Under the pieces are notes generated by a model. The model was not told where the DNA came from, searched no databases, and saw only the letters and a program-made list of their open reading frames with translations. Positions 1-64,000 of a stretch of DNA of 64,000 nt are shown piece after piece (within the stretch, counting starts at the first letter, position 1; every line of letters starts with the position of its first letter). A program made the position numbers and the translations under genes. Location of the stretch: positions 124,001-188,000 of the forward strand of contig CATKHK010000080.1 in assembly GCA_949751835.1 (NCBI GenBank), read 5' to 3'. Source of the stretch: Blepharisma japonicum (taxonomy: Eukaryota; Ciliophora; Heterotrichea; Heterotrichida; Blepharismidae).

Positions 1-1187
1 GTTTATATTTTATAAGAGTTTTACCGGACTAAATATAAGCATTTTCTATTATAGAATAGGCTTTTAGCCTCTGATAGTTTCCCTTCCAAAAGACCCTTTA
101 TTTCTCGAGCTCGAAAAATGCCTAAATTTTGATAGATTATGCCTATCTTGAATTTTTGATAAAATATTTCGCATAAGATTTAATTCAAAAATTAAAAAAA
201 CTAAGTGACGAATCATTAAGAATTTAGCTATAGAAGCAGTTGCGTTTTGTGTACTCATCTGTTATAATTTAAATAGTTAAATACTTTAAAATAAATAGAT
301 TTATAATTAAAATCTTTAAAGTAATTTATTAGCCATTTTTAGATGCCGAAATATTATAATTAGACTAAATTAAAAGCTTTAAGGCTAATTTACAATAAAC
401 ATTGAGGAATCACTTATTTTTAAATACTGATAAACAAATTTGCAAAAATAAATAAAATCTACGATACAATTCTGTGAAATTTTATTAAGCAATAGAATAT
501 ATTATATTATAATTATAAAATTAAATAAATCAAAACCTTTTTATTTGGAAACTAGGTAACTTGAAAGCAAAAATATTTATACTATTACCCCTTGCATTAA
601 CTTTGCTTTAAATCTCTAATTAGTCATTAACCTTAAATCTTTAGGGTTTCTCATCTGTAGCGAGCAAGCTGGATATAAATTTCTTATGACGTATTTCATA
701 GCAAATTTTAAATGGAGAGGAAAAAAATATAAATTCGTCCCAATTCTATGCTTCTATGGTAATTTCTCTATTTAGAAAGTACGATGAATTTAGGGAAATA
801 TATCGCTTGATATTAATTTTGTATATATAGCTTTGAGGATGTTTTATATTGGCTTTTAAGAAGGTAGCAGCACCATTTTCTGAGTTAGAGTTCATATATA
901 TATGTCTTCTCTTAGTTTTAGCCAGGATTTATCTTCTTAGATCTGAGATATGCGTAGGCTCTAATTATGAACCAGCTGCGGTTGCAATTTTATTCTGACA
1001 GCTTATTTTCTCTATTCTAGTATAAGATTTTGAAGAGTCTTTTGTTTTTGAAACTAAATAAAAAACAGAATTCAAATTACTACTCAAAAAGTAAAACTAT
1101 AAAGAATAAGCAATTAAAATTAATAATTAAACAGATATATAAAATATGGCAAGACATTTTGATAAATTCTAAAATTAATATATTAAA
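1..1187. repeat. Upstream half of a direct duplication (copy A), non-coding
   Basis: Gene-free stretch ahead of the first PH-kinase. It aligns along its length with about 3206-4436, the region ahead of the second PH-kinase, sharing for example the blocks around 70-130 and 3270-3330, 240-330 and 3440-3530, and 880-970 and 4140-4230, with scattered substitutions and indels. The similarity runs into both coding regions, so promoter, 5' UTR and gene were duplicated together. The short minus-strand reading frame at 64-258 is not kept in the other copy, so I do not call it a gene. The left end of the duplication may lie outside the window. Confidence 0.75.
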
Positions 1188-2522
1188 ATGACAACATTAG
1201 GATCGCTTGATAGAACCTTTCAAAATCCACTTAAATTTTGAAAGTCCTGCAATAAAATTCCTTTAGCTCCTCGTGAGCTATACCGAGGAAAGCTTTTGGA
1301 AGTTATAGAGACTGGAATAACTATAGAGTGCAACTTTGCACTTACAAAGAAATATTTAATTAAACTAGATATATCAGGGTCCCCAAGCATGATGGCATCC
1401 CTTGAATGGAAGCAGATTACAGTTTTTCAAGAAAATCTTGAAATAGGGTTTTCCCTTGGATGTAAAAAATTTTATGTTGAAAATGAAGACGAACTAAACA
1501 ATTGGATAAATTATTTATCAAAAATTGCAATAATGTCCGACATTCAACACTATTATACATTTGAGAAAATCATTGGAAAAGGGTCAAATTCTACTGTTTA
1601 TTTGGGAAAAAAGGTTGCAAGCTCAAAATTTTTTGCAATAAAATCCATTTCAAAAAGATTAACTTCTCAAAGCTTAGAGTCCATTGCAAGTGAAATAAAA
1701 ATTATGAGGAAGCTTAACCACCCTAATATTTTAAATCTCCATCAAGTATTTGAAAATGAAACACACATTTATATGATTTTAGACTATGTTGAAGGAGGGA
1801 ATTTATACGAAAAAATCATTAAAAAAAAGACCCTTCCAGAAACTTTGGTGATGAAATTTTGTAGAGAGTTTTTGAATGTACTAAAGTATTTAAATTCAAA
1901 AAAAATTATACACAGAGATATTAAATTAGAGAACATTTTATTAACTAGCCAAGATGATAGTCTTGAATTTAAACTAGCTGATTTTGGTTTAGCAACAAAA
2001 GTAACGGATGATTTAACAGTAAGATGTGGATCTCCAGGATATATTGCCCCAGAAGTTTTAAAAAAAGAGAAATATAGGCAAAAAGTCGATGTTTTCGGAG
2101 CTGGAGTTGTTTTATATATATTACTTACAGGGAAAATGCCTTTTTTTGGGCATTTTCAAGAGCAAGTGCTAGAGAAAAACAAAAAGTGCAATATAAATTT
2201 CCATGATGATGCTTTACAACATGTATCTAAAGAATTTATTGATTTGATTCAAAAAATGACTTCTCCCTGCCCTAAACTACGCATTTCACCACGAAGAGCA
2301 TTAAAGCATCAATGCTTTTCAAGGTATTTTACAAGAAAAGAGTCATCCAATCAGTCTATGAGCATGTGTGAGCGTAAACACTCAAGAAAAGATAAAATAA
2401 CTCTAACAAAATCTCTAGAAATTTCACAAACTCAAACCATTGTTCTCCAAACAAATTTTGCACCAATGAAGAGAGCCATTAAAATAAGGAAAGAGCTTAT
2501 GAAAATGATAAAATGCTATTAA
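1188..2522 (+). CDS. PH-domain/CaMK-like Ser/Thr protein kinase (paralogue 1)
   Basis: Predicted 444-residue kinase. I chose the ATG at 1188 because the frame stays open upstream of the first long stop-free stretch if the TGA shortly after it is read as Trp, and because paralogue 2 has the same N-terminus (LGSLDRTFQNPLKFW). Residues ~35-120 look like a PH domain ending in the typical C-terminal helix with Trp (ELNNWINYL). The kinase domain spans ~125-375, with ATP-binding Lys near 152 (FAIKS), catalytic HRD near 242-244 (IIHRDIKLEN), DFG near 265 and GSPGYIAPE. All catalytic residues are present, so it should be active, most like the CaMK group. A basic, Ser/Thr-rich tail follows. Lipid binding and substrates are unknown. 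It lacks about ten residues before the catalytic Lys that paralogue 2 carries. Confidence 0.88.
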
Positions 2523-2559
2523 AATAAATATTTAATTTTATTCAAAAAATTTAAATTAA

Positions 2560-2935
2560 GTAATTTTTCTTGGCTAACTAAAGTTGGCTCATACCATTTT
2601 CAGCCTTTTAGAGCGTCATTATCATATGCTACCAATATCAAAGTGCCATCTGGATAGATAAACACTTCACTGTTGTGATATTTGCCAGCTAGAAACTCAC
2701 CCATAAGCTTTGCAATCTTTATATAAGTTTTAATTTAATAAATTGGTACCAGCAACTGTCTCAGTAATAAATTTCCCTTTCCCATTCTTCTTGTCATTTG
2801 TCCAATATCCCTCATATAGCCTGCTATCATGATAATTATGACTCCATACCCACTTTTGGTGGTGTTATTTATTAAAAAAACAGTATATTCATCTTCATTG
2901 GAATATTTATAATGACCTTCTATATGAAATATGTT
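2560..2935 (-). pseudogene. Decayed tail of a MORN-repeat gene
   Basis: Read on the minus strand, this matches the 3' end of the intact MORN gene (5880-6250) closely, including the Trp-Tyr-Glu-Pro-Thr-Leu ending. It has single-base indels (around 2720-2740 and 2835-2870) and in-frame stops where the intact gene is open, for example near 2700-2712. Only the last few MORN repeats remain and no upstream body is present, so this is a truncated pseudogene made when the kinase plus neighbouring MORN tail was duplicated. Similarity fades near 2935. Confidence 0.8.
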
Positions 2936-4436
2936 TCCTAAAATAAATTTGTATAAAAAAGTTCCAGTTTAGGATCAAGAGTAGTTAATATCCCAATAAG
3001 TAGGATTTCCCCAATGGTTCGCTATCTAATCGAAGTGAAGAAGATAAATATTCAATAGCAATCTTTTATTATATATATTTTTATTAATTTTCAGCTTTAT
3101 AATTCTTGAATTCACAAAATGTATTTTAAAAATAAATATTACCTCTATCACCATCTTAAAGGATCTATTAGTTTTCATTTAATAATTAAACAAATTTTTA
3201 GACTAGTTTTTATTATATAAGGATGCCATCTGACTAATATATGTATTTTCTATTAGAAAAAAGGTTTTAGCCTCTGATAATTTCCCTTCTAAAAAACTCA
3301 CTAAGTATTTCTCGAGCTAGAAAATATACTTAAAATTGGATATACCTTGCTTGACTTTATTTTTGGAAAAAATATTCTGCTTAAGATTTAGTTCAATATG
3401 AAAGCTTTAAGAATTAGCTATTGAATAAATTTCATTTTTTGTGCTGATCTGTTATAATTTGGATAGTGAAATACCTTAAAATAAATAGATTCATAATAAA
3501 ATTTGTACAAGTGATTTTATTAGCCATTTTTAGAAACAGCTTCTTGATGGCGAAAGTTTTTAATATGGTTGAATTAAAAGTTTAAGGCCTATTTGACAAT
3601 AAACATACAAGAATCGCTTATTTTCAAATGCTGGTAAACAAAATAAAATCTATTAAATAATTCTATGATATTTCTTAAGGAAAAAAATTATTATATAAAA
3701 ATTATACAATTAAAAATCAAAGGCTATGATTTGGAAACTAGGCTACTTGATAGCAAAATTATTTATATTATTAGCCCCTTAGAATTAGCATGCTTTATAA
3801 AATTTCAAGTAATCTGAATTGCTTGATAGGATAAAATCAATAGAGTTCATGTATGGTTCGTTAGATTGTTAAATCACTAATTAGTGATCATCCCTGAATC
3901 TTTAGAGTCTTATCAACAGAAAATAAGCTAAAATGAGAATTTTTTAATGACGCATTTAATAAGAATTTTAAAATGGAGACGGAAGTATATAAATTCAACC
4001 CAGTTCTGTGCCTTCTATGGTAATTTATCTATTTAGAAAGTATGATCAGTTTAGGGCAATATATTCATTGGATGTTTAATTTTGACATATACTGCTTTGA
4101 AGAGTTTTCATATAAGCTTTTAAAAAATAACAGCACCAATTTCAGTTTTAGAGTTCATAAAGGTCCTTCTATTAGGCTCAGCCAGGATTTAAAAGATTAT
4201 CCTGCATGATCCTAGGCATGGGCAAACTTTAATCATGAACCAGTTGTAGTAGAAATTTTTTGTGAGGTTTTTATTTTATGAACTCAAAAAAAATTTCGAA
4301 ATCGAAAAAAAATAGAATTATGGATTGCCTTACAAAAGAGAAAGAAACTCTAAAAATAGGCTTTTAAAATTAATAATTTAATAGATGTATATAATATGGC
4401 ACGGCTTTTTGATAAATTCTATAATTAATATATTAA
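2936..4436. repeat. Duplication junction and copy B upstream region
   Basis: No gene seen. About 2936-3205 is unmatched filler between the two duplicate copies. From about 3206 to 4436 the sequence is the counterpart of 1-1187. The parts nearest the kinase start (about 4380-4436 against 1130-1187) are well kept, which may mark promoter or leader sequence. No promoter motif could be identified with confidence. Confidence 0.65.
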
Positions 4437-5825
4437 ATGATAGATTTAGGATCACTTGATAGAACCTTCCAAAATCCACTTAAATTTTGAAGATCCTGCA
4501 TTAGCAAACATATAAAACTTCGTGAGTTGCATCGAGGAAAGCTTTTAGAAGTAGTAGAGACTGGAATGGGTATAGAAAACAACTTTATACTTACAAAAAA
4601 ATATTTAATAAAGCTAGATGAATCAGGGCATCCAAATATGATGACATCCCTTGAATGGAAGCATATTACATGCTTTCAAGAAAACCTTGAAAATAGCACA
4701 AGGTTTGGATTTTCCCTAGGTTGCAAAAGTTCAGCAAAAGATTTTTATGTTGAAAATGAAGATGAACTTAACAATTGGATTAGTCATTTATCAAAAATCG
4801 GAATAATGACTGACATTCAAGACTATTATACATTCGAAAAAATAATTGGAAAAGGATCAAATTCTACTGTTTATTTAGGAAAAAATGTTGCAAACCAGTT
4901 AGCTCAGATGATTTCAGAAAGAAGCTCAACTTTTTTTGCAATAAAATCCATTTCAAAAAAACAAACTTTGCAAACCTTAGAGTCCATTGCAAGTGAAATA
5001 AAAATTATGAGGAAGCTTAATCACCCTAATATTGTAAATTTGCATCAAGTATTTGAAAATGAAACTCATATTTATATGGTTTTAGACTATGTTGAAGGAG
5101 GGAATTTATATGAAAAAATCACAAGAAAAAAGACCCTTCCAGAAGCTTTGGTGATGAAATTTTGCAGAGAGTTTTTGAATGTACTAAAATATTTAAATTC
5201 AAAAAAAATTATACACAGAGATATTAAACTAGAGAACATTTTATTAAATAACCAAGATGATAATCTTGATTTTAAACTAGCTGACTTTGGTCTAGCAACC
5301 AGAGTAGCAGATGATTTAACAGTAAGATGTGGATCACCTGGATACATTGCTCCAGAGGTTTTAAAAAGGGAGAAATATGGGCAAAAAGTCGATATTTTCG
5401 GAATTGGAATTGTTGTATATATTTTACTTACAGGAAAAATGCCTTTCTTTGGATATTTTCAAGAGCAAGTGCTTGAGAAAAACAAAGAATGCAATATAAA
5501 TTTCCATATTGATGCTTTACAACATGTATCTAAAGAATCAATTGACTTACTTCAAAAAATGACTTCCCCATGCCCTAAACTACGAATTTCTCCAAGAAGA
5601 GCCTTAAAACATAAATGCTTTTTAAGGTATATTAAAAGAAAAGAATCATCTAATCAGTCCATGAGCATGTATGAGCGTAAACACTTAAGTAAAAGTAAAA
5701 TAACTCTGACAAAATCTTTAGAAATTTCTCAAACTCAAACCATTGTTCTCCAAACTAATTTCGCACCAATGAAGAGAGCAATTAAGATAAGGCAAGAGCT
5801 TATGAAAATGATAAAATGCTGTTAA
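4437..5825 (+). CDS. PH-domain/CaMK-like Ser/Thr protein kinase (paralogue 2)
   Basis: Predicted 462 residues, the closest relative of the kinase at 1188-2522. The start at 4437 gives the shared N-terminus MIDLGSLDRTFQNPLKFW, in which the Trp is encoded by TGA (4488-4490). The PH-like domain is about residues 35-125 and ends in ELNNWISHL. The kinase domain covers about 130-395, with Lys near 170 (FFAIKS), HRD near 260-262, DFG near 283 and GSPGYIAPEVL. It is predicted to be catalytically competent. The C-terminal tail (about 50 residues, basic, ending MKRAIKIRQELMKMIKCC) is nearly identical to that of paralogue 1, showing recent duplication or gene conversion. A convergent MORN gene ends 43 bp downstream. 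Confidence 0.9.
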
Positions 5826-5868
5826 AATAAATTTTTTAATTTAATTCAAAAAAATTTAAATTAAGAAA

Positions 5869-8370
5869 TTATCCTTGGCTAACCAAAGTTGGCTCATACC
5901 ATTTCCAGCCTTTTAAAACACCATCATCATATGCTACCAAAATCAAAGTGCCATCTGCATATCTGAACACTCCACTATTGTGGTATTTGCCATCTAGAAA
6001 CTCTCCTTCATAAACGATGCAGTCTTTATATAAAGTTTTAATTTTAGTAAACTGGTACCAGCAGCTGTCTCCAGTAATAAATGTCCCTTTCCCATTCTTC
6101 TTGTCATTTGCCCAATATCCCTCATATAGCCTGTTATCATGATAATTCATGACTCCATACCCACTTTTAGTGTTATTTATAAAAGACCCTGCAAATTCAT
6201 CTCCATTGGAATATTTATAATGACCTTCCCCATGAATATAATTATTTTTCCATTGTCCAGTATATGTTTCATTATTTTTATACGAAATAAATCCATATCC
6301 ATCCTTTAAATCCTCAACAAAATCTCCTTCATAAATCGTTCCATTTTCATTAGAAAATCCTTTACCATTTCTTTTGTCTGACTTTCAGTAGCCTTTATAA
6401 CTATCTCCATTAGAATATAGATAGATTCCAAATCCGTCTTTAAATCCATCTTTAAACTCTCCAATATAAGTATCGTTGCTTGCCAAAGTTAGGTTTCCTT
6501 TATTGTGCATGCTATTTCCTTTCCATTCTCCTTCATAAATATCTCCATTAGAAAAAAATAATTTTCCAAATCCATCTTTTAAGCCAAATTTAAATTCGCC
6601 TTCATAGAAATCTCCACTGTCATATGTAAGATTTCCTTTCCAATAAGGTTTACACAAATTAACATTATTTTCTTTGCAGATTGAGGCAAGATTTATAAAA
6701 TCATCGACAAATTCTGCTAGAACTGATGTTCCGTTTGAATAAAAAATTCTACCAGAGCCTTTCTTTTTCCCTTTTTCCCAAATTCCTTCAAATTTCTCGC
6801 CTTGTGCATCAAGAAAGCTTCCAAATCCATCAAGTACTTCATCTTTAAAATCCCCTTCTAAAATCTCTCCATTAGCTTTTAGTATTTTCCCTTTTCCTTC
6901 AAATTTGTCATTTTTCCATTCTCCGAAATATTTATCGCCATTTGCCTTGCTAAAAGCTCCATTTCCATGCTTTAGTCCGTCTTTAAAATCGCCTTCATAG
7001 TAATCTCCTGATGAATAATTCATTTTTCCGTTGAAGTAAATTTTATCATTTTTCCATTCCCCATCATAAATATCTCCATTAGAAAAATAGCAGATCCCTT
7101 TCCCATGTTTTAGGCTATCTTTGAAATCGCCTATATAGGTTTCATTATTTGCTAATAAATATTTTCCTTGGTTGTGCAATTTACCATAATTTCATATACC
7201 TTCATACATATCTCCATTAGAAAAGTTAAATTTCCCTCTTCCATGCATTATATCATCATAAAATTCTCCTGCAAAGGAATCACCATTTTCCATGGTAAGA
7301 ATTCCTTTGCCATTTCGTTTTCCATTCCACTCACCTTCATATTTTTCTCCGCTTTTATACAAAATTGTACCAGTTGGGGATCTTTCATCATTTAGGAAAA
7401 TCCCTTCATATGTATCTTGATTTTTAAATGTAAATCTCCCAAAGCCACTTTTCTTATTGTTTTCCCATTCGCCTTCATATTTATAGCCCTCTTTTAATTG
7501 AATAAGCACTCCAAAACCATCTTTCAGCCCATTTACAAAATTTCCTTCATAGCTGCTTATATTTGTATAGGTCAAATTTCCATTTCCATATGGCTTATCA
7601 TCCAACCATGAGCCTTTATATATGCTTTTGTCCTCTTCATTTAAAAATATTCCAAATCCTTTTCTCAGTCCTCTTTCGAAGTTTCCATCATATTTGCTAC
7701 CATTTTTAAAAATTAAAACTCCCTGCCCCTGTCGCAATCCATTTTCAAGATCTCCTTTGTATACTCGACCGTCAGCATAATTGCAAGAAAATAGACCAGT
7801 TGCTTTGTCATTTATAAAAGTACCTTCAAAAATATCCCCATTATCAAAAACAAGGACCCCTTGCCCATCTTTGATACCATTCTTGAATTCACCTTTGTAG
7901 TAATTATTTTTAGAATACTTTATCCGCCCTTCTTTAATATTTAAAGCCACAGGTACAACTAATGCAGATATTAAGACGACGATGAGCAATATTAAACTTT
8001 TGCCATGGCATTTTTTATATGCATTTACAAACTTTTCTTTATCAATGTTTATTTGATAATCCAAGCCTGTATCCTCCTCTTTCTTGCCAAGTTTATCATC
8101 ATTTGGTATGTAATTACATAAAAACCCCACAAGATTAGTTTTTGGGGCTGGATCTCGTATAAGAAGATTGACTTTTGGAGTCTCTTCTATAGTACTCATT
8201 TCCTGATATCTAGAGTCTGGATTAATCGGTGAAAGAGGTGTGCAATTCAAATGGTGACTAACGTGGTCATCGCATACTAAAATATTGGACTCTGAGGTGC
8301 ATATAAATTTCGCATCATTTGTGCACTCTTCTAATACGCATTTGGACATTTTTACTACAACAGAATGCAT
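5869..8370 (-). CDS. B-box-like / transmembrane / MORN-repeat protein
   Basis: A single 833-residue protein once two TGA codons (7192-7194 and 6385-6387) are read as Trp. Both replace the aromatic residue in MORN-type Y-x-G-x-W units. The N-terminus (~8-45) has a B-box-like Cys/His module (CVLEEC...CTSESNILVCDDHVSHH). A hydrophobic span about 125-147 (ILLIVVLISALVVPVAL) is a likely membrane anchor. The rest is about 27 MORN repeats of roughly 23 residues with the YEGEW...GxG pattern. MORN arrays bind membranes or build cytoskeletal scaffolds, and a membrane-tethered scaffold is inferred here. A second Met at residue 8 is an alternative start. A decayed copy of its 3' end lies at 2560-2935. 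Confidence 0.88.
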
Positions 8371-9472
8371 AAAAAAATAGCAGCATAATGTGCAGCGTAA
8401 CAGAAATTTCTAAAAGTTCCAAAGGGAAAAGCCTTAAGCTTGTTTACTCTTTGATTAATTCTAAAATTATTGATTCTTATTAATCGCTAACTTAGGATTT
8501 TTTTCTACGCAGTATTAAGTGCAACAAAAATATCCACAAAGAACGCAAATATAAGATTTCGTTTCAAACTTAGTCAAATATATGAAGCGCATTAATTATC
8601 ATAAATATTAATTAGAAGTTTGCATTTTTACTGGTTTAAGATGTTTAAGATCTTAAAAATGGAAAGAGTTATCTATGATGCCATCTCACAGAATCTGGGA
8701 TTTTATGTATTTGGCATCACAAAGCTTCTTGAAAAATATAAAAAACAATGATTTTTGTATTTCTAATCAGTATAAAGGCTGATCAAATTTTTTCTTGTGC
8801 CAATGAAATAAACTATTAATCTCTGTTCAAAAAGAATAAGTGATTTTTTAAATATCTATTTTGATAAGAATATTTTTAAGTCAATGTGTATAAATATCGA
8901 ACAAGTTATAACCTTAACCTTTGAATTGAGAAAGATAAGAAACAAATCAAAATTTTTTTTTAAGTAAAATTTTTTAAATTGACTTTAATTAGAAAATCAT
9001 ATCAATAAATATAAAAACTTATTGTTTGCATTTTTTAAATTAGCTCACTATACTTTTACGGACTAAAAAAATTTGGTAAATAATGATAATTAAATAATGC
9101 ATGTTTTTTGCAATATCGATTTAATTAAAAAAAATTCAAAATATATTTACTATAAGAACGATTTTTTAAAAAAAAAAGGTCGACTTTTGATCAGCATAAT
9201 GGAAAGCCGAATTCAAAATATCCAACATAATTTTTTCAAAAATACCTTCAGAAATCCAAAAATTATCTCAACATATAAGTAATAAAAATAATATTAGATG
9301 GAAAAATCGAATAATAAGTGACTAGAAAATAATTGAAAATTAAGCAAAAACTATGTAGTTTGCTGCAAAATATCAAAATCATAAAGAAATAGGGCTAGTA
9401 TTAGCCTTTTATGATTTTATCATTATTTATAACTTTTTAACAATTATAAGAAAATGTAATATTTTACAAAAT
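8371..9472. other. Intergenic, AT-rich
   Basis: No supportable gene. A small plus-strand frame (9097-9282) is Asn/Lys/Ile-rich, as random AT-rich sequence would be, and has no family features. A 7-bp inverted repeat (8677-8683 with 8712-8718) could form a hairpin. Nothing else stands out. This should contain the promoter of the MORN gene, near 8371-8500. Confidence 0.6.
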
Positions 9473-10825
9473 TTATAGATTACTGTTCAGCTTCGTAAGT
9501 TTATGTCTTAAATCCTTCAAACTCTGCTCATTAAGCTCTGAGTAGTCATCTTTACTTGGCTTCTTTGATATTTGACCTGATTTTGATTTCTGTCCCTTAA
9601 ATTCTGGTCTCTTTACCGTATGTACACTTTTAGACCGATTATCAAAATTTGTAAACCATTTATGCATAATAGCACATTCTGGTGTAATCCTGAGATCTGG
9701 TAGAGTGCAAGTGAGTTTTTTTACCAAATCAATTCCTTGTCTAGAAACATCTCGCAAAGTTTCATCATGGAAACAAATATTACCGCTTCTATTCTTCTCT
9801 AAGACTCTTTGAGGGGTGGATCCATGAAATGGCATTTTTCCTGAAAGAAGTATATATATAATAATCCCTACACTAAAAGTATCAACTTCAATCCCATATG
9901 GCTGCTTTCTTAAAACCTCTGGAGCAATATACCCAGGCGATCCACATCTTACTGTTGATTTTTCGCTAAGTTCTGCGCCAAGTCCAAAATCAGCAAGTTT
10001 AAAATCATAATCATTATCACGAGACTTTAATAGGATATTTTCCAGTTTTATATCTCTGTGGATGATTTCTTTACTTTTCAAATACTCTAGGACCCCGAGC
10101 ATTTTTTGGCTGAGTTTTTTCACTGTTTTTTCTGGCAAACACTTTTTTTCTATAATCCTATTGAAAAGATCGCCTCCTTTGACCAAATCAAGCACCAGAT
10201 AAACATTTGAAAAGCTCTCATAAACTTTGTACAAATTCACAATGTTAGGGTGCTTTAATTTTCTCATAATTTTAATTTCCCTTACTAGTGATTCTAGGCC
10301 TTTTGCAATTTTTTGTTTAGGAATTACTTTAATTGCATACTCTTTTCCAGCCTTAATACAAGTCGCGGCATAAACATTTGAAAAAGCTCCACTCCCAATG
10401 ATTTTTCCAAATGTAAAGCTATCTTTTATTCCAGTCATAATTCCGACTGATGACAAGCTTTCCAGCCAAATTTGTAACTCATGCTCACTATTAACATAAA
10501 AGTCTTTGGATTTTTCTTTATGGCCTAAAGTAAATCCATAGCGAGTTGATTGTTCATTTTCTTCTATGAATGGCTCTATAAGCTTTCATTCAACATTACT
10601 CATAAGTTCAGGAGTTTTTGAGACCTTATTCAGCCTAATTAAAAACTTGGCTGACAGTATGTATGAGTTTTCTTCTGCTACTCCTAGACAGTTTGATTCT
10701 TGTAAGAGTCCTTGTAGGAGTACAGTGGTATTTTCTTGGTTATAAGGCAGCCAGAAACTAGTTGAGTTTTGAACTAATTCATCAATACTTGCAAACACAG
10801 ACATTAATATATTATTATTATCCAT
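9473..10825 (-). CDS. PH-domain/CaMK-like Ser/Thr protein kinase (paralogue 3)
   Basis: Predicted 450 residues, continuous when the TGA at 10586-10588 is read as Trp inside the PH-like domain. This is the same position as the TGG-coded Trp of SLEWK in paralogues 1 and 2. PH-like region about 40-120, ending in ELQIWLESL. Kinase domain about 137-385: glycine loop GSGAFSNVY, Lys near 166 (YAIKV), HRD near 256-258, DFG near 279-281, then GSPGYIAPEVL. All catalytic residues are intact. The tail is Lys/Ser-rich and differs from paralogues 1 and 2. It lies on the opposite strand to them and in tandem with paralogue 4, so the cluster grew by more than one event. Confidence 0.88.
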
Positions 10826-11733
10826 GACTAATTTTTTTGAGCCTATAAGAAAGCGGTTTCAGAATTTATTATTATTTATGACCATGGGTAAAACATAAGC
10901 TTGAAGCTATATAGCTTAGATCTAAGATATTGAATTAAATTAAGTGATTTTTCGCATTTTTATGTTAGCAAATTTTAGATTACTGTAAAAATAAAATGAA
11001 AAATAAAAGCCGAGATAATTAAAAAGATTTGATAAAAAAAATGCAAAGAAGGTGTAATTTAAATTAGTTTAAACTTATAATTCATAAGAAATATAAAAAA
11101 ATTTTGCTTGATTCAAATACAAAAAAGCTATTCTGCAGATATAAAGCAAATAAGTTGAAGTTTTTCTATTTTGATTAATAATAAGAAAACAAAAACAATT
11201 ATATGTGTTCATTTGATTTCTTCCTTTTTACTTAAGTTTCTTAGATTCTTAGCAAATAAACAATTTTAAAATCTTATTGTAAAATTTTACAACTAAACTG
11301 ACCATTTTTATGTGATTCTTTTTTTTTTTTTAAAAATTAGGTATCAGATAGCTTATTTAGTTTTTAATCATTCACTGCAGTTTTTATATTAATTCTTTCT
11401 TTCAAAAATAATATCTATCTACTAATATTTTTCATAAAAATAAGTGCTACCTTTATTTGAAAAATTCAATTTCATATTGCAAGAATTAAATTATAATCTC
11501 GTTAAAATTGATGCGCTTTGCCATTTCTAATTTCGCAAAAATTATATTATTGCCGCAGTGACTAATATTAACTTTAAACCCTCTATTGCATTCTTGGGAT
11601 ATTTTTTAATTTCGCAAAAATAAAATCCTTACAAAAATAATTATTAAATTAATGCATAGATATAAAATTATTTACTAAAGTAAATAAACACTTTTATGAA
11701 TGACATTTTACTTTTATGCATAATTAAGTATAA
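10826..11733. other. Intergenic, AT-rich
   Basis: No gene or structured element recognised. It contains a T-homopolymer run near 11320-11332 and otherwise looks like featureless AT-rich DNA between two tandem minus-strand kinases. Confidence 0.6.
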
Positions 11734-13230
11734 TTAAATTTTTTTGGCATCTTTTTTCTCATCCGTAGGGATTTCTACCGCGTTTTTTATATATATATGA
11801 TTGTGTACTGCGATATTTCTTGTTGTGAATTCAGCTGGATTATCGCCTTTTGTATTATTGATAAAGCAACTCATACGCCTTGTTGTAAAATCAACTTGGG
11901 TTTCACCTCGCCCACCATTAGCTAAGCAGCTGGATCGCCTTGTTCTTGACATTTCTTGAATTAAAACTTGTGTAGGCTTAGGTGAAGTAGAGGCAGCATT
12001 AAAAATATTTGCTGCAGATGAAGTTTTACGAAGAGGGACTTTTACATCTTCACAATATTTTAGGAACCACTCATGCTCAAGAGCCTCTTTTGCGCTAGGT
12101 CTTATTTTTGGTTGAGATCTAGTTAAATACAACACTGCATTAATTGCTTGCCTTGATATATTTTTCCAATATTCATCATAAAATAATATTGCACAATCTC
12201 GATTTTTAATTAAAGTTTCCCTGGGATTTTTGCCCGCAAAAGGAGCTCTGCCTGACAAAATTATATATAAAACAACTCCAACACTAAAAACATCAACTTT
12301 TGAGCCATAAGGCTTCTTTTTTAAGATTTCTGGGGCTACATATCCTGGAGATCCACAATTTTGAGTTAGTTCAGTAGTTGTGAGGCTTGCAAGCCCAAAA
12401 TCAGTTATCTTGATTTTGTTGTCGTTGTCATCTGACATCATTAGAATGTTTTCTAGCTTGATATCTCTATGTGCTATGTTCTTGGATTCTAAGTACTCCA
12501 AAACTTTTAAAATGTTTTTTATTAATTTAGCTGCCTTTTCTTCCGAAAAAGGACCTTTATTTAAAATCCTGTGGAGCAAATCTCCACCTGGTGCATAATC
12601 AAGAACCAAATGAATATGATGTGGGCTTTCATAAACTTTGTGCAGCTTGGTAATAGTTGGATGATTAAGGCTTCTCAATATATCTATTTCATTCACTAAG
12701 GCCATAAAATTGCTTTTGGACTGAATTAAAGCCTTTTGAATTGATTTTATGGCGTATTCTTGGTTATTTTCGACATCAACAGCTAAGTATACATGTGCGA
12801 AACTTCCAGTCCCCAAAACTTTTTTAAAAGTATAGTCATTTTTAATATCGGTCATTATCCCAATTTTTGATAAATGAATAAGCCATTGGTCAAGCTCCTC
12901 TGAAGACTTTGTGTAAAAGTGTCTGCAAATGTCTCCATGACTTACTCGAAAACCATATTTTTGCTCGCTATTACCTTCTTCTACGAAAGGTTCAATAATT
13001 TTCCATTTCAAAGATGAAGACTTTTTGAAGGGCGAGCTCTCATTTTTGGCCCTGAATAATGAAAATTGAGACAAACAGAAGAATCTCTCTTTAAGTTTGT
13101 CTGTTGATGTAAGTTCTATTAAAGTACCTTTAATGTGAACACTTGACTTAGTAGGGTTGCTTGGTTTTTCTAAGCTATTTCAAAAGCTGGGTTCTTCCTG
13201 CTGATCTACAGAAGCAAACATTGATAACAT
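11734..13230 (-). CDS. PH-domain/CaMK-like Ser/Thr protein kinase (paralogue 4)
   Basis: Predicted 498 residues. The ATG at 13228-13230 begins MLSMFASVDQQEEPSFW, with a TGA-coded Trp, and runs in frame into the conserved body. The next Met (codon 4) is an alternative start. PH-like region about 40-125 (ends ELDQWLIHL). Kinase domain about 132-390: GTGSFAHVY, Lys near 162, HRD near 254-256 (IAHRDIKLEN), DFG near 277, CGSPGYVAPEIL. Catalytic residues are intact. The C-terminal ~100 residues are Ser/Thr/Arg-rich with a twice-used T-x-R-R-x-S-C element (SRTRRSSCLANG, TTRRMSCFINN), possible basophilic phosphorylation sites (inference). The most divergent of the four paralogues. Confidence 0.87.
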
Positions 13231-14321
13231 TTTATTATTTACTAATTATTAAGCTCGGACTTCATTTCCTAAAACTCATAGCCATTATTTCAGGCTCAAT
13301 GTGAATATTTTTTTAATTAAAGCAAGTTACAAGTAAAAATTTTATCGGCGTTTGAGACCCAGGAATGAAGAGAATTTTATAATTTAGCATAATGAGGAAA
13401 TAATAATATATAATTTTCGTATTTTCATGATAAAATTTGAAATTTATTGCAGTAGTTCACTTAAAAAAAATTAAAATATTCTGACCAACTGAAAAAAGGC
13501 AAGTTATTAAAATGCAAGAGATCTAGATAGAAATTAAAGCACATAATTTAAATTATCAGTCAAATGCATCTCTCTTAAAAAATATTAATTTTGAAAATAT
13601 GAATTAGTTAAAATAAGCAAAAGAGTTTAAGTGATTTATATGAAAAATTTCGCGCAATTGAGTTAAAATTTTATCGTTTTATGCAGCCCTATTTTTATAT
13701 ACCTATCAGAAAATGGTTTTTATCATTTAATCATAAAAGCATAAACTCCAGGCAATTAAATTTAAACTAAATAATTAAGATATATATTGGTTCAAATCAT
13801 TTTTATCATATAAATTTAAAGATATAATTTAAAATCCTAATATTTTGCATTTAAATTCCCAAATGTATTATGCCTTATTTTTGCTAGAAATAGATAATAT
13901 AAAGTGGTGGCATTTTGATCAGAGTAAATTTAAAAATAAATGAAAATTTTCAAAACCCTACCATTGATGAATAAGTAAGTTAAATATATTATCTCAATAT
14001 GACAGATATAATACGTTTAATTTATAAATAAAATAATTGTAAAATTTGATAAGAATTTCTTTAGATTTATCATGGAATAGGAAAGCGAATTTCATTTAAA
14101 AATCATTCAATCAAGGGATATGGGCTAAGCAAACTATATTTTGAGACTATTAATAATTATATGCTCAAATTTTTAAACTTATTTTTTTACAATAAATTAT
14201 GATTATTTACTTTTATAGTTTTCACGTTTATACATAAATTCATTAGCCTGCTTGTGATATTCATATCTAAAGGCTTTGCACATTTTTATATTTTTTAATC
14301 ACAAAAGCTATATTATTCACA
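13231..14321. other. Intergenic, AT-rich
   Basis: Over 1 kb with no gene found even when TGA is read as Trp. It separates the divergent starts of kinase paralogue 4 and TIM14, so it should hold both promoters. I see no motif that I can name. Confidence 0.6.
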
Positions 14322-14654
14322 ATGTCAAAATATGCAGTGCTAGTTGGGATGGCTCTTGTTTTTACCGCAGCAGCTGGAAAGGTCCTAATAAAAGGCGTCA
14401 GACAATACAAAATGAACAAAGCAGCTGGAACCCCTTTTGACTCTTCAAAAATCCAGATGTATATGGGAGGATTCAACACACCAATGACTCGCAAAGAAGC
14501 AGCTTTGATTTTAGGAGTAAGAGAAGGGAGTTCTGAAGAAGTTATCATTCAAGCCCACAAGCGTCTTATGCTATTGAATCACCCCGATTACGGAGGCTCT
14601 ACATATGTGGCAATGAAAATTAATGAAGCTAAAGATTTACTCCTATTAAAGTAA
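14322..14654 (+). CDS. PAM18: TIM14/PAM18, J-domain subunit of the mitochondrial import motor
   Basis: A 110-residue protein with an N-terminal hydrophobic span (residues 5-25, [17 protein letters not shown]) followed by a short linker and a C-terminal J domain (about 52-110). The HPD tripeptide that stimulates Hsp70 is present ([13 protein letters not shown]), as are the [12 protein letters not shown] helix and the closing INEAKDLLL typical of the PAM18/DNAJC19 family. Known role: inner-membrane co-chaperone of mitochondrial Hsp70 at the TIM23 translocase. Length and order match the family well. No intron needed. Confidence 0.93.
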
Positions 14655-15076
14655 GCATGTGGATTTTCAATTAAAGAAAACTATAAAAGAAATTGCTAAT
14701 ACAAATTTTAATAATTATTTTGAGTGTCAAAACATACATTTTTTATAATAAATAAAAAATGTGTTGAGTGAATCTCATGTAGAGCTCATAATTTATTTAA
14801 TTGAATCAATGCAATTGGAACACCTAGGGATGATTATTGACTCAGACATATACTAACTATTTTTGAATTTTCAAATTCTCTCTTAATAAAATTAAATAAA
14901 GTACATAATCAGCAATTATAAACATTTTTATTTCTACTCTATTTCAGTTAAATTTTCAGCTTCATCAAAAAAATTAATAATTTGTCTCTAATAGTTATTG
15001 GCGAACATAAAATGTTGATGCCTTTTCAATTCTGGCATTTTAATTGCCTAAATGATATCATTGTAGTAATATTAAT
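14655..15076. other. Intergenic, AT-rich
   Basis: No gene. It holds the 3' flank of PAM18 and the upstream region of the PLAC8 gene. A frame beginning at 14982 merely overlaps the PLAC8 gene out of phase. Confidence 0.6.
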
Positions 15077-15394
15077 ATGGCTGATTTTGACGAACCCCTT
15101 TGTGGCTGTTTACAAGATATGTTCAGTTGCCTTATTGTATTTTGTGTCCCTTGTGGCGGAATTTGTCTTCAAGCTTATTCAGTTGACAAAGCAACAAGTT
15201 CAGGGATGGTCTGTCCTTTTCTGTGGTCATGCTGTTTAGGATGCATCGGTGCAGCTGTGAATCGTGGACAAATCAGGCAGAAATACCACATAGAAGGGAC
15301 TTTTATAATGGACTGCTTGATTTCATGTTTCTGTGGGTGCTGCGCTGTAACCCAAGAATACAGGGAAGTCATGAATAGAGAAAGACCTAAATAA
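15077..15394 (+). CDS. PLAC8-family cysteine-rich protein
   Basis: A 105-residue Cys-rich protein. It has the PLAC8 layout: an early Cys-rich segment (CGCLQDMFSCLIVFCVPCGG), a Gly-rich alternate segment (FLWSCCLGCIGAAVNR), the R-x-K-Y basic stretch (RQKYHIEG), and the closing DCLISCFCGCCAVTQEYREV block. Members include plant FW2.2/PCR and animal placenta-specific 8 proteins, which are membrane-associated and linked to cell size or metal handling. The specific role here is unknown. The ATG at 15077 gives the usual short acidic start. Confidence 0.88.
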   Translation: MADFDEPLCGCLQDMFSCLIVFCVPCGGICLQAYSVDKATSSGMVCPFLWSCCLGCIGAAVNRGQIRQKYHIEGTFIMDCLISCFCGCCAVTQEYREVMNRERPK

Positions 15395-15920
15395 AAGATA
15401 ATATCTTAACCAATTCAACTTAAATAGATGGATCTTATTACGAAATTGCTCATTGAAATATTTATTTTTATATGGACTCGTCAAAAAATAGATTTGAAAA
15501 TATAAAAACTCCAAAAAGGATAGAATGATTCACCATAATAGGTAAAATGGAAAATACTTGATTATTGTAAAGCTTTTGAAAATGACTTTTTAAATGATTT
15601 TTAGGCTTTATTTAATGTATGTGGCTTTAAGTTTTGATAAATTTAATAGCTTCATCTTTAGGCTAACCAATATAACTTATATAGGCTTAGTTTCTTTGCG
15701 CAACTGTGAAGGCATCAATAAATTGCTTTATTATATTTCTCATTTCACCATGATCAAGCTAATCTAATAATATATAAAATAAATACTCAGACATTTTTAT
15801 GATAAAAATATATATCATCTTAATTGACATTTATACTATAATAAAGATTTGATCATTCTTGTAGCATGCCTATAGTCTATAGCTAAAAATGAATCTATAA
15901 AAAATAATCCTACTTTTATT
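15395..15920. other. Intergenic, AT-rich
   Basis: Convergent 3' flanks of the PLAC8 gene and the bL19m gene. I see no coding or RNA feature. Confidence 0.6.
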
Positions 15921-16748
15921 TTATTTTTTCTTGGGAGCATCCTTCCCTTTTCCTTTCTCTTTTCCTCCTTGATCGCCTCCTCCTGCTTTACGCATCTCAA
16001 TTTCTTTTCTTTTCTGTTCTTCCAAGAACAGCCTTCTTTCTTCTTCATGCCTTTTCTTTTCTTTTTCTCTAAACTCCATTTCTTCCAATTTTTGCTTAAT
16101 ATTTACTCCTTCATCATCAAAGAATTTTCCAGTCAAAAGTTTATACCTCATTTCTTTTTCTTCTTGTTTAGCAATAGTTGTAGGTTTTGCATTCTTTTCA
16201 GATCCTCTGATCAATGGCGTGTATTTTGTAAGTTCAAAGTCTCTGAAATAATTTAATCTTGCCCTGAAATTCCCAGATCCACGCTCAACAATTCGGACAT
16301 CTTTTACTAAAGGTGAATACAAAGGTATAAATTGCTCTAGCTGCGTATGTGAAGCAATCCCAATAACATTTAATGAATTCGACAAAGAGTTTCTCCTCCT
16401 TCTCGCTGTGCAGACCCCTACAAAGGATGAATGCTGCTTCCCTGATAGCGAATAATAATTTTGTACCTCAATTAAATCCCCTGTCCTAATTTCGTCGTAT
16501 TTTTTTACTTTTTTAATCTCCTCCAGATACTCTTTTTCCAATTCCTGGACTAAGCCTTTCCCTTGGAGTTTTGTATATTTTGGCATTTTTGGAGGCCAAT
16601 TGTAGTTAGGATCGTCCCATTTTTCTTGTCTTTTCCATAGCTGCTTGTCCTTGGGGATGAAATTTTCAATGTAATTAGTTTTGTCAAAAGGACTTCGCAG
16701 AGGAATCCATCGATGAATGATGGTGCGAAAAGACACAGAGGAAAGCAT
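15921..16748 (-). CDS. MRPL19: Mitochondrial large-subunit ribosomal protein bL19m
   Basis: A 275-residue protein. Residues about 85-190 match the bacterial L19 family: RTGDLIEVQNYY, the Arg-rich CTARRRRNSLSNS, LEQFIPLYSPLVKDVRIVER and RARLNYFRD. The N-terminal ~25 residues (MLSSVSFRTIIHRWIPLRS) are basic and amphipathic, as expected of a mitochondrial targeting peptide. The C-terminal ~75 residues form a Glu/Lys/Arg-rich extension ending in a Lys/Gly-rich tail, absent in bacterial L19. A role in the mitoribosomal large subunit is known for the family; import is inferred. Confidence 0.88.
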   Translation of the reverse strand: MLSSVSFRTIIHRWIPLRSPFDKTNYIENFIPKDKQLWKRQEKWDDPNYNWPPKMPKYTKLQGKGLVQELEKEYLEEIKKVKKYDEIRTGDLIEVQNYYSLSGKQHSSFVGVCTARRRRNSLSNSLNVIGIASHTQLEQFIPLYSPLVKDVRIVERGSGNFRARLNYFRDFELTKYTPLIRGSEKNAKPTTIAKQEEKEMRYKLLTGKFFDDEGVNIKQKLEEMEFREKEKKRHEEERRLFLEEQKRKEIEMRKAGGGDQGGKEKGKGKDAPKKK

Positions 16749-16794
16749 ATTTATATGAATAAAAATGTCTAGTGATTAATAAATTAAATTTGCC

Positions 16795-18198
16795 TTACAG
16801 CCTAAAGTCAGCGATGTAGTCAGCAAATTGTTCTTTCGCAGTTTGCTCCAGATATTGCTCGATAAAAGAGTGGGTTATAAGCTGGTCTGCAGAAGGCCGC
16901 TGAGTTGGATCTTTGGTTAAGCATAAACTTACAAAGGCTCGGAATTCTAAACTCCATCTCAGCTTGTTTTGTAAGGTAGGAGGAGGGTTTGAGACAATAT
17001 TATAAAGAATTTTCATAGGGTTTTCAGTTGAATATGGAGGGCGGCCTTCAGCGAGCTCTATAAGAAGGATCCCAAAAGCCCAAATATCGACTTTTTCATC
17101 ATAATTTCCACCTGTGATTAGCTCAGGAGCCATCCATGAAGGGTTTCCTGTAATATTTCCTTTTCTGGTAACTTCTTGCACTAGCTGTGCAGCAAAGCCA
17201 AAGTCGCCTAATTTTACATCTCCATTCCTGCTGATCATGATATTGCTGCTTTTTACATCTCGATGGATTCTTCCTTCTTTGTGTAAAAATGAGAGACCGA
17301 TTAGTAATTCTCTTATAATGTAGGCCATATGTTTTTCTGGGATAAATCCAGCTCTCTCTCGAGCTAGCTCTGCTATGGTGAAGTCAAGCATTTCATGAGC
17401 AATCCAGATTTGGTTGTCATGATAAAAGGAATCGTAATATTCTAACATGTTTTTGTGAGAAGAATGCTGATTTAGCACAATTTCGTCTTGAATTTGTGTC
17501 AATTGAGCAAGATTTTCTGGACGGATTTTCTTTAAAATTGTATTTTTCCCAGTTGAAAAGCTTCTGGCTGCGTATACTGTGGCTGTAGCTGCACTGCTTA
17601 ATTGTCGAATAATTGCATAATATATTTGCGGATCATTATCAAGCACCACTATAGTTTTTCTTAAAGATTCATCAATTTTCCCTTTACTTGGTAGTGGCCT
17701 CAGTCCTGCAATTGCTACAGTTACAGCTTCTTTAACCTTGTCTTTATTTTCCAATTCCTTGCTAGAAAATCCTGCATTTCTCGCAATGTATTTTACCTCT
17801 GTCGTTTGCCGAGGAACCCTTCTAGATATTTTAGGAGTTTCAATGTCTAATACAGACCTAGACATGGCTTCTTGATCAGCCAGCTTCGTCATTCTTCTAT
17901 TTGCCTTACGATCTTGTGGCTCAACAGAATGTGTTCTTTTTTCTTCAACCTGTGGAGATTGTTCTATCTTAACTTCTGTAATTTTTGAAGGAGACATTTG
18001 AGAGTGGCATTGAAGGCAGTATCTTTTATATTTTTTGGAGCCTTCTGTTTTTACTTTTAGGCTACAATTTCTGCAGAAGCGATGACCTAAATAGATTTTA
18101 CCACACTGCTCACATTTTCGGACTTTACTTGTGAGGGAGAATTTTTTGTTGCAAGAATTGCATTTGGCATGATTGAAGACCCTTTCAAAGATATTCAT
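16795..18198 (-). CDS. FYVE-like zinc finger plus STE-type protein kinase
   Basis: A 467-residue protein. Residues about 12-65 form a Cys-rich module with four CxxC pairs and GHRFCRNC, resembling FYVE-type zinc fingers, which bind PI3P, although the full RR/KHHCR signature is altered. A linker of about 130 residues follows. The C-terminal kinase domain (about 195-455) resembles the STE20/PAK group: TILKKIRP (ATP Lys), HRDVKSSNIM, DFGFA, GNPSWMAPELI and VDIWAFGILLIELAEGRPPY. All catalytic residues are present. A kinase recruited to endosomal membranes is a reasonable inference but not shown. It is divergently arranged with the FHA-RINGv gene, about 200 bp apart. Confidence 0.85.
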   Translation of the reverse strand: MNIFERVFNHAKCNSCNKKFSLTSKVRKCEQCGKIYLGHRFCRNCSLKVKTEGSKKYKRYCLQCHSQMSPSKITEVKIEQSPQVEEKRTHSVEPQDRKANRRMTKLADQEAMSRSVLDIETPKISRRVPRQTTEVKYIARNAGFSSKELENKDKVKEAVTVAIAGLRPLPSKGKIDESLRKTIVVLDNDPQIYYAIIRQLSSAATATVYAARSFSTGKNTILKKIRPENLAQLTQIQDEIVLNQHSSHKNMLEYYDSFYHDNQIWIAHEMLDFTIAELARERAGFIPEKHMAYIIRELLIGLSFLHKEGRIHRDVKSSNIMISRNGDVKLGDFGFAAQLVQEVTRKGNITGNPSWMAPELITGGNYDEKVDIWAFGILLIELAEGRPPYSTENPMKILYNIVSNPPPTLQNKLRWSLEFRAFVSLCLTKDPTQRPSADQLITHSFIEQYLEQTAKEQFADYIADFRL

Positions 18199-18397
18199 TA
18201 TTAAAATAAAATTTTGATAATAGAATTTTTTCTTCTCCTTGTTCCATTTTTGGGTAATTTAATAGAAATGTTTAAGCTAGTTCTTTGTGTTATTTAAGAG
18301 AATGGCATTAGTTCTGGCATTATGCTCTATTTATAATAAATTTTTTAAAAATTATTATCATTATGAATAGCAGTTTTTGCTGTTTCTTTTTTAATAA

Positions 18398-19876
18398 ATG
18401 TCAAAGCAAGGATCGACGTAAGTTTCACATAGACTAATAATCAAATCACATACTTGGTTGCGTGACTCTTATTCCTTATTCAACTACGAAGACAATGCCA
18501 TTACAAAAGACATACTTAAAGCAAACCACGATTGCTACATTTTTCGGTCAGGCGAAAATGTTATAATTTCTGATGGCAGTTCAGATCTTGATCAAAATTC
18601 AAAATATCTTGTAAAAATACAAAAAATCGATGGTAATTATCATTTAGGTCTTTTTACAATTACAGTAGCAGATTCAATTAGCGGAGAAACTCTAAATCCT
18701 AAAGGATACGAAAAAATTTGGCTTGTCATAAAAAGTCTACAACCCAGCCACAAAATTAAAGGCTATAGACTTTGTGAAGGAGATGTCATTCGACTTGGAA
18801 GGGTAAAATACCGTGTAAAAGAGCTCAAAGGAGGGCTAGGAAATGAAAAACTGTCTCAATTTAGCTTAAACGACGTCCTTGTTAGGCTGAATGATGAAGA
18901 TTCTAGTGATGAATCTCAAGGCATTGCTTATAAGCTCCCGTGTAGAGTTTGTTTAAGCGAAGTTTATACACAGTCGAACCCTTTGATATCTCCTTGCAAC
19001 TGTGATGGGACTATGAAATATATCCACGTGAAATGTTTACAGCATTGCTTAAGGTCTAAATTAGTGACCAAGTCAAATGACCAGATAATTTCACTATCGT
19101 GAAAAAAATTATGCTGCGAGCTGTGCATGAAACCTTATCCTTATAAATTAGCTGTAGGGCAACAACTTGTGGAATTAATTGATATTCCAAAGCCACCAAA
19201 CCAGTATATTATATTAGAATCTTTAAGAAAAGACAAGAATTCGGGGAACGGGCTTCACGTTATAAGTTTATATAACAACAGCTCAATCAAAATAGGTAGA
19301 TCTCATGATTCTGAACTCAGGATAACTGATATTTCAGCATCAAGGCTCCATGCAACTATAAAGTACCAAAATGGAGGATTTTACCTAGAAGACCAAAACA
19401 GCAAATTTGGAACTTTAGTCCAAGTTAAAAGGCCCATTTTATTAGAGCCTAACAACTTATTATCCATTCAATGCGGAAGAACGATGATTACATTTACCAT
19501 AAAAAGGCCATGAAATTTAATCCCTTCATGTTTCTGCTCAGGCGAAGATTTTTCACATGATCTATTTAAATATCCAGTGACTCCTGGCAGCGTGCCTTTA
19601 TTACCTATAAATACAGGAATTCCAATAAGCATAAATGACGCGCAGCATTTATTAGCGGTTTCCGGAATGGGACCATTAAGGGTTGAGAAATATAAGGAGC
19701 ACAATAATTTACTATATCAGCATTATCAATTAGGATTGAATAGCTCTTGTGAAGACGAAGGTAATGAAGAATCAATTGAAGAGGTAAAGGTTGCAGAACT
19801 TCCTGATGATTTATTAGATGAGCCAATGGATCAGTCGTCATATGTAGAAGACAAGCTGAATAAATCATTTTCATAA
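18398..19876 (+). CDS. FHA-domain/RINGv zinc-finger protein (one intron)
   Basis: join(18398..18417,18433..19876), 487 residues. A 15-nt intron sits just after the start and gives MSKQGSTLIIKSHTW, with two TGA codons (19100, 19511) read as Trp. Residues about 95-145 resemble a divergent FHA-like segment (GYRLCEGDVIRLGRVKYRV). Residues about 175-235 are a RINGv/RING-CH finger: CRVC, CNCDGTMKYIHVKC, CCELC (C4HC3 pattern, as in MARCH E3 ligases). A clear FHA domain follows (about 285-345: IKIGRSHDSEL, ISASRLHA, NSKFGTLV), which would read phosphothreonine. The C-terminal ~110 residues are acidic and unrecognised. A phospho-dependent ubiquitin ligase is inferred. Confidence 0.87.
18418..18432 (+). 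other. 15-nt spliceosomal intron
   Basis: GTAAGTTTCACATAG. Removal joins the ATG exon in frame to the FHA-RINGv body. If retained, the frame meets TAA at once. It is the size typical of heterotrich introns. Confidence 0.85.
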
Positions 19877-20060
19877 TATATATAAACATTTTTATATTAC
19901 TCGTTTTAATTACCGCTTTATTTACCTTATTATTCCTATATATCAGACCATTATAAGCTTCTTTCTGAAGATTATTCTTATTCATATGTCTTATTAAATT
20001 ACCAATCATTTTATATTAAAATTTCACTATTAATATGTTATTAGCAGGTTTAATAAAAAA

Positions 20061-20693
20061 TTATAAATTATCTTGGTTATAACAATTGATACTGCAGTAC
20101 TCAAAGACCTGCCCGTCCATATAGTACCTGTCATTTGTACAGCCAGCACGTTTGCACTTTAAACTTATCGAATTTGGGCTCGTCATTTTTATAGGAGTTG
20201 AAGGAGCTGTTGTACTTGGAGTTCGGAATGGGTTGATTTCTCGTGTATGTTCAATAGAGTATGGAGACCTTCAGCCTTGCCCAGAAAGATAGTGGATATT
20301 TTCAGAGCTACCTGGAGTTTCCTCATATTTTAGTACCCGAGAAGATGGTCCAGGTGTAAAAGAATGATAAAATGGCTCAGAAATTGGGCTTTGAAATTTT
20401 GATCTTGGAGGGGTACTTATAGGCTCAGAAATAGTCAGTGAAGCAAAATTGTTAAGGCCTTGAAAATTGTATGGAAGCAGCTCAATTATTGCATTATTTT
20501 TTGGCATATCTTTGATCTTTGCTAGTGAAAGCTCCGTTGATTTCCCACAACGATTGCATTCAAAGCGGGGGAAAGGGTTGGAAACAATGCATGCCATACA
20601 AAAAGAATCCCCACAAGGCAAAACTAACGGCAAATGATTTTCTGTGTCAAATCTTAAGGTGCATTTTGGGCAGGCTAGAGGGTTTGGGTTCAT
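20061..20693 (-). CDS. RING-type zinc-finger protein
   Basis: Predicted 210 residues with one TGA-coded Trp (20271-20273). The N-terminus holds a RING-like finger: CPKC (9-12), LPCGDSFCMACI and CNRC, in the C3HC4-like order but with short spacing. The middle is Ser/Pro/Thr-rich and low-complexity (ISTPPRSKFQSP). The C-terminus has a second small Cys cluster (CKRAGC...YCSINCYNQ), reminiscent of a MYND or FCS-like finger but too short to assign. E3 ligase activity is possible by family, not shown. It lies 68 bp downstream of the ChAPs-like gene on the same strand. Confidence 0.78.
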
Positions 20694-20761
20694 TTTTAAT
20701 TTATATTTTAAGATATAGGAGGGATTTCCTAGAGGTAGTCTAAGAGGTAGCTAAAATATTT

Positions 20762-22843
20762 TTAAACTCTATTGGTGGTGCCATCAGCTTTCCAGAGCCT
20801 TAGAGCATCAATAGAAGCCATTAAGCATGGAAAAGTGTTTGCATTTAGCTCAACAGCAATTGAGTGTAGCTGCTTAAACCCGCATTCACTGCACATTTCA
20901 GCTAAAACCACTTCCATTCAAGGAGGTAGATTTCTCATATCAATTTCATACTCAGAATCGCCCAGCTGCTTCAGGACTTCTATCATGCACACAAGAACTG
21001 CTTTTGGATTTCCTGAGCGGACATAAATTTTCATCAGCCTGTGCCATGAGAACATTGAGAATCCGCTATCAACTGCATACCTATAGGCTTTTTCAGCCAA
21101 TTTAGGCCTTTTTAGTCTTTCTGCTAATGCTCCTCTTCTGACTCAAATTTCCCCTCCAAAAGGAACCTTAACGTCTAAATATATTTTACTTTTATTGAGG
21201 TCTTGCTTTAGATCAATCTCGGTAGCTTGTTTTTGTCAGTCATAAATGGCTTTTAAATCATTTACCAAACATTTAAAAAGATCATCTAAATTTCTTGCTA
21301 AACTTCTGAATGAAGGATGCATTAAATGGCTTAGTCGATGATCAGTTGGTGTAGAGAAAAAAAAGTCTCTGGGTGTGACATCAGCTCTTGGCTCATTTGA
21401 TTCATCAATATCTTGTCCTTGTGAATCTATTGCAATGGAGTCAGAGCCATAGAAAGAAAAACGTTTCTTTGTTATAGACTGATTCTGACTGTCATTTAAA
21501 CCATAATCCTGGCTCATATTAAGCTTCGACTCTTCTTCATCAGTTTTTTCTTGATTTTGGATAAATAAATTATTTTTCAATTTCTGCAAATTTTCTCATT
21601 CCATTTCTTTTTCCAAGCTTGCTATAATTGACAGCATCCTTCGACCACAGTGGCTTAATTTGTTAGATGGTAAAGAAAGTAATTTTTTTAAAATGTCTTG
21701 GTCTTTTTTAGACTTTGCTCGCTCCTCAAATGGTCGAAAATCATGAATTTCAGGTTTAACTCAAATATTTCCAACACAGCTCATAGGTATTTTTGATGGA
21801 ATAATTACATCTTCTTCTCTAAAATCATATTTTGTATCATCATTAAGTGACTCATAAGCAGGAAAGCAGTTTAAAGTTAATAAAACAGAAGCATATTTCT
21901 TTTCTTTTAAATAGCACCAAGCTAATAATTCTCAGAAGCAAAAAGTTTCTAAATTCAGCTCAATTAAATATTGGCAAATTCTTCTAGCTTGTGGATAATC
22001 TTTTAGCTGGAAATACGCCAATGCTTGGGTATAATATAAAGAAAAAGAATAAGGAGAAACTGCTAGCTGTGAGGTTGTAAAGTCTATAACTTCTTGGTAT
22101 TTGCCAGTCATTATATAAGCTTTTCCAAGGTAATTCAGCATAAGTGGGTCAGTTGCAGACAGTTTTTTGAAAATTATTGTGTGGGTTTGGAATCTTTTTC
22201 GCCGTAATAAAAATTTGCTGCTGATTGCAAATAATAAATTTTCACCATATCTAATTTTATCATTTAAATCTCCAAGCACAAAACCAAGCCTGTCTCAAAA
22301 AGTCATAGCAGATTCAATAAACGATTGAAACTGCACAGGCTGAGATGGGCCTTCTAGTAATCTAGCACCAATAACAGGCTCTGCATAAAAATAGCGTAAG
22401 ACGGAGCTTACATGAACGCCTTGCCAATGGACATTTCCAGCTTGAATTCTGTTATTATTAGAATTTACTAAATAATACTTTAATTCGAAATTCTGATTAA
22501 TTTCTACTCTCAAATCAAATTTCGAAAACAAATCAAAAGCACAGAAATAAGCAACAAGAACTTTTCCTTTATTTTTCAGCTTAGAAGACATATAACTTTT
22601 TAAATAATCAAGAATATTTGTAGTCGAGCTCATGTTGAGACCGTATACGAAGTGAAATAATCCTCTATTAATTGGTTTTGATAAAAACTTTCTTATTCCA
22701 GTTTGTTTGATTTCTCATACAACATATAATAAATCTGGCGGTCCAAGTCCTCGGATTTGTTTTAAATTTATAGTTCTCAGGTCTAAAAAACTGCCAATTC
22801 CTGGTGAATCATGAATTTCTATGATATCTGAGCTTAGCTCCAT
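20762..22843 (-). CDS. TPR protein resembling ChAPs (exomer-type cargo adaptor)
   Basis: A 693-residue protein that becomes continuous only with six TGA codons read as Trp. The start at 22843 gives MELSSDIIEIHDSPG. The region after it (LKQIRGLGPPDLLYVVW, then FHFVYGLN and AYFCAFDLFSKFDLRVEI) resembles, from memory, the fungal Chs5-Arf1-binding proteins (Bch1/Bud7/Chs6). Residues about 185-300 hold TPR-like helices (LNYLGKAYIMTGKYQEVIDF, YTQALAYFQLKDYPQARRICQ). A Ser/Asp-rich segment with SFYGSDS follows, then more TPR-like repeats (LAEKAYRYAVDSGFSMFSW). ChAPs act at the trans-Golgi with Arf1. The assignment needs a profile search; a generic TPR protein is the alternative. Confidence 0.6.
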
Positions 22844-23142
22844 TTCCTTAATTATTCATATTTTGACATTTATGCTTATTTGCTGAAGATAAAATTAATA
22901 TAATTCAAGAATAATAAATTTTTGCTCAGAATTTCCAATTAAAGGTATGAAAATAAATAAGCAATATCGAAAGAAAGCTACATATAGATTTTAGTTTTAA
23001 AAATAGATTAAATTATATTTTTAATATAATTTCTTCAAGCTTCTAGCATATGCTAATTCTTTTGCCTTCCCCAATTTATTTTCCAATAAAAAATTCAAAT
23101 TTAATTTAATCTGAATGTCAGTTTAAACTTAAGCCATATTTT

Positions 23143-24606
23143 ATGGGTTGCATTCAAGCACCAGCGCCTCAAGTAGATATTAATCTTCAGCCTGAAATCC
23201 AAGATAACACCCGTCCTCAAAGCGACAAATTCTTCGAGTGTTCCACGTCTGGACATATCTCTGACTTTTACTCTATCCAAGAGAGAGTTGAGTCTGGCTC
23301 TTTCAGCACCGTTGTAAGAGCCGTTGACCAAGAAGGCAATGAAAGAGCAATAAGAATTATCAATAAATCAGTAATTGACAATAACAGTATCAGCAAATTT
23401 AACGATGCTCTAAAGGCCTTACAGGATCTTGATCATTATAACATGGTCAAAGTTTTTGCAGTAATTGAAGACGAATTTACTGTCAATATAGTCACTGATC
23501 ACTGTACTGGAAAAGACCTTTTTAGCAAGATTGCTGACTGTAATCCGTTCTCTGAAAACCAAGCTGCTGTAATTATGTACCAAATTTTGTCAGCTTTAAT
23601 TTCTACCCACGAGCTTGGAATTATTCATTGGGGCCTTCACCCTGAAAACTTGGTCTTTTTAAATGAATCCGATGAGGCTCCTTTAAAAATTACTGAATTT
23701 GGTATATATCAATGGATAAAATCAATACCCTCGATAACTGAAAATATTGATGTGTCGTTTTATACAGCACCAGAAGTTATTGAAGGGAAATTTGACTCTA
23801 AATGCGATGTCTGGAGCTGCGGAGTCATGCTTTATACTATGCTCAGCGGAGAGCCACCATTTGCAGGAAACAATAAAGAAGAAATATTCGCCAGCATTAA
23901 AGAAGCCAATCTTAAGCTAAAAGGATCAAGATGGGGAAAAATATCAGAAGAAGCCAAAGATTTAATAAGAAAAATGCTTGTGTTAGATCCAGAGCAAAGA
24001 ATTGATGCCCAATCTGCATATGATGATCCTTGGATCCAAGAACGAGCTAATGGCAATGTAGATGATAATGAAATCAGCTCAAGAGTTGTCAAAAAACTCA
24101 CTCAGTTCAGAGTAATTTTTATATAGGCTAAAAACAAGCTTCAAGAAGCTACCATGGCATTTATAGCAAGCTATTTGCTACCATCCCAAGACTTGGCAGA
24201 CCTTAAGAAAACCTTTGAATCTTTAGATGTAAATCACGATGGAAGGCTAAACAAAGATGAGCTTCGAAGAGGCTTTGAGAAATTCCCTAATTTGTCAGGA
24301 ATTCATGTAGAAGAAGTCTTAAAAAACTGTGACACAGATTCAAATGGATTCGTAAATTATCAAGAATTCATTAACTCAACACTTAACTGGCAAAAAGAAT
24401 TAACACAAGAAAGGCTTGAAGCAGCCTTTAAAGCAATCGATAAAGATAACAGTGGGACTTTAACGGCAGATGAAGTCAAAGCATTTATAGGTCAGGGAGC
24501 TGGAGAAAATGAATGGCAAAATATTCTGAAAGAAGCTGATAAGAATGGAGATGGAGTTTTGGATCTTGATGAGTTCAAAGCGGCTATGATTAGAATAATG
24601 TCCTAA
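23143..24606 (+). CDS. CDPK-type protein with degenerate kinase domain and four EF-hands
   Basis: join(23143..24111,24127..24606), 482 residues. Removing a 15-nt intron joins the kinase-like part in frame to the calmodulin-like part, the CDPK architecture. MGC at the N-terminus suggests N-myristoylation plus palmitoylation. The kinase fold is recognisable (residues 43-300, TAPEVIEGKFDSKCDVWSCG), but the ATP Lys is Arg71 (ERAIRI), HRD is HWG (162-164), HRDxK Lys is His166 and DFG is EFG (185-187), so phosphotransfer is unlikely. Four canonical EF-hands (DVNHDGRLNKDE, DTDSNGFVNYQE, DKDNSGTLTADE, DKNGDGVLDLDE) should bind calcium. A calcium-regulated pseudokinase scaffold is inferred. Confidence 0.9.
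24112..24126 (+). other. 15-nt spliceosomal intron
   Basis: GTAATTTTTATATAG. It lies between the kinase-like and EF-hand halves of the CDPK-type gene. Retention would place TAG in frame and cut off all four EF-hands. Confidence 0.87.
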
Positions 24607-24764
24607 GACTAAATCTAATTTAATTTCTTAAATAAATAAAATTATTTTGGTGATTAGGAATCGGAAACTATAGAAATATGCTGAAAAACAAGGTCCATTG
24701 AATTGGAAGTTGTTAAATATATATAAGTATTATACACTTTTTGAATTTAATTTAAAATGTCATA

Positions 24765-24835
24765 CTCTCGGTGGTGTATGGTGCACGCCTGTAAGGGAAA
24801 TTCAGGAGGTGGAAGTTCGAGTCTTCCTCGAGAGA
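24765..24835 (+). tRNA. tRNA-like cloverleaf, identity unclear
   Basis: The 7-bp outer stem CTCTCGG/TCGAGAG closes three hairpins. The last is a perfect T-arm (GGAAG, loop TTCGAGT, CTTCC) with a B-box-like core. The first is a short D-like arm (GTGT/GCAC, 5-nt loop). The middle arm (CCTG/CAGG) has an 11-nt loop without a normal U33-anticodon layout. A T5 run starts right after (24837), as at RNA polymerase III genes. I cannot name an anticodon. It may be an unusual or decaying tRNA or another Pol III RNA. Confidence 0.45.
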
Positions 24836-25243
24836 CTTTTTATAAGGCATTAGTTGTAAAGCTGCAGTAAGCTGTCTAGCTAAAAACTAGGAATAATCCA
24901 ACTTATTATTCCCAAACTGAAAAAAATTTCAAATTTTTTCAAAAATGTCATTTCTATTTTATTTAGATAATTAATAATTTTTACGAAAATTATAACTTTT
25001 TTCATATGAATGACAGTGGAAATTTGCGTCTTTGGAAATTTAAAACATTATATAAATCAGCAGTTTTTTCTAATTATCTTAATTCTCAAAATATTTGTAT
25101 ATCTTTTAGATTAATGTTACTCTAGATTATATATGAAATTAAAGCATATCTTTAATGAAAATTAACGATTTAAGTCCATGAATTCTTATAATTTTAATTC
25201 TTCTTTGGGTTTTATATTAGCATAATTAAAAATTATAAATTTT
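24836..25243. other. Intergenic, AT-rich
   Basis: Apart from the tRNA-like element's T-run, no gene or RNA feature recognised. The flank 24607-24764 upstream of that element is also empty. Confidence 0.55.
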
Positions 25244-25606
25244 CTAATAGAGAGACTTTTTCGACGTCGTTGAATAAGTATACAAAGGTGATGGAAAAGG
25301 TGAGCTCACCCTGCTTTGGCAGCCTAACGATAATTTTATCCCAATCACCAATTTTTGTTTGCCAGACAGTATATATGCTTCTTGAAGTGACAAATCATGA
25401 ATAATTGAGTTTATTCCTTCAGGTCCGCTATATTCCAAAATGATATCTTGAGGTGTTTTCACTTCATTAATAAAATTCATTATCACTTTGAAAAGCTCAT
25501 TGTAATCTCTTGGTCTCCTATCAAGCGACAATCTCTGATCTTCATAAACAAGGTCCACAGGCCCGCTTAAATGTTCAGGTTGGACACATGTCATATTGCA
25601 TCCCAT
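25244..25606 (-). CDS. Small protein, possible PB1/ubiquitin-like fold, N-myristoylation site
   Basis: I start at the ATG at 25604-25606, giving 120 residues beginning MGCNMTCVQ, a good N-myristoylation/palmitoylation signal. The longer upstream frame would run into the divergent neighbour. Residues about 12-95 have the spacing of a PB1-like or ubiquitin-like beta-grasp domain (VDLVYEDQRLSL, YNELFKVIMNFI, IILEYSGPEGI, SLQEAYILSG, KLVIGIKL). The assignment is weak. The Ser/Pro/Tyr-rich tail has no family. Only 21 bp separates its start from that of the zinc-finger gene on the other strand. Confidence 0.65.
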   Translation of the reverse strand: MGCNMTCVQPEHLSGPVDLVYEDQRLSLDRRPRDYNELFKVIMNFINEVKTPQDIILEYSGPEGINSIIHDLSLQEAYILSGKQKLVIGIKLSLGCQSRVSSPFPSPLYTYSTTSKKSLY

Positions 25607-25627
25607 ATTAGAATAATAAAACTTAAA

Positions 25628-26380
25628 ATGGAAATAAGAGATTCTCCTGATGATCACCTTTCAGACTACTTTTTGCCGTCCCCGATTTCAAGTCCTTTAA
25701 TCTCAGTCTTCCTCCCCAGCATCGAATTTATGAACCTCCCTTGCAAAAGACCAAAGCCATCAGAGACTCATGGCTACGACCCATCACGATTTGAGTCTCA
25801 AGTCCCTGAAGACTTCTTGTGTGGGTTCTGTGAAAAAGTGGTAAGGGAGCCTTCAGAGTGCACCAACTGCGGCCTTCTTTTTTGTAATTTTTGCGTAAAA
25901 GAGAAAAGAGGAGCTTTTCCATGTTCAGATATTTCAAATGAGTCGGTGCATTGTCCGAAGTGCGGTAGTAAAATTGACTTTCGGAAGCTAAGCAGAGTGC
26001 TTTGCACAATGATAAACGAGCTGAAAATTTACTGCAAAAATGCCAAAAGAGGGTGCGATGCAATTTCTACACTTGGGGACATAAAAAATCATGAGGAGAC
26101 CTGCAAGTTTAAAAACGTAAAATGTGGAAACCATAAATACTGCAATAATAAAGGAAAAGCAAGCGATTTTATATTGATTGAGGTGAAGCCTGTTTCATAT
26201 TATTCAAATGTGAGAAGAGCTCCTTGGCAAACTAAAATGTATGCGTGCTGCGAAATGTGCAAAAAAACGATTAAGTTCGAAAAAACTGTGATGAACAAAC
26301 AGTATGATAAAGCACTTGCGAGCTATTTTAAGACACTTAAAAAAATTGAAAAGAAGAACAGTGAAATAGCTTCAGAATAA
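25628..26380 (+). CDS. RING/TRAF-type zinc-finger protein
   Basis: Predicted 250 residues from the ATG at 25628 (MEIRDSPDDHLSDYF). Residues about 75-125 are a RING-like finger (CGFCEKVVREPSECTNCG, LFCNFCV, CPKCGSKI). Residues about 140-180 are a TRAF-type zinc finger (IYCKNAKRGCDAISTLGDIK, HEETCKFKNVKC). A C-terminal CxxC with a basic helix follows (YACCEMCKKTIKFEKT). The RING-TRAF-type order is found in many E3 ligases of ciliates and animals. Substrate unknown. Divergent start only 21 bp from the minus-strand neighbour. Confidence 0.8.
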   Translation: MEIRDSPDDHLSDYFLPSPISSPLISVFLPSIEFMNLPCKRPKPSETHGYDPSRFESQVPEDFLCGFCEKVVREPSECTNCGLLFCNFCVKEKRGAFPCSDISNESVHCPKCGSKIDFRKLSRVLCTMINELKIYCKNAKRGCDAISTLGDIKNHEETCKFKNVKCGNHKYCNNKGKASDFILIEVKPVSYYSNVRRAPWQTKMYACCEMCKKTIKFEKTVMNKQYDKALASYFKTLKKIEKKNSEIASE

Positions 26381-26579
26381 AATAATGTTTTAAATTATTA
26401 GTCAATGTAGTGTTAATAGATATAGTAGAAATTGTATTTTGCATTGATTTTGCATTTCAAAGATTGAATGATATACATTTCATCTGAAAATAAATATAAA
26501 AAATTGAGAAATCCAAAACTAATAAACTAGCTATTATTGATTATATAAAACGATGACGAACATTTATAAATTACTTTAA

Positions 26580-27314
26580 ATGGAAGAAAAAGCATCATCA
26601 ATAATCATTTTTCTCAGCATTTTGATCTTAGCTTTCAACTGAGTTTTGAAACTCAAATTTTGCATATTGAATTGAACCCTATATGGAGCTCTAATCGGCT
26701 TATTCTTTTTTTGAAGTTTAGGCTTATATCTCAGAAGGATAGACACGAAATTCGATATCCTCGCTAATCATGGGGCATATTCTCAAGGACTCTGCAGCTA
26801 TATCTCCTATCAAAACAATAAATATTATCTCATTTGTGGCATTATAATTGGTAGCTACATTGGCTATAATTTATCAATTGTATACGCTGTATATTTGGAG
26901 CTAAGACCAGCAATTGCCTTTTCCTATTTGGCTAATTCTTTTGGATCAATAATAACAACTTTAATAATGATTGGATTCGAAAATTCGAAACTCTTAAGAC
27001 GGTTTTTACCATTTTGCTACCCTAAATCACATCCATGAACCTATTGTGAATTTTTTAAATCATTATATATCACTATGTCCTTTGGCGAATATACAGGTCT
27101 TATGACAATGCTTTATTTAGGGTTTTTTGAAGTAATGTATTTATCAGCATATAAAATTGTGATAGGTGTTGAGTGATATTTTATACTTGGAGGAGTTTTA
27201 TTATGCTGCTGCTCTATGACTTGTATTGGTTATTATGATGAATTACAGAAAAGGAAAAAAAAGTTGGAAAAAGAAGGAGAAGTTGAGCTTGATGATATAA
27301 CAACTACTGTTTAA
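26580..27314 (+). CDS. Multi-pass membrane protein, unrecognised
   Basis: A 244-residue frame visible only when TGA is Trp (five TGA codons; no TAA or TAG until 27312-27314). It has about five or six hydrophobic spans: residues 7-24 (IIIFLSILILAF), 31-50 (LYGALIGLFFFW), 80-104 (YLICGIIIGSYIGYNLSIVY), 112-135 (FSYLANSFGSIITTLIMI), 163-195 and 199-218 (FILGGVLLCCCSMTCIG). The C-terminal tail is cytosolic-like and highly charged (KRKKKLEKEGEVELDD). I do not recognise the family. The regular hydrophobicity and a clean start and stop make it a convincing gene. Confidence 0.8.
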
Positions 27315-27760
27315 AATTAATATCAATAATAATAATAAAAATGTAACTTTTTTACATTTTATTGCAATTTTTAATGAGAAAATATTAAATCAAATCTTAT
27401 TGCCTCGTTATGATAGTTTTAAGGTAATTTTATATTCTGAAAATTAATGCATGATATATATATCTGATTGTATGCTTGTGAAGCTTGTATTATATCATTT
27501 TTAAAGCAAGCTGAAGATATTAATCTTTATACACCTTCCGCTTATTTCTTTCACAAATTTAATTCAAATCTCATCATCATGTGTAACTGTTTTACACCTC
27601 CCACAGCTTTATTTCTAAATTTTTGATCCTAGCCTTTCTTTTTCTTCTTTAAAGCCTTCTTCACAATGCCTTATATTTTATTACCCATATTCCACGCTTA
27701 ATTTACTTTTCATTCTCATCTGTCATATTTATTACTTAAAAGAAACTCAACTGCTAAAGA
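27315..27760. other. Intergenic
   Basis: Nothing coding seen. The segment 27520-27740 is notably pyrimidine-rich (CT-rich stretches on the plus strand) just ahead of the small gene at 27761, possibly leader or promoter sequence. Confidence 0.5.
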
Positions 27761-28009
27761 ATGGAAAGATCAATGACTGGCTCTCAAGATGTAAATAGCA
27801 CACTAAGCTTTAATGGAAATAAGAAACCAATTTTGAAATTGCCTATTCCCACAGAGAAAATCTTCTGCTTTGATGGGAGTCCTATACAAATCGACCATAA
27901 AAAGTGCAAAGTCTCGTTTAGAAAACCTGTGCAGAATGTGGTGTTGGTTGAGCCCATCATTTATGAGCACGAGAAGAAAATCAAGAGTTGCGCATGTGAA
28001 ATATTTTAA
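27761..28009 (+). CDS. Small protein with a PP1-docking-like KVSF motif
   Basis: An 82-residue protein with no recognised domain. It contains KCKVSFRKPVQNVVLVEPI (residues 48-66), where KVSF fits the RVxF-type docking motif for protein phosphatase 1 and is followed by an alternating hydrophobic strand. The ending is Cys-containing (SCACEIF). The RVxF match is short and could be chance. I keep it as a gene because the frame is clean, composition is not AT-random, and it sits downstream of a leader-like pyrimidine tract. Confidence 0.6.
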   Translation: MERSMTGSQDVNSTLSFNGNKKPILKLPIPTEKIFCFDGSPIQIDHKKCKVSFRKPVQNVVLVEPIIYEHEKKIKSCACEIF

Positions 28010-28309
28010 ATTCTTAGCTAAGCTAATAATGTTCATATATTGCCAATAAAATGGGTAAAAAATTGTTTCAAAAATGAAAAGGTGGAGAAATTGAGGAGAA
28101 ATGCTAACATAAAGAAATTTTAAAATAAATTGAAGTAAATAATTATTACTGGATTTTATTTTAGAGTTTCAAAAAAAAATATGAAAGCTGCAGATATTAA
28201 GGATTTCTTAAGGTGTTGGCTCTCGTGCTTATTCTTTATAATAGAAAGCAGGGCTTAGAAGAAAATACAATTGTCTCAAAATAAAATCAATATATTTCAT
28301 TCAAATAAT
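28010..28309. other. Intergenic
   Basis: Just 300 bp, AT-rich, with nothing recognised. It leads into the four-helix membrane protein gene. Confidence 0.5.
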
Positions 28310-28888
28310 ATGGAAGCAAACTATAGAGAATTCCCTTCCCCTCTTCGCAAATCAGAGGGTGACTCTAGCGATGAAGAAAGCCAGACAATGCAAACTTTTG
28401 ACATTGAAAGTGAAGATATCGGCCCTGGTGCTTTTTCCCGAAGAATCAAATACTTCTGCTACTTCCTCATTCTAACATGCTGGATTCTTCCTCTCGTTTC
28501 TTACTTCACCGGTCCAGAATCCTATATTTACCTGATTATGTCCGTCATCTCAATTGTTCAGCTAGCAATTGGAGTTTTGGGGGTGATTTGGTCGAAAAAG
28601 AATAAATTCACCAATATTGCATTCTTTCGCCTGCTTCTACATTTGTTCTTTATTTCACTCATTGTAGCTCTTGTAGGTTATGAAGCGTTTGGGTTATCGT
28701 TCACAGTCCAACACAACTACGACAACTGCGATGATTTTACCTTTAATAAAGTATGCGAAAACCGCGGAGGACTTATGTCAGAACAAATGGTGCTAGTCCT
28801 GCTACTTCCAGCTTTAGATGCTCTGGTGATTCTGCTGTATATTTATATCACGAAGCTTGCTAAGAAATGCCAGCTGAAGATGGCGTAA
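28310..28888 (+). CDS. Four-helix membrane protein, unrecognised
   Basis: Predicted 192 residues from the ATG at 28310 (MEANYREFPSPLRKSEGDSS), after which come an acidic Ser-rich cytosolic N-terminus and four hydrophobic spans: about 50-72 (YFCYFLILTCWILPLVSYF), 78-100 (YLIMSVISIVQLAIGVLGVI), 108-132 (FFRLLLHLFFISLIVALVGY) and 163-187 (MVLVLLLPALDALVILLYIYI). A luminal loop between helices 3 and 4 has two Cys (NCDDFTFNKVCEN) that could form a disulfide. Overall shape is tetraspan-like, but I cannot assign a family. Confidence 0.75.
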   Translation: MEANYREFPSPLRKSEGDSSDEESQTMQTFDIESEDIGPGAFSRRIKYFCYFLILTCWILPLVSYFTGPESYIYLIMSVISIVQLAIGVLGVIWSKKNKFTNIAFFRLLLHLFFISLIVALVGYEAFGLSFTVQHNYDNCDDFTFNKVCENRGGLMSEQMVLVLLLPALDALVILLYIYITKLAKKCQLKMA

Positions 28889-28916
28889 ACAGCATTAATA
28901 CTTAATAGAAGTTATG

Positions 28917-29477
28917 CTACTTAAGAATGAAAAAAGTGTCTTTCGAGAGCTTTGAGAGCCAGTTTCTGTATCTCAAACATTCGTATTTTTCTAAGTTGCT
29001 TCCTATAGGAAATAGAGGAATAATACTTCTAACATATGGGCTTCTTATTTTCTTCCAGTTTATCTGTGGGCCTGGGGCTGCTACCTTTTCTGCAGGCGGA
29101 GGAGAATAAATGTATGAAAGTTGATCCCTATTTCTTTCCTTGGAAATTTGTTTCAAAATGTCATTTTCGATTTTCAGCAAATTTTTTTCTTTATTTTTCA
29201 ATCTGATGACTCTTTCATCTAAGATTTTCTTTATTTTCACAAGTGTATTTTCAGGAAATTCGTGATTCATATAATCTTTCCTCCATAATGCTAAATCTTT
29301 TCTTAATCTTTCTTTCTCTGATTCTAATTTCTGTTTTATTTTATTGGCCTTTATTATCATTTCTTTCAAATTTGGAAGATCGTCTTCTTCATCTAAATCT
29401 TCAAACATTTGAATTTCTCCTAGTGCTTCACCGTCCTCTATTTCAGGATCAGAATCGATAAAATCGATATCTTCCAT
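28917..29477 (-). CDS. Coiled-coil protein with acidic N-terminus
   Basis: A 186-residue protein with no recognised domain. Residues 1-40 are strongly acidic (IDSDPEIEDGEALGEIQ), residues 40-120 form a predicted coiled coil rich in Lys, Glu and Leu (IKQKLESEKERLRKDL, IRLKNKEKNLLKIEN), and the C-terminus has a Pro-rich linker (YSPPPAEKVAAPGP). It ends only 28 bp from the convergent membrane-protein gene. Function unknown. Confidence 0.7.
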   Translation of the reverse strand: MEDIDFIDSDPEIEDGEALGEIQMFEDLDEEDDLPNLKEMIIKANKIKQKLESEKERLRKDLALWRKDYMNHEFPENTLVKIKKILDERVIRLKNKEKNLLKIENDILKQISKERNRDQLSYIYSPPPAEKVAAPGPQINWKKIRSPYVRSIIPLFPIGSNLEKYECLRYRNWLSKLSKDTFFILK

Positions 29478-29813
29478 TTAACTGCTATTCATTTTAAACA
29501 AAATAATTATTTCAATAATTGCAGTTATGCTGAATTAAATACTTATAGAGCTCAATCAAAAAATAAATATATCATATATGATAAATTTTGAAGTATCTTA
29601 AATTAGTTTTAAATATATAGGCAAAAAATATAATATCGTACAGATGTTATAAGCTCTTGGCAATTTGTTTTGGTAATTGAGATAATAAAAACACTTTTTT
29701 GTAATAGCACTTAAATAATAATTAAAAATGATAGTTAATATTTTTTGAAGGCTTCTAAAGCAATTAAAGAAAATAAGAGTATTTAAAAACAATTTGAGAA
29801 TTAGACCCAGCTA
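29478..29813. other. Intergenic upstream of tRNA-Ser
   Basis: AT-rich, with no feature seen. Short minus-strand frame at 29598-29792 is Phe/Ile/Tyr-rich and not supported. Confidence 0.5.
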
Positions 29814-29894
29814 GACAGTATGGCCGAGTGGTTAAGGCGACAGACTTGAAATCTGTTGGGATCTCCCGCGCAGGTTCGAATCCTGCTACTGTCG
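29814..29894 (+). tRNA. tRNA-Ser (anticodon UGA)
   Basis: Complete cloverleaf: acceptor GACAGTA/TACTGTC with discriminator G; A-box-like TGGCCGAGTGGTTAAGG; anticodon arm ACAGA-CTTGAAA-TCTGT giving anticodon TGA; long variable arm as in class II tRNAs (TGGGATCTCCCGC); T-arm GCAGG-TTCGAAT-CCTGC. A T6 run follows at 29895-29900 (Pol III terminator). No intron and no encoded CCA. It reads UCA/UCN serine codons, not the UGA codon. Confidence 0.95.
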
Positions 29895-29900
29895 TTTTTT

Positions 29901-30306
29901 GAATTTTTAGAATTTACCGAATAATGTTTTTTGCAATACTTACTACGTGTTAAATACAATTTGTTACATATTTTACAAAGATATCAAAAAATTTTAATGA
30001 CATTTAAAAACTATCTCCTTCAAGTAAAATTTAGAAGGGTAACTTAAAAATCGTTTTATAAAAAAAGTAAATGAATGAATATTTCTTTTAGTTAAAAGAT
30101 TATTAACCTTAATATTTTTATGGAATTATTTTAATATCTCCATACTTATATTTTCTTAAACTTATATTAAAAATGCTTAACCACTCTTCACTATTTTCTG
30201 ACTCACTCAGCCTCCTGCCTCTTCATTCTTAATTTAATATTGCTATCTCCAACCTCTTTCTATTCTTTATTTTTTCCGTTTTTGCATTTTTTAATAAACT
30301 AATTTC
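29901..30306. other. Intergenic
   Basis: No gene found. The last ~120 bp before the B-box/kelch gene are pyrimidine-rich, similar in feel to the leader at 27520-27740. Confidence 0.5.
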
Positions 30307-31806
30307 ATGAGTGCTTGCATAAATTGCAATAAGCCTGCAAAATTCGAGTGTCTATGCAACTCACATCCTCAAATCTTCTGCGAGCTATGCCTGCCAGATC
30401 ACATAATAAACAACGTGACCCTTGTCCACAACTCACATACAATACAAGGAGCTAAAGAAGAAAACATTGAAACTTTTGTCTGCTCTATCTGCAATAAGAG
30501 GCCCGCAGAAATGATTTGTCTCTGTCAAGGCAGCAAAACCAAGCTCTGCCAACCATGCACACTAGTTCACTTTAAAAAGCAGCCCGAAAACTCCCATCCT
30601 TTAGAGCCAATCCGTGCTGATGAATTTTTAAAAAGTGCAGCCGATTTAAATGAGTATTTAGGAAGAAAACAAATTATCGACTTCTATATGAATGAACTGA
30701 GGATTAATATTTCGAACCTAGAAAAGTTTTCAAAAGATTTGGATTTGACAAGGACTCAGCTGGTCAGCCAAATTGACAAACTTTTCAATGAAGTTAAAGA
30801 AGAAGCAGAGACAGGAAAAGCTAAGTATGAAGGATGGATCAATGAATTAGAAAACGCAAGATATAAAAAGGAATTAGACGAAACGCGATGGGCTGACTCT
30901 TTAATTAGGAGGTCAAATTTGAATAATATGGCAACGATTGTTCAGGAGCTTAAAGTCAATTTATCTGATTTAGATATTGAGCCAGCCGTCAACTGTATTG
31001 CAAATATTGCGAAATTGAGCTTTGAAGAGCCTCATTACGACCAGAAAATATGTTATTTTAAGGCTAGGTATAAAGAATTTACATGTGTAAATCTGAATAA
31101 GCTTGAAGTCTCAAAAGTAAATTTCCCACCTACTTTTAAATTGAAAGATGGCGGAAGTTGATGCGATATCGGCTTTGGGAAGATTTTCCACTGTGGAGGT
31201 TTAGATGAAAGCTCATTCAGTTCTTCAGCTTGTGTTATTGATATTGGCTCCCTCAATTTTTCAGAGCTCCCCAATATGCATTTCCAAAAAGCTCTTCCAG
31301 GTCTTTATTATTTTCAAAAACGCGTTTTTGTATTTGGGGGGTATTTTAATGGAGAAAGCTTAAAGTCTGGAGAAGTCTATGATTTTGCTAAAAATGAGTG
31401 GAAAATTCTACCAGATATGCCGACAGCTAGGAGCGCTTTTACAATAGCAAGACTTGGGAAGTTTTTGTATATGTGTGGAGATTCACATAAAGTTGACGTT
31501 TTTGATACTGAAAAATTGTGTTTTGTGGATTGTGATATTGAACTACCTGAAGCTGATTCTTATTCCACCCTAGTAGAAAATAAAGACAATCTATTGCTAT
31601 TCCAGAATGAAAAGTGTTGGAAAATTGAAGTCAACTCAAACACAGTCCAAGAACTCACAAGAATACCAAAAGGACAATGATGGAGTGTTTTCCCTCCTAT
31701 TTCATTCCAAGGGAATCTATTTTTTACGAGATATGACGACTTCGCACTGTGGAGATTTGATACTGAAAATTATGAGCTCAGCAAGCAGTTAAGGTTTTTA
31801 GAATAA
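30307..31806 (+). CDS. B-box zinc-finger / coiled-coil / kelch-repeat protein
   Basis: A 499-residue protein, continuous through TGA-coded Trp at 31159-31161 and 31678-31680. Residues 1-100 hold two B-box-like modules (CINCNKPAKFECLCNS...CELCLPDHI and CSICNKRPAEMICLC...CQPCTLVHF). Residues about 115-215 are a coiled coil. The C-terminal ~220 residues have kelch-type blades (VFVFGGYFNGESLKSGEVYD, MPTARSAFTIARLGKFLYMCG, KIFHCGGLDES). The layout recalls TRIM-like proteins, but without a RING. Kelch propellers bind partner proteins; partner unknown. This zinc-module-plus-kelch type is common in ciliates. Confidence 0.85.
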
Positions 31807-31923
31807 TTATAATATGGAAATTTGTGCCGAAATTTAGATTTTTGATTAATAATATAGAATTGATATTATAAATTAAATAAATCCTGCTGGAATTATTGAA
31901 TTGGTTTTAATATTGTCTATTAT

Positions 31924-32571
31924 TTATTTGAGCACCCATCCATTTTCCGTTTCTTTTGCTACCTTATTAAGTATGCTTATAATTTTTGAACTTGGCATTG
32001 AAGCACTATCAAAAATATCTCCAAATAGTGTAGATATAGAGAAGTGCATACTAATAACAAGACCTTCTTGATTGAGGACTGGCCCTCCTGAATACCCAAA
32101 ACCTCCTTTACATGATGAAAGATAGCAAGGAACGCGAGTAGATTCCAATTTCGTGAATTCTGTGTTAAGTATATATCCAGGCTCAAAAACTTTGACATTA
32201 TTCGCATAGACCCCATATAAGCAGATTCTTTCCCCTATTCTTGGTGGCAATTTGCTAAACTTCAAAAACGCATTATTCTCTAGTTTTTTAGCTTTGAGAA
32301 TTAACAAATCAGCTTCTTTATCATATGAAATCACAGTAAATTCATATTCTTCATCTCTATAAACCAATTTGCATTTCTTTAATTCTCTTTTCACATCATC
32401 AATAAAGTGATGCACACTCAATCCAAGTCCATTCGGGCCTATAAAAAACCCTGATGCTGTCGCATTTTCATGCTTCAAATAAAACAAGCCTGGGTTTACA
32501 AAGCTATTTAGGTTTTTTCAGTCATCTAAGCAATAGACATATGAGCTAAGCGATGAAATCCATCTAATCAT
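31924..32571 (-). CDS. Trypsin-like (HtrA-type fold) serine protease
   Basis: Predicted 215 residues, starting MIRWISSLSSYVYCLDDW, where the second Trp is a TGA codon. The catalytic triad is visible: His in LSVHHFID, Asp in KEADLLIL and Ser in GYSGGPVLNQEG. Strand order and spacing fit a compact S1-family, Deg/HtrA-like protease domain; no PDZ domain is present. No clear signal peptide, so the location is open (cytosol or organelle). It lies 31 bp downstream of fibrillarin on the same strand. Confidence 0.75.
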
Positions 32572-32602
32572 ATTAAATATCCATAAAAACTTATGTGATT
32601 AG

Positions 32603-33439
32603 TTACTCAAATGGCTTGTATTCTCCAGCGACGACTGCATGATCCACTTCATAAGGCTCCAAAGTAAGCATTTCTTTTGGTGCAAATCCCATTTCCTTCA
32701 AAGTCTCAATTTCTCTTTCAAACACCACACTCGGCTCTACAGTCGAGTCAATACAATTTGCCTTAATTGAAATCACAAAGTGTCCTCCGTTTTTCACGAA
32801 ATGTTGAGCATTATGGGCCAAAATTCTTGCTTGGTCTCTTTGTGCGACATCAGCAAAAATCACATCAACCATAGGTACTAGCATTCTATATCTCATTGGG
32901 TGTCTGGCATCATCTACAATAGGGATAACGTTTGTCCTTTTTTTAGCCATATTGACGAGGTCTCTACCTGATCTGTGAGAAAATTCGACAGCGTAGACTG
33001 CTCCTTCAGACCCGACAATGTCTGAAACGTGGCTGACTGTTGTTCCTGATGCAGCTCCAAGATAGAGAACTTTTGCACCTGGCTGAATCCAGATCTGGTC
33101 GATTCCTCCTAAAATTGCTGCAGCAATTTTAGACCTGTAAGGATTCCAAACTCGGTATTCGATTTTGTCTTCCCCAACTTGAACTGGGATTCGCTTTTCT
33201 TGATATACACTTTCTCCGGGGGCGAAACTTTTTGTGACTAAGGAGTCTTCGTTGCCTCTGGCGATGAAGATTCCAGGAAATCTGTGAGGTTCGACTAAGA
33301 CTTTAGAGCCACCTTTCATGCCTCTTGGACCGCCACGGCCACCTCTTGGACCTCCTCTTCCGCCTCTTGGGCCACCTCTTGGTGGTCCACCACGGCCTCT
33401 TGGTGCTCCTCTGCCTCCTCCGAAGTCTCCTCTAACCAT
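32603..33439 (-). CDS. FBL: Fibrillarin, rRNA 2'-O-methyltransferase
   Basis: A 278-residue fibrillarin. Residues 1-45 form the GAR domain (RGG repeats). The methyltransferase domain (about 50-278) has [30 protein letters not shown], the SAM-binding [38 protein letters not shown] and [15 protein letters not shown]. Catalyses box C/D snoRNA-guided ribose methylation in the nucleolus together with NOP56/58 and 15.5K. Length and order match other eukaryotes. Its GAR-coding end is much more GC-rich than surrounding DNA. Confidence 0.97.
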
Positions 33440-33763
33440 GATTAATAGGAATTAAGGGATTTCATGAAAAGCTGGCTTAAAATATCAACTCAGTCATGAT
33501 TCGCTAAAATGAATATGCAGATTTAGTAATCGATCATATTAAAGATTTAATATTTGCTTAAATATTCTAAGCTACTTTAGTTAAAAAATCACGAGATAAC
33601 TAAGCAATCATTGTTAGCATATAAAAAGCATTTTACTAGAAGGTATAAATTGATTTTATTTAAACATGTAAATTAATAAGTTGATATATCATTATTGCAG
33701 TTTTTATTTTGGAATAAAGCTTTTATTTAATTAGATATAATAAAATGCTGGACCGTTAACCAG
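33440..33763. other. Intergenic
   Basis: 324 bp of AT-rich DNA upstream of fibrillarin. I see no RNA or protein feature. Confidence 0.5.
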
Positions 33764-34267
33764 CTAGAATTTGAATGGAAATGGCTCAAAATCAATTTCA
33801 CTTTCAGTGCCTGGAGATGCAACAGTATAATAAATATCTCCAGACAAAGCTTCTTCTTCGTTTTGGCACAAAAGCGTTCCTTTGTGCACTTCTTCGCAAT
33901 TTTCTTTTATATTTTCTTCTTGGGGATGTTCCTCATTGATATTTGCATTTTCAATTTTTTCCTCATCCACCTTTGTTGGTAATGGAGAATTATGGCCTTT
34001 TGGGGTTATTTCACTAGGCTCTTGTCCTTGAGTTTCAGGCTGGTGATTTTTACTCCTTAAAATAAATTCCTGAATTAAATCAATTTTTTCTGATGACAGC
34101 TGGGGCTGTGTCAATGTCCTTACTTTATCTTTTCTGAGACCTCTGTTTATCGTTTTTTTAACTGCCCGCTGAATCGGAGATTCGGTTTTAGTTCTTCGAA
34201 CAGAACGTGTAAACTCACTCTTAACTTTATTAAGGATATTTTCGGGCTTTTGAACAATAAGCTTCAT
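33764..34267 (-). CDS. Small disordered protein, unrecognised
   Basis: A 167-residue protein with a basic N-terminal half (SVRRTKTESPIQRAVKKTI) and an acidic C-terminal half rich in Glu and Asn, ending EIDFEPFPFKF. No domain recognised and no membrane span. Charge polarity and low complexity suggest an intrinsically disordered protein or adaptor. Clean ATG and TAG. Function unknown. Confidence 0.65.
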   Translation of the reverse strand: MKLIVQKPENILNKVKSEFTRSVRRTKTESPIQRAVKKTINRGLRKDKVRTLTQPQLSSEKIDLIQEFILRSKNHQPETQGQEPSEITPKGHNSPLPTKVDEEKIENANINEEHPQEENIKENCEEVHKGTLLCQNEEEALSGDIYYTVASPGTESEIDFEPFPFKF

Positions 34268-34774
34268 TATTATTTATTAGCCCTTAATTAATAGAAATTA
34301 AATTTTGAATTTATGTGGTTTTAGCATTTATTATTTTGATAATCTTAAGTTAATGGAGATGATTAGATCGATAATTTGGAAGATCAAGGTAATTATTACA
34401 CTATCGGTAAATGATAATTTAATTATAATTTGAATTTTAATATGCTATTGATAAATTAAAAATTTTTTAGATTTATTAGTGATCTTCAAGTTTGAAATTC
34501 TTAAGAATTGGTTTTAAATTAGCCTTCTTAAGTCATAAGTTATCTTTTTCAAGCACCCTAGGCATATATTTAATTAAATAAAATTCTGATTTTTTTCTTA
34601 GTTTTGTATTTATTATCAGAATATTAACAATTTTGGAATTATCTTTTTTTTATTTTCTATATGTCAAATTTAATTCAGAAATCCATTAAAGTACTAATCA
34701 TTGCCTTAATATCCATGCCAATAAAAAAGGTATTAATTCTAACCTAAATATTTAATAAGAATCATAGAATAGAA
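34268..34774. other. Intergenic
   Basis: Divergent promoter region between the disordered-protein gene and the B-box gene. No nameable motif. Confidence 0.5.
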
Positions 34775-35755
34775 ATGTCCCAAAGAATCTGCTATAAGCC
34801 TGGCTGTGGAGGAAAGGCCAAATTCAAGTGCTTTTGCACCACTCCTGAAACTTATATGTGTGAAAAGCACATAGATGATAGAGACCCTCTCTATAGAAAC
34901 CACGTTGGTCACGAGATGATCACCATTTATAGCAAGCCTGATTATGCTTCAAAAGAAGCTTTTCTTAAGTTTCTCGCTGGAGAAGTCCATAAACTCGATT
35001 CAGTTGAGAAAATTATCGTCGAAAACACTTTGGTTGAAATCAAAGCAATCGAAGAAAGTCTAAAGGAAATTTTGCACAAGATCAATGGCTCCAAAAATAC
35101 TCTAAATCATTTAGTTGAAGAGATCAATTCTCTTAGAGAGATTCCATACAACAGTTCCAAATCTCTTCACAATTGGTTAAGACTTCCTGTACAAGAAGCA
35201 AATGCCTTGATAGAAAACCTTAAGAGGACAAAAGAGCTTCCCTCTTCTGAAGGTTTATACCAAGAAATGGTCCAATTTACCTTGGAATTTGCTTTAAAAC
35301 CAATCGAATCTCCTTTAGAAGTCCTAGAGCTTCTGAACGAAAGTAGTAAAAAAAATCAGATCCAATTCAAGCAGCAAATGAACACAATCCTAAACTTGAA
35401 AAATATAGTGAACCAATACAAAAACAACCTTAAGCAAGACTTAAGCACTCCTATCAACAATGAAAGATCACCAAGTTCTCTCTCTACATACAAGCAAGAC
35501 TTTGAAGCTTTGGCCAAGCAGGACATTACGAACTATGACATTCCCCAAAGAAAAAGAAATAGCCAGCAATATATGAACAATAATTTAGAAGTTTCTGATG
35601 CAGTTCATCATGCAACAGCTGGTGGCGCTGAACCTGACAGCTCTGATTCAGATCATCAAAATACAACTGAAGAGGAGTCTGTCAATACCACACACTCAGC
35701 CTACACTGCAGAGACTATTTCAGATTATTCCCCTCTTAACACCCAATTCAGCTAA
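34775..35755 (+). CDS. B-box-type zinc-finger coiled-coil protein
   Basis: A 326-residue protein. Residues 6-52 are a B-box-like module (CYKPGCGGKAKFKCFC...MCEKHIDDRDPLYRNHVGHEM), close in pattern to those of the kelch gene at 30307 and the short protein at 38441. Residues about 65-225 are predicted helical coiled coil. The C-terminal ~100 residues are Ser/Thr/Asn-rich and acidic (SSDSDHQNTTEEES), probably disordered. No RING and no kelch. Likely a protein-interaction adaptor. Confidence 0.78.
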   Translation: MSQRICYKPGCGGKAKFKCFCTTPETYMCEKHIDDRDPLYRNHVGHEMITIYSKPDYASKEAFLKFLAGEVHKLDSVEKIIVENTLVEIKAIEESLKEILHKINGSKNTLNHLVEEINSLREIPYNSSKSLHNWLRLPVQEANALIENLKRTKELPSSEGLYQEMVQFTLEFALKPIESPLEVLELLNESSKKNQIQFKQQMNTILNLKNIVNQYKNNLKQDLSTPINNERSPSSLSTYKQDFEALAKQDITNYDIPQRKRNSQQYMNNNLEVSDAVHHATAGGAEPDSSDSDHQNTTEEESVNTTHSAYTAETISDYSPLNTQFS

Positions 35756-35881
35756 ATGATTCTGAGATAAAGCAAATATAATATAAATAATCCAATATTC
35801 CCATATTAATTTTTTATGTATCGGTGTAGTTAATTTCTAAATAGCCATATTTAATTAACTTTTGCAAAGCTTTTCATATTT

Positions 35882-36130
35882 ATGCCTTGGTACTCTCGAA
35901 TAGCATATTCAGAACAAAAAGAATGGACTTATAATGATGTAGATGTGCAGCAGGTTGAATGCCAAAAGAGATATGATAATTGGCAGCAGTGTGTAAGGTC
36001 GAAAGGAGCGAGGGACCAGGGATGCAAAAAAGATTGTCTGGAAGATTACTACACTTGTATTGATAAATTGAACGCCATGAGGTCACATTTCGAAGTAAAC
36101 TTGTCAAGAAAACTAAATAGGATTGCCTAA
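35882..36130 (+). CDS. CHCH-type small mitochondrial protein (complex I 15-kDa-like?)
   Basis: An 82-residue protein with Cys27-x9-Cys37 and a second cluster Cys48/Cys52/Cys59. The first pair is a twin-CX9C half; the second is C-x10-C or C-x6-C and so imperfect. The order, aromatic residues and closing DYYTCIDKLNAMR recall NDUFS5 (complex I 15-kDa subunit), a family of similar size without a cleavable presequence. Mia40-dependent import is known for the class. NDUFS5 is a suggestion rather than a firm call. Confidence 0.65.
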   Translation: MPWYSRIAYSEQKEWTYNDVDVQQVECQKRYDNWQQCVRSKGARDQGCKKDCLEDYYTCIDKLNAMRSHFEVNLSRKLNRIA

Positions 36131-36902
36131 TCTAATTTTATATTTTTTAAGCCTAGCTTAAGAGACTGTTGAATATAAAAATTTCAGTTTTAATTGAGAA
36201 GATTGTAACAGCTATTATCTGGAAATATAAAGTTAAGAATGTGATGTAATTAGAATTTTGAGTAGAAATAACTGTGATCCAGTTTCAAAATTTGGTGTTC
36301 TAGAATAGAAGAATTAGAAGCCATTTTAATCGTTGATATTTTCAGGCATGACATCAAATGAGATGTTGAAACTTATTTAGTTAAAATTTAAGGTTTGATA
36401 ATTTAGGCTTTTAAGAAGGCCAAATGATTAGGATATTTTTAATTTTATCAGATGAAATATTTGGGGCTTATTTTTAAATGAATTTCTTTTTTATCAATTT
36501 TTATTATGTAATAGTAGACTGTGGTGAACTATAACAAATAGCAAGAGATGCTTTTTGCAATCTATTTAAAATAAAGAAAAATCCTAAATCATGTTATTAT
36601 ATATGAATTCTTAAATTTTTACATTTTATTTGACATTTTAATATTTCTAATAATTATTACCTTTATTACTAATTATTGTGTTTTCATGCCTACTAATTAT
36701 ATAAAAATTCTTATTTTTTACTTTTAGAATCCCTATATAAAGAGAGAACATGAATAATTAGGACCATAATTATTGCTGATTAATGTCATAATTTTATGAA
36801 GCCATTGAATCTCCTTAATTAAAAATAAGATTATGATTGCTCTTCACCTTAAATTAAATCTTATACACAAAAAAGTCTTATATAGCAATATTTATTCTAA
36901 AT
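36131..36902. other. Intergenic, AT-rich
   Basis: 772 bp of convergent 3' flanks. Nothing recognised, with TGA as Trp or as stop. Confidence 0.55.
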
Positions 36903-38291
36903 TTAAACTGAGCTGCCTGGTTCACTATCGTCATCTCTGATTTCTAATATAGATTTTCTTCTGCATTTCTTTGTAATCTTATAAATTAATAGCCCAATCA
37001 ATCCTAAGCTAATTCCACTTACAACAACAGCGGCAGGAACTATCCATCTATTTCCTTCTTCAACTGCAGTTTTATTGCTTGTTTGGGTTTGATTATAAAA
37101 AGTCCTATTATTATGAGTCTCACTAATATGTAACGGATTACATTCTGAATCAGCAAACCCTATCTTATTAGTAGTCCTATCAAATATTACGTCCATCCCT
37201 CTTGAAAATATTCCTCCTAATACGTTACATCCCTGTCCATCGTTATAAATTCCTAAGCAGTAACTATTAGGATATGCAGGCCAGGCAAATAAATAATTTT
37301 CAGGAAGCCACTGCACCTCAATATTGTCAATTAATAAAGTTAGCACAGGAAAAGTATCATAAAAATCATATATGTCTGGATATTTACCACTATCATAATT
37401 ATAACACATATGGGGCTCGCTCGGAATATAAGCCTTATCACCATCACATTTCCCAGGCTTTGAACAGGCTGACTCAAAATGGCTCCAAAGGGCTTCATAA
37501 AGTGGCTGATGTAAATATACAAAAGTAGTCCCAGAGTCGACTATTGTGCCTGTGCCATATTGTCTTGAAAAATCATTTGCTGATAATTCAATATTATTCC
37601 CGTCTACTTTTAGTCCATGCCAATTAATAGAATAAAAAGTGTCATCATGAAGGTTTGCCCACATCACCTCACTGAGATGCAAGGTCGAGTTATAACCTCC
37701 AATAGTCATATACCCATCATTTTTCCCAAAACATATAGCAAAAATATCAGTAGAAATGTCATGGTCACTAAACAAGGCATCTACAAGTGTCGGCATCCTG
37801 CTTTTTGCAAAGGCCAAGCCCATAATTCCATCAGCTTTTTGAGTTCTGAATAGATTGGTTTCTCTATTATGACACCCAAATACAAATTTGACTCTTTTTG
37901 AATGCTGGAAATCATCTCCGAACATAATAAAATCTTCTACAAGAATCCCTGCAATTGAGCTGCCTTCAGCGTAGCTTTGACTGTATCCACATTGGTCATT
38001 TTTGCATGGAGAACAAGGGATGTTTTGGTTGCAGTTTAAGACACTTGAGGAGCTTGAGTTCCGATAATCGAAATAAGAGTCCATGTGAGTTCCACAATCC
38101 CGGCAGCCTGCGCATGGGAAAGCTGTAATCCTGCTCCCTGTATCAATAATAACAGTCTGCTTCATTGGAGGGGTCCCTACTCATAGATCAACATAAAAGT
38201 ATCCTAAGTCTTCGGTATTGCCGTATATGACAGCGTGCTCGATTTCTTGAGAGTAGGCTGATAAAAACAGGAGAAGAAGGAAGCCTGACAT
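36903..38291 (-). CDS. Membrane-anchored pepsin-type aspartyl protease
   Basis: A 462-residue A1-family protease. The start at 38291 adds a signal peptide (MSGFLLLLFLSAYS) and the conserved VDLWVGTPP, whose Trp is a TGA codon. Both active-site motifs are intact: IIDTGSR and VDSGTTFV. An N-terminal Cys-rich insert (CAGCRDCG, CNQNIPCSPCKNDQCG) precedes SYAEGSSIAG, resembling the plasmepsin V/BACE-like subgroup. A single membrane span near 415-440 (AAVVVSGISLGLIGLLIY) is followed by a short basic tail. Expected in the secretory pathway or on the surface, with the catalytic domain luminal. Confidence 0.92.
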
Positions 38292-38440
38292 TTTAAATCC
38301 TATTATGGAATTGATAGAATTACATAGGAAATTCTCTATTTATAAAAACAGCTCTATAAAGTATGTAGAGAAAAATTTACGCTTATTCGGGCTGTAATAA
38401 GTGTGATAATAATTTATTAAAGCTTTCTAAATATTATAAA

Positions 38441-38788
38441 ATGAGGTGCTGGATGGAAAGTTGTGAAGCAATCCCTAACGTATTTTGTGACTGCACTGAA
38501 GAAGGAGTACTTGTTTGCATAGATCACTTATTAGATCATATGTGTGTGCAAGGAGTGGAGCATAAGTATGAGCCTCTTGATGTGATCCATAACATCAAAG
38601 CAAGAAAGTTAGCCGAAAAGCAGCTTGTAGCAAGAATCGCTGAATTAATCAGGAAAAAGTCAGAGCTAGTTGAAAATGCTTCTAAAGAAATCCAAGAGCA
38701 GGCCTTATCTCTAAACCAGCAAGCAGAAGAAGGTGGAGCTCCAATGGATATTCAACCAGAAAACGCACAAAGCGAATCAAGTGCATAA
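38441..38788 (+). CDS. Small B-box-like zinc-finger protein
   Basis: A 115-residue protein. Residues 3-42 match the local B-box-like pattern (CWMESCEAIPNVFCDC...VCIDHLLDH). The rest is a short coiled coil (KLAEKQLVARIAELIRKKSE) and an acidic Ser/Glu-rich end. It looks like a minimal version of the protein at 34775. Divergent from the aspartyl protease gene, about 150 bp away. Confidence 0.72.
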   Translation: MRCWMESCEAIPNVFCDCTEEGVLVCIDHLLDHMCVQGVEHKYEPLDVIHNIKARKLAEKQLVARIAELIRKKSELVENASKEIQEQALSLNQQAEEGGAPMDIQPENAQSESSA

Positions 38789-38918
38789 AATTAGCAATTA
38801 GTGTCATGGTTTTCTGAATAATCTAGCTATCATAAATTAATTAAAAAATAACTATATCATCCCAGAATCCTTCAGATAATATAAACTATACTTATTTTCT
38901 TTCCACTTTACTATAAAG

Positions 38919-39971
38919 ATGGACTTTTTGAGCATCTTGCGCTCATGCATCACAGGCATGGTTCCAGTCACAGTCATAACTATTTCTGGAGCTTACCTAA
39001 CCCACACCAATATCTTTACCAAAGAATCAAACCGATATCTCTCTGGCAGCTGCACACGGTTCTTTTTTATTATTTTTAACTTTTGGACAGCAATTAAAGT
39101 AGTGGAATTTTCAGCATTTGCCTATCTCTGGCCAGTTTTGGTGGTTCCTCTGATATTGGTAATTCTCTCCTGCTTTTTCTCATATTTGATTATTCCATTC
39201 TTAACCCCCCCAAGCAGCTTCAAGTATTCAGCAATTGCAGCACTTTCCTTTTCCAGCCTTGGAGGAGTCCCATTGCTTATAGTTAAAGGAATATGCTCTT
39301 CATATGGGCCATTAAATGGTGATAAATATTGTGATGATGCTATTGGATATGTATCTCTTTTAATATGTACAACAAATCTGTTCATATGGTCTGTGTCAGG
39401 AATGCTACTAAAATTTGATATAAGAAATAATGGAGATAATAAAGAAGAGATATCAGTGATGAGACTGTTTATTTCTGGAATTTTGTCACCTCTGGCTGTA
39501 TCTTCATGACTAGGTATTGTGTTTGGACTGATTCCTGGAATTAAGTGACTATTTGTATATAAATCTTCTCCGCTGTATGCTATTTATGATACTCTAATGA
39601 GTCTATCTTACCTTGGAATTGTAGTCTCGCAGCTAATGATAGGAAGCAGTTTAATGCTACTAAGAGGCGCCCAGAGCCCTCTCTCTAAACCATATATTTT
39701 GAAATTAATTATCCTCAAAAGCTTTATTTTTCCAGCCCTTTGGCTTCTTGTGATTTTTGGATTTTGGAAAGCTGGCATTTTTGGCGACAATAGAGTTATG
39801 GCTTATACTATTTTTATAGGCCAAAGCAGCCCTATTTCAGTTGTGGTGCTAATGGTTGCCCACTTATTAAATGCTGCAATATCTGAGTGTTCAGTGATGT
39901 TTTTGTGGCAATACTTAGCAGCTCCAGTTTCTTTAACATTGTTTACGTACATTTTCTTTCTTATGACTTAG
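38919..39971 (+). CDS. PIN-like membrane transport carrier, tandem copy 1
   Basis: A 350-residue protein, continuous with TGA-coded Trp at 39507-39509 and 39546-39548. It has about ten hydrophobic helices in two bundles separated by a charged cytosolic loop (residues ~165-190), the layout of the auxin-efflux-carrier/PILS-type membrane transport family (PF03547). The signature areas are SLGGVPLLIVKGICSSYGP and FIGQSSPISVVVL, with the broken-helix Pro typical of each half. Substrate unknown; auxin transport must not be assumed in a ciliate. First of three tandem copies; 29 bp separates it from the next. Confidence 0.82.
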
Positions 39972-40000
39972 ACTAAATCAAGTATACTTAAAGATAAATA

Positions 40001-41083
40001 ATGGACTTTTTATCAATTTTAAGATCATGTGTCACAGGAATGGTCCCAGTTACTTTAGTTACATTTTCAGGTGCTTATCTTGCTAAAAAGAACATTTTCA
40101 ACAAAGAAGCTAATGAACTCATATCAAGAAGCTGCGCAAGGTTCTTTTTTGTAGTTCAAAGCTTTGCAACAATTCCAAAATCCGTGAATCTTTCAAGTTT
40201 AGTAGAATTGTGGCCAATCCCTGTAATTACTTTTCTAATCATCATAATTGGACTGATTTTATCATTTTTGTCCTTATACTTCTTAAAGCCGCCGACTCAT
40301 TTCAAGTTTACCACTTTATCGATACTTGTATTTACGAATGGAGGAAACATCCCTTTTTTAATCATGAAAGGAATTTGTGCTTCTTATGGACCTTTGGCTG
40401 GCGATGATAAATGTGATGAGTATTCTGGGTATATAGCTTTAGTTATTTTTGTATGCAGCATTTTAATATGGTCAATATGTATTGCTTTTATTAAAGCTGA
40501 TGAACAAGAAACTAGAAAATTGGAGGAATTAGCGAGTTTAACTGATAATAAGCATGCGGAAAGCTCGCTTAAAGATCTTATGATCCGAGGCATGTTTTCA
40601 CCAGTCCCGATTTCATGTATTTTAAGCTTAATTCTTGCCCTCATTCCTGGGTTTGATTGATTATTTGTACACAAAACATCGCCACTATACTCAATATTTG
40701 ACTCTCTATTTGTGGTAGCTTATGTGGGTGTTGTGATAAGCCAAATGATTATTGGGAGCAATTTATATATGATGGAAAAGGCTGATTATGGGATTTCGAA
40801 ATTTTATATTATTTCGACGACATTGATGAAGAACGTCATTTATCCTTGTTTTTGGCTATTGCTTACACTTTTGCTATGAAATTTGGGGTGTTATGGAAAT
40901 AATAAAGTGATGGCATATATCATTTACATCGCTCAAGCAACACCGGTAGCGTACACTGTTCTGATTCAATGCCAGCTTGTAAATTCAGGTGTAAAAGATT
41001 GCACTGTGATTTTATTGTGGCAGTACATTACAGCTCCTATTACTTTAACATTGTTCACTTATCTATTCTTTATAATAATTTAA
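40001..41083 (+). CDS. PIN-like membrane transport carrier, tandem copy 2
   Basis: A 360-residue paralogue sharing the N-terminus MDFLSILRSC.TGMVPVT with copy 1. Two TGA codons (40658-40660, 40877-40879) are read as Trp and correspond to Trp in the other copies. Two five-helix bundles flank a loop (about 165-200) that is longer and more charged than in copy 1 (EQETRKLEELASLTDNKHAE). Conserved GNIPFLIMKGICASYGP and AQATPVAYTVLIQ. Divergence among copies is concentrated in the loop, consistent with different regulation. Confidence 0.82.
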
Positions 41084-41376
41084 TTGAGAAATACATATTC
41101 ATTTTTGATAGCTCGTTTTCTTAAAATGCAATTTTTATAATAACAAAAAAAATAATTCTCAATTAATTGAGCCTTGAGCATTATATTACATTTTTTTAAG
41201 ATAACTATATAGCGCTTTTTAAATAAGATGATAAATTCATTTTCTCCAATCCTATTAATTTTTCTTATTTAAAATTATAGGTTAAAATCATAAACTTACA
41301 GCATAAAATGCAATTTGAACTCAATAATAAAATCAGTTTATGAATAAAATTAGAGTGGTTGAGGTTAAAGTAAAAA
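41084..41376. other. Intergenic spacer between carrier copies 2 and 3
   Basis: 293 bp, much longer than the 29 bp between copies 1 and 2, so copy 3 probably has its own promoter. Nothing else seen. Confidence 0.5.
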
Positions 41377-42459
41377 ATGGATCTCTTGCTAGTCTTCCAA
41401 GCTTGCATTTTAGGCATGATTCCTCTAATTTTAATTACTTTATCAGGCACATACCTAGCATATCATAAAATTTTTGATCACGAATCAAATCGACTTATTT
41501 CAAAAAGCTGCACACAATTCTTTTTTGTGGTTTTTGGATTTGTTACAAACTTAAAAGTCGTTGAATTTGATGATTTAGCAGAAATTTGGCCAATTTTTAT
41601 CATTCCCATCTTTTATACTTGCATTTCTATCTCTCTCTCGCTATTCTTTTTGCCTTTATTAAAGCCATCAGCTCATTATAGATACTTGACTATTTGTGTA
41701 TTATCTCTCCCTAATGCAGGAAATGTAAGTATTCTAATTATCAGAGGAATTTGCTCTTCATATGGACCTTTATCTGATGACTCTAATTGCGATAAATCTC
41801 TTGGCTATGTATCTTTATGTCTTACTTTGGGAAATATTTTTACTTTAGCAATGTGTCCTGCGTTTCTCAGTCTTGATGCAAAACATAAAGAAAAATCAGC
41901 AGAAGAACTCACTGATGATCAAGAAATCACTGAAGAAATTTCTGTCAAAAAACTTATTATTAGTGGTTTATTTTCAAGAATCCCTATATCTTACGTCCTT
42001 GGAGTGGTTGCTGCACTAATTCCAGGAATTAAGTGGCTTTTTGTCTATGATGACTCTCCGCTTTTAGCTATCTATGATTCTTTGTTTACTCTAGGATATT
42101 GCGGTGTGATTTTATCGCAATTAGTAGTAGGAAGTAACATTTATTTATTCAAACCGACTGATAAGCATATAAGTATACAGTTTTTAGTAATAAGTTCTAT
42201 TATGAAAAACGTATTTTATACTGCTATTTGGCTGTATTTAACAGTTTTGCTATGAAATTTAGGAGTCTTTGGAGACAATAAAGTCACTGCCTATGTAGTT
42301 TTCATAGCTCAATCTTCTCCTGTAGCGACACTCGTGGTGCTGCTTTGCCAAGTGTTAAAAACTGGTATAAAAGAAATTACTGTTATTTTGATATGGCATT
42401 ATTTATCAGCGCCTTTATTTTTGATGCTGTATTCATATGCGTTCTTTATTTATATCTAA
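41377..42459 (+). CDS. PIN-like membrane transport carrier, tandem copy 3
   Basis: A 360-residue paralogue beginning MDLLLVFQACILGMIPLILIT. A TGA-coded Trp (42253-42255) joins the last two helices, which end at TAA 42457-42459. Same two-bundle topology with a charged loop about 165-195 (KHKEKSAEELTDDQEITEE). Conserved AGNVSILIIRGICSSYGP and AQSSPVATLVVL. Family known for carrier-type transport of small organic anions in plants and fungi; substrate here unknown. Confidence 0.82.
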
Positions 42460-42522
42460 TAAATACACAAATGCTAAATTTTGTTTATCTTCAATAAGTT
42501 CTCTTTTCTAAGTTTATTTAAA

Positions 42523-44391
42523 ATGGCAAGAAGGGCATTTATATCAAGACATATTGTTTTATCTGAAGAAAACAAACCTGTTTTTGGGGCAATTTTAATT
42601 GAGGGAGAAATAATTAGTGAAGTGAGAAAATTTGATAAATTGAAGAAAATTGAAAACGCCTTGCTAGAACTTCAAGACTGGGATCCAAAAGTCTATGAAG
42701 ATGCATATATTTTCCCAGGGATTGTAGATTGTAATGCAAAAACTAATGGGGATTGAGAAGGAAGGTCATTTTTAACGCAGGCAGCTGTCTCTGGTGGAGT
42801 AACCACTGTAGTCATTGAACCAAGTCTATGGCAGCAACCTGAGCCTCAAACGGAAATTTACTGTGATTATGGAGAGATAGGACTGATAAATGGAGACTCA
42901 GTTTCAATTGAAGGAGTTTTAGCTATAAAAGGATACCTTTATAAGCCAACTCGCTATGTAGAAGAAATTCAGAACCTTGAAGGCTTGCTTTCAGAAGCTG
43001 CTAAATCAGATATTCCGGTCATTGTTGATCCATCTCTTCCAAACCCTAGGATGCTATTCATGGCATCTCCATGTAGAACTTTGTCTCTTCAAAGGAGAAG
43101 TGAAGTCGAAGATCTTTCTGATATGCAACACTTTGCAGGAGCTTTTCCAGAAAATGTAGTTGAGTCAGGAGAAAATTCTCCTGTAGAGGCTGAGGAACAA
43201 AATGACTCAGGCCTGGAGAAACGGCTTTCTCTGAGAGATATAAAAAAGTCTGAGATAGTGAGAACTACTAATCACAGAATTAGCTTGATAACTGATGCAA
43301 ATATTGTTGAGCATAATGATGGTGAAAATAAACTAGCAAGTATTCGCAAAAAGTACCATAGGAAAAAGGTATCTGATATTTATCAAGACTTAGACAAAAG
43401 AATCAAAGAGTCGCAGGACAACATAGAGCATTTAAGTCGAGCTGAAATTTCATTATACTCAGAAGCAGGGACCACATCTGGAGACAGCTTAAATTCTCCA
43501 CAACTTCAGGCGCATTTCCCAGCAGTCCACTCATATCCAGACATGTCAGCAATGAAGCCATCTCCCCTTTCTCTCCAAGAGCGAAGAAAAATGCGTCCCG
43601 CAACTCTTAACGTATCAAAGCAAAAACCAAAAGAAGAGTCTCTATATGTACGATATCTCGCAAACTGCCCTGATTGCTGAGAAACAGCAGGCGTTGAAAG
43701 AATCTTAAGAGCCATGGAAGGTATCAAGCACAGAGTTCACATTTCTAATTTATCATCTGCAAGAAGTGTTAACTTAGTCCGACAATTTAAAGAGACCTCA
43801 AAATGCATTACCTGTAATACGACATCTTATTTTTTATATTTCACAGACGTGGACATACAGAATGGGGATACAAGATTTAAAGCTCACCCTCCTATTCGAA
43901 GCAATCTAAATTGTAATTTATTATGGGATTTGCTCAAAATGAAAGCAATCGATATGGTTTCTTCAGCTCATAACCCAATTCTTCCAATGTATAAATTTCT
44001 GAACTCTGGAGATTTTCGAAGGGCTTTGAGTGGTATCAATTCTATGGGATTTGCGCTACAAGTATTATGGACAAAACTAAGGCAGCCCGTCTTGTCAGCA
44101 GCTAGTCTGGAGCATTACATTGTGAGACTTTCTAAATGGCTTTCGTTACACCCTGCCAAGTTTTTCAAAATTGACAGTTTTAAAGGCTCAATTTCGCCTG
44201 GAAAACATGCAGATCTCGTTATATGGAAACCGCATGAAATTGTGATTGCTAAAAGCTACAGTAAGTTTCCAGAAATGTGTGTATTCAGAGGAAAAGAACT
44301 CTATGGAAAAATTGAAGAAGTTTATGTAAGGGGTCAGCTGGCATTCCAAGGAAACAATTTTTATCCTGTCGGGAGAAAGATTGTCAGGTAA
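42523..44391 (+). CDS. Allantoinase/dihydropyrimidinase-family protein without metal ligands, with a large insertion
   Basis: A 622-residue protein with TGA-coded Trp at codons 78 and 386. The amidohydrolase frame is clear: IFPGIVDC near 64-71, VSGGVTTVVIEPS, VHISNLSSARS near 405, HPPIRSNLN, IDMVSSAHNP near 477, and LSLHPAKFFKI...KGSISPGKHADLVIW. However, the DxHxH metal motif reads D-C-N-A-K, the later His ligand is Asn (HISN) and the catalytic Asp of DHAP is Ala (SAHNP). About 200 residues of Ser/Glu/Lys-rich, probably disordered sequence (~175-375) replace the region that normally brings another ligand. I expect a non-catalytic scaffold, as with CRMP-type relatives (inference). Confidence 0.85.
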
Positions 44392-44423
44392 TTATTTAAT
44401 TAACTAAGGTGATTAAAAGATAA

Positions 44424-45887
44424 ATGGGAAACTGCAGCAACAGCGCAAAACCTGATATTCCTCAATCAGAAATTTCATACTCAGAAATAGCAATGCTAAA
44501 AATCAAAGAGCGTGACTATTCAGGACAAGTCATCAACCACGACAAAATAAAATTCAAATTGACATCTCCATGTCTCAACCAAACTGCCAAGTTCTTGCAC
44601 ATGCCTTATGCCTTCGACATCACAGGAACAGTTCTCCCTGGGCTAGACCCTAGAGAACTTGTCGATAAGGAATGCCAAGACAATCTCTTCTTTGTGGAGA
44701 AAGAAAATACCCTCTTCGCTGCACTTTTTGACGGGCATGGCCAAGATGGGTTTAAAGTCACTGAATATTGCAAGAGGTTCATGAATCGACAATTTAAAGA
44801 AAAATTCGAAGATTTTAAAGTAAAGCCTAAAGATGCAATCAGAAAAATAATTGAGGAATGCGATGCGTCACTCAAAGCAAATGCTGGGGACATAAATTAT
44901 TTAATATCAGGGACCACTGCTGTAGTCCTGTTTATAGATGGAAATAGCATGTATGTAGGTAGTGTGGGCGACTCTAGAGCTATTTTGGGGACTATTCCAA
45001 AGTCTGATGATGAAGTGTCAAAAATTATAAGAAGCAATAAACCGGTTCCTTATAAAACAAATATCGAGCCTAGAAGGTTACTGAAATCTATAGCACTCAC
45101 TGTAGATCAAAAGCCAAACCATCAAGAAGAACTTGAAAGGATTCAAAAATCAGGCGGAAAAGTCCAACAATTGACAGATGACAGAGGAAATAAAATAGGC
45201 CCATTTAGAGTGTGAAAAGGGAACGGAAACATCCCAGGCTTAGCAATGTCGAGATCAATAGGTGACGGAATTGCAAAAGACTGTGGAGTTATTTCTACAC
45301 CCATAGTCCATGATTTTCAGCTATTTCCTGATAGAGACCAATTCATAGTTTTAGGCTCAGATGGGGTATGAGATGTTTTTGACAACCAAGAAGCTGTGAA
45401 TTTTGTAGAGAAATACCGCTCAGAGTGTGTGAAAGCACCTGTCAGAGACAATGCCTATCCTATTAAAGTAACATATATTTAGCCTGATAACTCAACTATA
45501 TCTCAATTGTTAGGTGAAGAGGCAAGATATAGATGGTTTGGAGTCTGCGAAGACGAAGATGTGATGATTGATGATATATCTGTAATTGTCATTGAAATAA
45601 GCTCTTTAGTCCCTATGTCGGTTATTGATACGAGTGAAACTGAGGATAGGAGAACTGTGAGGCTTAATAGTTTGGGAGATATTCAAGACTCGAAGCCCAT
45701 GGTCTCAAATATGCTGAGAGGAGATGCTGTAAGAGGAAGCTTTATACCTGCAAAGGACCCTAATGCAAAACGAATAAGAATTGACCCGAAAAGAGGATCA
45801 CATGCTGTTGTAGGGGGAGAAGATGCGGAGGAAACTGAAGCTGTCATCGATGTGCCATTTGTCGATGAAGAGCATAAACTTGATTAG
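44424..45887 (+). CDS. PP2C-type Ser/Thr phosphatase, N-myristoylation site (one intron)
   Basis: join(44424..45467,45483..45887), 482 residues. It has TGA-coded Trp in FRVW and in the family-invariant SDGVW (45367-45369). MGNCSNS at the N-terminus is a strong myristoylation signal, with Cys4 for palmitoylation. PP2C metal and catalytic motifs are present: ALFDGHGQDG, SGTTAVVLFIDG, YVGSVGDSRAIL, GLAMSRSIGDG, LGSDGVWDVF and DDISVIVIEI. Membrane-tethered metal-dependent phosphatase. An acidic and basic low-complexity tail (about 75 residues) follows the domain. It starts 32 bp after the allantoinase-like gene. Confidence 0.93.
45468..45482 (+). other. 15-nt spliceosomal intron
   Basis: GTAACATATATTTAG. 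Removal joins PIK to PDNST in the PP2C gene and restores the final metal-binding DD motif. Retention gives an in-frame TAG. Confidence 0.87.
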
Positions 45888-46120
45888 TTTATTAAGTTCA
45901 AAAAATTAGTATGCTAAAACATTATGCATTATTACGAATTTTAATTTGGAAAATTTTAGAACAGAAGCTGAGAGAGTTTGTAAATAATAAAATTATATTT
46001 TAGGTAAAGATATCATAAAGTCAATGATTTTGAATTATACTTACACTCATTTGGCTTAATAGAAATATTTGTTAAAAAAAGCTATTGCGTTAGGAGTTAG
46101 GTTTCTTTATAGAAAAGAGA
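45888..46120. other. Start of a 4.5-kb gene-free region
   Basis: AT-rich. Near 46082-46100 there is a short half-copy of the repeat core (GCGTTAGGAGTTAG) just ahead of the first full copy. No gene between 45888 and 50397. Confidence 0.6.
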
Positions 46121-46311
46121 CCACTGCGCCAGGAGTAGTCTAGAGCAGGATAGAACTTGCGCCCTAACCTTCAGTAAACGATCAATTCAAAGTTTTGGAA
46201 GTAACTCCTTAGCATTGAGTCATCTTTATAATCCCTTTTGATTTAAATATCTAAGATGGAACGATAATTTCTTTTATGGGTCAAGGCTCGAATATTCATA
46301 AATATATTTCT
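46121..46311 (+). repeat. Interspersed ~190-bp repeat, copy a
   Basis: Best-preserved member of a local family. Order: CCACTGCGCCAGGAGT, GAGCAGGATAGAACTTGCGC, a variable stretch, GTAACTCCTTAGCATTGAG, then TTGATTTAAATATCTAAGA-like sequence (one change here), then TTTTATGGGTCAA. AGGAGT (46131-46136) is perfectly complementary to ACTCCT (46204-46209). Strand shown is only the reading direction used here. Confidence 0.8.
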
Positions 46312-46683
46312 TAAAGAAAACTTAATTTAATTTGTTATAAATTAAGCTTCATTCAAGATAAAATTCTTTTTTGTCATTTCTTTCTTGCTATAGAATCCAT
46401 AGTTAAATTTTTATATGTAAGATTGGAGTGCAACTTGATCCAAAAAAGTTATGGAAGCTTATAAGATGCTAGTGAATAACTATTAATTCGCATTTCATTT
46501 TTTATAGATTCTAAAATATTAAATGAATCATGCTTTAATTAGATTTTCGTGATAATAATTTAACTCTAAATTTTGTTGTCAGGAAAAAGCTATTGCACCA
46601 GGAGTGATCTAAATGCAGACTCACACCTACCTTGATAGAAAAGAATTTAAAATATTTGAAGTAAGAGATTTTATAAAAAAAGA

Positions 46684-46870
46684 CTACTGCGCTAGGAGAA
46701 ATCTAGAGCAGGATAGAACTTGCGCACAATCCTACAGTAGAGTTAATAATCAAACGATATGAAGTAACTCCTTAGCATTGAGCCATCTTTATAATTCCTC
46801 TTGATTTAAATATCCAAGAGAAATTTATAATTTCTTTTTATGGGTCAAGACTTGAAAATTCATGAATATA
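46684..46870 (+). repeat. Interspersed ~190-bp repeat, copy b
   Basis: Same module order as copy a, including GAGCAGGATAGAACTTGCGC and TTAGCATTGAGCC. AGGAG (46694-46698) pairs with CTCCT (46768-46772). A separate half-copy of the 5' core (GCACCAGGAGTGATC) lies at about 46595-46609. Confidence 0.8.
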
Positions 46871-47040
46871 TGGTCAAGTAAAAATTGAGAGTTATCCCTC
46901 AACTTCACTTTCTATATCAAAAGTATTTTATATAGAACAATGCATAATTTTTAATCTCTACGAGAGAGCAAGCAAAAGATTTTTGTTCACTCTTAAAGGG
47001 TTTAGAGTTTACTTTAACAGCGCAGCTTGCCGAATGGTTT

Positions 47041-47248
47041 TACCACTATCTTTTCTCCTCCTTTGCTTTCATTCTTAATTCTTTTTTATCGTCTCTTCTT
47101 CTTCTTCCTCTTCTTCTCTCGATTTCCATACCCAATTTTACTCCTCTCATATCCTTCTTAATCTTTGTGTCTCATTTTCCATTTTTCATTTCGTCCTTAA
47201 TTAATCTTATCCACCCATATCTGCTTCTTTATATTATCTTCTCTCTTT
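47041..47248. repeat. Pyrimidine-rich tract
   Basis: The plus strand is dominated by C and T, with runs of TCT/CTT/TTC around 47095-47125. It is unlike flanking AT-rich DNA, which has balanced purines. Small frames through it lack family features. It could have formed by slippage. Confidence 0.65.
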
Positions 47249-47440
47249 TTATGCCATTTTGTGCTATGTTGAGTGCTAAACTGTGTGCTATTTCGTGTGC
47301 TGCATTGTGTACTATATCGTGCGCTATGCCTGTTCTATTTCGAATGCTATGTCGTACACTATATCAGTTGTAATAAGTGCACTATGCCGTGTGATATTCC
47401 ATATGCTCTGTCATGCGTCATGCTTTACTGTTCTACGCTG
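47249..47440 (+). repeat. Degenerate 12-bp tandem repeat
   Basis: About a dozen diverged units near GTGCTATNTCGT, for example GTGCTATGTTGA, GTGCTAAACTGT, GTGCTATTTCGT, GTGCTGCATTGT, GTACTATATCGT, ATGCTATGTCGT. Because 12 is a multiple of three, all frames stay open for some distance, which explains several short frames here; I do not call them genes. Confidence 0.75.
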
Positions 47441-47982
47441 TCATTTTTCTCACCACCATCTTTTTCTCACTAATTCTTCCTGCCTTTTCGATTTTATATC
47501 CAGTCATTCCTAGAAATTTTGCTAAACTATTTCACAAACTAAAAAATACCCAAATTTTCTTTCTTTCTCCGAGAGCAAATTTCTGGTTTCCCCAATGTTT
47601 TTCTCGTGTGGGCCTTCTTCTTCTTCTTCACCTTCCTTAGTTCCCAAGAGCACCAAACTTATTCTCCAGTGCAATTTTCTAACCCAGGCTAATCTTATGT
47701 GATATAATTATTTTTAACTAGATTGACTTGATTCATGTTTAAAACGAGACAATCAAAATATTAATTTAACTACTTACCAAAATGCTTTAATCATATATAG
47801 TTATATTCTTATGAGAGATAAGAATTAGGGTATTAATATTTTATTAAATATATTTAAAGTCTTATTAGATTAGAATAAGAGCTAATATATTACAACATCT
47901 CTAATATTTCTTTATCAACATAGGTAGTTATTTTTAAAGATAAGAATCTATGGGTATCATTTATGCTTGAATAAATACATAG
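47441..47982. other. Gene-free spacer
   Basis: Initially pyrimidine-rich (to about 47640), then plain AT-rich. No feature recognised. Confidence 0.5.
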
Positions 47983-48852
47983 AAACTAAAAATTAAATAA
48001 TTCAAATAAAAATAATTTGTTCATAGAAACAGTTCTCTTACTTTTTGCTGTCTAAATAATACTGATTATTTAATTTCTAAATCTTCAAGATTCGGATTCT
48101 TGGAAGAAGAGAAATCCATTATTTAATACATTCATTCAATTATTAAAGCTTCAAAACAATCTCTATTAAATTAGAAAGGAACCATAAAAAGTAATAAAAC
48201 AGCTTAAATTTTTATTTATGTTTAGATTATTTTAATCTTCCCTCTTTATTTTTTGAAGATCCTACAATATTGTTTAGAGTTGCATAAAATTTGCTAAGAT
48301 CGAAAGCTTACGATAAGAAAAAAGCCACAGCGCTAGGAGTATTCTAAGTCATCAGCAAGGTTTGCGCACCCACCTCGATAGAATATTTCGTTTTTATATG
48401 AAGTATCTCCTTAGCATAGAGCTATCTTTATTGTTTCTATTTATTTAAATAGCACTCAAATAATGCCTATGTTTATTATGGGTCAAGGAAGATAAGAAAA
48501 TAAAGAATAAAATAAAAATTTATCTATGATTAATATTTTAACATATAGAATTATAACAGTGAAAGCGTGTCTATAGAAAAATATAAATTATCAGCTTGTT
48601 TAGTAATCTAGCTACTAGCTTTTAGTAATTTTTAATGCTTATTTGTATGCTTCTGGTATATTACTGTGCTCACATATATATATTAATTCTTTTTAATCTT
48701 CAGTTAAACACTGCAATGAAGCTAAACTTTTCTTATCATTTATTTGTTTTTATAAAATATAAGAATAAATATCAAAATTCCCCTACATCTTAAAAATTTA
48801 TAACGATTGACACATCATATTTTCTTATAAATTAAAGATTATTGAACTTCTA
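47983..48852 (+). repeat. Direct duplication, unit 1 (contains repeat copy c)
   Basis: About 0.87 kb that recurs at 49366-50205 with substitutions and small indels. Shared landmarks: AAACTAAAAATTAAATAATTC at the left edge (47983 and 49367), TGGAAGAAGAGAAATCCATT, GCCACAGCGCTAGGAGTATT, ATGCTTATTTG, and ATTGACACATCATATTTTC near the right edge. It contains member c of the ~190-bp family at about 48324-48488 (AGGAG 48335-48339 pairs with CTCCT 48407-48411). Confidence 0.85.
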
Positions 48853-48997
48853 TTACTTATATCTCTTAACCAATAAAATATTAAATGAGTTGTGTTTTAA
48901 TCAGCAGCTTGTGAAAATAAGTTCAGCTTTAAATTTTGCTAATAACCTAAAATTGTTCAAAGAGTAATCTAAGTACTAAGAAATTTTATAAAAATAG
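48853..48997. other. Gene-free spacer
   Basis: Short AT-rich segment between duplication unit 1 and repeat copy d. Its AATGAGTTGTGTTTTAATCAG resembles the segment ahead of copy b (about 46520-46545), so copies b and d may share left flanks. Confidence 0.45.
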
Positions 48998-49190
48998 GCC
49001 ACTGCGCCAAGAGTGTCTAAGAGGATAGAACTCACGCCCAACCCGTCTGTAGATTCATAAAACAATGAATGAAGTAACTCTTTAGCATTGAGCCATTTTT
49101 TATAGTTTCTCTTGATTTAAATATCTAAGAGAAATTGATAAATTCTTTTTATGGGTCAAAACTTAAAAATTCATGAATATATGGTCAAAT
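48998..49190 (+). repeat. Interspersed ~190-bp repeat, copy d
   Basis: Same module order as copies a and b. The 5' core reads CCAAGAGT and the 3' core reads ACTCTT, so the stem is kept by a paired change: AAGAGT (49009-49014) is perfectly complementary to ACTCTT (49077-49082), in place of AGGAGT/ACTCCT. Confidence 0.8.
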
Positions 49191-49260
49191 AAAAATGGGA
49201 TCCAGTCATCCCCAATATCACTTTCGTATATCAAAAGTATATTATATAGAATAGTATATA

Positions 49261-49366
49261 AATCTTTAGCATTGAGCCATTTTTATAGTTTCTCTTGATT
49301 TAAATATCTAAGAGAAATTGATAAATTCTTTTATGGGTCAAAACTTAAAAATTCATGAATATATAA
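49261..49366 (+). repeat. Interspersed repeat, 3' half only (copy e)
   Basis: Repeats TTTAGCATTGAGCC through ATGGGTCAAAACTTAAAAATTCATGAATATA of copy d almost exactly, without the 5' half. It directly abuts duplication unit 2, so it probably marks an unequal-exchange junction. Confidence 0.75.
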
Positions 49367-50205
49367 AAACTAAAAATTAAATAATTCAAATAAAAGTAAT
49401 TTGTTCACTCTTATTTTTTGCTGTCTAAATAATACTGATTATTTAGTTTCTAAATCTTCAAGGTTCTATTCTTGGAAGAAGAGAAATCCATTATTTAATA
49501 CATTCATCCAATTATTAAAGCTTCAAAACAATCTCTATTAAATTAGAAAGGAACCATAAAGCAGCTTAAATTTTTTTAATTACCTTTGGATTATTTTAAT
49601 TTTCCCTCTTTATTTTTTGAAGATCCTATAATATTGTTTAGAGTTGCATAAAATTAGCTAAGATCGAACGTTTACAATAAGAAAACAGCCACAGCGCTAG
49701 GAGTATTCTAAGTCATCAGCAAGGCTTGTGAATTTACCTCAATAGAATATTTCGTTTTAATATGAAGTATCTTTTTTTGCATAGAACTATCGCTATTGTT
49801 TCTTTTATTTAGATAACACTAAAATAATGCCTATTTTATTATGGGTAAGATAAGAAAAGGAATAAAATAAAAGTTTATCTATGATTAATATTTTAACATT
49901 TTAGAATTATAACAGTAAAAACGTATCTCTCGAAAAATATAAATTATCAGCTTGTTTAGTAATCTAGCTACTAGCTTTTAGTAACTTTTAATGCTTATTT
50001 GCATACTTCTGCTATATCACTGTGCTCATATATATATTAATTCCATTTTGAATCTTCAGTTAAACACTGCAATGAAGTTAAACCTTTCTAATCATTTATT
50101 GTTCTTATTATATTTCTTTAAGGTTTAGGGAATTTTGATTTTTTATTTTTATATTTTGCGATTGACACATCATATTTTCTTATAAATTAAAGATTATTAA
50201 ATTCT
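49366..50205 (+). repeat. Direct duplication, unit 2 (contains repeat copy f)
   Basis: Second copy of 47983-48852, start-to-start distance about 1.38 kb. Includes copy f of the small family (49687-49850), whose 3' stem strand is damaged (CTTTTTTTGCATAG in place of CTCCTTAGCATAG), so this copy is probably decayed. Confidence 0.85.
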
Positions 50206-50397
50206 ATCATCACCCTCTTAAATAATAAAATTTTTAAAAAATGCTGTTTTCTTATCTGTATTGCAATCAGTACTGACTTTGAATTTTTGCAAATAAGCCA
50301 GTTTTTATATATAAGAAGTTATATTTTTGACATATAAAAATGCAACCTTAAAGGATCCTTTTCATTTTTAAAGTAAATTGGAAAACGTATATTGGAA

Positions 50398-53300
50398 ATG
50401 TCTTTGTATCACTTTAAAGCACTAGTATACAAAAATTGGATACTTTGATATCGAAGACCACTAGGATCATTCTGTGAGCTTTTTTTCCCTATACTTGTAT
50501 TTATCGTTTTATATTGGGTAAGAACACAAGTGACTTCTGATGAATACGAAGCAGAAAGCTATCTTAACAACGCAACTTATGTATCCCCAACTCAAACCAC
50601 ATCAGTTTCCTTTGAATTCGAATCTTCTATACCATTTTTGCAATGCTTAGGATATGTAGCACAAGGAGAGGAGTGGATTGTCGGACTTGCACCGCAAAAT
50701 GAAATAACAGAATACATTGAAGATCAGCTTGGAGACTATTTAAGAAGAGTTGAGGTCAGGTATTTTGAAGATGACGATGCAATAGAAGATTATGTTAAAG
50801 ACAGCGACTATGAAGACGGACCAAAGCTTTGTTTTGCTGTCGTTTTTACAGAGTGAAGTGACAACTATGTTGAATATAAAATCAGATTCAACCAGACTGA
50901 CTCAATACCTGATGATGGCTTTGCAATAGGTGACTACGTAGATATTTTTAATTTCAATGACAATGAAGCTACTAATGAAAGACAAAGAGAGCCAAAATCT
51001 GAATTCCAAGCACAATTTTTTTCGACAGGGTTTATACAAATACAAAATTGGGTTGATAATTATTTATTGCAAAAATATACAGGAAGCACAAATTCATATA
51101 TTGCAGCAGGATTTGTGCCAATGTATTTTGATGAATGAATTGATGATGACTTTTTAGAGTATTTGGCGAATTTTTTGGCGTTTTTTATTATTCTTAGCTT
51201 TGGAATTCCTGTTTGTAGGATGGTAACACAAATAGTTGAAGAAAAGGAAACGAAAATTAAAGAAATGATGGTTATCATGGGGTTATCTGGAACTTCCTAT
51301 TGGGCTGCATGAATTTTATACTACTTTTTCATATATTTAGCAATAGCAATCGGAGCAGCTTATATCCTAAGTCGAAATTTTTACGAATACAGCGACGTTT
51401 CTATCATTTTCATCACTTATTTTTTACTTGGACTCTCCTGTATTTCATTTAGTTTACTTTTGAGTGTTTTTTTCTCAAGTGTAAAAACAGCTCTAATTTT
51501 CAGCATCATGATCTTTTTCGCCACATTTTTCGCATATTTTGCAGTAGACGACCCTCTTATATCGACTTCTACAAAGTATTGAATTTCAATTATACCTTCT
51601 GTTGCTTTTTCATTAGGGACACAAATCATGGTTGAGCAAGAAAGAGGGTATATTGGTGTAACATATGATAATATCACTGAAGAGTTATTCAATTATAAAT
51701 ACTCAGCTAGTCTCATTTTTATGGCTATTGACACAGTTGTCATATTTTTGCTGTTTTTATATCTTGAACAAGTGTGGCCATCTGAGTTTGGGGTAAAAAG
51801 ACCATGAAATTTTTTATTTAAAAAAGAGTTTTGGGTTGAAACTCCTGTTGAAAGTAAAGAATTTGATGATAGTATTGAGAAAAACGAAAATACAGAAGAA
51901 GTTGATGCAATTCTTGAAGAGCAAAAAAGCAAAGGAAAAGCTATGATGATCAGAAACCTAACAAAGAGCTATGATGGGGCACTTGCTGTTGACAATTTGA
52001 ATCTTGATATATATGAAGGGCAAATTTTTGCATTGTTAGGGCATAATGGTGCTGGAAAAACAACAACGATTTCAATGCTGACAGGAATGATAACTGTTAC
52101 TAGTGGAGATATGATGGTCAGAAATCTATTACTCTCTAAAGACCTTAAAAAAATTCGAAAGCTTCTGGGTGTCTGCCCACAGCAAAATATTCATTATCCA
52201 GAGCTAACCCCTTCTGAGCATTTATACTTATTTTCTGTTTTTAAAGGAAAAACAAATAGTGACGAAATTAGCAAAGAAATAAACGAAAAACTAGAAGAAA
52301 TTATGCTGCTACCTCAAAAAAACGTCCAGGTGAAAACTTTATCAGGTGGCCAAAAACGAAAACTATCGCTTGCCATCGCTCTAATAGGAGGATCTCCAAT
52401 TATTTTGCTAGATGAGCCTACATCAGGTATGGACCTCAATGCTAGAAGACATATGTGGGAAATGCTTAAAAACAACAAACAAGAAAGAATAATTATTTTG
52501 ACAACTCACTATATGCAAGAAGCTGACACTCTTGCAGACAGAATTGCAATACTTTCTCATGGAAAGCTCAGATGCTGTGGAAGCTCATTATTTTTGAAAA
52601 ATAAATTTGGAGTAGGATACTACTTGGTTCTTGTCAAGCAGTCTAATGTATACAGTCCTCAACATTCTAAATTAATTATTGATTTTGTGGAAAAATATGT
52701 TTCAAACTCAAGATTAGTAAGTGATGTACAAGCAGAAATTTCATTCCAGCTACCTTTGTCAAGCTCAGAACAGTTTAATGATTTTTTCCAAGCTCTGGAT
52801 GAGAAAAAGATGGAATTAGAAATTAGGTCTTACTCTGTATCTGTGACGACACTAGAAGAAGTCTTTATAAATGTTACTGAAAAAACTCAAGAAATTAAGG
52901 AAAATGAAGAAAATCTTGATGAGACAAGATTCCAGGAAGGCGAAAATGAACTTTTGGTTGAGAAGCCAAAAGAAAGTAAGGCGCTTTTTATCAGGCATTT
53001 CAAAGCTTTGCTGAAAAAGAGAATACTATGGAGCATGAGAGACTTCAAAACTTTTACATTTGAAATTTTGATTCCAATGTCTTTAATCACGATTGGAATT
53101 ATATTTCTCTTGATTGCTGACAGATATATTGATCAAGACCCTTGGGATTTAGTAATAGACCAATATGATACCCCTCAGAATATCTTATACCCAGACAATG
53201 TAAATGACTATACCTCTCAGCTGATGTCATCTTTAGACTCTATGGAAGATATTGATACTTCAGGAATCACAGCTGAAGATATTGAAGAATTCGATCTGCT

Positions 53301-55494
53301 GATATTTGAGAATCGAGAAGTTGACCCAACCCGTATGGGCTCTTATTATTACTACAACATGAATTCCAATATTGATAGGTATGAACCAGTAATTTTCCAT
53401 AATCAGACTGCTTTTCAATCTTTGCCGACCTACTATCAGCTTGTTACATTAGAAATCTTAAAAACATATAACCCAGATTTAGAAATATTGGTGCAAAACC
53501 ACCCTTTGCCTATCACAGAAAAAATGAATGAGTTTGAAGCCTCCATAAGTTCATTTATTATCACAATTATTTTCGGGCTGGGAGCTGCATTTATTCCTGC
53601 AAGTATTGTCTCTTTCATTGTAAGGGAAAAAGAAAACAACGTGAAATTCCAGCATATGATAAGCGGGGCTTCTATGTGGGCTTATTGGATTTCGAATTTC
53701 TTATGGGATTATGCGAAATATCTCGTCATTGCAATTTATGTATGTGTTTTAATTGTGATCGTAGATATAAATATCTACGTTGATGAAGATGAACGGTATG
53801 CAGCATTTTGACTGATTTTTCTATTATATGGATTAAGTGTAATCCCTTTTACTTATTTGACTAGCTTTATATTCACGAACCATAACACAGCTCAAGTTAT
53901 CACTATATCATTTCATTTTCTCACAGGTTCATTTTTACCAATCGTGATGATATTTATGTGGTTTTTTGATGACACTAGAAACTATGTCAGAGAATGGAGG
54001 TGATTTTTTAGACTTTTCCCTAATTTTTGTTTTGGTAATGGAATCCTTCAAATAGCATCTCAAGAATTCATAGCTTATTTTGATGGCGACGAAACTGAGC
54101 CCGTATTTTCATTAGAAGCAGCAGGAGGAGATATTTTATACCTTGGGGCCACAGCAGTCGGCTATTCAATTTTACTGATCCTTGCTGAGTGGATTAACAA
54201 TAACCGCGCCCTTGGACAGTTTATAACTCAAAGATTAGCAGGGAAACCTTCAGAATATCTATCAGATGAAGATGTAGAATCCGAAAAACAACTTGCACTG
54301 ATAACAAGCCCACAAGATGTTAAAGTAAATGTTAGGGAGCTGAGAAAAGTTTATGGAAGCTTATTTGGCTCAAGGGTTGTTGCTGTTGAAGAAGTCAGCT
54401 TTAATATCCCAAGCCAGCAGTGTTTTTGTTTACTAGGGTCTAATGGAGCTGGCAAAACAACAGTATTTAAAATCCTTGCTGGAGAAATTATAGCAAGCTC
54501 AGGTGAAGCTTTTATAGGAGGCTACTCCATTAATACTTCATTAACTTCGGCCAGAAAATGCATAGGATACTGTCCTCAGTTTGACGCTTTAAGTGAAAAA
54601 TTAACCTGCAAAGAACACATAAGATTGTATTGTGATATAAAGGGAATTAATAAACAAAAAATCGCTGAATTGACAAAAAATCTATTAATTGAATTGGATT
54701 TAGAGATGTACGCTGATTATAAAGTAGAAAATTTAAGCGGAGGAAATAAACGAAAGCTTTCAGTGGCTATTTCTTTAATAGGCAGTCCTGATGTGATCTT
54801 TTTAGATGAACCCTCAACTGGAATGGACCCAGAAACAAGAAAAAAACTGTGAAGAGTTTTAGGAAACTTGAAAAAGCAAAATTCTTCAGTTGTTCTGACA
54901 ACCCACTCAATGGAAGAAGCTGAAGCACTTAGTGATAGAATTGCTATTATGGTCGCTGGAAGAATTAGATGTATTGGCTCTTCTTCCCATATTCGAAATA
55001 AATTTGGACAGGGCTATGAGCTTGACGTCAAAATAAAAATCCCAAAGCAAGAGAAAATCCACACTTTGAGCACAAAGTTGGACTCAGAATTAAAAGAAGC
55101 TACACAAATAAGAGAATTTCAAATTAAAAAGTGCTTACAAGCTTTGGAAGCTGAGGACTTAGAAGAAATTTTTAACTCAAAAAATATAGGATTTGCTATG
55201 CAGCTGAAAAATGAAGGAAGCATTGCGAGAGATTCGTTTATTTCATGGGTCATTACTGAAAAAAGAGGTTTGAAAGTATTAAAGTGACTCAAAGGAGAGT
55301 ATAAAGATGTTGATTTAGTTGAGCATTATTTGAGCTCGTATAAATATAGAATTTCTAAGCAAGATGATAGGTCGTTAGGATACCTTTTTTCTTTGGTAGA
55401 AAAATCAAAAAAAGCATTGAAGATTTCTGAGTACTCGATTTCACAAACTTCTCTTGAACAAATTTTTACTGAATTGTCTAGTAACCCTAATTAA
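50398..55494 (+). CDS. Full-length ABCA-type ABC transporter
   Basis: A 1698-residue protein, one uninterrupted frame across about ten TGA-coded Trp codons. Start at 50398 gives the typical [20 protein letters not shown] and first membrane helix. Half 1: extracellular loop, helices about 265-470 with [17 protein letters not shown], then NBD1 with Walker [11 protein letters not shown] (~548), signature LSGGQKRK (~650), Walker [12 protein letters not shown] and switch His TTHYMQEAD. Half 2 repeats the plan: NBD2 Walker [10 protein letters not shown] (~1347), LSGGNKRK (~1447), [10 protein letters not shown] and TTHSMEEAE. Both ATP sites look intact. ABCA proteins move lipids across membranes; substrate here unknown. 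Confidence 0.96.
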
Positions 55495-55896
55495 ATAACT
55501 TTAAATTAACTGTGTAATTGAATTTTATAAAAGACATAGGAAAAGAAGGCATTCATAGTACGGTTAAAAAATGTGCATGATCACAAGCTATAATTAAAAT
55601 AAGAATATATCTAAGAAAGTTTCTGGTAAAAATTCAAAATGGGCAAGATTATGCAACCAAGTACTCCTTTAAAATAATGATTATAATTAGACTGTCACTG
55701 TATGCCAAGTTGGGCTATAAGATCGAATTAAAATTAATATAATTTTGATAAAATTGGATATGCATACCTAAAAATAAGAAAGAAGAAATCAATCAATTGT
55801 GTAGAAGCAGTAGGTATAATTAAGATTTCACTATAATATTCAAATCCATATTAATCATCATGCTAAAACCCTTTATATACATAATTCAGTATTAAA
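55495..55896. other. Intergenic
   Basis: About 400 bp AT-rich, nothing recognised. Confidence 0.5.
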
Positions 55897-56616
55897 ATGT
55901 CAAATCATGTGCCCGAAATTTCAACTGCCTGCACAACTGGTTCCCTTTCTCTCCTAGAGGCAAAAAAGCAGAGAAAACAGCTTCAGCAAGATGCTGCACT
56001 ATTATCAAACCGTATCAAGCTTCTTCAGCTTGAAGAAGAACGAACCTGAAAAAAGATCGAAGAAGCCAAAAATCGAAAAAACCAAATTGAGCACTCAAAA
56101 ATGCGCAATGAGAATAAACAAAAAGAAATCGAAAAACTCTATCAAATTAAAGAACAAATGAGACTAGAAGCTCAAGAAAAAATAAAAAAACTGAAATTTG
56201 AACGAAATTCAGGGAAAAATCGAAATGTCGAGTCGATTCAAAACACAAAAAAAGATTGCTATAAATATGGGAGAGAATGAAAAGTTTATAGTTTACAACA
56301 GAGGCAGCTTACCAATGAGACTTATAGGGAAAAAAATAAGCAAAAAGCGATGAGTGTTAAATTAGAAGAAAGGCATAGGCAAATTAAGTTAAAGAAAATA
56401 GGTAATCGGCGAGAAGCGGAAAATAAAGAAGACTATTTGCAAAGAGTTAAGCAAGAGGAAGAAGCCAAAACTCAGCTGGAAAGGCAGGTGATGGAAATGG
56501 AGCTGCTAGAAATGGAATTGATAAGAAAATTACAGCACACTCAACTGATACAACAAGAAGCCATTTCTGATTTAGAAAAAGCAGTTTCATATAAACCTGG
56601 ATCAGTACAAGATTAA
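55897..56616 (+). CDS. Coiled-coil protein
   Basis: A 239-residue protein, continuous through two TGA-coded Trp codons (near 56046 and 56277). From residue ~22 almost all of it is a Glu/Lys/Gln-rich coiled coil (EAKKQRKQLQQDAALL, RLEAQEKIKKLKFE, EERHRQIKLKKIGNRREAE). No other domain. Such proteins are common in ciliate basal bodies and cortex, but nothing here proves a location. Convergent with the LOTUS-domain gene, 39 bp apart. Confidence 0.75.
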
Positions 56617-56655
56617 TAGTAAATATATAGACCAAAGTTATTAACTCTTTAGAGT

Positions 56656-58872
56656 TTAAGATATTCGGTTAGCATTTTTCGAAAAAAATGGGGTTGCATC
56701 CGGGTCGAGCTTCGAAGTTTTCTTCTTAGGGCTCTCGGTTGAATCGTCGTCAGATAAAAGGTCATAAATAAACTTGAGTTGATGGTGGTTTTCAGGTTCC
56801 TCTGATGTCGTTTCGATTTCATTCATGGAATTCTTCAACTCCTGATTGTTTTTTAGGAAAATTGGGGGAAAATTGTGAGCCACGAAAGGCTTTTCTAAAT
56901 CTAAAGGATTTTCTAATGTAAAATTAAATTCTATTTGCTTGGACTGCAGATGGTTTAGGTAAAGAAAGTCATCCAAGGATTTGCAATTATAATTATCCCA
57001 GTCTATGCTTCCAAACTTAGAAAATAAGTGCTCTTCTAAATGAGTGTAATCGGAGAATTTAAGTATTTCTGATACTATTTCGTCTATAGCGACTCCATTA
57101 ATCAAAAGCGCATAAGGCTGATTAGTCCCACTTTGCTCCACTTGCACATTTTTGATTGTCCTCAAAAAGTCTTTTAATTTGGAAAATCCAAACTTAGTTA
57201 TATCTAAATGCATAGAAAATCTCTTTTTTAAGTGCAAAGGAATCTGGGCAAGTGGAAGCCCTGCTTTTTCTTCTTTTAAAATTTCTATAATATTTTTTCT
57301 GATGTCTTCTAGTTTGGAGTCTATTTTTAAATCTTCAATCTTATTTTCGACTGTGGATGATAAAACTAATAGAGCTTTTTGGTACCTTATGACATCTTCA
57401 TCAATAGCTAGCTGCACCATGTAACTCAATTTTCCCAGTGAGCATTCTTGTAAAAGCTTAGGCCCGAAGAATTTTATTAATTGAGCACATCCATATCTCC
57501 CTCCGGGAATTGCAGTGCTGACTTCTGATTTAGTTTTAAAATAACTTTCACAAAACGCTATTAAAGTATTTCATTCATGTGTGTTTTTCATATTAAGAGG
57601 ATCTCCTGTACGTATGTATTGGTCGTAAGAAAATCATTGATCTTCTCTTGGAAAAATTAAAAATGTTGTTGACTCGTTTTGAGGGTCGTCTATTTCGGAA
57701 ATCAAGTAATTCGGGCTATTTTTGCATTTTTCTAGTAAGTTTCCCCATTGAGAATTAGTTGGCTTGAAGTCAAAAGCTTCTTTGATTCTTGATTGCACGG
57801 TTCTTTCAATTGGAAGCATTTCATCGATTTTTAAGGATTTAAGCACCCATTGCACACTTTCCAAGCTTAAACTTTCAAGCTTCAGTCCAATGAAGTCTTT
57901 CGGACTCAGGCCTCCAAATTGTTTTCTGCTTAAAAATGAGATTCCTAAGTTGCAAGTCTGGTTCAACACTTCAGATGATTTTTCATAACTTAGTCCATAT
58001 TTTATTGAAAAATCATTTATAAACCACTCGAGATCTATCATCATCTGTCCATGTTTTGCAAAGGACTTCAATCTTTTTGCTACTAAATCATGGTATTGGC
58101 TTTGTCCACGTTTTACTGTAAATTGTTGGTGCTCGCTGCAAGATTCCATTAAGTCTCCTGTTTTACTAAGTTTTGTTTGATCTGGATTGGAAACTTGGGG
58201 ATCTTGATAATTAACAATCCTATAAAAGCCAAATGGAATTGGGAGCAACTGTATATTTTTTATTTCTAATGGAGAAATGGATTGTGAAAATAGAAGGGTC
58301 ACGTTTGGTAAATTATTCTGAATTTGTGTCAAATGGGGCTTCATATAAGCGGCATTCCCACTTAGTATCAAAATATGGGTTAGATATTTTCCAGCAGATA
58401 AAGAAAGCTCTAGAATAAATGTTTGTAAGTCTTTAAGCTCGTTCGACACGATCAAGTCAATACCAAATTCATTAAACACACTACTCCATTTTTGGTAACT
58501 ATCCCCGAAGGCCTTGATTTCTGCTATATTATCATAAAGCGTTCTTATATTCTTCAAGACGGTTTCAACATCTTCTTTTTTATTCACTCGACAGGAATGC
58601 AAGTCCCAAAACACTGAAACCTTGCTGACGAAGGATAAAGGCTCCAAGGAATGGTCAGGATGGTTTTTGGTGCAATTTTCGCAAAGAGGGACTTCACAGG
58701 TCCAGCATCTTTTTTGGGCTACAGATTTGCAGTGCTTGCATATAAGCTGTCTGACATGGAGTTTTCGCTTGCCACCTCTATGGATCGATTCAGAGCAATC
58801 TTTGCAAAATAACTCATCACATTCTGAACATAGAAGCGTGGCCGTTAAATGGTTGCACTCCTCACAATGCAT
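56656..58872 (-). CDS. B-box / NYN-like / LOTUS (OST-HTH) domain protein
   Basis: A 738-residue protein joined by two TGA-coded Trp (57634-57636 and near 57573). Residues 1-90: two B-box modules (CEECNHLTATLLCSECDELFC...H; CKHCKSVAQKRCWTCEVPLC...H). Residues about 85-200 resemble a NYN/PIN-like RNase fold (VSVFWDLHSCRV, GIDLIVSNELKDLQTFI, THILILSGNAAYM), keeping the first Asp but with SGN in place of SGD, so activity is doubtful. Residues about 270-340 may be a first helical OST-HTH-like domain. Residues about 525-595 are a good LOTUS/OST-HTH domain (IRKNIIEILKEEKAGLPLAQ, KFGFSKLKDFLRTI). MARF1 and TDRD5/7 use these RNA-linked domains; a role in RNA control is inferred. Confidence 0.8.
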
Positions 58873-59364
58873 TTTGATTTATATGATTTGAGACCTTTTT
58901 AAAATTCGATGAATAAATGGACTTCTTATCAGAATTAATACTTTAATGCTGTACATTATTATTTTATTTCTAACAATTCTTCAATTAATTACCATCATAA
59001 TTATATATCTAAATTTCAATTAAAAGGCTTAGAAATTGCCCGGGTATTAATATTTTTGTTGAAAAAATAATTTAAAATATTAGCAAAGGATTATGACAAA
59101 TTTAAGTGTGGTTAATTAAATAAAGTTGAAAAAATCTTATATAAATTGCTTTAAAATTAAAACTACTGAGCATTATAATAAATATAGAGAAATCCACAGA
59201 ATTCTAATAAAAAATGGTAACTATTTCATCATTTTAGAAAAATATGTGTATATTTATTATTTATCAAAGAAAATATCTAAATTAAAAATAAAACTCACTC
59301 AGAAATATATATTATGGGCCTTTAATGACAAAGACTCAGATTATATATATTTTGCCTATTTTTA
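58873..59364. other. Intergenic, AT-rich
   Basis: No gene accepted. A 79-codon frame (59126-59365) has only a TTG start and random AT-rich composition. Confidence 0.55.
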
Positions 59365-59560
59365 ATTGGGTTTTGAAGGAAAATGCCTTTCCAACTCAAT
59401 CAATTGGCTCACCAGCCTTAGTTAGCGAACGAACTAGGATATAACTGCATTAGGTAAAAATTTTCTCGTTCCAGCTAGTCGACCAGGAGTGAAGAGGGAA
59501 TAGCCTTTTAAAGTTCGATCTAAAAAGCGAATAGAAGCATTATTACTTAACGAAGAGCTC
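59365..59560 (+). ncRNA. Candidate structured RNA (GC-richer island)
   Basis: An island noticeably richer in G and C than its flanks. It can form hairpins, for example CCTTAGTT/AACTAGG at about 59417-59440. It has CCAGGAGTGAAGAGGGAATAG (59487 on), similar to the core of the 46-50 kb repeat family (CCAGGAGT...AGAGCAGGATAG). An AATTTTTTA run with Sm-site look follows at 59567-59575. No known RNA family identified, and strand is a guess. Confidence 0.3.
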
Positions 59561-59681
59561 AAGTTTTAATTTTTTATATATAAATAAGATTAATCAATCT
59601 TAAAATTATATTAAATAGCTACTAGCCTACTAAATTTCAATTTATTTGAATTTAAATCACTTTTATATAAGAAATCTAAAA

Positions 59682-60224
59682 ATGGAAATTGAGCTCAATC
59701 CTCGAGTTTTAAATATTTTAGCTCGTCAAGTCAATAGACTTCAGCAGGAAAATCTTGAAGGTGTAAAGCCTATTTTAAATGAAGACAACATTGCAGATGT
59801 TCAAGCTGATATTATAGGCCCTGAGGAAACTCCTTATCATGGCGGAATTTTTAGATGCAAACTTGAATTCCCTGCCGATTTCCCAAACAGCCCTCCAAAA
59901 GGATACTTTTTGACAAAGATTTTTCACCCTAACATCTCAAATGGAGGAGAAATTTGTGTAAATACATTAAAAAAAGATTGAAATCCAACTAATTGGTCGT
60001 TGTCTCACATTTTGCAAGTTGTTAGATGTCTATTGCTAGAACCGTTTCCAGAATCAGCATTAAATGAAGAAGCAGGGAGAATGTTCATGGAAAATTATCA
60101 AGAATACTTTAGATATGCTAAGCTTTATACATCAATTCATGCAATGCCAAAAGCTGTCCATGCTCCAGTTCGAAAAATGCAGACTCAACTTGACCATATC
60201 AAAAAGTGGATACGCAGAATTTAA
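59682..60224 (+). CDS. UBE2S: Ubiquitin-conjugating enzyme E2 S
   Basis: A 180-residue E2 with TGA-coded Trp at the family-invariant KKDW (59979-59981). Start chosen at the ATG at 59682 (MEIELNPRVLNILARQV). The UBC fold is complete: GPEETPYHGGIFRCKLEF, FPNSPPKGYFLTKIFHPN, catalytic Cys in GEICVNTLKKDW, and NEEAGRMFMENYQEYF. KGYFLTKIFHPN and VNTLKKDW are diagnostic of UBE2S. Known role: elongates Lys11-linked chains with the anaphase-promoting complex. The C-terminus is short (ends HIKKWIRRI), without the long tail of animal UBE2S, although basic terminal residues that could dock to APC/C remain. Confidence 0.92.
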
Positions 60225-61032
60225 TATCTTTTCTAAAAATTATTGAGTAAATGGAAATTAATATTGTGCAATTTACATTCGAAATAATTGCATATTTTTA
60301 TTGTAATATATATATGAGTACCTTTAGTGCTTTTCAATAAGATACATCTTGTAAGTTCTTGCTTTATTTGGGAAATAAGAGATTAAAAGACAAAGTTTCT
60401 TATTTGCTTCTTAATGAGTAAGAAACTTATATATAATTTATTACCCACTTGACTAAATTCAGTTAGTTGTTGATTTTTTATAATAAAAATATCATAATGT
60501 GAGCTACTTTCTCCATCAACTCACTGTTTTTAGCACTAAAGAGGAGTTAAAATTACTTATGTGCAAATATTTATCAGAGCCAATGCGAAAAAATTATGAG
60601 GAATCATGATACAATAATTTATAAGTTTAGTGCTTGGCAGATTAACTAATCCTGATAATATCTTATTAGTCCAAACACTTCTTTATGCTTATTTACTAAT
60701 TATAAGTCTCTAAATAATATATTCTCCTAAATAGCTTAGCATATCAATTTAGTCAATTGAATAAACTAATGCAATATTTCTATTAAATTATGAGCATTAA
60801 AAGAAGTGTATGGTTCATAAAATATCATGAAAGAAAGAATTACGTTTTTGGGAAAATCAGCTTTCTGAAATCAGTGCTCAAATTTAAATTATTAATAAAT
60901 TCTGTTTTCTATTTATTTTCTTTCCATTTCTTTTATAATCTCTGAATATTCCTAGATATTCATTTATCGTTTTTTTCTTTTCCATTATATCCTCCACACT
61001 TATCTTTATAATCTTACAAATAATAAGTTACC
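60225..61032. other. Intergenic with one perfect inverted repeat
   Basis: No gene. A 10-bp inverted repeat, AAGTTTCTTA (60393-60402) and TAAGAAACTT (60419-60428), with a 16-nt loop could form a hairpin about 170 bp downstream of UBE2S. The last 100 bp before the phosphatase gene are pyrimidine-rich, as ahead of other genes here. Confidence 0.55.
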
Positions 61033-62031
61033 ATGGAAAATCCAATAATTGAAGGCTCCTGCCGAGAACGTGACATATCATACAAATTTTTAGCCGAACA
61101 TACTGAGCTTAGTGAACTTGAAGCTGGAATTCCTTATAAAGAGTTTTTCTTCCACAGCAAAGCAAGAGATAAAGACTTGGAGTTTCGAGTGCTCAAGCGG
61201 ATTACGGAGACTCGGAAACATGCAGAATGTCTTGTCGAAAATTCTGCTATGACTTGCTCTATGAACCGTTATGCTGATATTCTTCCATATAAAGACACAT
61301 TAGTACACGTCCCAGGCTACTCATACATTAACGCAAATTTCGTGGATGGGGCATGCTCAGGCTCCGAACAAATGATAATTGCCACCCAGGGCCCTCTTCA
61401 TCGGACAATGGATACTTTCTGGGCGATGGTTTGAGAATATGAGGTTTCCCTCATAATTATGATGTGTAACTTATTAGAAGACGGGATGGTGAAGTGTGAA
61501 GAATATTTTCCAAGTGGAAATAATATAATATGTGATGTCTTTGAGATATCACTGGCGAAGAGCACAAATAAATACCCATTTTTGATGGAAAGAGTGCTAA
61601 TTATGACCCATGTCCCTACTCAAGAAACGAGGATTATTACTCATTTACAAAGCACAGCCTGGCCAGACCAAGGTGTCCCGTCACTTGCTGACGAATTTAG
61701 TTCTATCAATTATATGATTTCGTTGATAAAGAAAAAGTGAATGGCAAATAGATCAAAAATTGTTGTACATTGTTCGGCTGGTATCGGAAGAACGGGAGTG
61801 CTTGTAGGGATTTTTAATGTGGTCACAGCATTGGAAGAGTTACTTGAAAAAGAAGCTGAAGAAGAAAATGTGGAGCCAAGAGTTTCAATTTTTGGAGCGG
61901 TAAGAAGACTAAGAGAGCAGCGATGGGGTATGGTTGCAAATGTGAAACAATATAAATTTATTTATAAATTTATGGAGTATTGGATCACTTCATTTTTGTC
62001 ACATCAACAACAAATCGGACAGTCGGTATAA
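61033..62031 (+). CDS. Classical protein tyrosine phosphatase
   Basis: A 332-residue PTP with TGA-coded Trp at 61432-61434 and 61738-61740. Motifs in order: NRYADILPYKDT (KNRY-type substrate recognition), YINANFVDG, ATQGPLHRTMDTFWAMVW, EEYFP, STAWPDQGVP (WPD loop general acid), and the active-site P-loop HCSAGIGRTG with Cys and Arg intact; REQRWGMVANVKQYKFIY provides the Q-loop. No signal peptide or membrane span, so it is a soluble, non-receptor type. Substrate unknown. Classical PTPs occur in some ciliates though genuine Tyr kinases are rare. Confidence 0.92.
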
Positions 62032-62150
62032 TTATGTATTTAATAGATTTATTATATAAAATCATTAAATTGACTAATAAAACTATAAAATCTAATACTT
62101 TATTTAAATATTTGGCTCATTATTTCTCAGAAATGCTAAAATAACCTTAA

Positions 62151-63866
62151 TTAAATAGGATGCTCATCAAACTTATAAAAATCTTCAATGATTTTCATCA
62201 CCCCTAAGACTTCTTCATCTTTGCTTGGATATCCAACAACCTGCAAACAAACTGGAAGTCCTACACTGCCTTCCATAATTTCCTTGCAAGACTTAACTGC
62301 TTTGTCTCGACTTGTACTTTCATATTTGTCTTCTCCTGGCCTAACAGTCCTAATAGGAACAACTCCGCAAGGATAATCCAGCAGATTCCACACAAATGAA
62401 TAAGAAAACGCTGCAGCTAAAGTTTTTGTCTTGGTGTGCTGAGGAGCTACAAGTGGCCAAATTGGACAAACTAATGCATCAATTTGCAAAGAATTCCAAT
62501 AGTCGTGGAATTTGTTTTTGAAAACTGCAGAATCATTGAAAAGCTTGCAAAAGTCATGGAGTGAAATGTCACGAGGCAGTCCTACAAGTCTTGAAAGCTG
62601 CTTATGGCCAAGTAATCTCAGATACAGAGGAATCAATGTTTTCATGAATGGAAATCTCGCTTGAAGATCTAAAACATTATAAACCCAAGATGGCTCTTCT
62701 CCTTCTAATTCTTCCCATAAGTATTTAGGGTCTCCTGCATAGGCTATTCTTGCATATATATCTGTGCCTTCTGAAAACAGATTTCCAGCATTAAACTCTA
62801 CAAGTTCATGTCCTTCAGCTTCCAATTTTTCTTTGGTTTCTCTGATAATGTCTTTTATTACTCCAGCACATTCGAAAACTCCATTATAATCAAAATATCC
62901 TATCCTTAATTTTTTCTTCTGTGTATTTTCATATACCTCTTGGTCGAATTTCATAGGGAACAAATAGCAATCTTTTTTCCACAGCTCTTCGTTCCACCAA
63001 GCCTTAAGAACTATTGTTAAGTCTTCCACACACCTGCCCATAGGTCCTCTTGTAGACTTTATAAGCAACTTAAAATGGTCGATTTTGTCTGGGTGGGTTT
63101 GGGCTCCTTCTTTTCCATTAGTTCTTCTTGAAGTTGGTCTAATCCCATAAACTCCACAAAAAGCTGAGGGTATTCTTATAGAGCCTCCTATATCACTTCC
63201 AATAGCTAAGGCTGCACATCTTGCGGCCACAATTCCAGCGTCACCACCTGAGCTCCCTCCTACAGTCCTACTTGGATCCCAAGGATTTTTGGCGACTCCA
63301 TAAATATTGTTTTCTGTTTCAAACCACATCATAATCTGTAATGGGTTTCCTCTGACAAATGGTAGCCCACCTGATGCCCTTATCTGAGAAACCAAAGGAT
63401 GATCAGAATTGTCAATTTTTCCAAGTCTCCTCACAAGTCCTGCAGATGTGACGCAGCCTTTTTGAGAATAGCTGTCTTTTATGGAAATCGGAAGACCATG
63501 TAAGATGCCTCCTGGGAGGTCTTCAAGTCTATTGATGGCATCAGTGAACATTTCTTCAGCAGTAATAGAATATTTTCTTCCTAATTCTTGAGCTCTCATA
63601 ATATAGGTATTGAGAACTTGTTGGGTTGTGAGTGAGCCTGAATTGATTGCTTCCACAATTTGATAAGCTTTCATTGAGAGTATTTTTTCTTTTATCTCAG
63701 GGTCAACATTCAGCTCAATCCATTTAGAATTTCTTTCCTTAAGTTTTGCAGCTCCTCTTTGTCGTGCTTTTCTTGCTCTGATTTTGCGAGCGGCATATTT
63801 CAATGCAAAATAGGCAATAACAACTGCAGCTGAAGCAGGAATTAACTCTTTATAGCCTATTTTCAT
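62151..63866 (-). CDS. FAAH-like amidase, membrane-anchored
   Basis: A 571-residue amidase-signature enzyme. The ATG at 63866 gives MKIGYKELIPASAAVVIAYF, a single N-terminal membrane span followed by a basic stretch, as in fatty-acid amide hydrolase. The Ser-Ser-Lys triad is visible: Lys in LPISIKDSYS, middle Ser in GSDIGGSIRIP and nucleophile region GGSSGGDAG. The C-terminal core (VCLQVVGYPSKDEEVLGVM) is conserved. FAAH cleaves fatty-acid amides at membranes; substrate preference is inferred from the anchor. A second copy begins 64 bp upstream on the same strand. Confidence 0.9.
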   Translation of the reverse strand: MKIGYKELIPASAAVVIAYFALKYAARKIRARKARQRGAAKLKERNSKWIELNVDPEIKEKILSMKAYQIVEAINSGSLTTQQVLNTYIMRAQELGRKYSITAEEMFTDAINRLEDLPGGILHGLPISIKDSYSQKGCVTSAGLVRRLGKIDNSDHPLVSQIRASGGLPFVRGNPLQIMMWFETENNIYGVAKNPWDPSRTVGGSSGGDAGIVAARCAALAIGSDIGGSIRIPSAFCGVYGIRPTSRRTNGKEGAQTHPDKIDHFKLLIKSTRGPMGRCVEDLTIVLKAWWNEELWKKDCYLFPMKFDQEVYENTQKKKLRIGYFDYNGVFECAGVIKDIIRETKEKLEAEGHELVEFNAGNLFSEGTDIYARIAYAGDPKYLWEELEGEEPSWVYNVLDLQARFPFMKTLIPLYLRLLGHKQLSRLVGLPRDISLHDFCKLFNDSAVFKNKFHDYWNSLQIDALVCPIWPLVAPQHTKTKTLAAAFSYSFVWNLLDYPCGVVPIRTVRPGEDKYESTSRDKAVKSCKEIMEGSVGLPVCLQVVGYPSKDEEVLGVMKIIEDFYKFDEHPI

Positions 63867-63930
63867 TTTATAATAAATCACCTTGAGATTATTATTAAAA
63901 AATATCTTCGCCAACCATTTATTGCATTAA

Positions 63931-64000
63931 TTATAAAGGATACTCGTGGAAATCGTAGTAATTCTCGATAATTTTCATCACGCCTAAGACTTTTTCGTCA
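63931..64000 (-). CDS. FAAH-like amidase paralogue, 3' end only (cut by window edge)
   Basis: The last 22 codons of a second amidase: DEKVLGVMKIIENYYDFHEY then PL and TAA (63931-63933). This matches the end of the gene at 62151 (DEEVLGVMKIIEDFYKFDEH then PI) almost residue for residue, so two FAAH-like genes lie head-to-tail. The rest lies beyond the window. Confidence 0.85.
   Translation of the reverse strand, partial: DEKVLGVMKIIENYYDFHEYPL

Follow-up and report, generated by a model that had tools for sequence, protein, structure and literature searches.

A candidate vault RNA gene family with U6-type promoters in a Blepharisma-like ciliate

In reviews, vault RNAs (vtRNAs) are treated for deuterostomes and trypanosomatids (PMC7058938, PMC9326685), and the function of the vault particle itself is still termed elusive (PMC12547018). 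As far as these sources describe them, vtRNA genes of animals have A and B boxes inside the gene as well as elements upstream of it (PMC7058938), and the vault RNA of Trypanosoma brucei (TBsRNA-10) was recognised via short similarities at its 5' and 3' ends and its bulged terminal helix (PMC9326685); for the same organism, three vault proteins are described (PMC12547018). Here we describe a family of repeats in the 45-Mb genome of a Blepharisma-like ciliate (telomere CCCTAACA, UGA read as tryptophan, 15-nt introns), which, judged from their sequence, are likely to be small non-coding RNA genes on the minus strand that resemble vault RNA. An earlier note on this DNA had named them as its best candidate for something undescribed, which holds insofar as no report of a ciliate vault RNA was found in the literature searched, and does not hold for the RNA as such, which resembles the known vault RNA family.

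The repeats were found where the earlier note had placed them, within the window (the whole stretch of DNA analysed, 64,000 nucleotides). They had been read on the plus strand; since terminator, promoter and Rfam matches all point to the other strand, the genes are assigned to the minus strand. The features are given below with their scores against the R1 model, which includes copies a, b, c and d and leaves copy f outside, and against the Rfam Vault family.

46113..46221, minus strand: copy a, vault-like RNA gene from predicted 5' end to T-run end (T4); R1 105.4 bits, Rfam Vault 21.4 bits
46274..46281, minus strand: copy a promoter element ACCCATAA, 60 nt before the first outer-stem base; TATTTAA at 46243-46249
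46675..46784, minus strand: copy b, vault-like RNA gene, T7 end; R1 107 bits, Rfam Vault 26.5 bits
46838..46845, minus strand: copy b promoter element ACCCATAA, 61 nt before the stem; TATTTAA at 46806-46812
48318..48423, minus strand: copy c, vault-like RNA gene, T6 end; R1 94.6 bits, Rfam Vault 26.9 bits
48476..48483, minus strand: copy c promoter element ACCCATAA, 60 nt before the stem; TATTTAA at 48445-48451
48990..49094, minus strand: copy d, vault-like RNA gene with compensatory AAGAG/CTCTT helix, T5 end; R1 92.7 bits, no Rfam match at E<=5
49149..49156, minus strand: copy d promoter element ACCCATAA, 62 nt before the stem; TATTTAA at 49117-49123
49682..49788, minus strand: copy f, decayed, 5' strand of the helix now an A-run; R1 56.6 bits, no Rfam match at E<=5; promoter element retained at 49839-49846
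49263..49337, minus strand: copy e, truncated to the promoter (49300-49337) and the first RNA nucleotides (to about 49263); no R1 match at E<=10
46583..46668, minus strand: copy g, fragment (by eye) with RNA 3' part and T-run, 5' end lost; no R1 match at E<=10
46074..46110, minus strand: copy h, fragment (by eye) with RNA 3' end and T-run; no R1 match at E<=10

Collecting the copies genome-wide, as had been proposed, yielded at least 26, spread over 10 contigs, with predicted RNAs mostly 85-135 nt long; they form local clusters and lie in a duplicated DNA block. This number derives from 27 matches of the R1 model, one of which (L076:1936-2040, 22.7 bits) was removed because it possesses neither promoter nor T-run, and it does not count weak matches of 12-19 bits (L006, L027:2104, L047, L055, L066, L110 and window position 53037). 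DNA similarity alone fails to reveal the family, as DNA searches recover few or no other copies: with copy b as query, only copies a, b, d and e (C80) came up, and the whole stretch as query hit, besides itself, just one 143-nt segment on C13 that is unrelated. A search with the 3' motif gave 40 sites, compared with 5 in the reversed control; 16 were known copies, and of the remaining 24 the 20 examined are all non-copies, with R1 scores of 10.7 bits at most. By eye, many of the non-copy sites resemble coding sequence. All 16 exact sites of the 5' pattern and six of eight with one mismatch are copies, the other two being a fragment on C118 without promoter (18.8 bits) and a site without R1 match (C30:216631), and with two mismatches allowed there was no excess over the control (110 versus 123 sites).

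On the plus strand, the two sides of the end helix read AGGAGT and ACTCCT in copy a, AGGAGA and ACTCCT in copy b, AGGAGT and TCTCCT in copy c, and AAGAGT and ACTCTT in copy d, so that the stem and the compensatory change in copy d reported from the sequence are real; across 21 aligned copies the pair in question is G-C in 14, A-U in seven and broken in none. Copy f, rightly described as decayed, retains AGGAGT opposite a broken partner strand (ATCTTTTTTTG). The helix exceeds chance: it is paired in 96.6% of 294 cells (21 copies), compared with 40.1-59.5% when its 3' side is slid by 1-3 columns. Two of five covariation measures are ordinary relative to shuffled controls (120/500 and 155/500). 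When alignment A5 is folded to a consensus without supervision (21 copies; copy f, the long copy on C72 and three weak copies, two on C37 and one on C62, are left out), the bulged end helix is recovered, and five of its 14 pairs have changed on both sides. The plan of the RNA comprises an outer stem, an internal loop, a helix with one bulged A, and then UAC. Taken singly, the eight copies folded have ordinary energies, with z between +0.12 and -1.99. The eight-row alignment A3 was used without one C62 copy.

Upstream of the predicted RNA, 24 of 26 copies carry the element (T/A)CCCATAA, with one mismatch at most, at a distance of 57-62 nt from the outer stem, and the one U6 gene found in the genome shares this element, 61 nt ahead of where the U6 model begins. 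Behind the element of the copies, an A/T-rich, TATA-like stretch is visible by eye. All 26 copies end in a run of at least four T. The B box (GWTCRANNC) occurs in three of 26 copies, always as GTTCAATGC at the 5' end, and in none at the usual place; the A box, as judged by eye, is imperfect. The promoter is best read as a U6-type (type 3), external one, without a B box at the usual place, and the genes are probably transcribed by RNA polymerase III. A broad version of the promoter pattern is by itself unspecific, with 25 sites compared with 22 in the reversed control; these 25 comprise five window copies, the U6 gene, five copies elsewhere and fourteen others. Of the further matched blocks pointed out earlier, TTAGCATTGAGCC is the RNA 5' end read backwards, and TTTTATGGGTCAA is an upstream promoter element (TTGACCCATAAAA) that lies outside the RNA.

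The likeness to vault RNA emerged from Rfam. Each of the two copies that were tested singly has Vault as its top hit among 4227 families: the C37 copy at 147 kb with 28.0 bits (E 9.9e-5; next family 0.57) and the C37 copy at 124.7 kb with 17.4 bits (E 0.11; next 4.1). No scanned copy reaches the Vault gathering score (34 bits; best 28.0), and at gathering scores the window contains one match only, a tRNA. Seven of 25 scanned copies match Vault (a, b, c, one on C62, one on C46 and two on C37), each match spanning the whole model (1-99) and sharing the strand of its promoter; the other 18 do not, and one of the 26 copies was not scanned. In a search of the whole genome, copy a was the sole match, at E 0.75, among the 49 of 2815 candidates that were scored. 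Prokaryote controls gave Vault matches at E<=10 in seven of 14 cases, all below the cut-off. Other Rfam families, U6 and Y RNA among them, were absent or weaker than Vault in lax scans and were rejected as identities.

The genome also encodes potential partners: three major vault proteins, in which vault repeats and the shoulder domain are present, and three TROVE proteins, compact at about 600 aa. Ciliate p80-like TROVE proteins have been known since the first telomerase purifications. In the mechanism that we favour, RNA polymerase III would transcribe the minus-strand genes from the U6-type external promoter to the T-run, and the two RNA ends would come together in a helix that an internal loop and a single bulged A interrupt, as in vault RNAs. 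Transcription of the vault-like genes, its polymerase and its start site are predicted from the DNA. By analogy with animals and trypanosomes, a TROVE protein would hold the RNA at its bulged end helix, and this complex would sit in shells of the three major vault proteins. Most likely, the copies are the vault RNA family of this ciliate. A broader proposal, in our judgement evenly balanced, is that the vault RNA of eukaryotes is ancient, and that in ciliates it forms a large gene family with U6-type promoters and is carried by the p80-like TROVE proteins.

Y RNAs are small polymerase III RNAs with paired ends and a TROVE protein partner, features also proposed for the ciliate family. The copies might be a ciliate-specific polymerase III RNA that a Ro/p80-like TROVE protein binds and that serves in RNA quality control as Y RNA does; the vault likeness would then reflect a common TROVE-binding end helix and not a place in the vault. 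The TROVE proteins are compact, and NACHT and WD40 domains gave no match in the TROVE frames, which alone were scanned; two of the three have a Ro60-type vWA match, at 27.1 and 28.3 bits close to the cut-off of 27.7. Searching for TEP1_N gave nothing, nor did the control, and together with the near-cut-off vWA matches this leaves room for a Ro/Y-RNA-like pairing; a Y-RNA-like function is suggested for trypanosomatid vault RNA in one source (PMC9326685). Nonetheless we consider this reading unlikely: the copies differ from Y RNA in giving no Y RNA match in lax Rfam scans (E limits 3 to 10), whereas Vault does match, and the genome encodes three vault proteins. Furthermore, of the three TROVE proteins (C54, C52 and C7), two were compared with solved structures: the one on C54 finds TROVE proteins other than Ro60 at E 5.1e-10 but Ro60 itself at no better than 0.24, and the one on C52 finds no Ro60 at E<=1.

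More doubtful still is a new polymerase III RNA family unrelated to vault RNA, with the likeness due to chance or to convergence on A-box-like letters. The sub-threshold Vault scores, the genome-wide E of copy a and the weak matches in prokaryote controls would suit it, but both ends agree with Vault at once in letters and structure, down to the bulged A and the loop on the GCGC side, and 28.0 bits would correspond to about 0.008 genome-wide if extrapolated from copy a at a factor of two per bit. As to the alternatives offered earlier, structured RNA or SINE-like element, the consensus fold and covariation in 21 of 26 copies bear out the former. Small size, multiple copies, a T-run terminator, and decayed and truncated members are also what a SINE-like retroposon would show; yet retroposition of a transcript would leave an external promoter behind, and 24 of 26 copies keep theirs at a near-constant distance. 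This co-copied promoter outside the RNA, together with the local clusters, the duplicated block and the B box missing from its usual place, makes a SINE or other mobile repeat highly improbable, and we reject it.

If the vault RNA reading is true, a ciliate carries an RNA reported so far mainly from animals and trypanosomes, and vault RNA, like the protein shell, reaches a further deep branch of eukaryotes. The ciliate TROVE proteins would gain a proposed RNA partner, and the ciliate covariance model could be used to search other protists for vault RNA.

Compared with U6 snRNA-type (type 3) polymerase III genes, the vault-like copies have the same upstream element at nearly the same distance and spacing, whereas the RNA itself is no snRNA by Rfam: U6 overlaps copy c alone, and weakly (15.5 bits and E 2.6, for a cut-off of 44). 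Animal vtRNA promoters are described as internal plus upstream (PMC7058938), while that of the ciliate copies is apparently external only. T. brucei has a single vtRNA, in contrast to at least 26 ciliate copies, and is comparable by description in combining a protist RNA with a bulged terminal helix and a host with three vault proteins (PMC9326685, PMC12547018). From the Vault family (RF00006; animal vtRNA genes) the ciliate family differs in its scores below the gathering threshold, an outer stem of 4 rather than 6 bp, its copy number and the lack of a B box at the usual place; it is alike in length, in an end helix that has an internal loop and a bulged A, in the UAC that follows the helix, in the GCGC of the 3' strand, in the terminal T-run and in a host genome that encodes major vault proteins.

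The repeat copies a, b, c, d, e and f are present in the sequence where the earlier note had placed them, at window 46121..49850, the letters c to f being assigned by the order of the copies in the window. The strand on which they had been read is wrong, as the Rfam Vault matches, the upstream element and the terminal T-run all fall on the minus strand, and one of the sequence blocks quoted had been misread. At Rfam gathering scores, the sole match in the window is a tRNA. A lax Rfam scan of 46000-50000 returned matches to Vault (RF00006) at three copies, while copies d and f had no Vault match at E<=5.

Vault matches in the lax scan
Copy c, minus strand, 26.9 bits, E 0.0073
Copy b, minus strand, 26.5 bits, E 0.0095
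Copy a, minus strand, 21.4 bits, E 0.28

Related copies occur elsewhere in the assembly (45.19 Mb, 224 contigs). Genome-wide, CCCATAA-N22-27-TATTTAA occurs at 25 sites, and its reversed control at 22, so that the pattern alone proves nothing; five of its sites outside the window, two on C62 and one each on contigs C2, C30 and C37, precede the same RNA at the right distance. A 5' core pattern (38 sites against 27 in the control), combined on the fetched loci with R1, a covariance model built from the eight copies of alignment A3, yielded 27 matches at E<=0.01; 26 were kept as copies. R1 scores exceed 50 bits in 23 of the 26, eight of these being the model's own rows.

Copies by contig
C80 (window), five; C37, nine; C2, three
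C30, two; C62, two
C46, C72, C144, C186, C213, one each

Each of the 16 exact hits to an extended core pattern is a copy, and no copy was found at 20 fetched sites that have only the 3' motif; the set of copies with this core may thus be nearly complete at 26, formally a lower bound. The copies on C144 and C186 share 98.9% identity and may represent alleles or a duplication. The C72 copy (L071:1365-1527) has an RNA of ~160 nt with an enlarged loop, and a fragment on C118 (L110:50-145) resembles it and has no promoter. On C62 (L032, ~1057-1482 and downstream) two copies are neighbors, the weaker of which lacks 2 nt of GGCGC, and an extra T-run fragment (CTCTCTTGACTCAATAGCC) lies between them.

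The AGGAGT/ACTCCT stem proposed from the sequence is real, as is the paired G-to-A/C-to-T change in copy d, and the suggestion of a structured RNA was right, given the covarying end helix; that of a SINE was not. In A3, 96 of 96 cells are paired, with changes on both sides at 5 of 12 pairs. For A5, a MAFFT alignment of 21 of the 26 copies made without structure, unguided RNAalifold proposed the same helix: a 4-bp outer stem, followed by an internal loop and then by two 5-bp segments on either side of a bulged A. Here 96.6% of 294 cells are paired, against 40.1-59.5% with slid partners, and both-side changes occur in 22 cells against a shuffle mean of 8.3 (0 of 500 as high), while the number of pairs with a double change (120/500) and further pair types (155/500) are ordinary relative to the shuffles. 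Across all 27 R1 matches, including the dropped one, pairing reaches 95.3% in an alignment guided by the model. Mean identity between copies is 80% in the core and 52% in the loop region, and an inner hairpin such as AAUGCC-UUCG-GGC is, by eye, common to many copies outside the window. Among eight copies folded singly, energies were not unusual (z +0.12 to -1.99); the minimum-energy folds of some copies lack the helix in this register.

On the minus strand the copies are preceded by ACCCATAA and end in a T-run. The sole U6 match of the genome (92.8 bits) is preceded by TCCCATAA and TATTTAA, separated by 24 nt, against 24-25 nt in copies a to e. The distance from (T/A)CCCATAA to the first outer-stem base, which is likely the RNA start, is 57-62 nt in 24 of the 26 copies (the element being exact in 21 and carrying one mismatch in three); at U6, the upstream element is 61 nt from where the U6 model begins. 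A terminal run of at least four T is found in 26/26 copies, and a B-box pattern in 3/26, always at the 5' end. The U6-like distance, the T-run ends and this placement of the B-box argue for a predicted U6-like gene type. Type 3 polymerase III promoters have been described for the telomerase RNAs of ciliates (PMC9841428).

Scanned alone against 4227 families, the C37 copy at 147 kb matched Vault at E 9.9e-5 (next family 0.57), and the C37 copy at 124.7 kb, likewise alone, at E 0.11 (next 4.1). Of the 25 copies scanned, all but the one on C144, Vault matches were found in 7 and not in the other 18. The alignments to Vault concur in the outer stem, the helix of 4 bp, bulged A and 4 bp, the UAC that follows this helix, and the GCGC side and its loop. 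The highest score, 28.0 bits, lies below the gathering score of 34; in the genome-wide Vault search only copy a appears among the matches listed, at E 0.75 (49 of 2815 candidates scored), and 7 of 14 prokaryote controls had matches at E<=10. For these reasons we describe the family as vault-like and probably vault RNA, rather than as a proven member.

The genome also encodes candidate protein partners. It has three major vault protein genes, whose products contain vault repeats and the shoulder domain, and three TROVE-domain proteins of ~600 aa. TROVE is a domain of both TEP1, of the vault, and Ro60, which binds Y RNA. Two of the three match a Ro60-type vWA domain, one scoring slightly above the cut-off and the other slightly below it, and the three may belong on either the TEP1 or the Ro60 side. 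Behind each of the TROVE genes on C54 (L085) and C7 (L086), in the same orientation, lies a frame for a putative C2/copine-like protein that is similar at the two loci; TROVE gene and neighbor form a duplicated gene pair.

The repeats adjoin a PP2C gene (Pfam; window 44424-45887), in which UGA encodes Trp at two places, one within GSDGVWDV, and the sole stop before the end falls inside a 15-nt GT..AG stretch, both features of heterotrich ciliates. Contig C80 starts with about ten units of CCCTAACA and C4 with about one and a half; the unit is absent at the three further contig ends read (C80 end, C13 start, C83 end). Blepharisma stoltei is described as having a 41-Mb genome with 66% AT, introns of 15 and 16 bp, CCCTAACA telomeres and UGA read as Trp (PMC9942806), and we class the present genome as Blepharisma-like. 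No ORF of at least 100 aa is listed between 45887 and 50530 under table 11, which does not read UGA as Trp, and the stretch is therefore gene-poor. Direct repeats ~1.36-1.38 kb apart and 91-99% alike in 47971-50201 identify copy f as a duplication of copy c that includes the flanking sequence. A degenerate 12/24-nt tandem repeat (GTGTGCTATTTC) lies in T/C-rich surroundings at 47260-47355, and 47536-47678 matches contig C13 243761-243888 at 72%.

No report of a ciliate vault RNA was found among the titles and openings of abstracts of the papers listed, with most subscription papers outside the coverage; in the portions available, PMC6315972 names vault RNA once, in general terms, and PMC13100048 treats Dictyostelium vaults and no ciliate. 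From their sequences, the repeats probably represent a family of predicted vault RNA genes that a ciliate carries behind U6-type promoters. Deuterostomes and trypanosomatids are the groups for which vault RNAs have been reported (PMC7058938, PMC10491885, PMC9326685), TEP1 was first found through its likeness to Tetrahymena p80 (PMC7916137), and Trypanosoma brucei has a vault RNA and TEP1 in addition to three vault proteins (PMC12547018).
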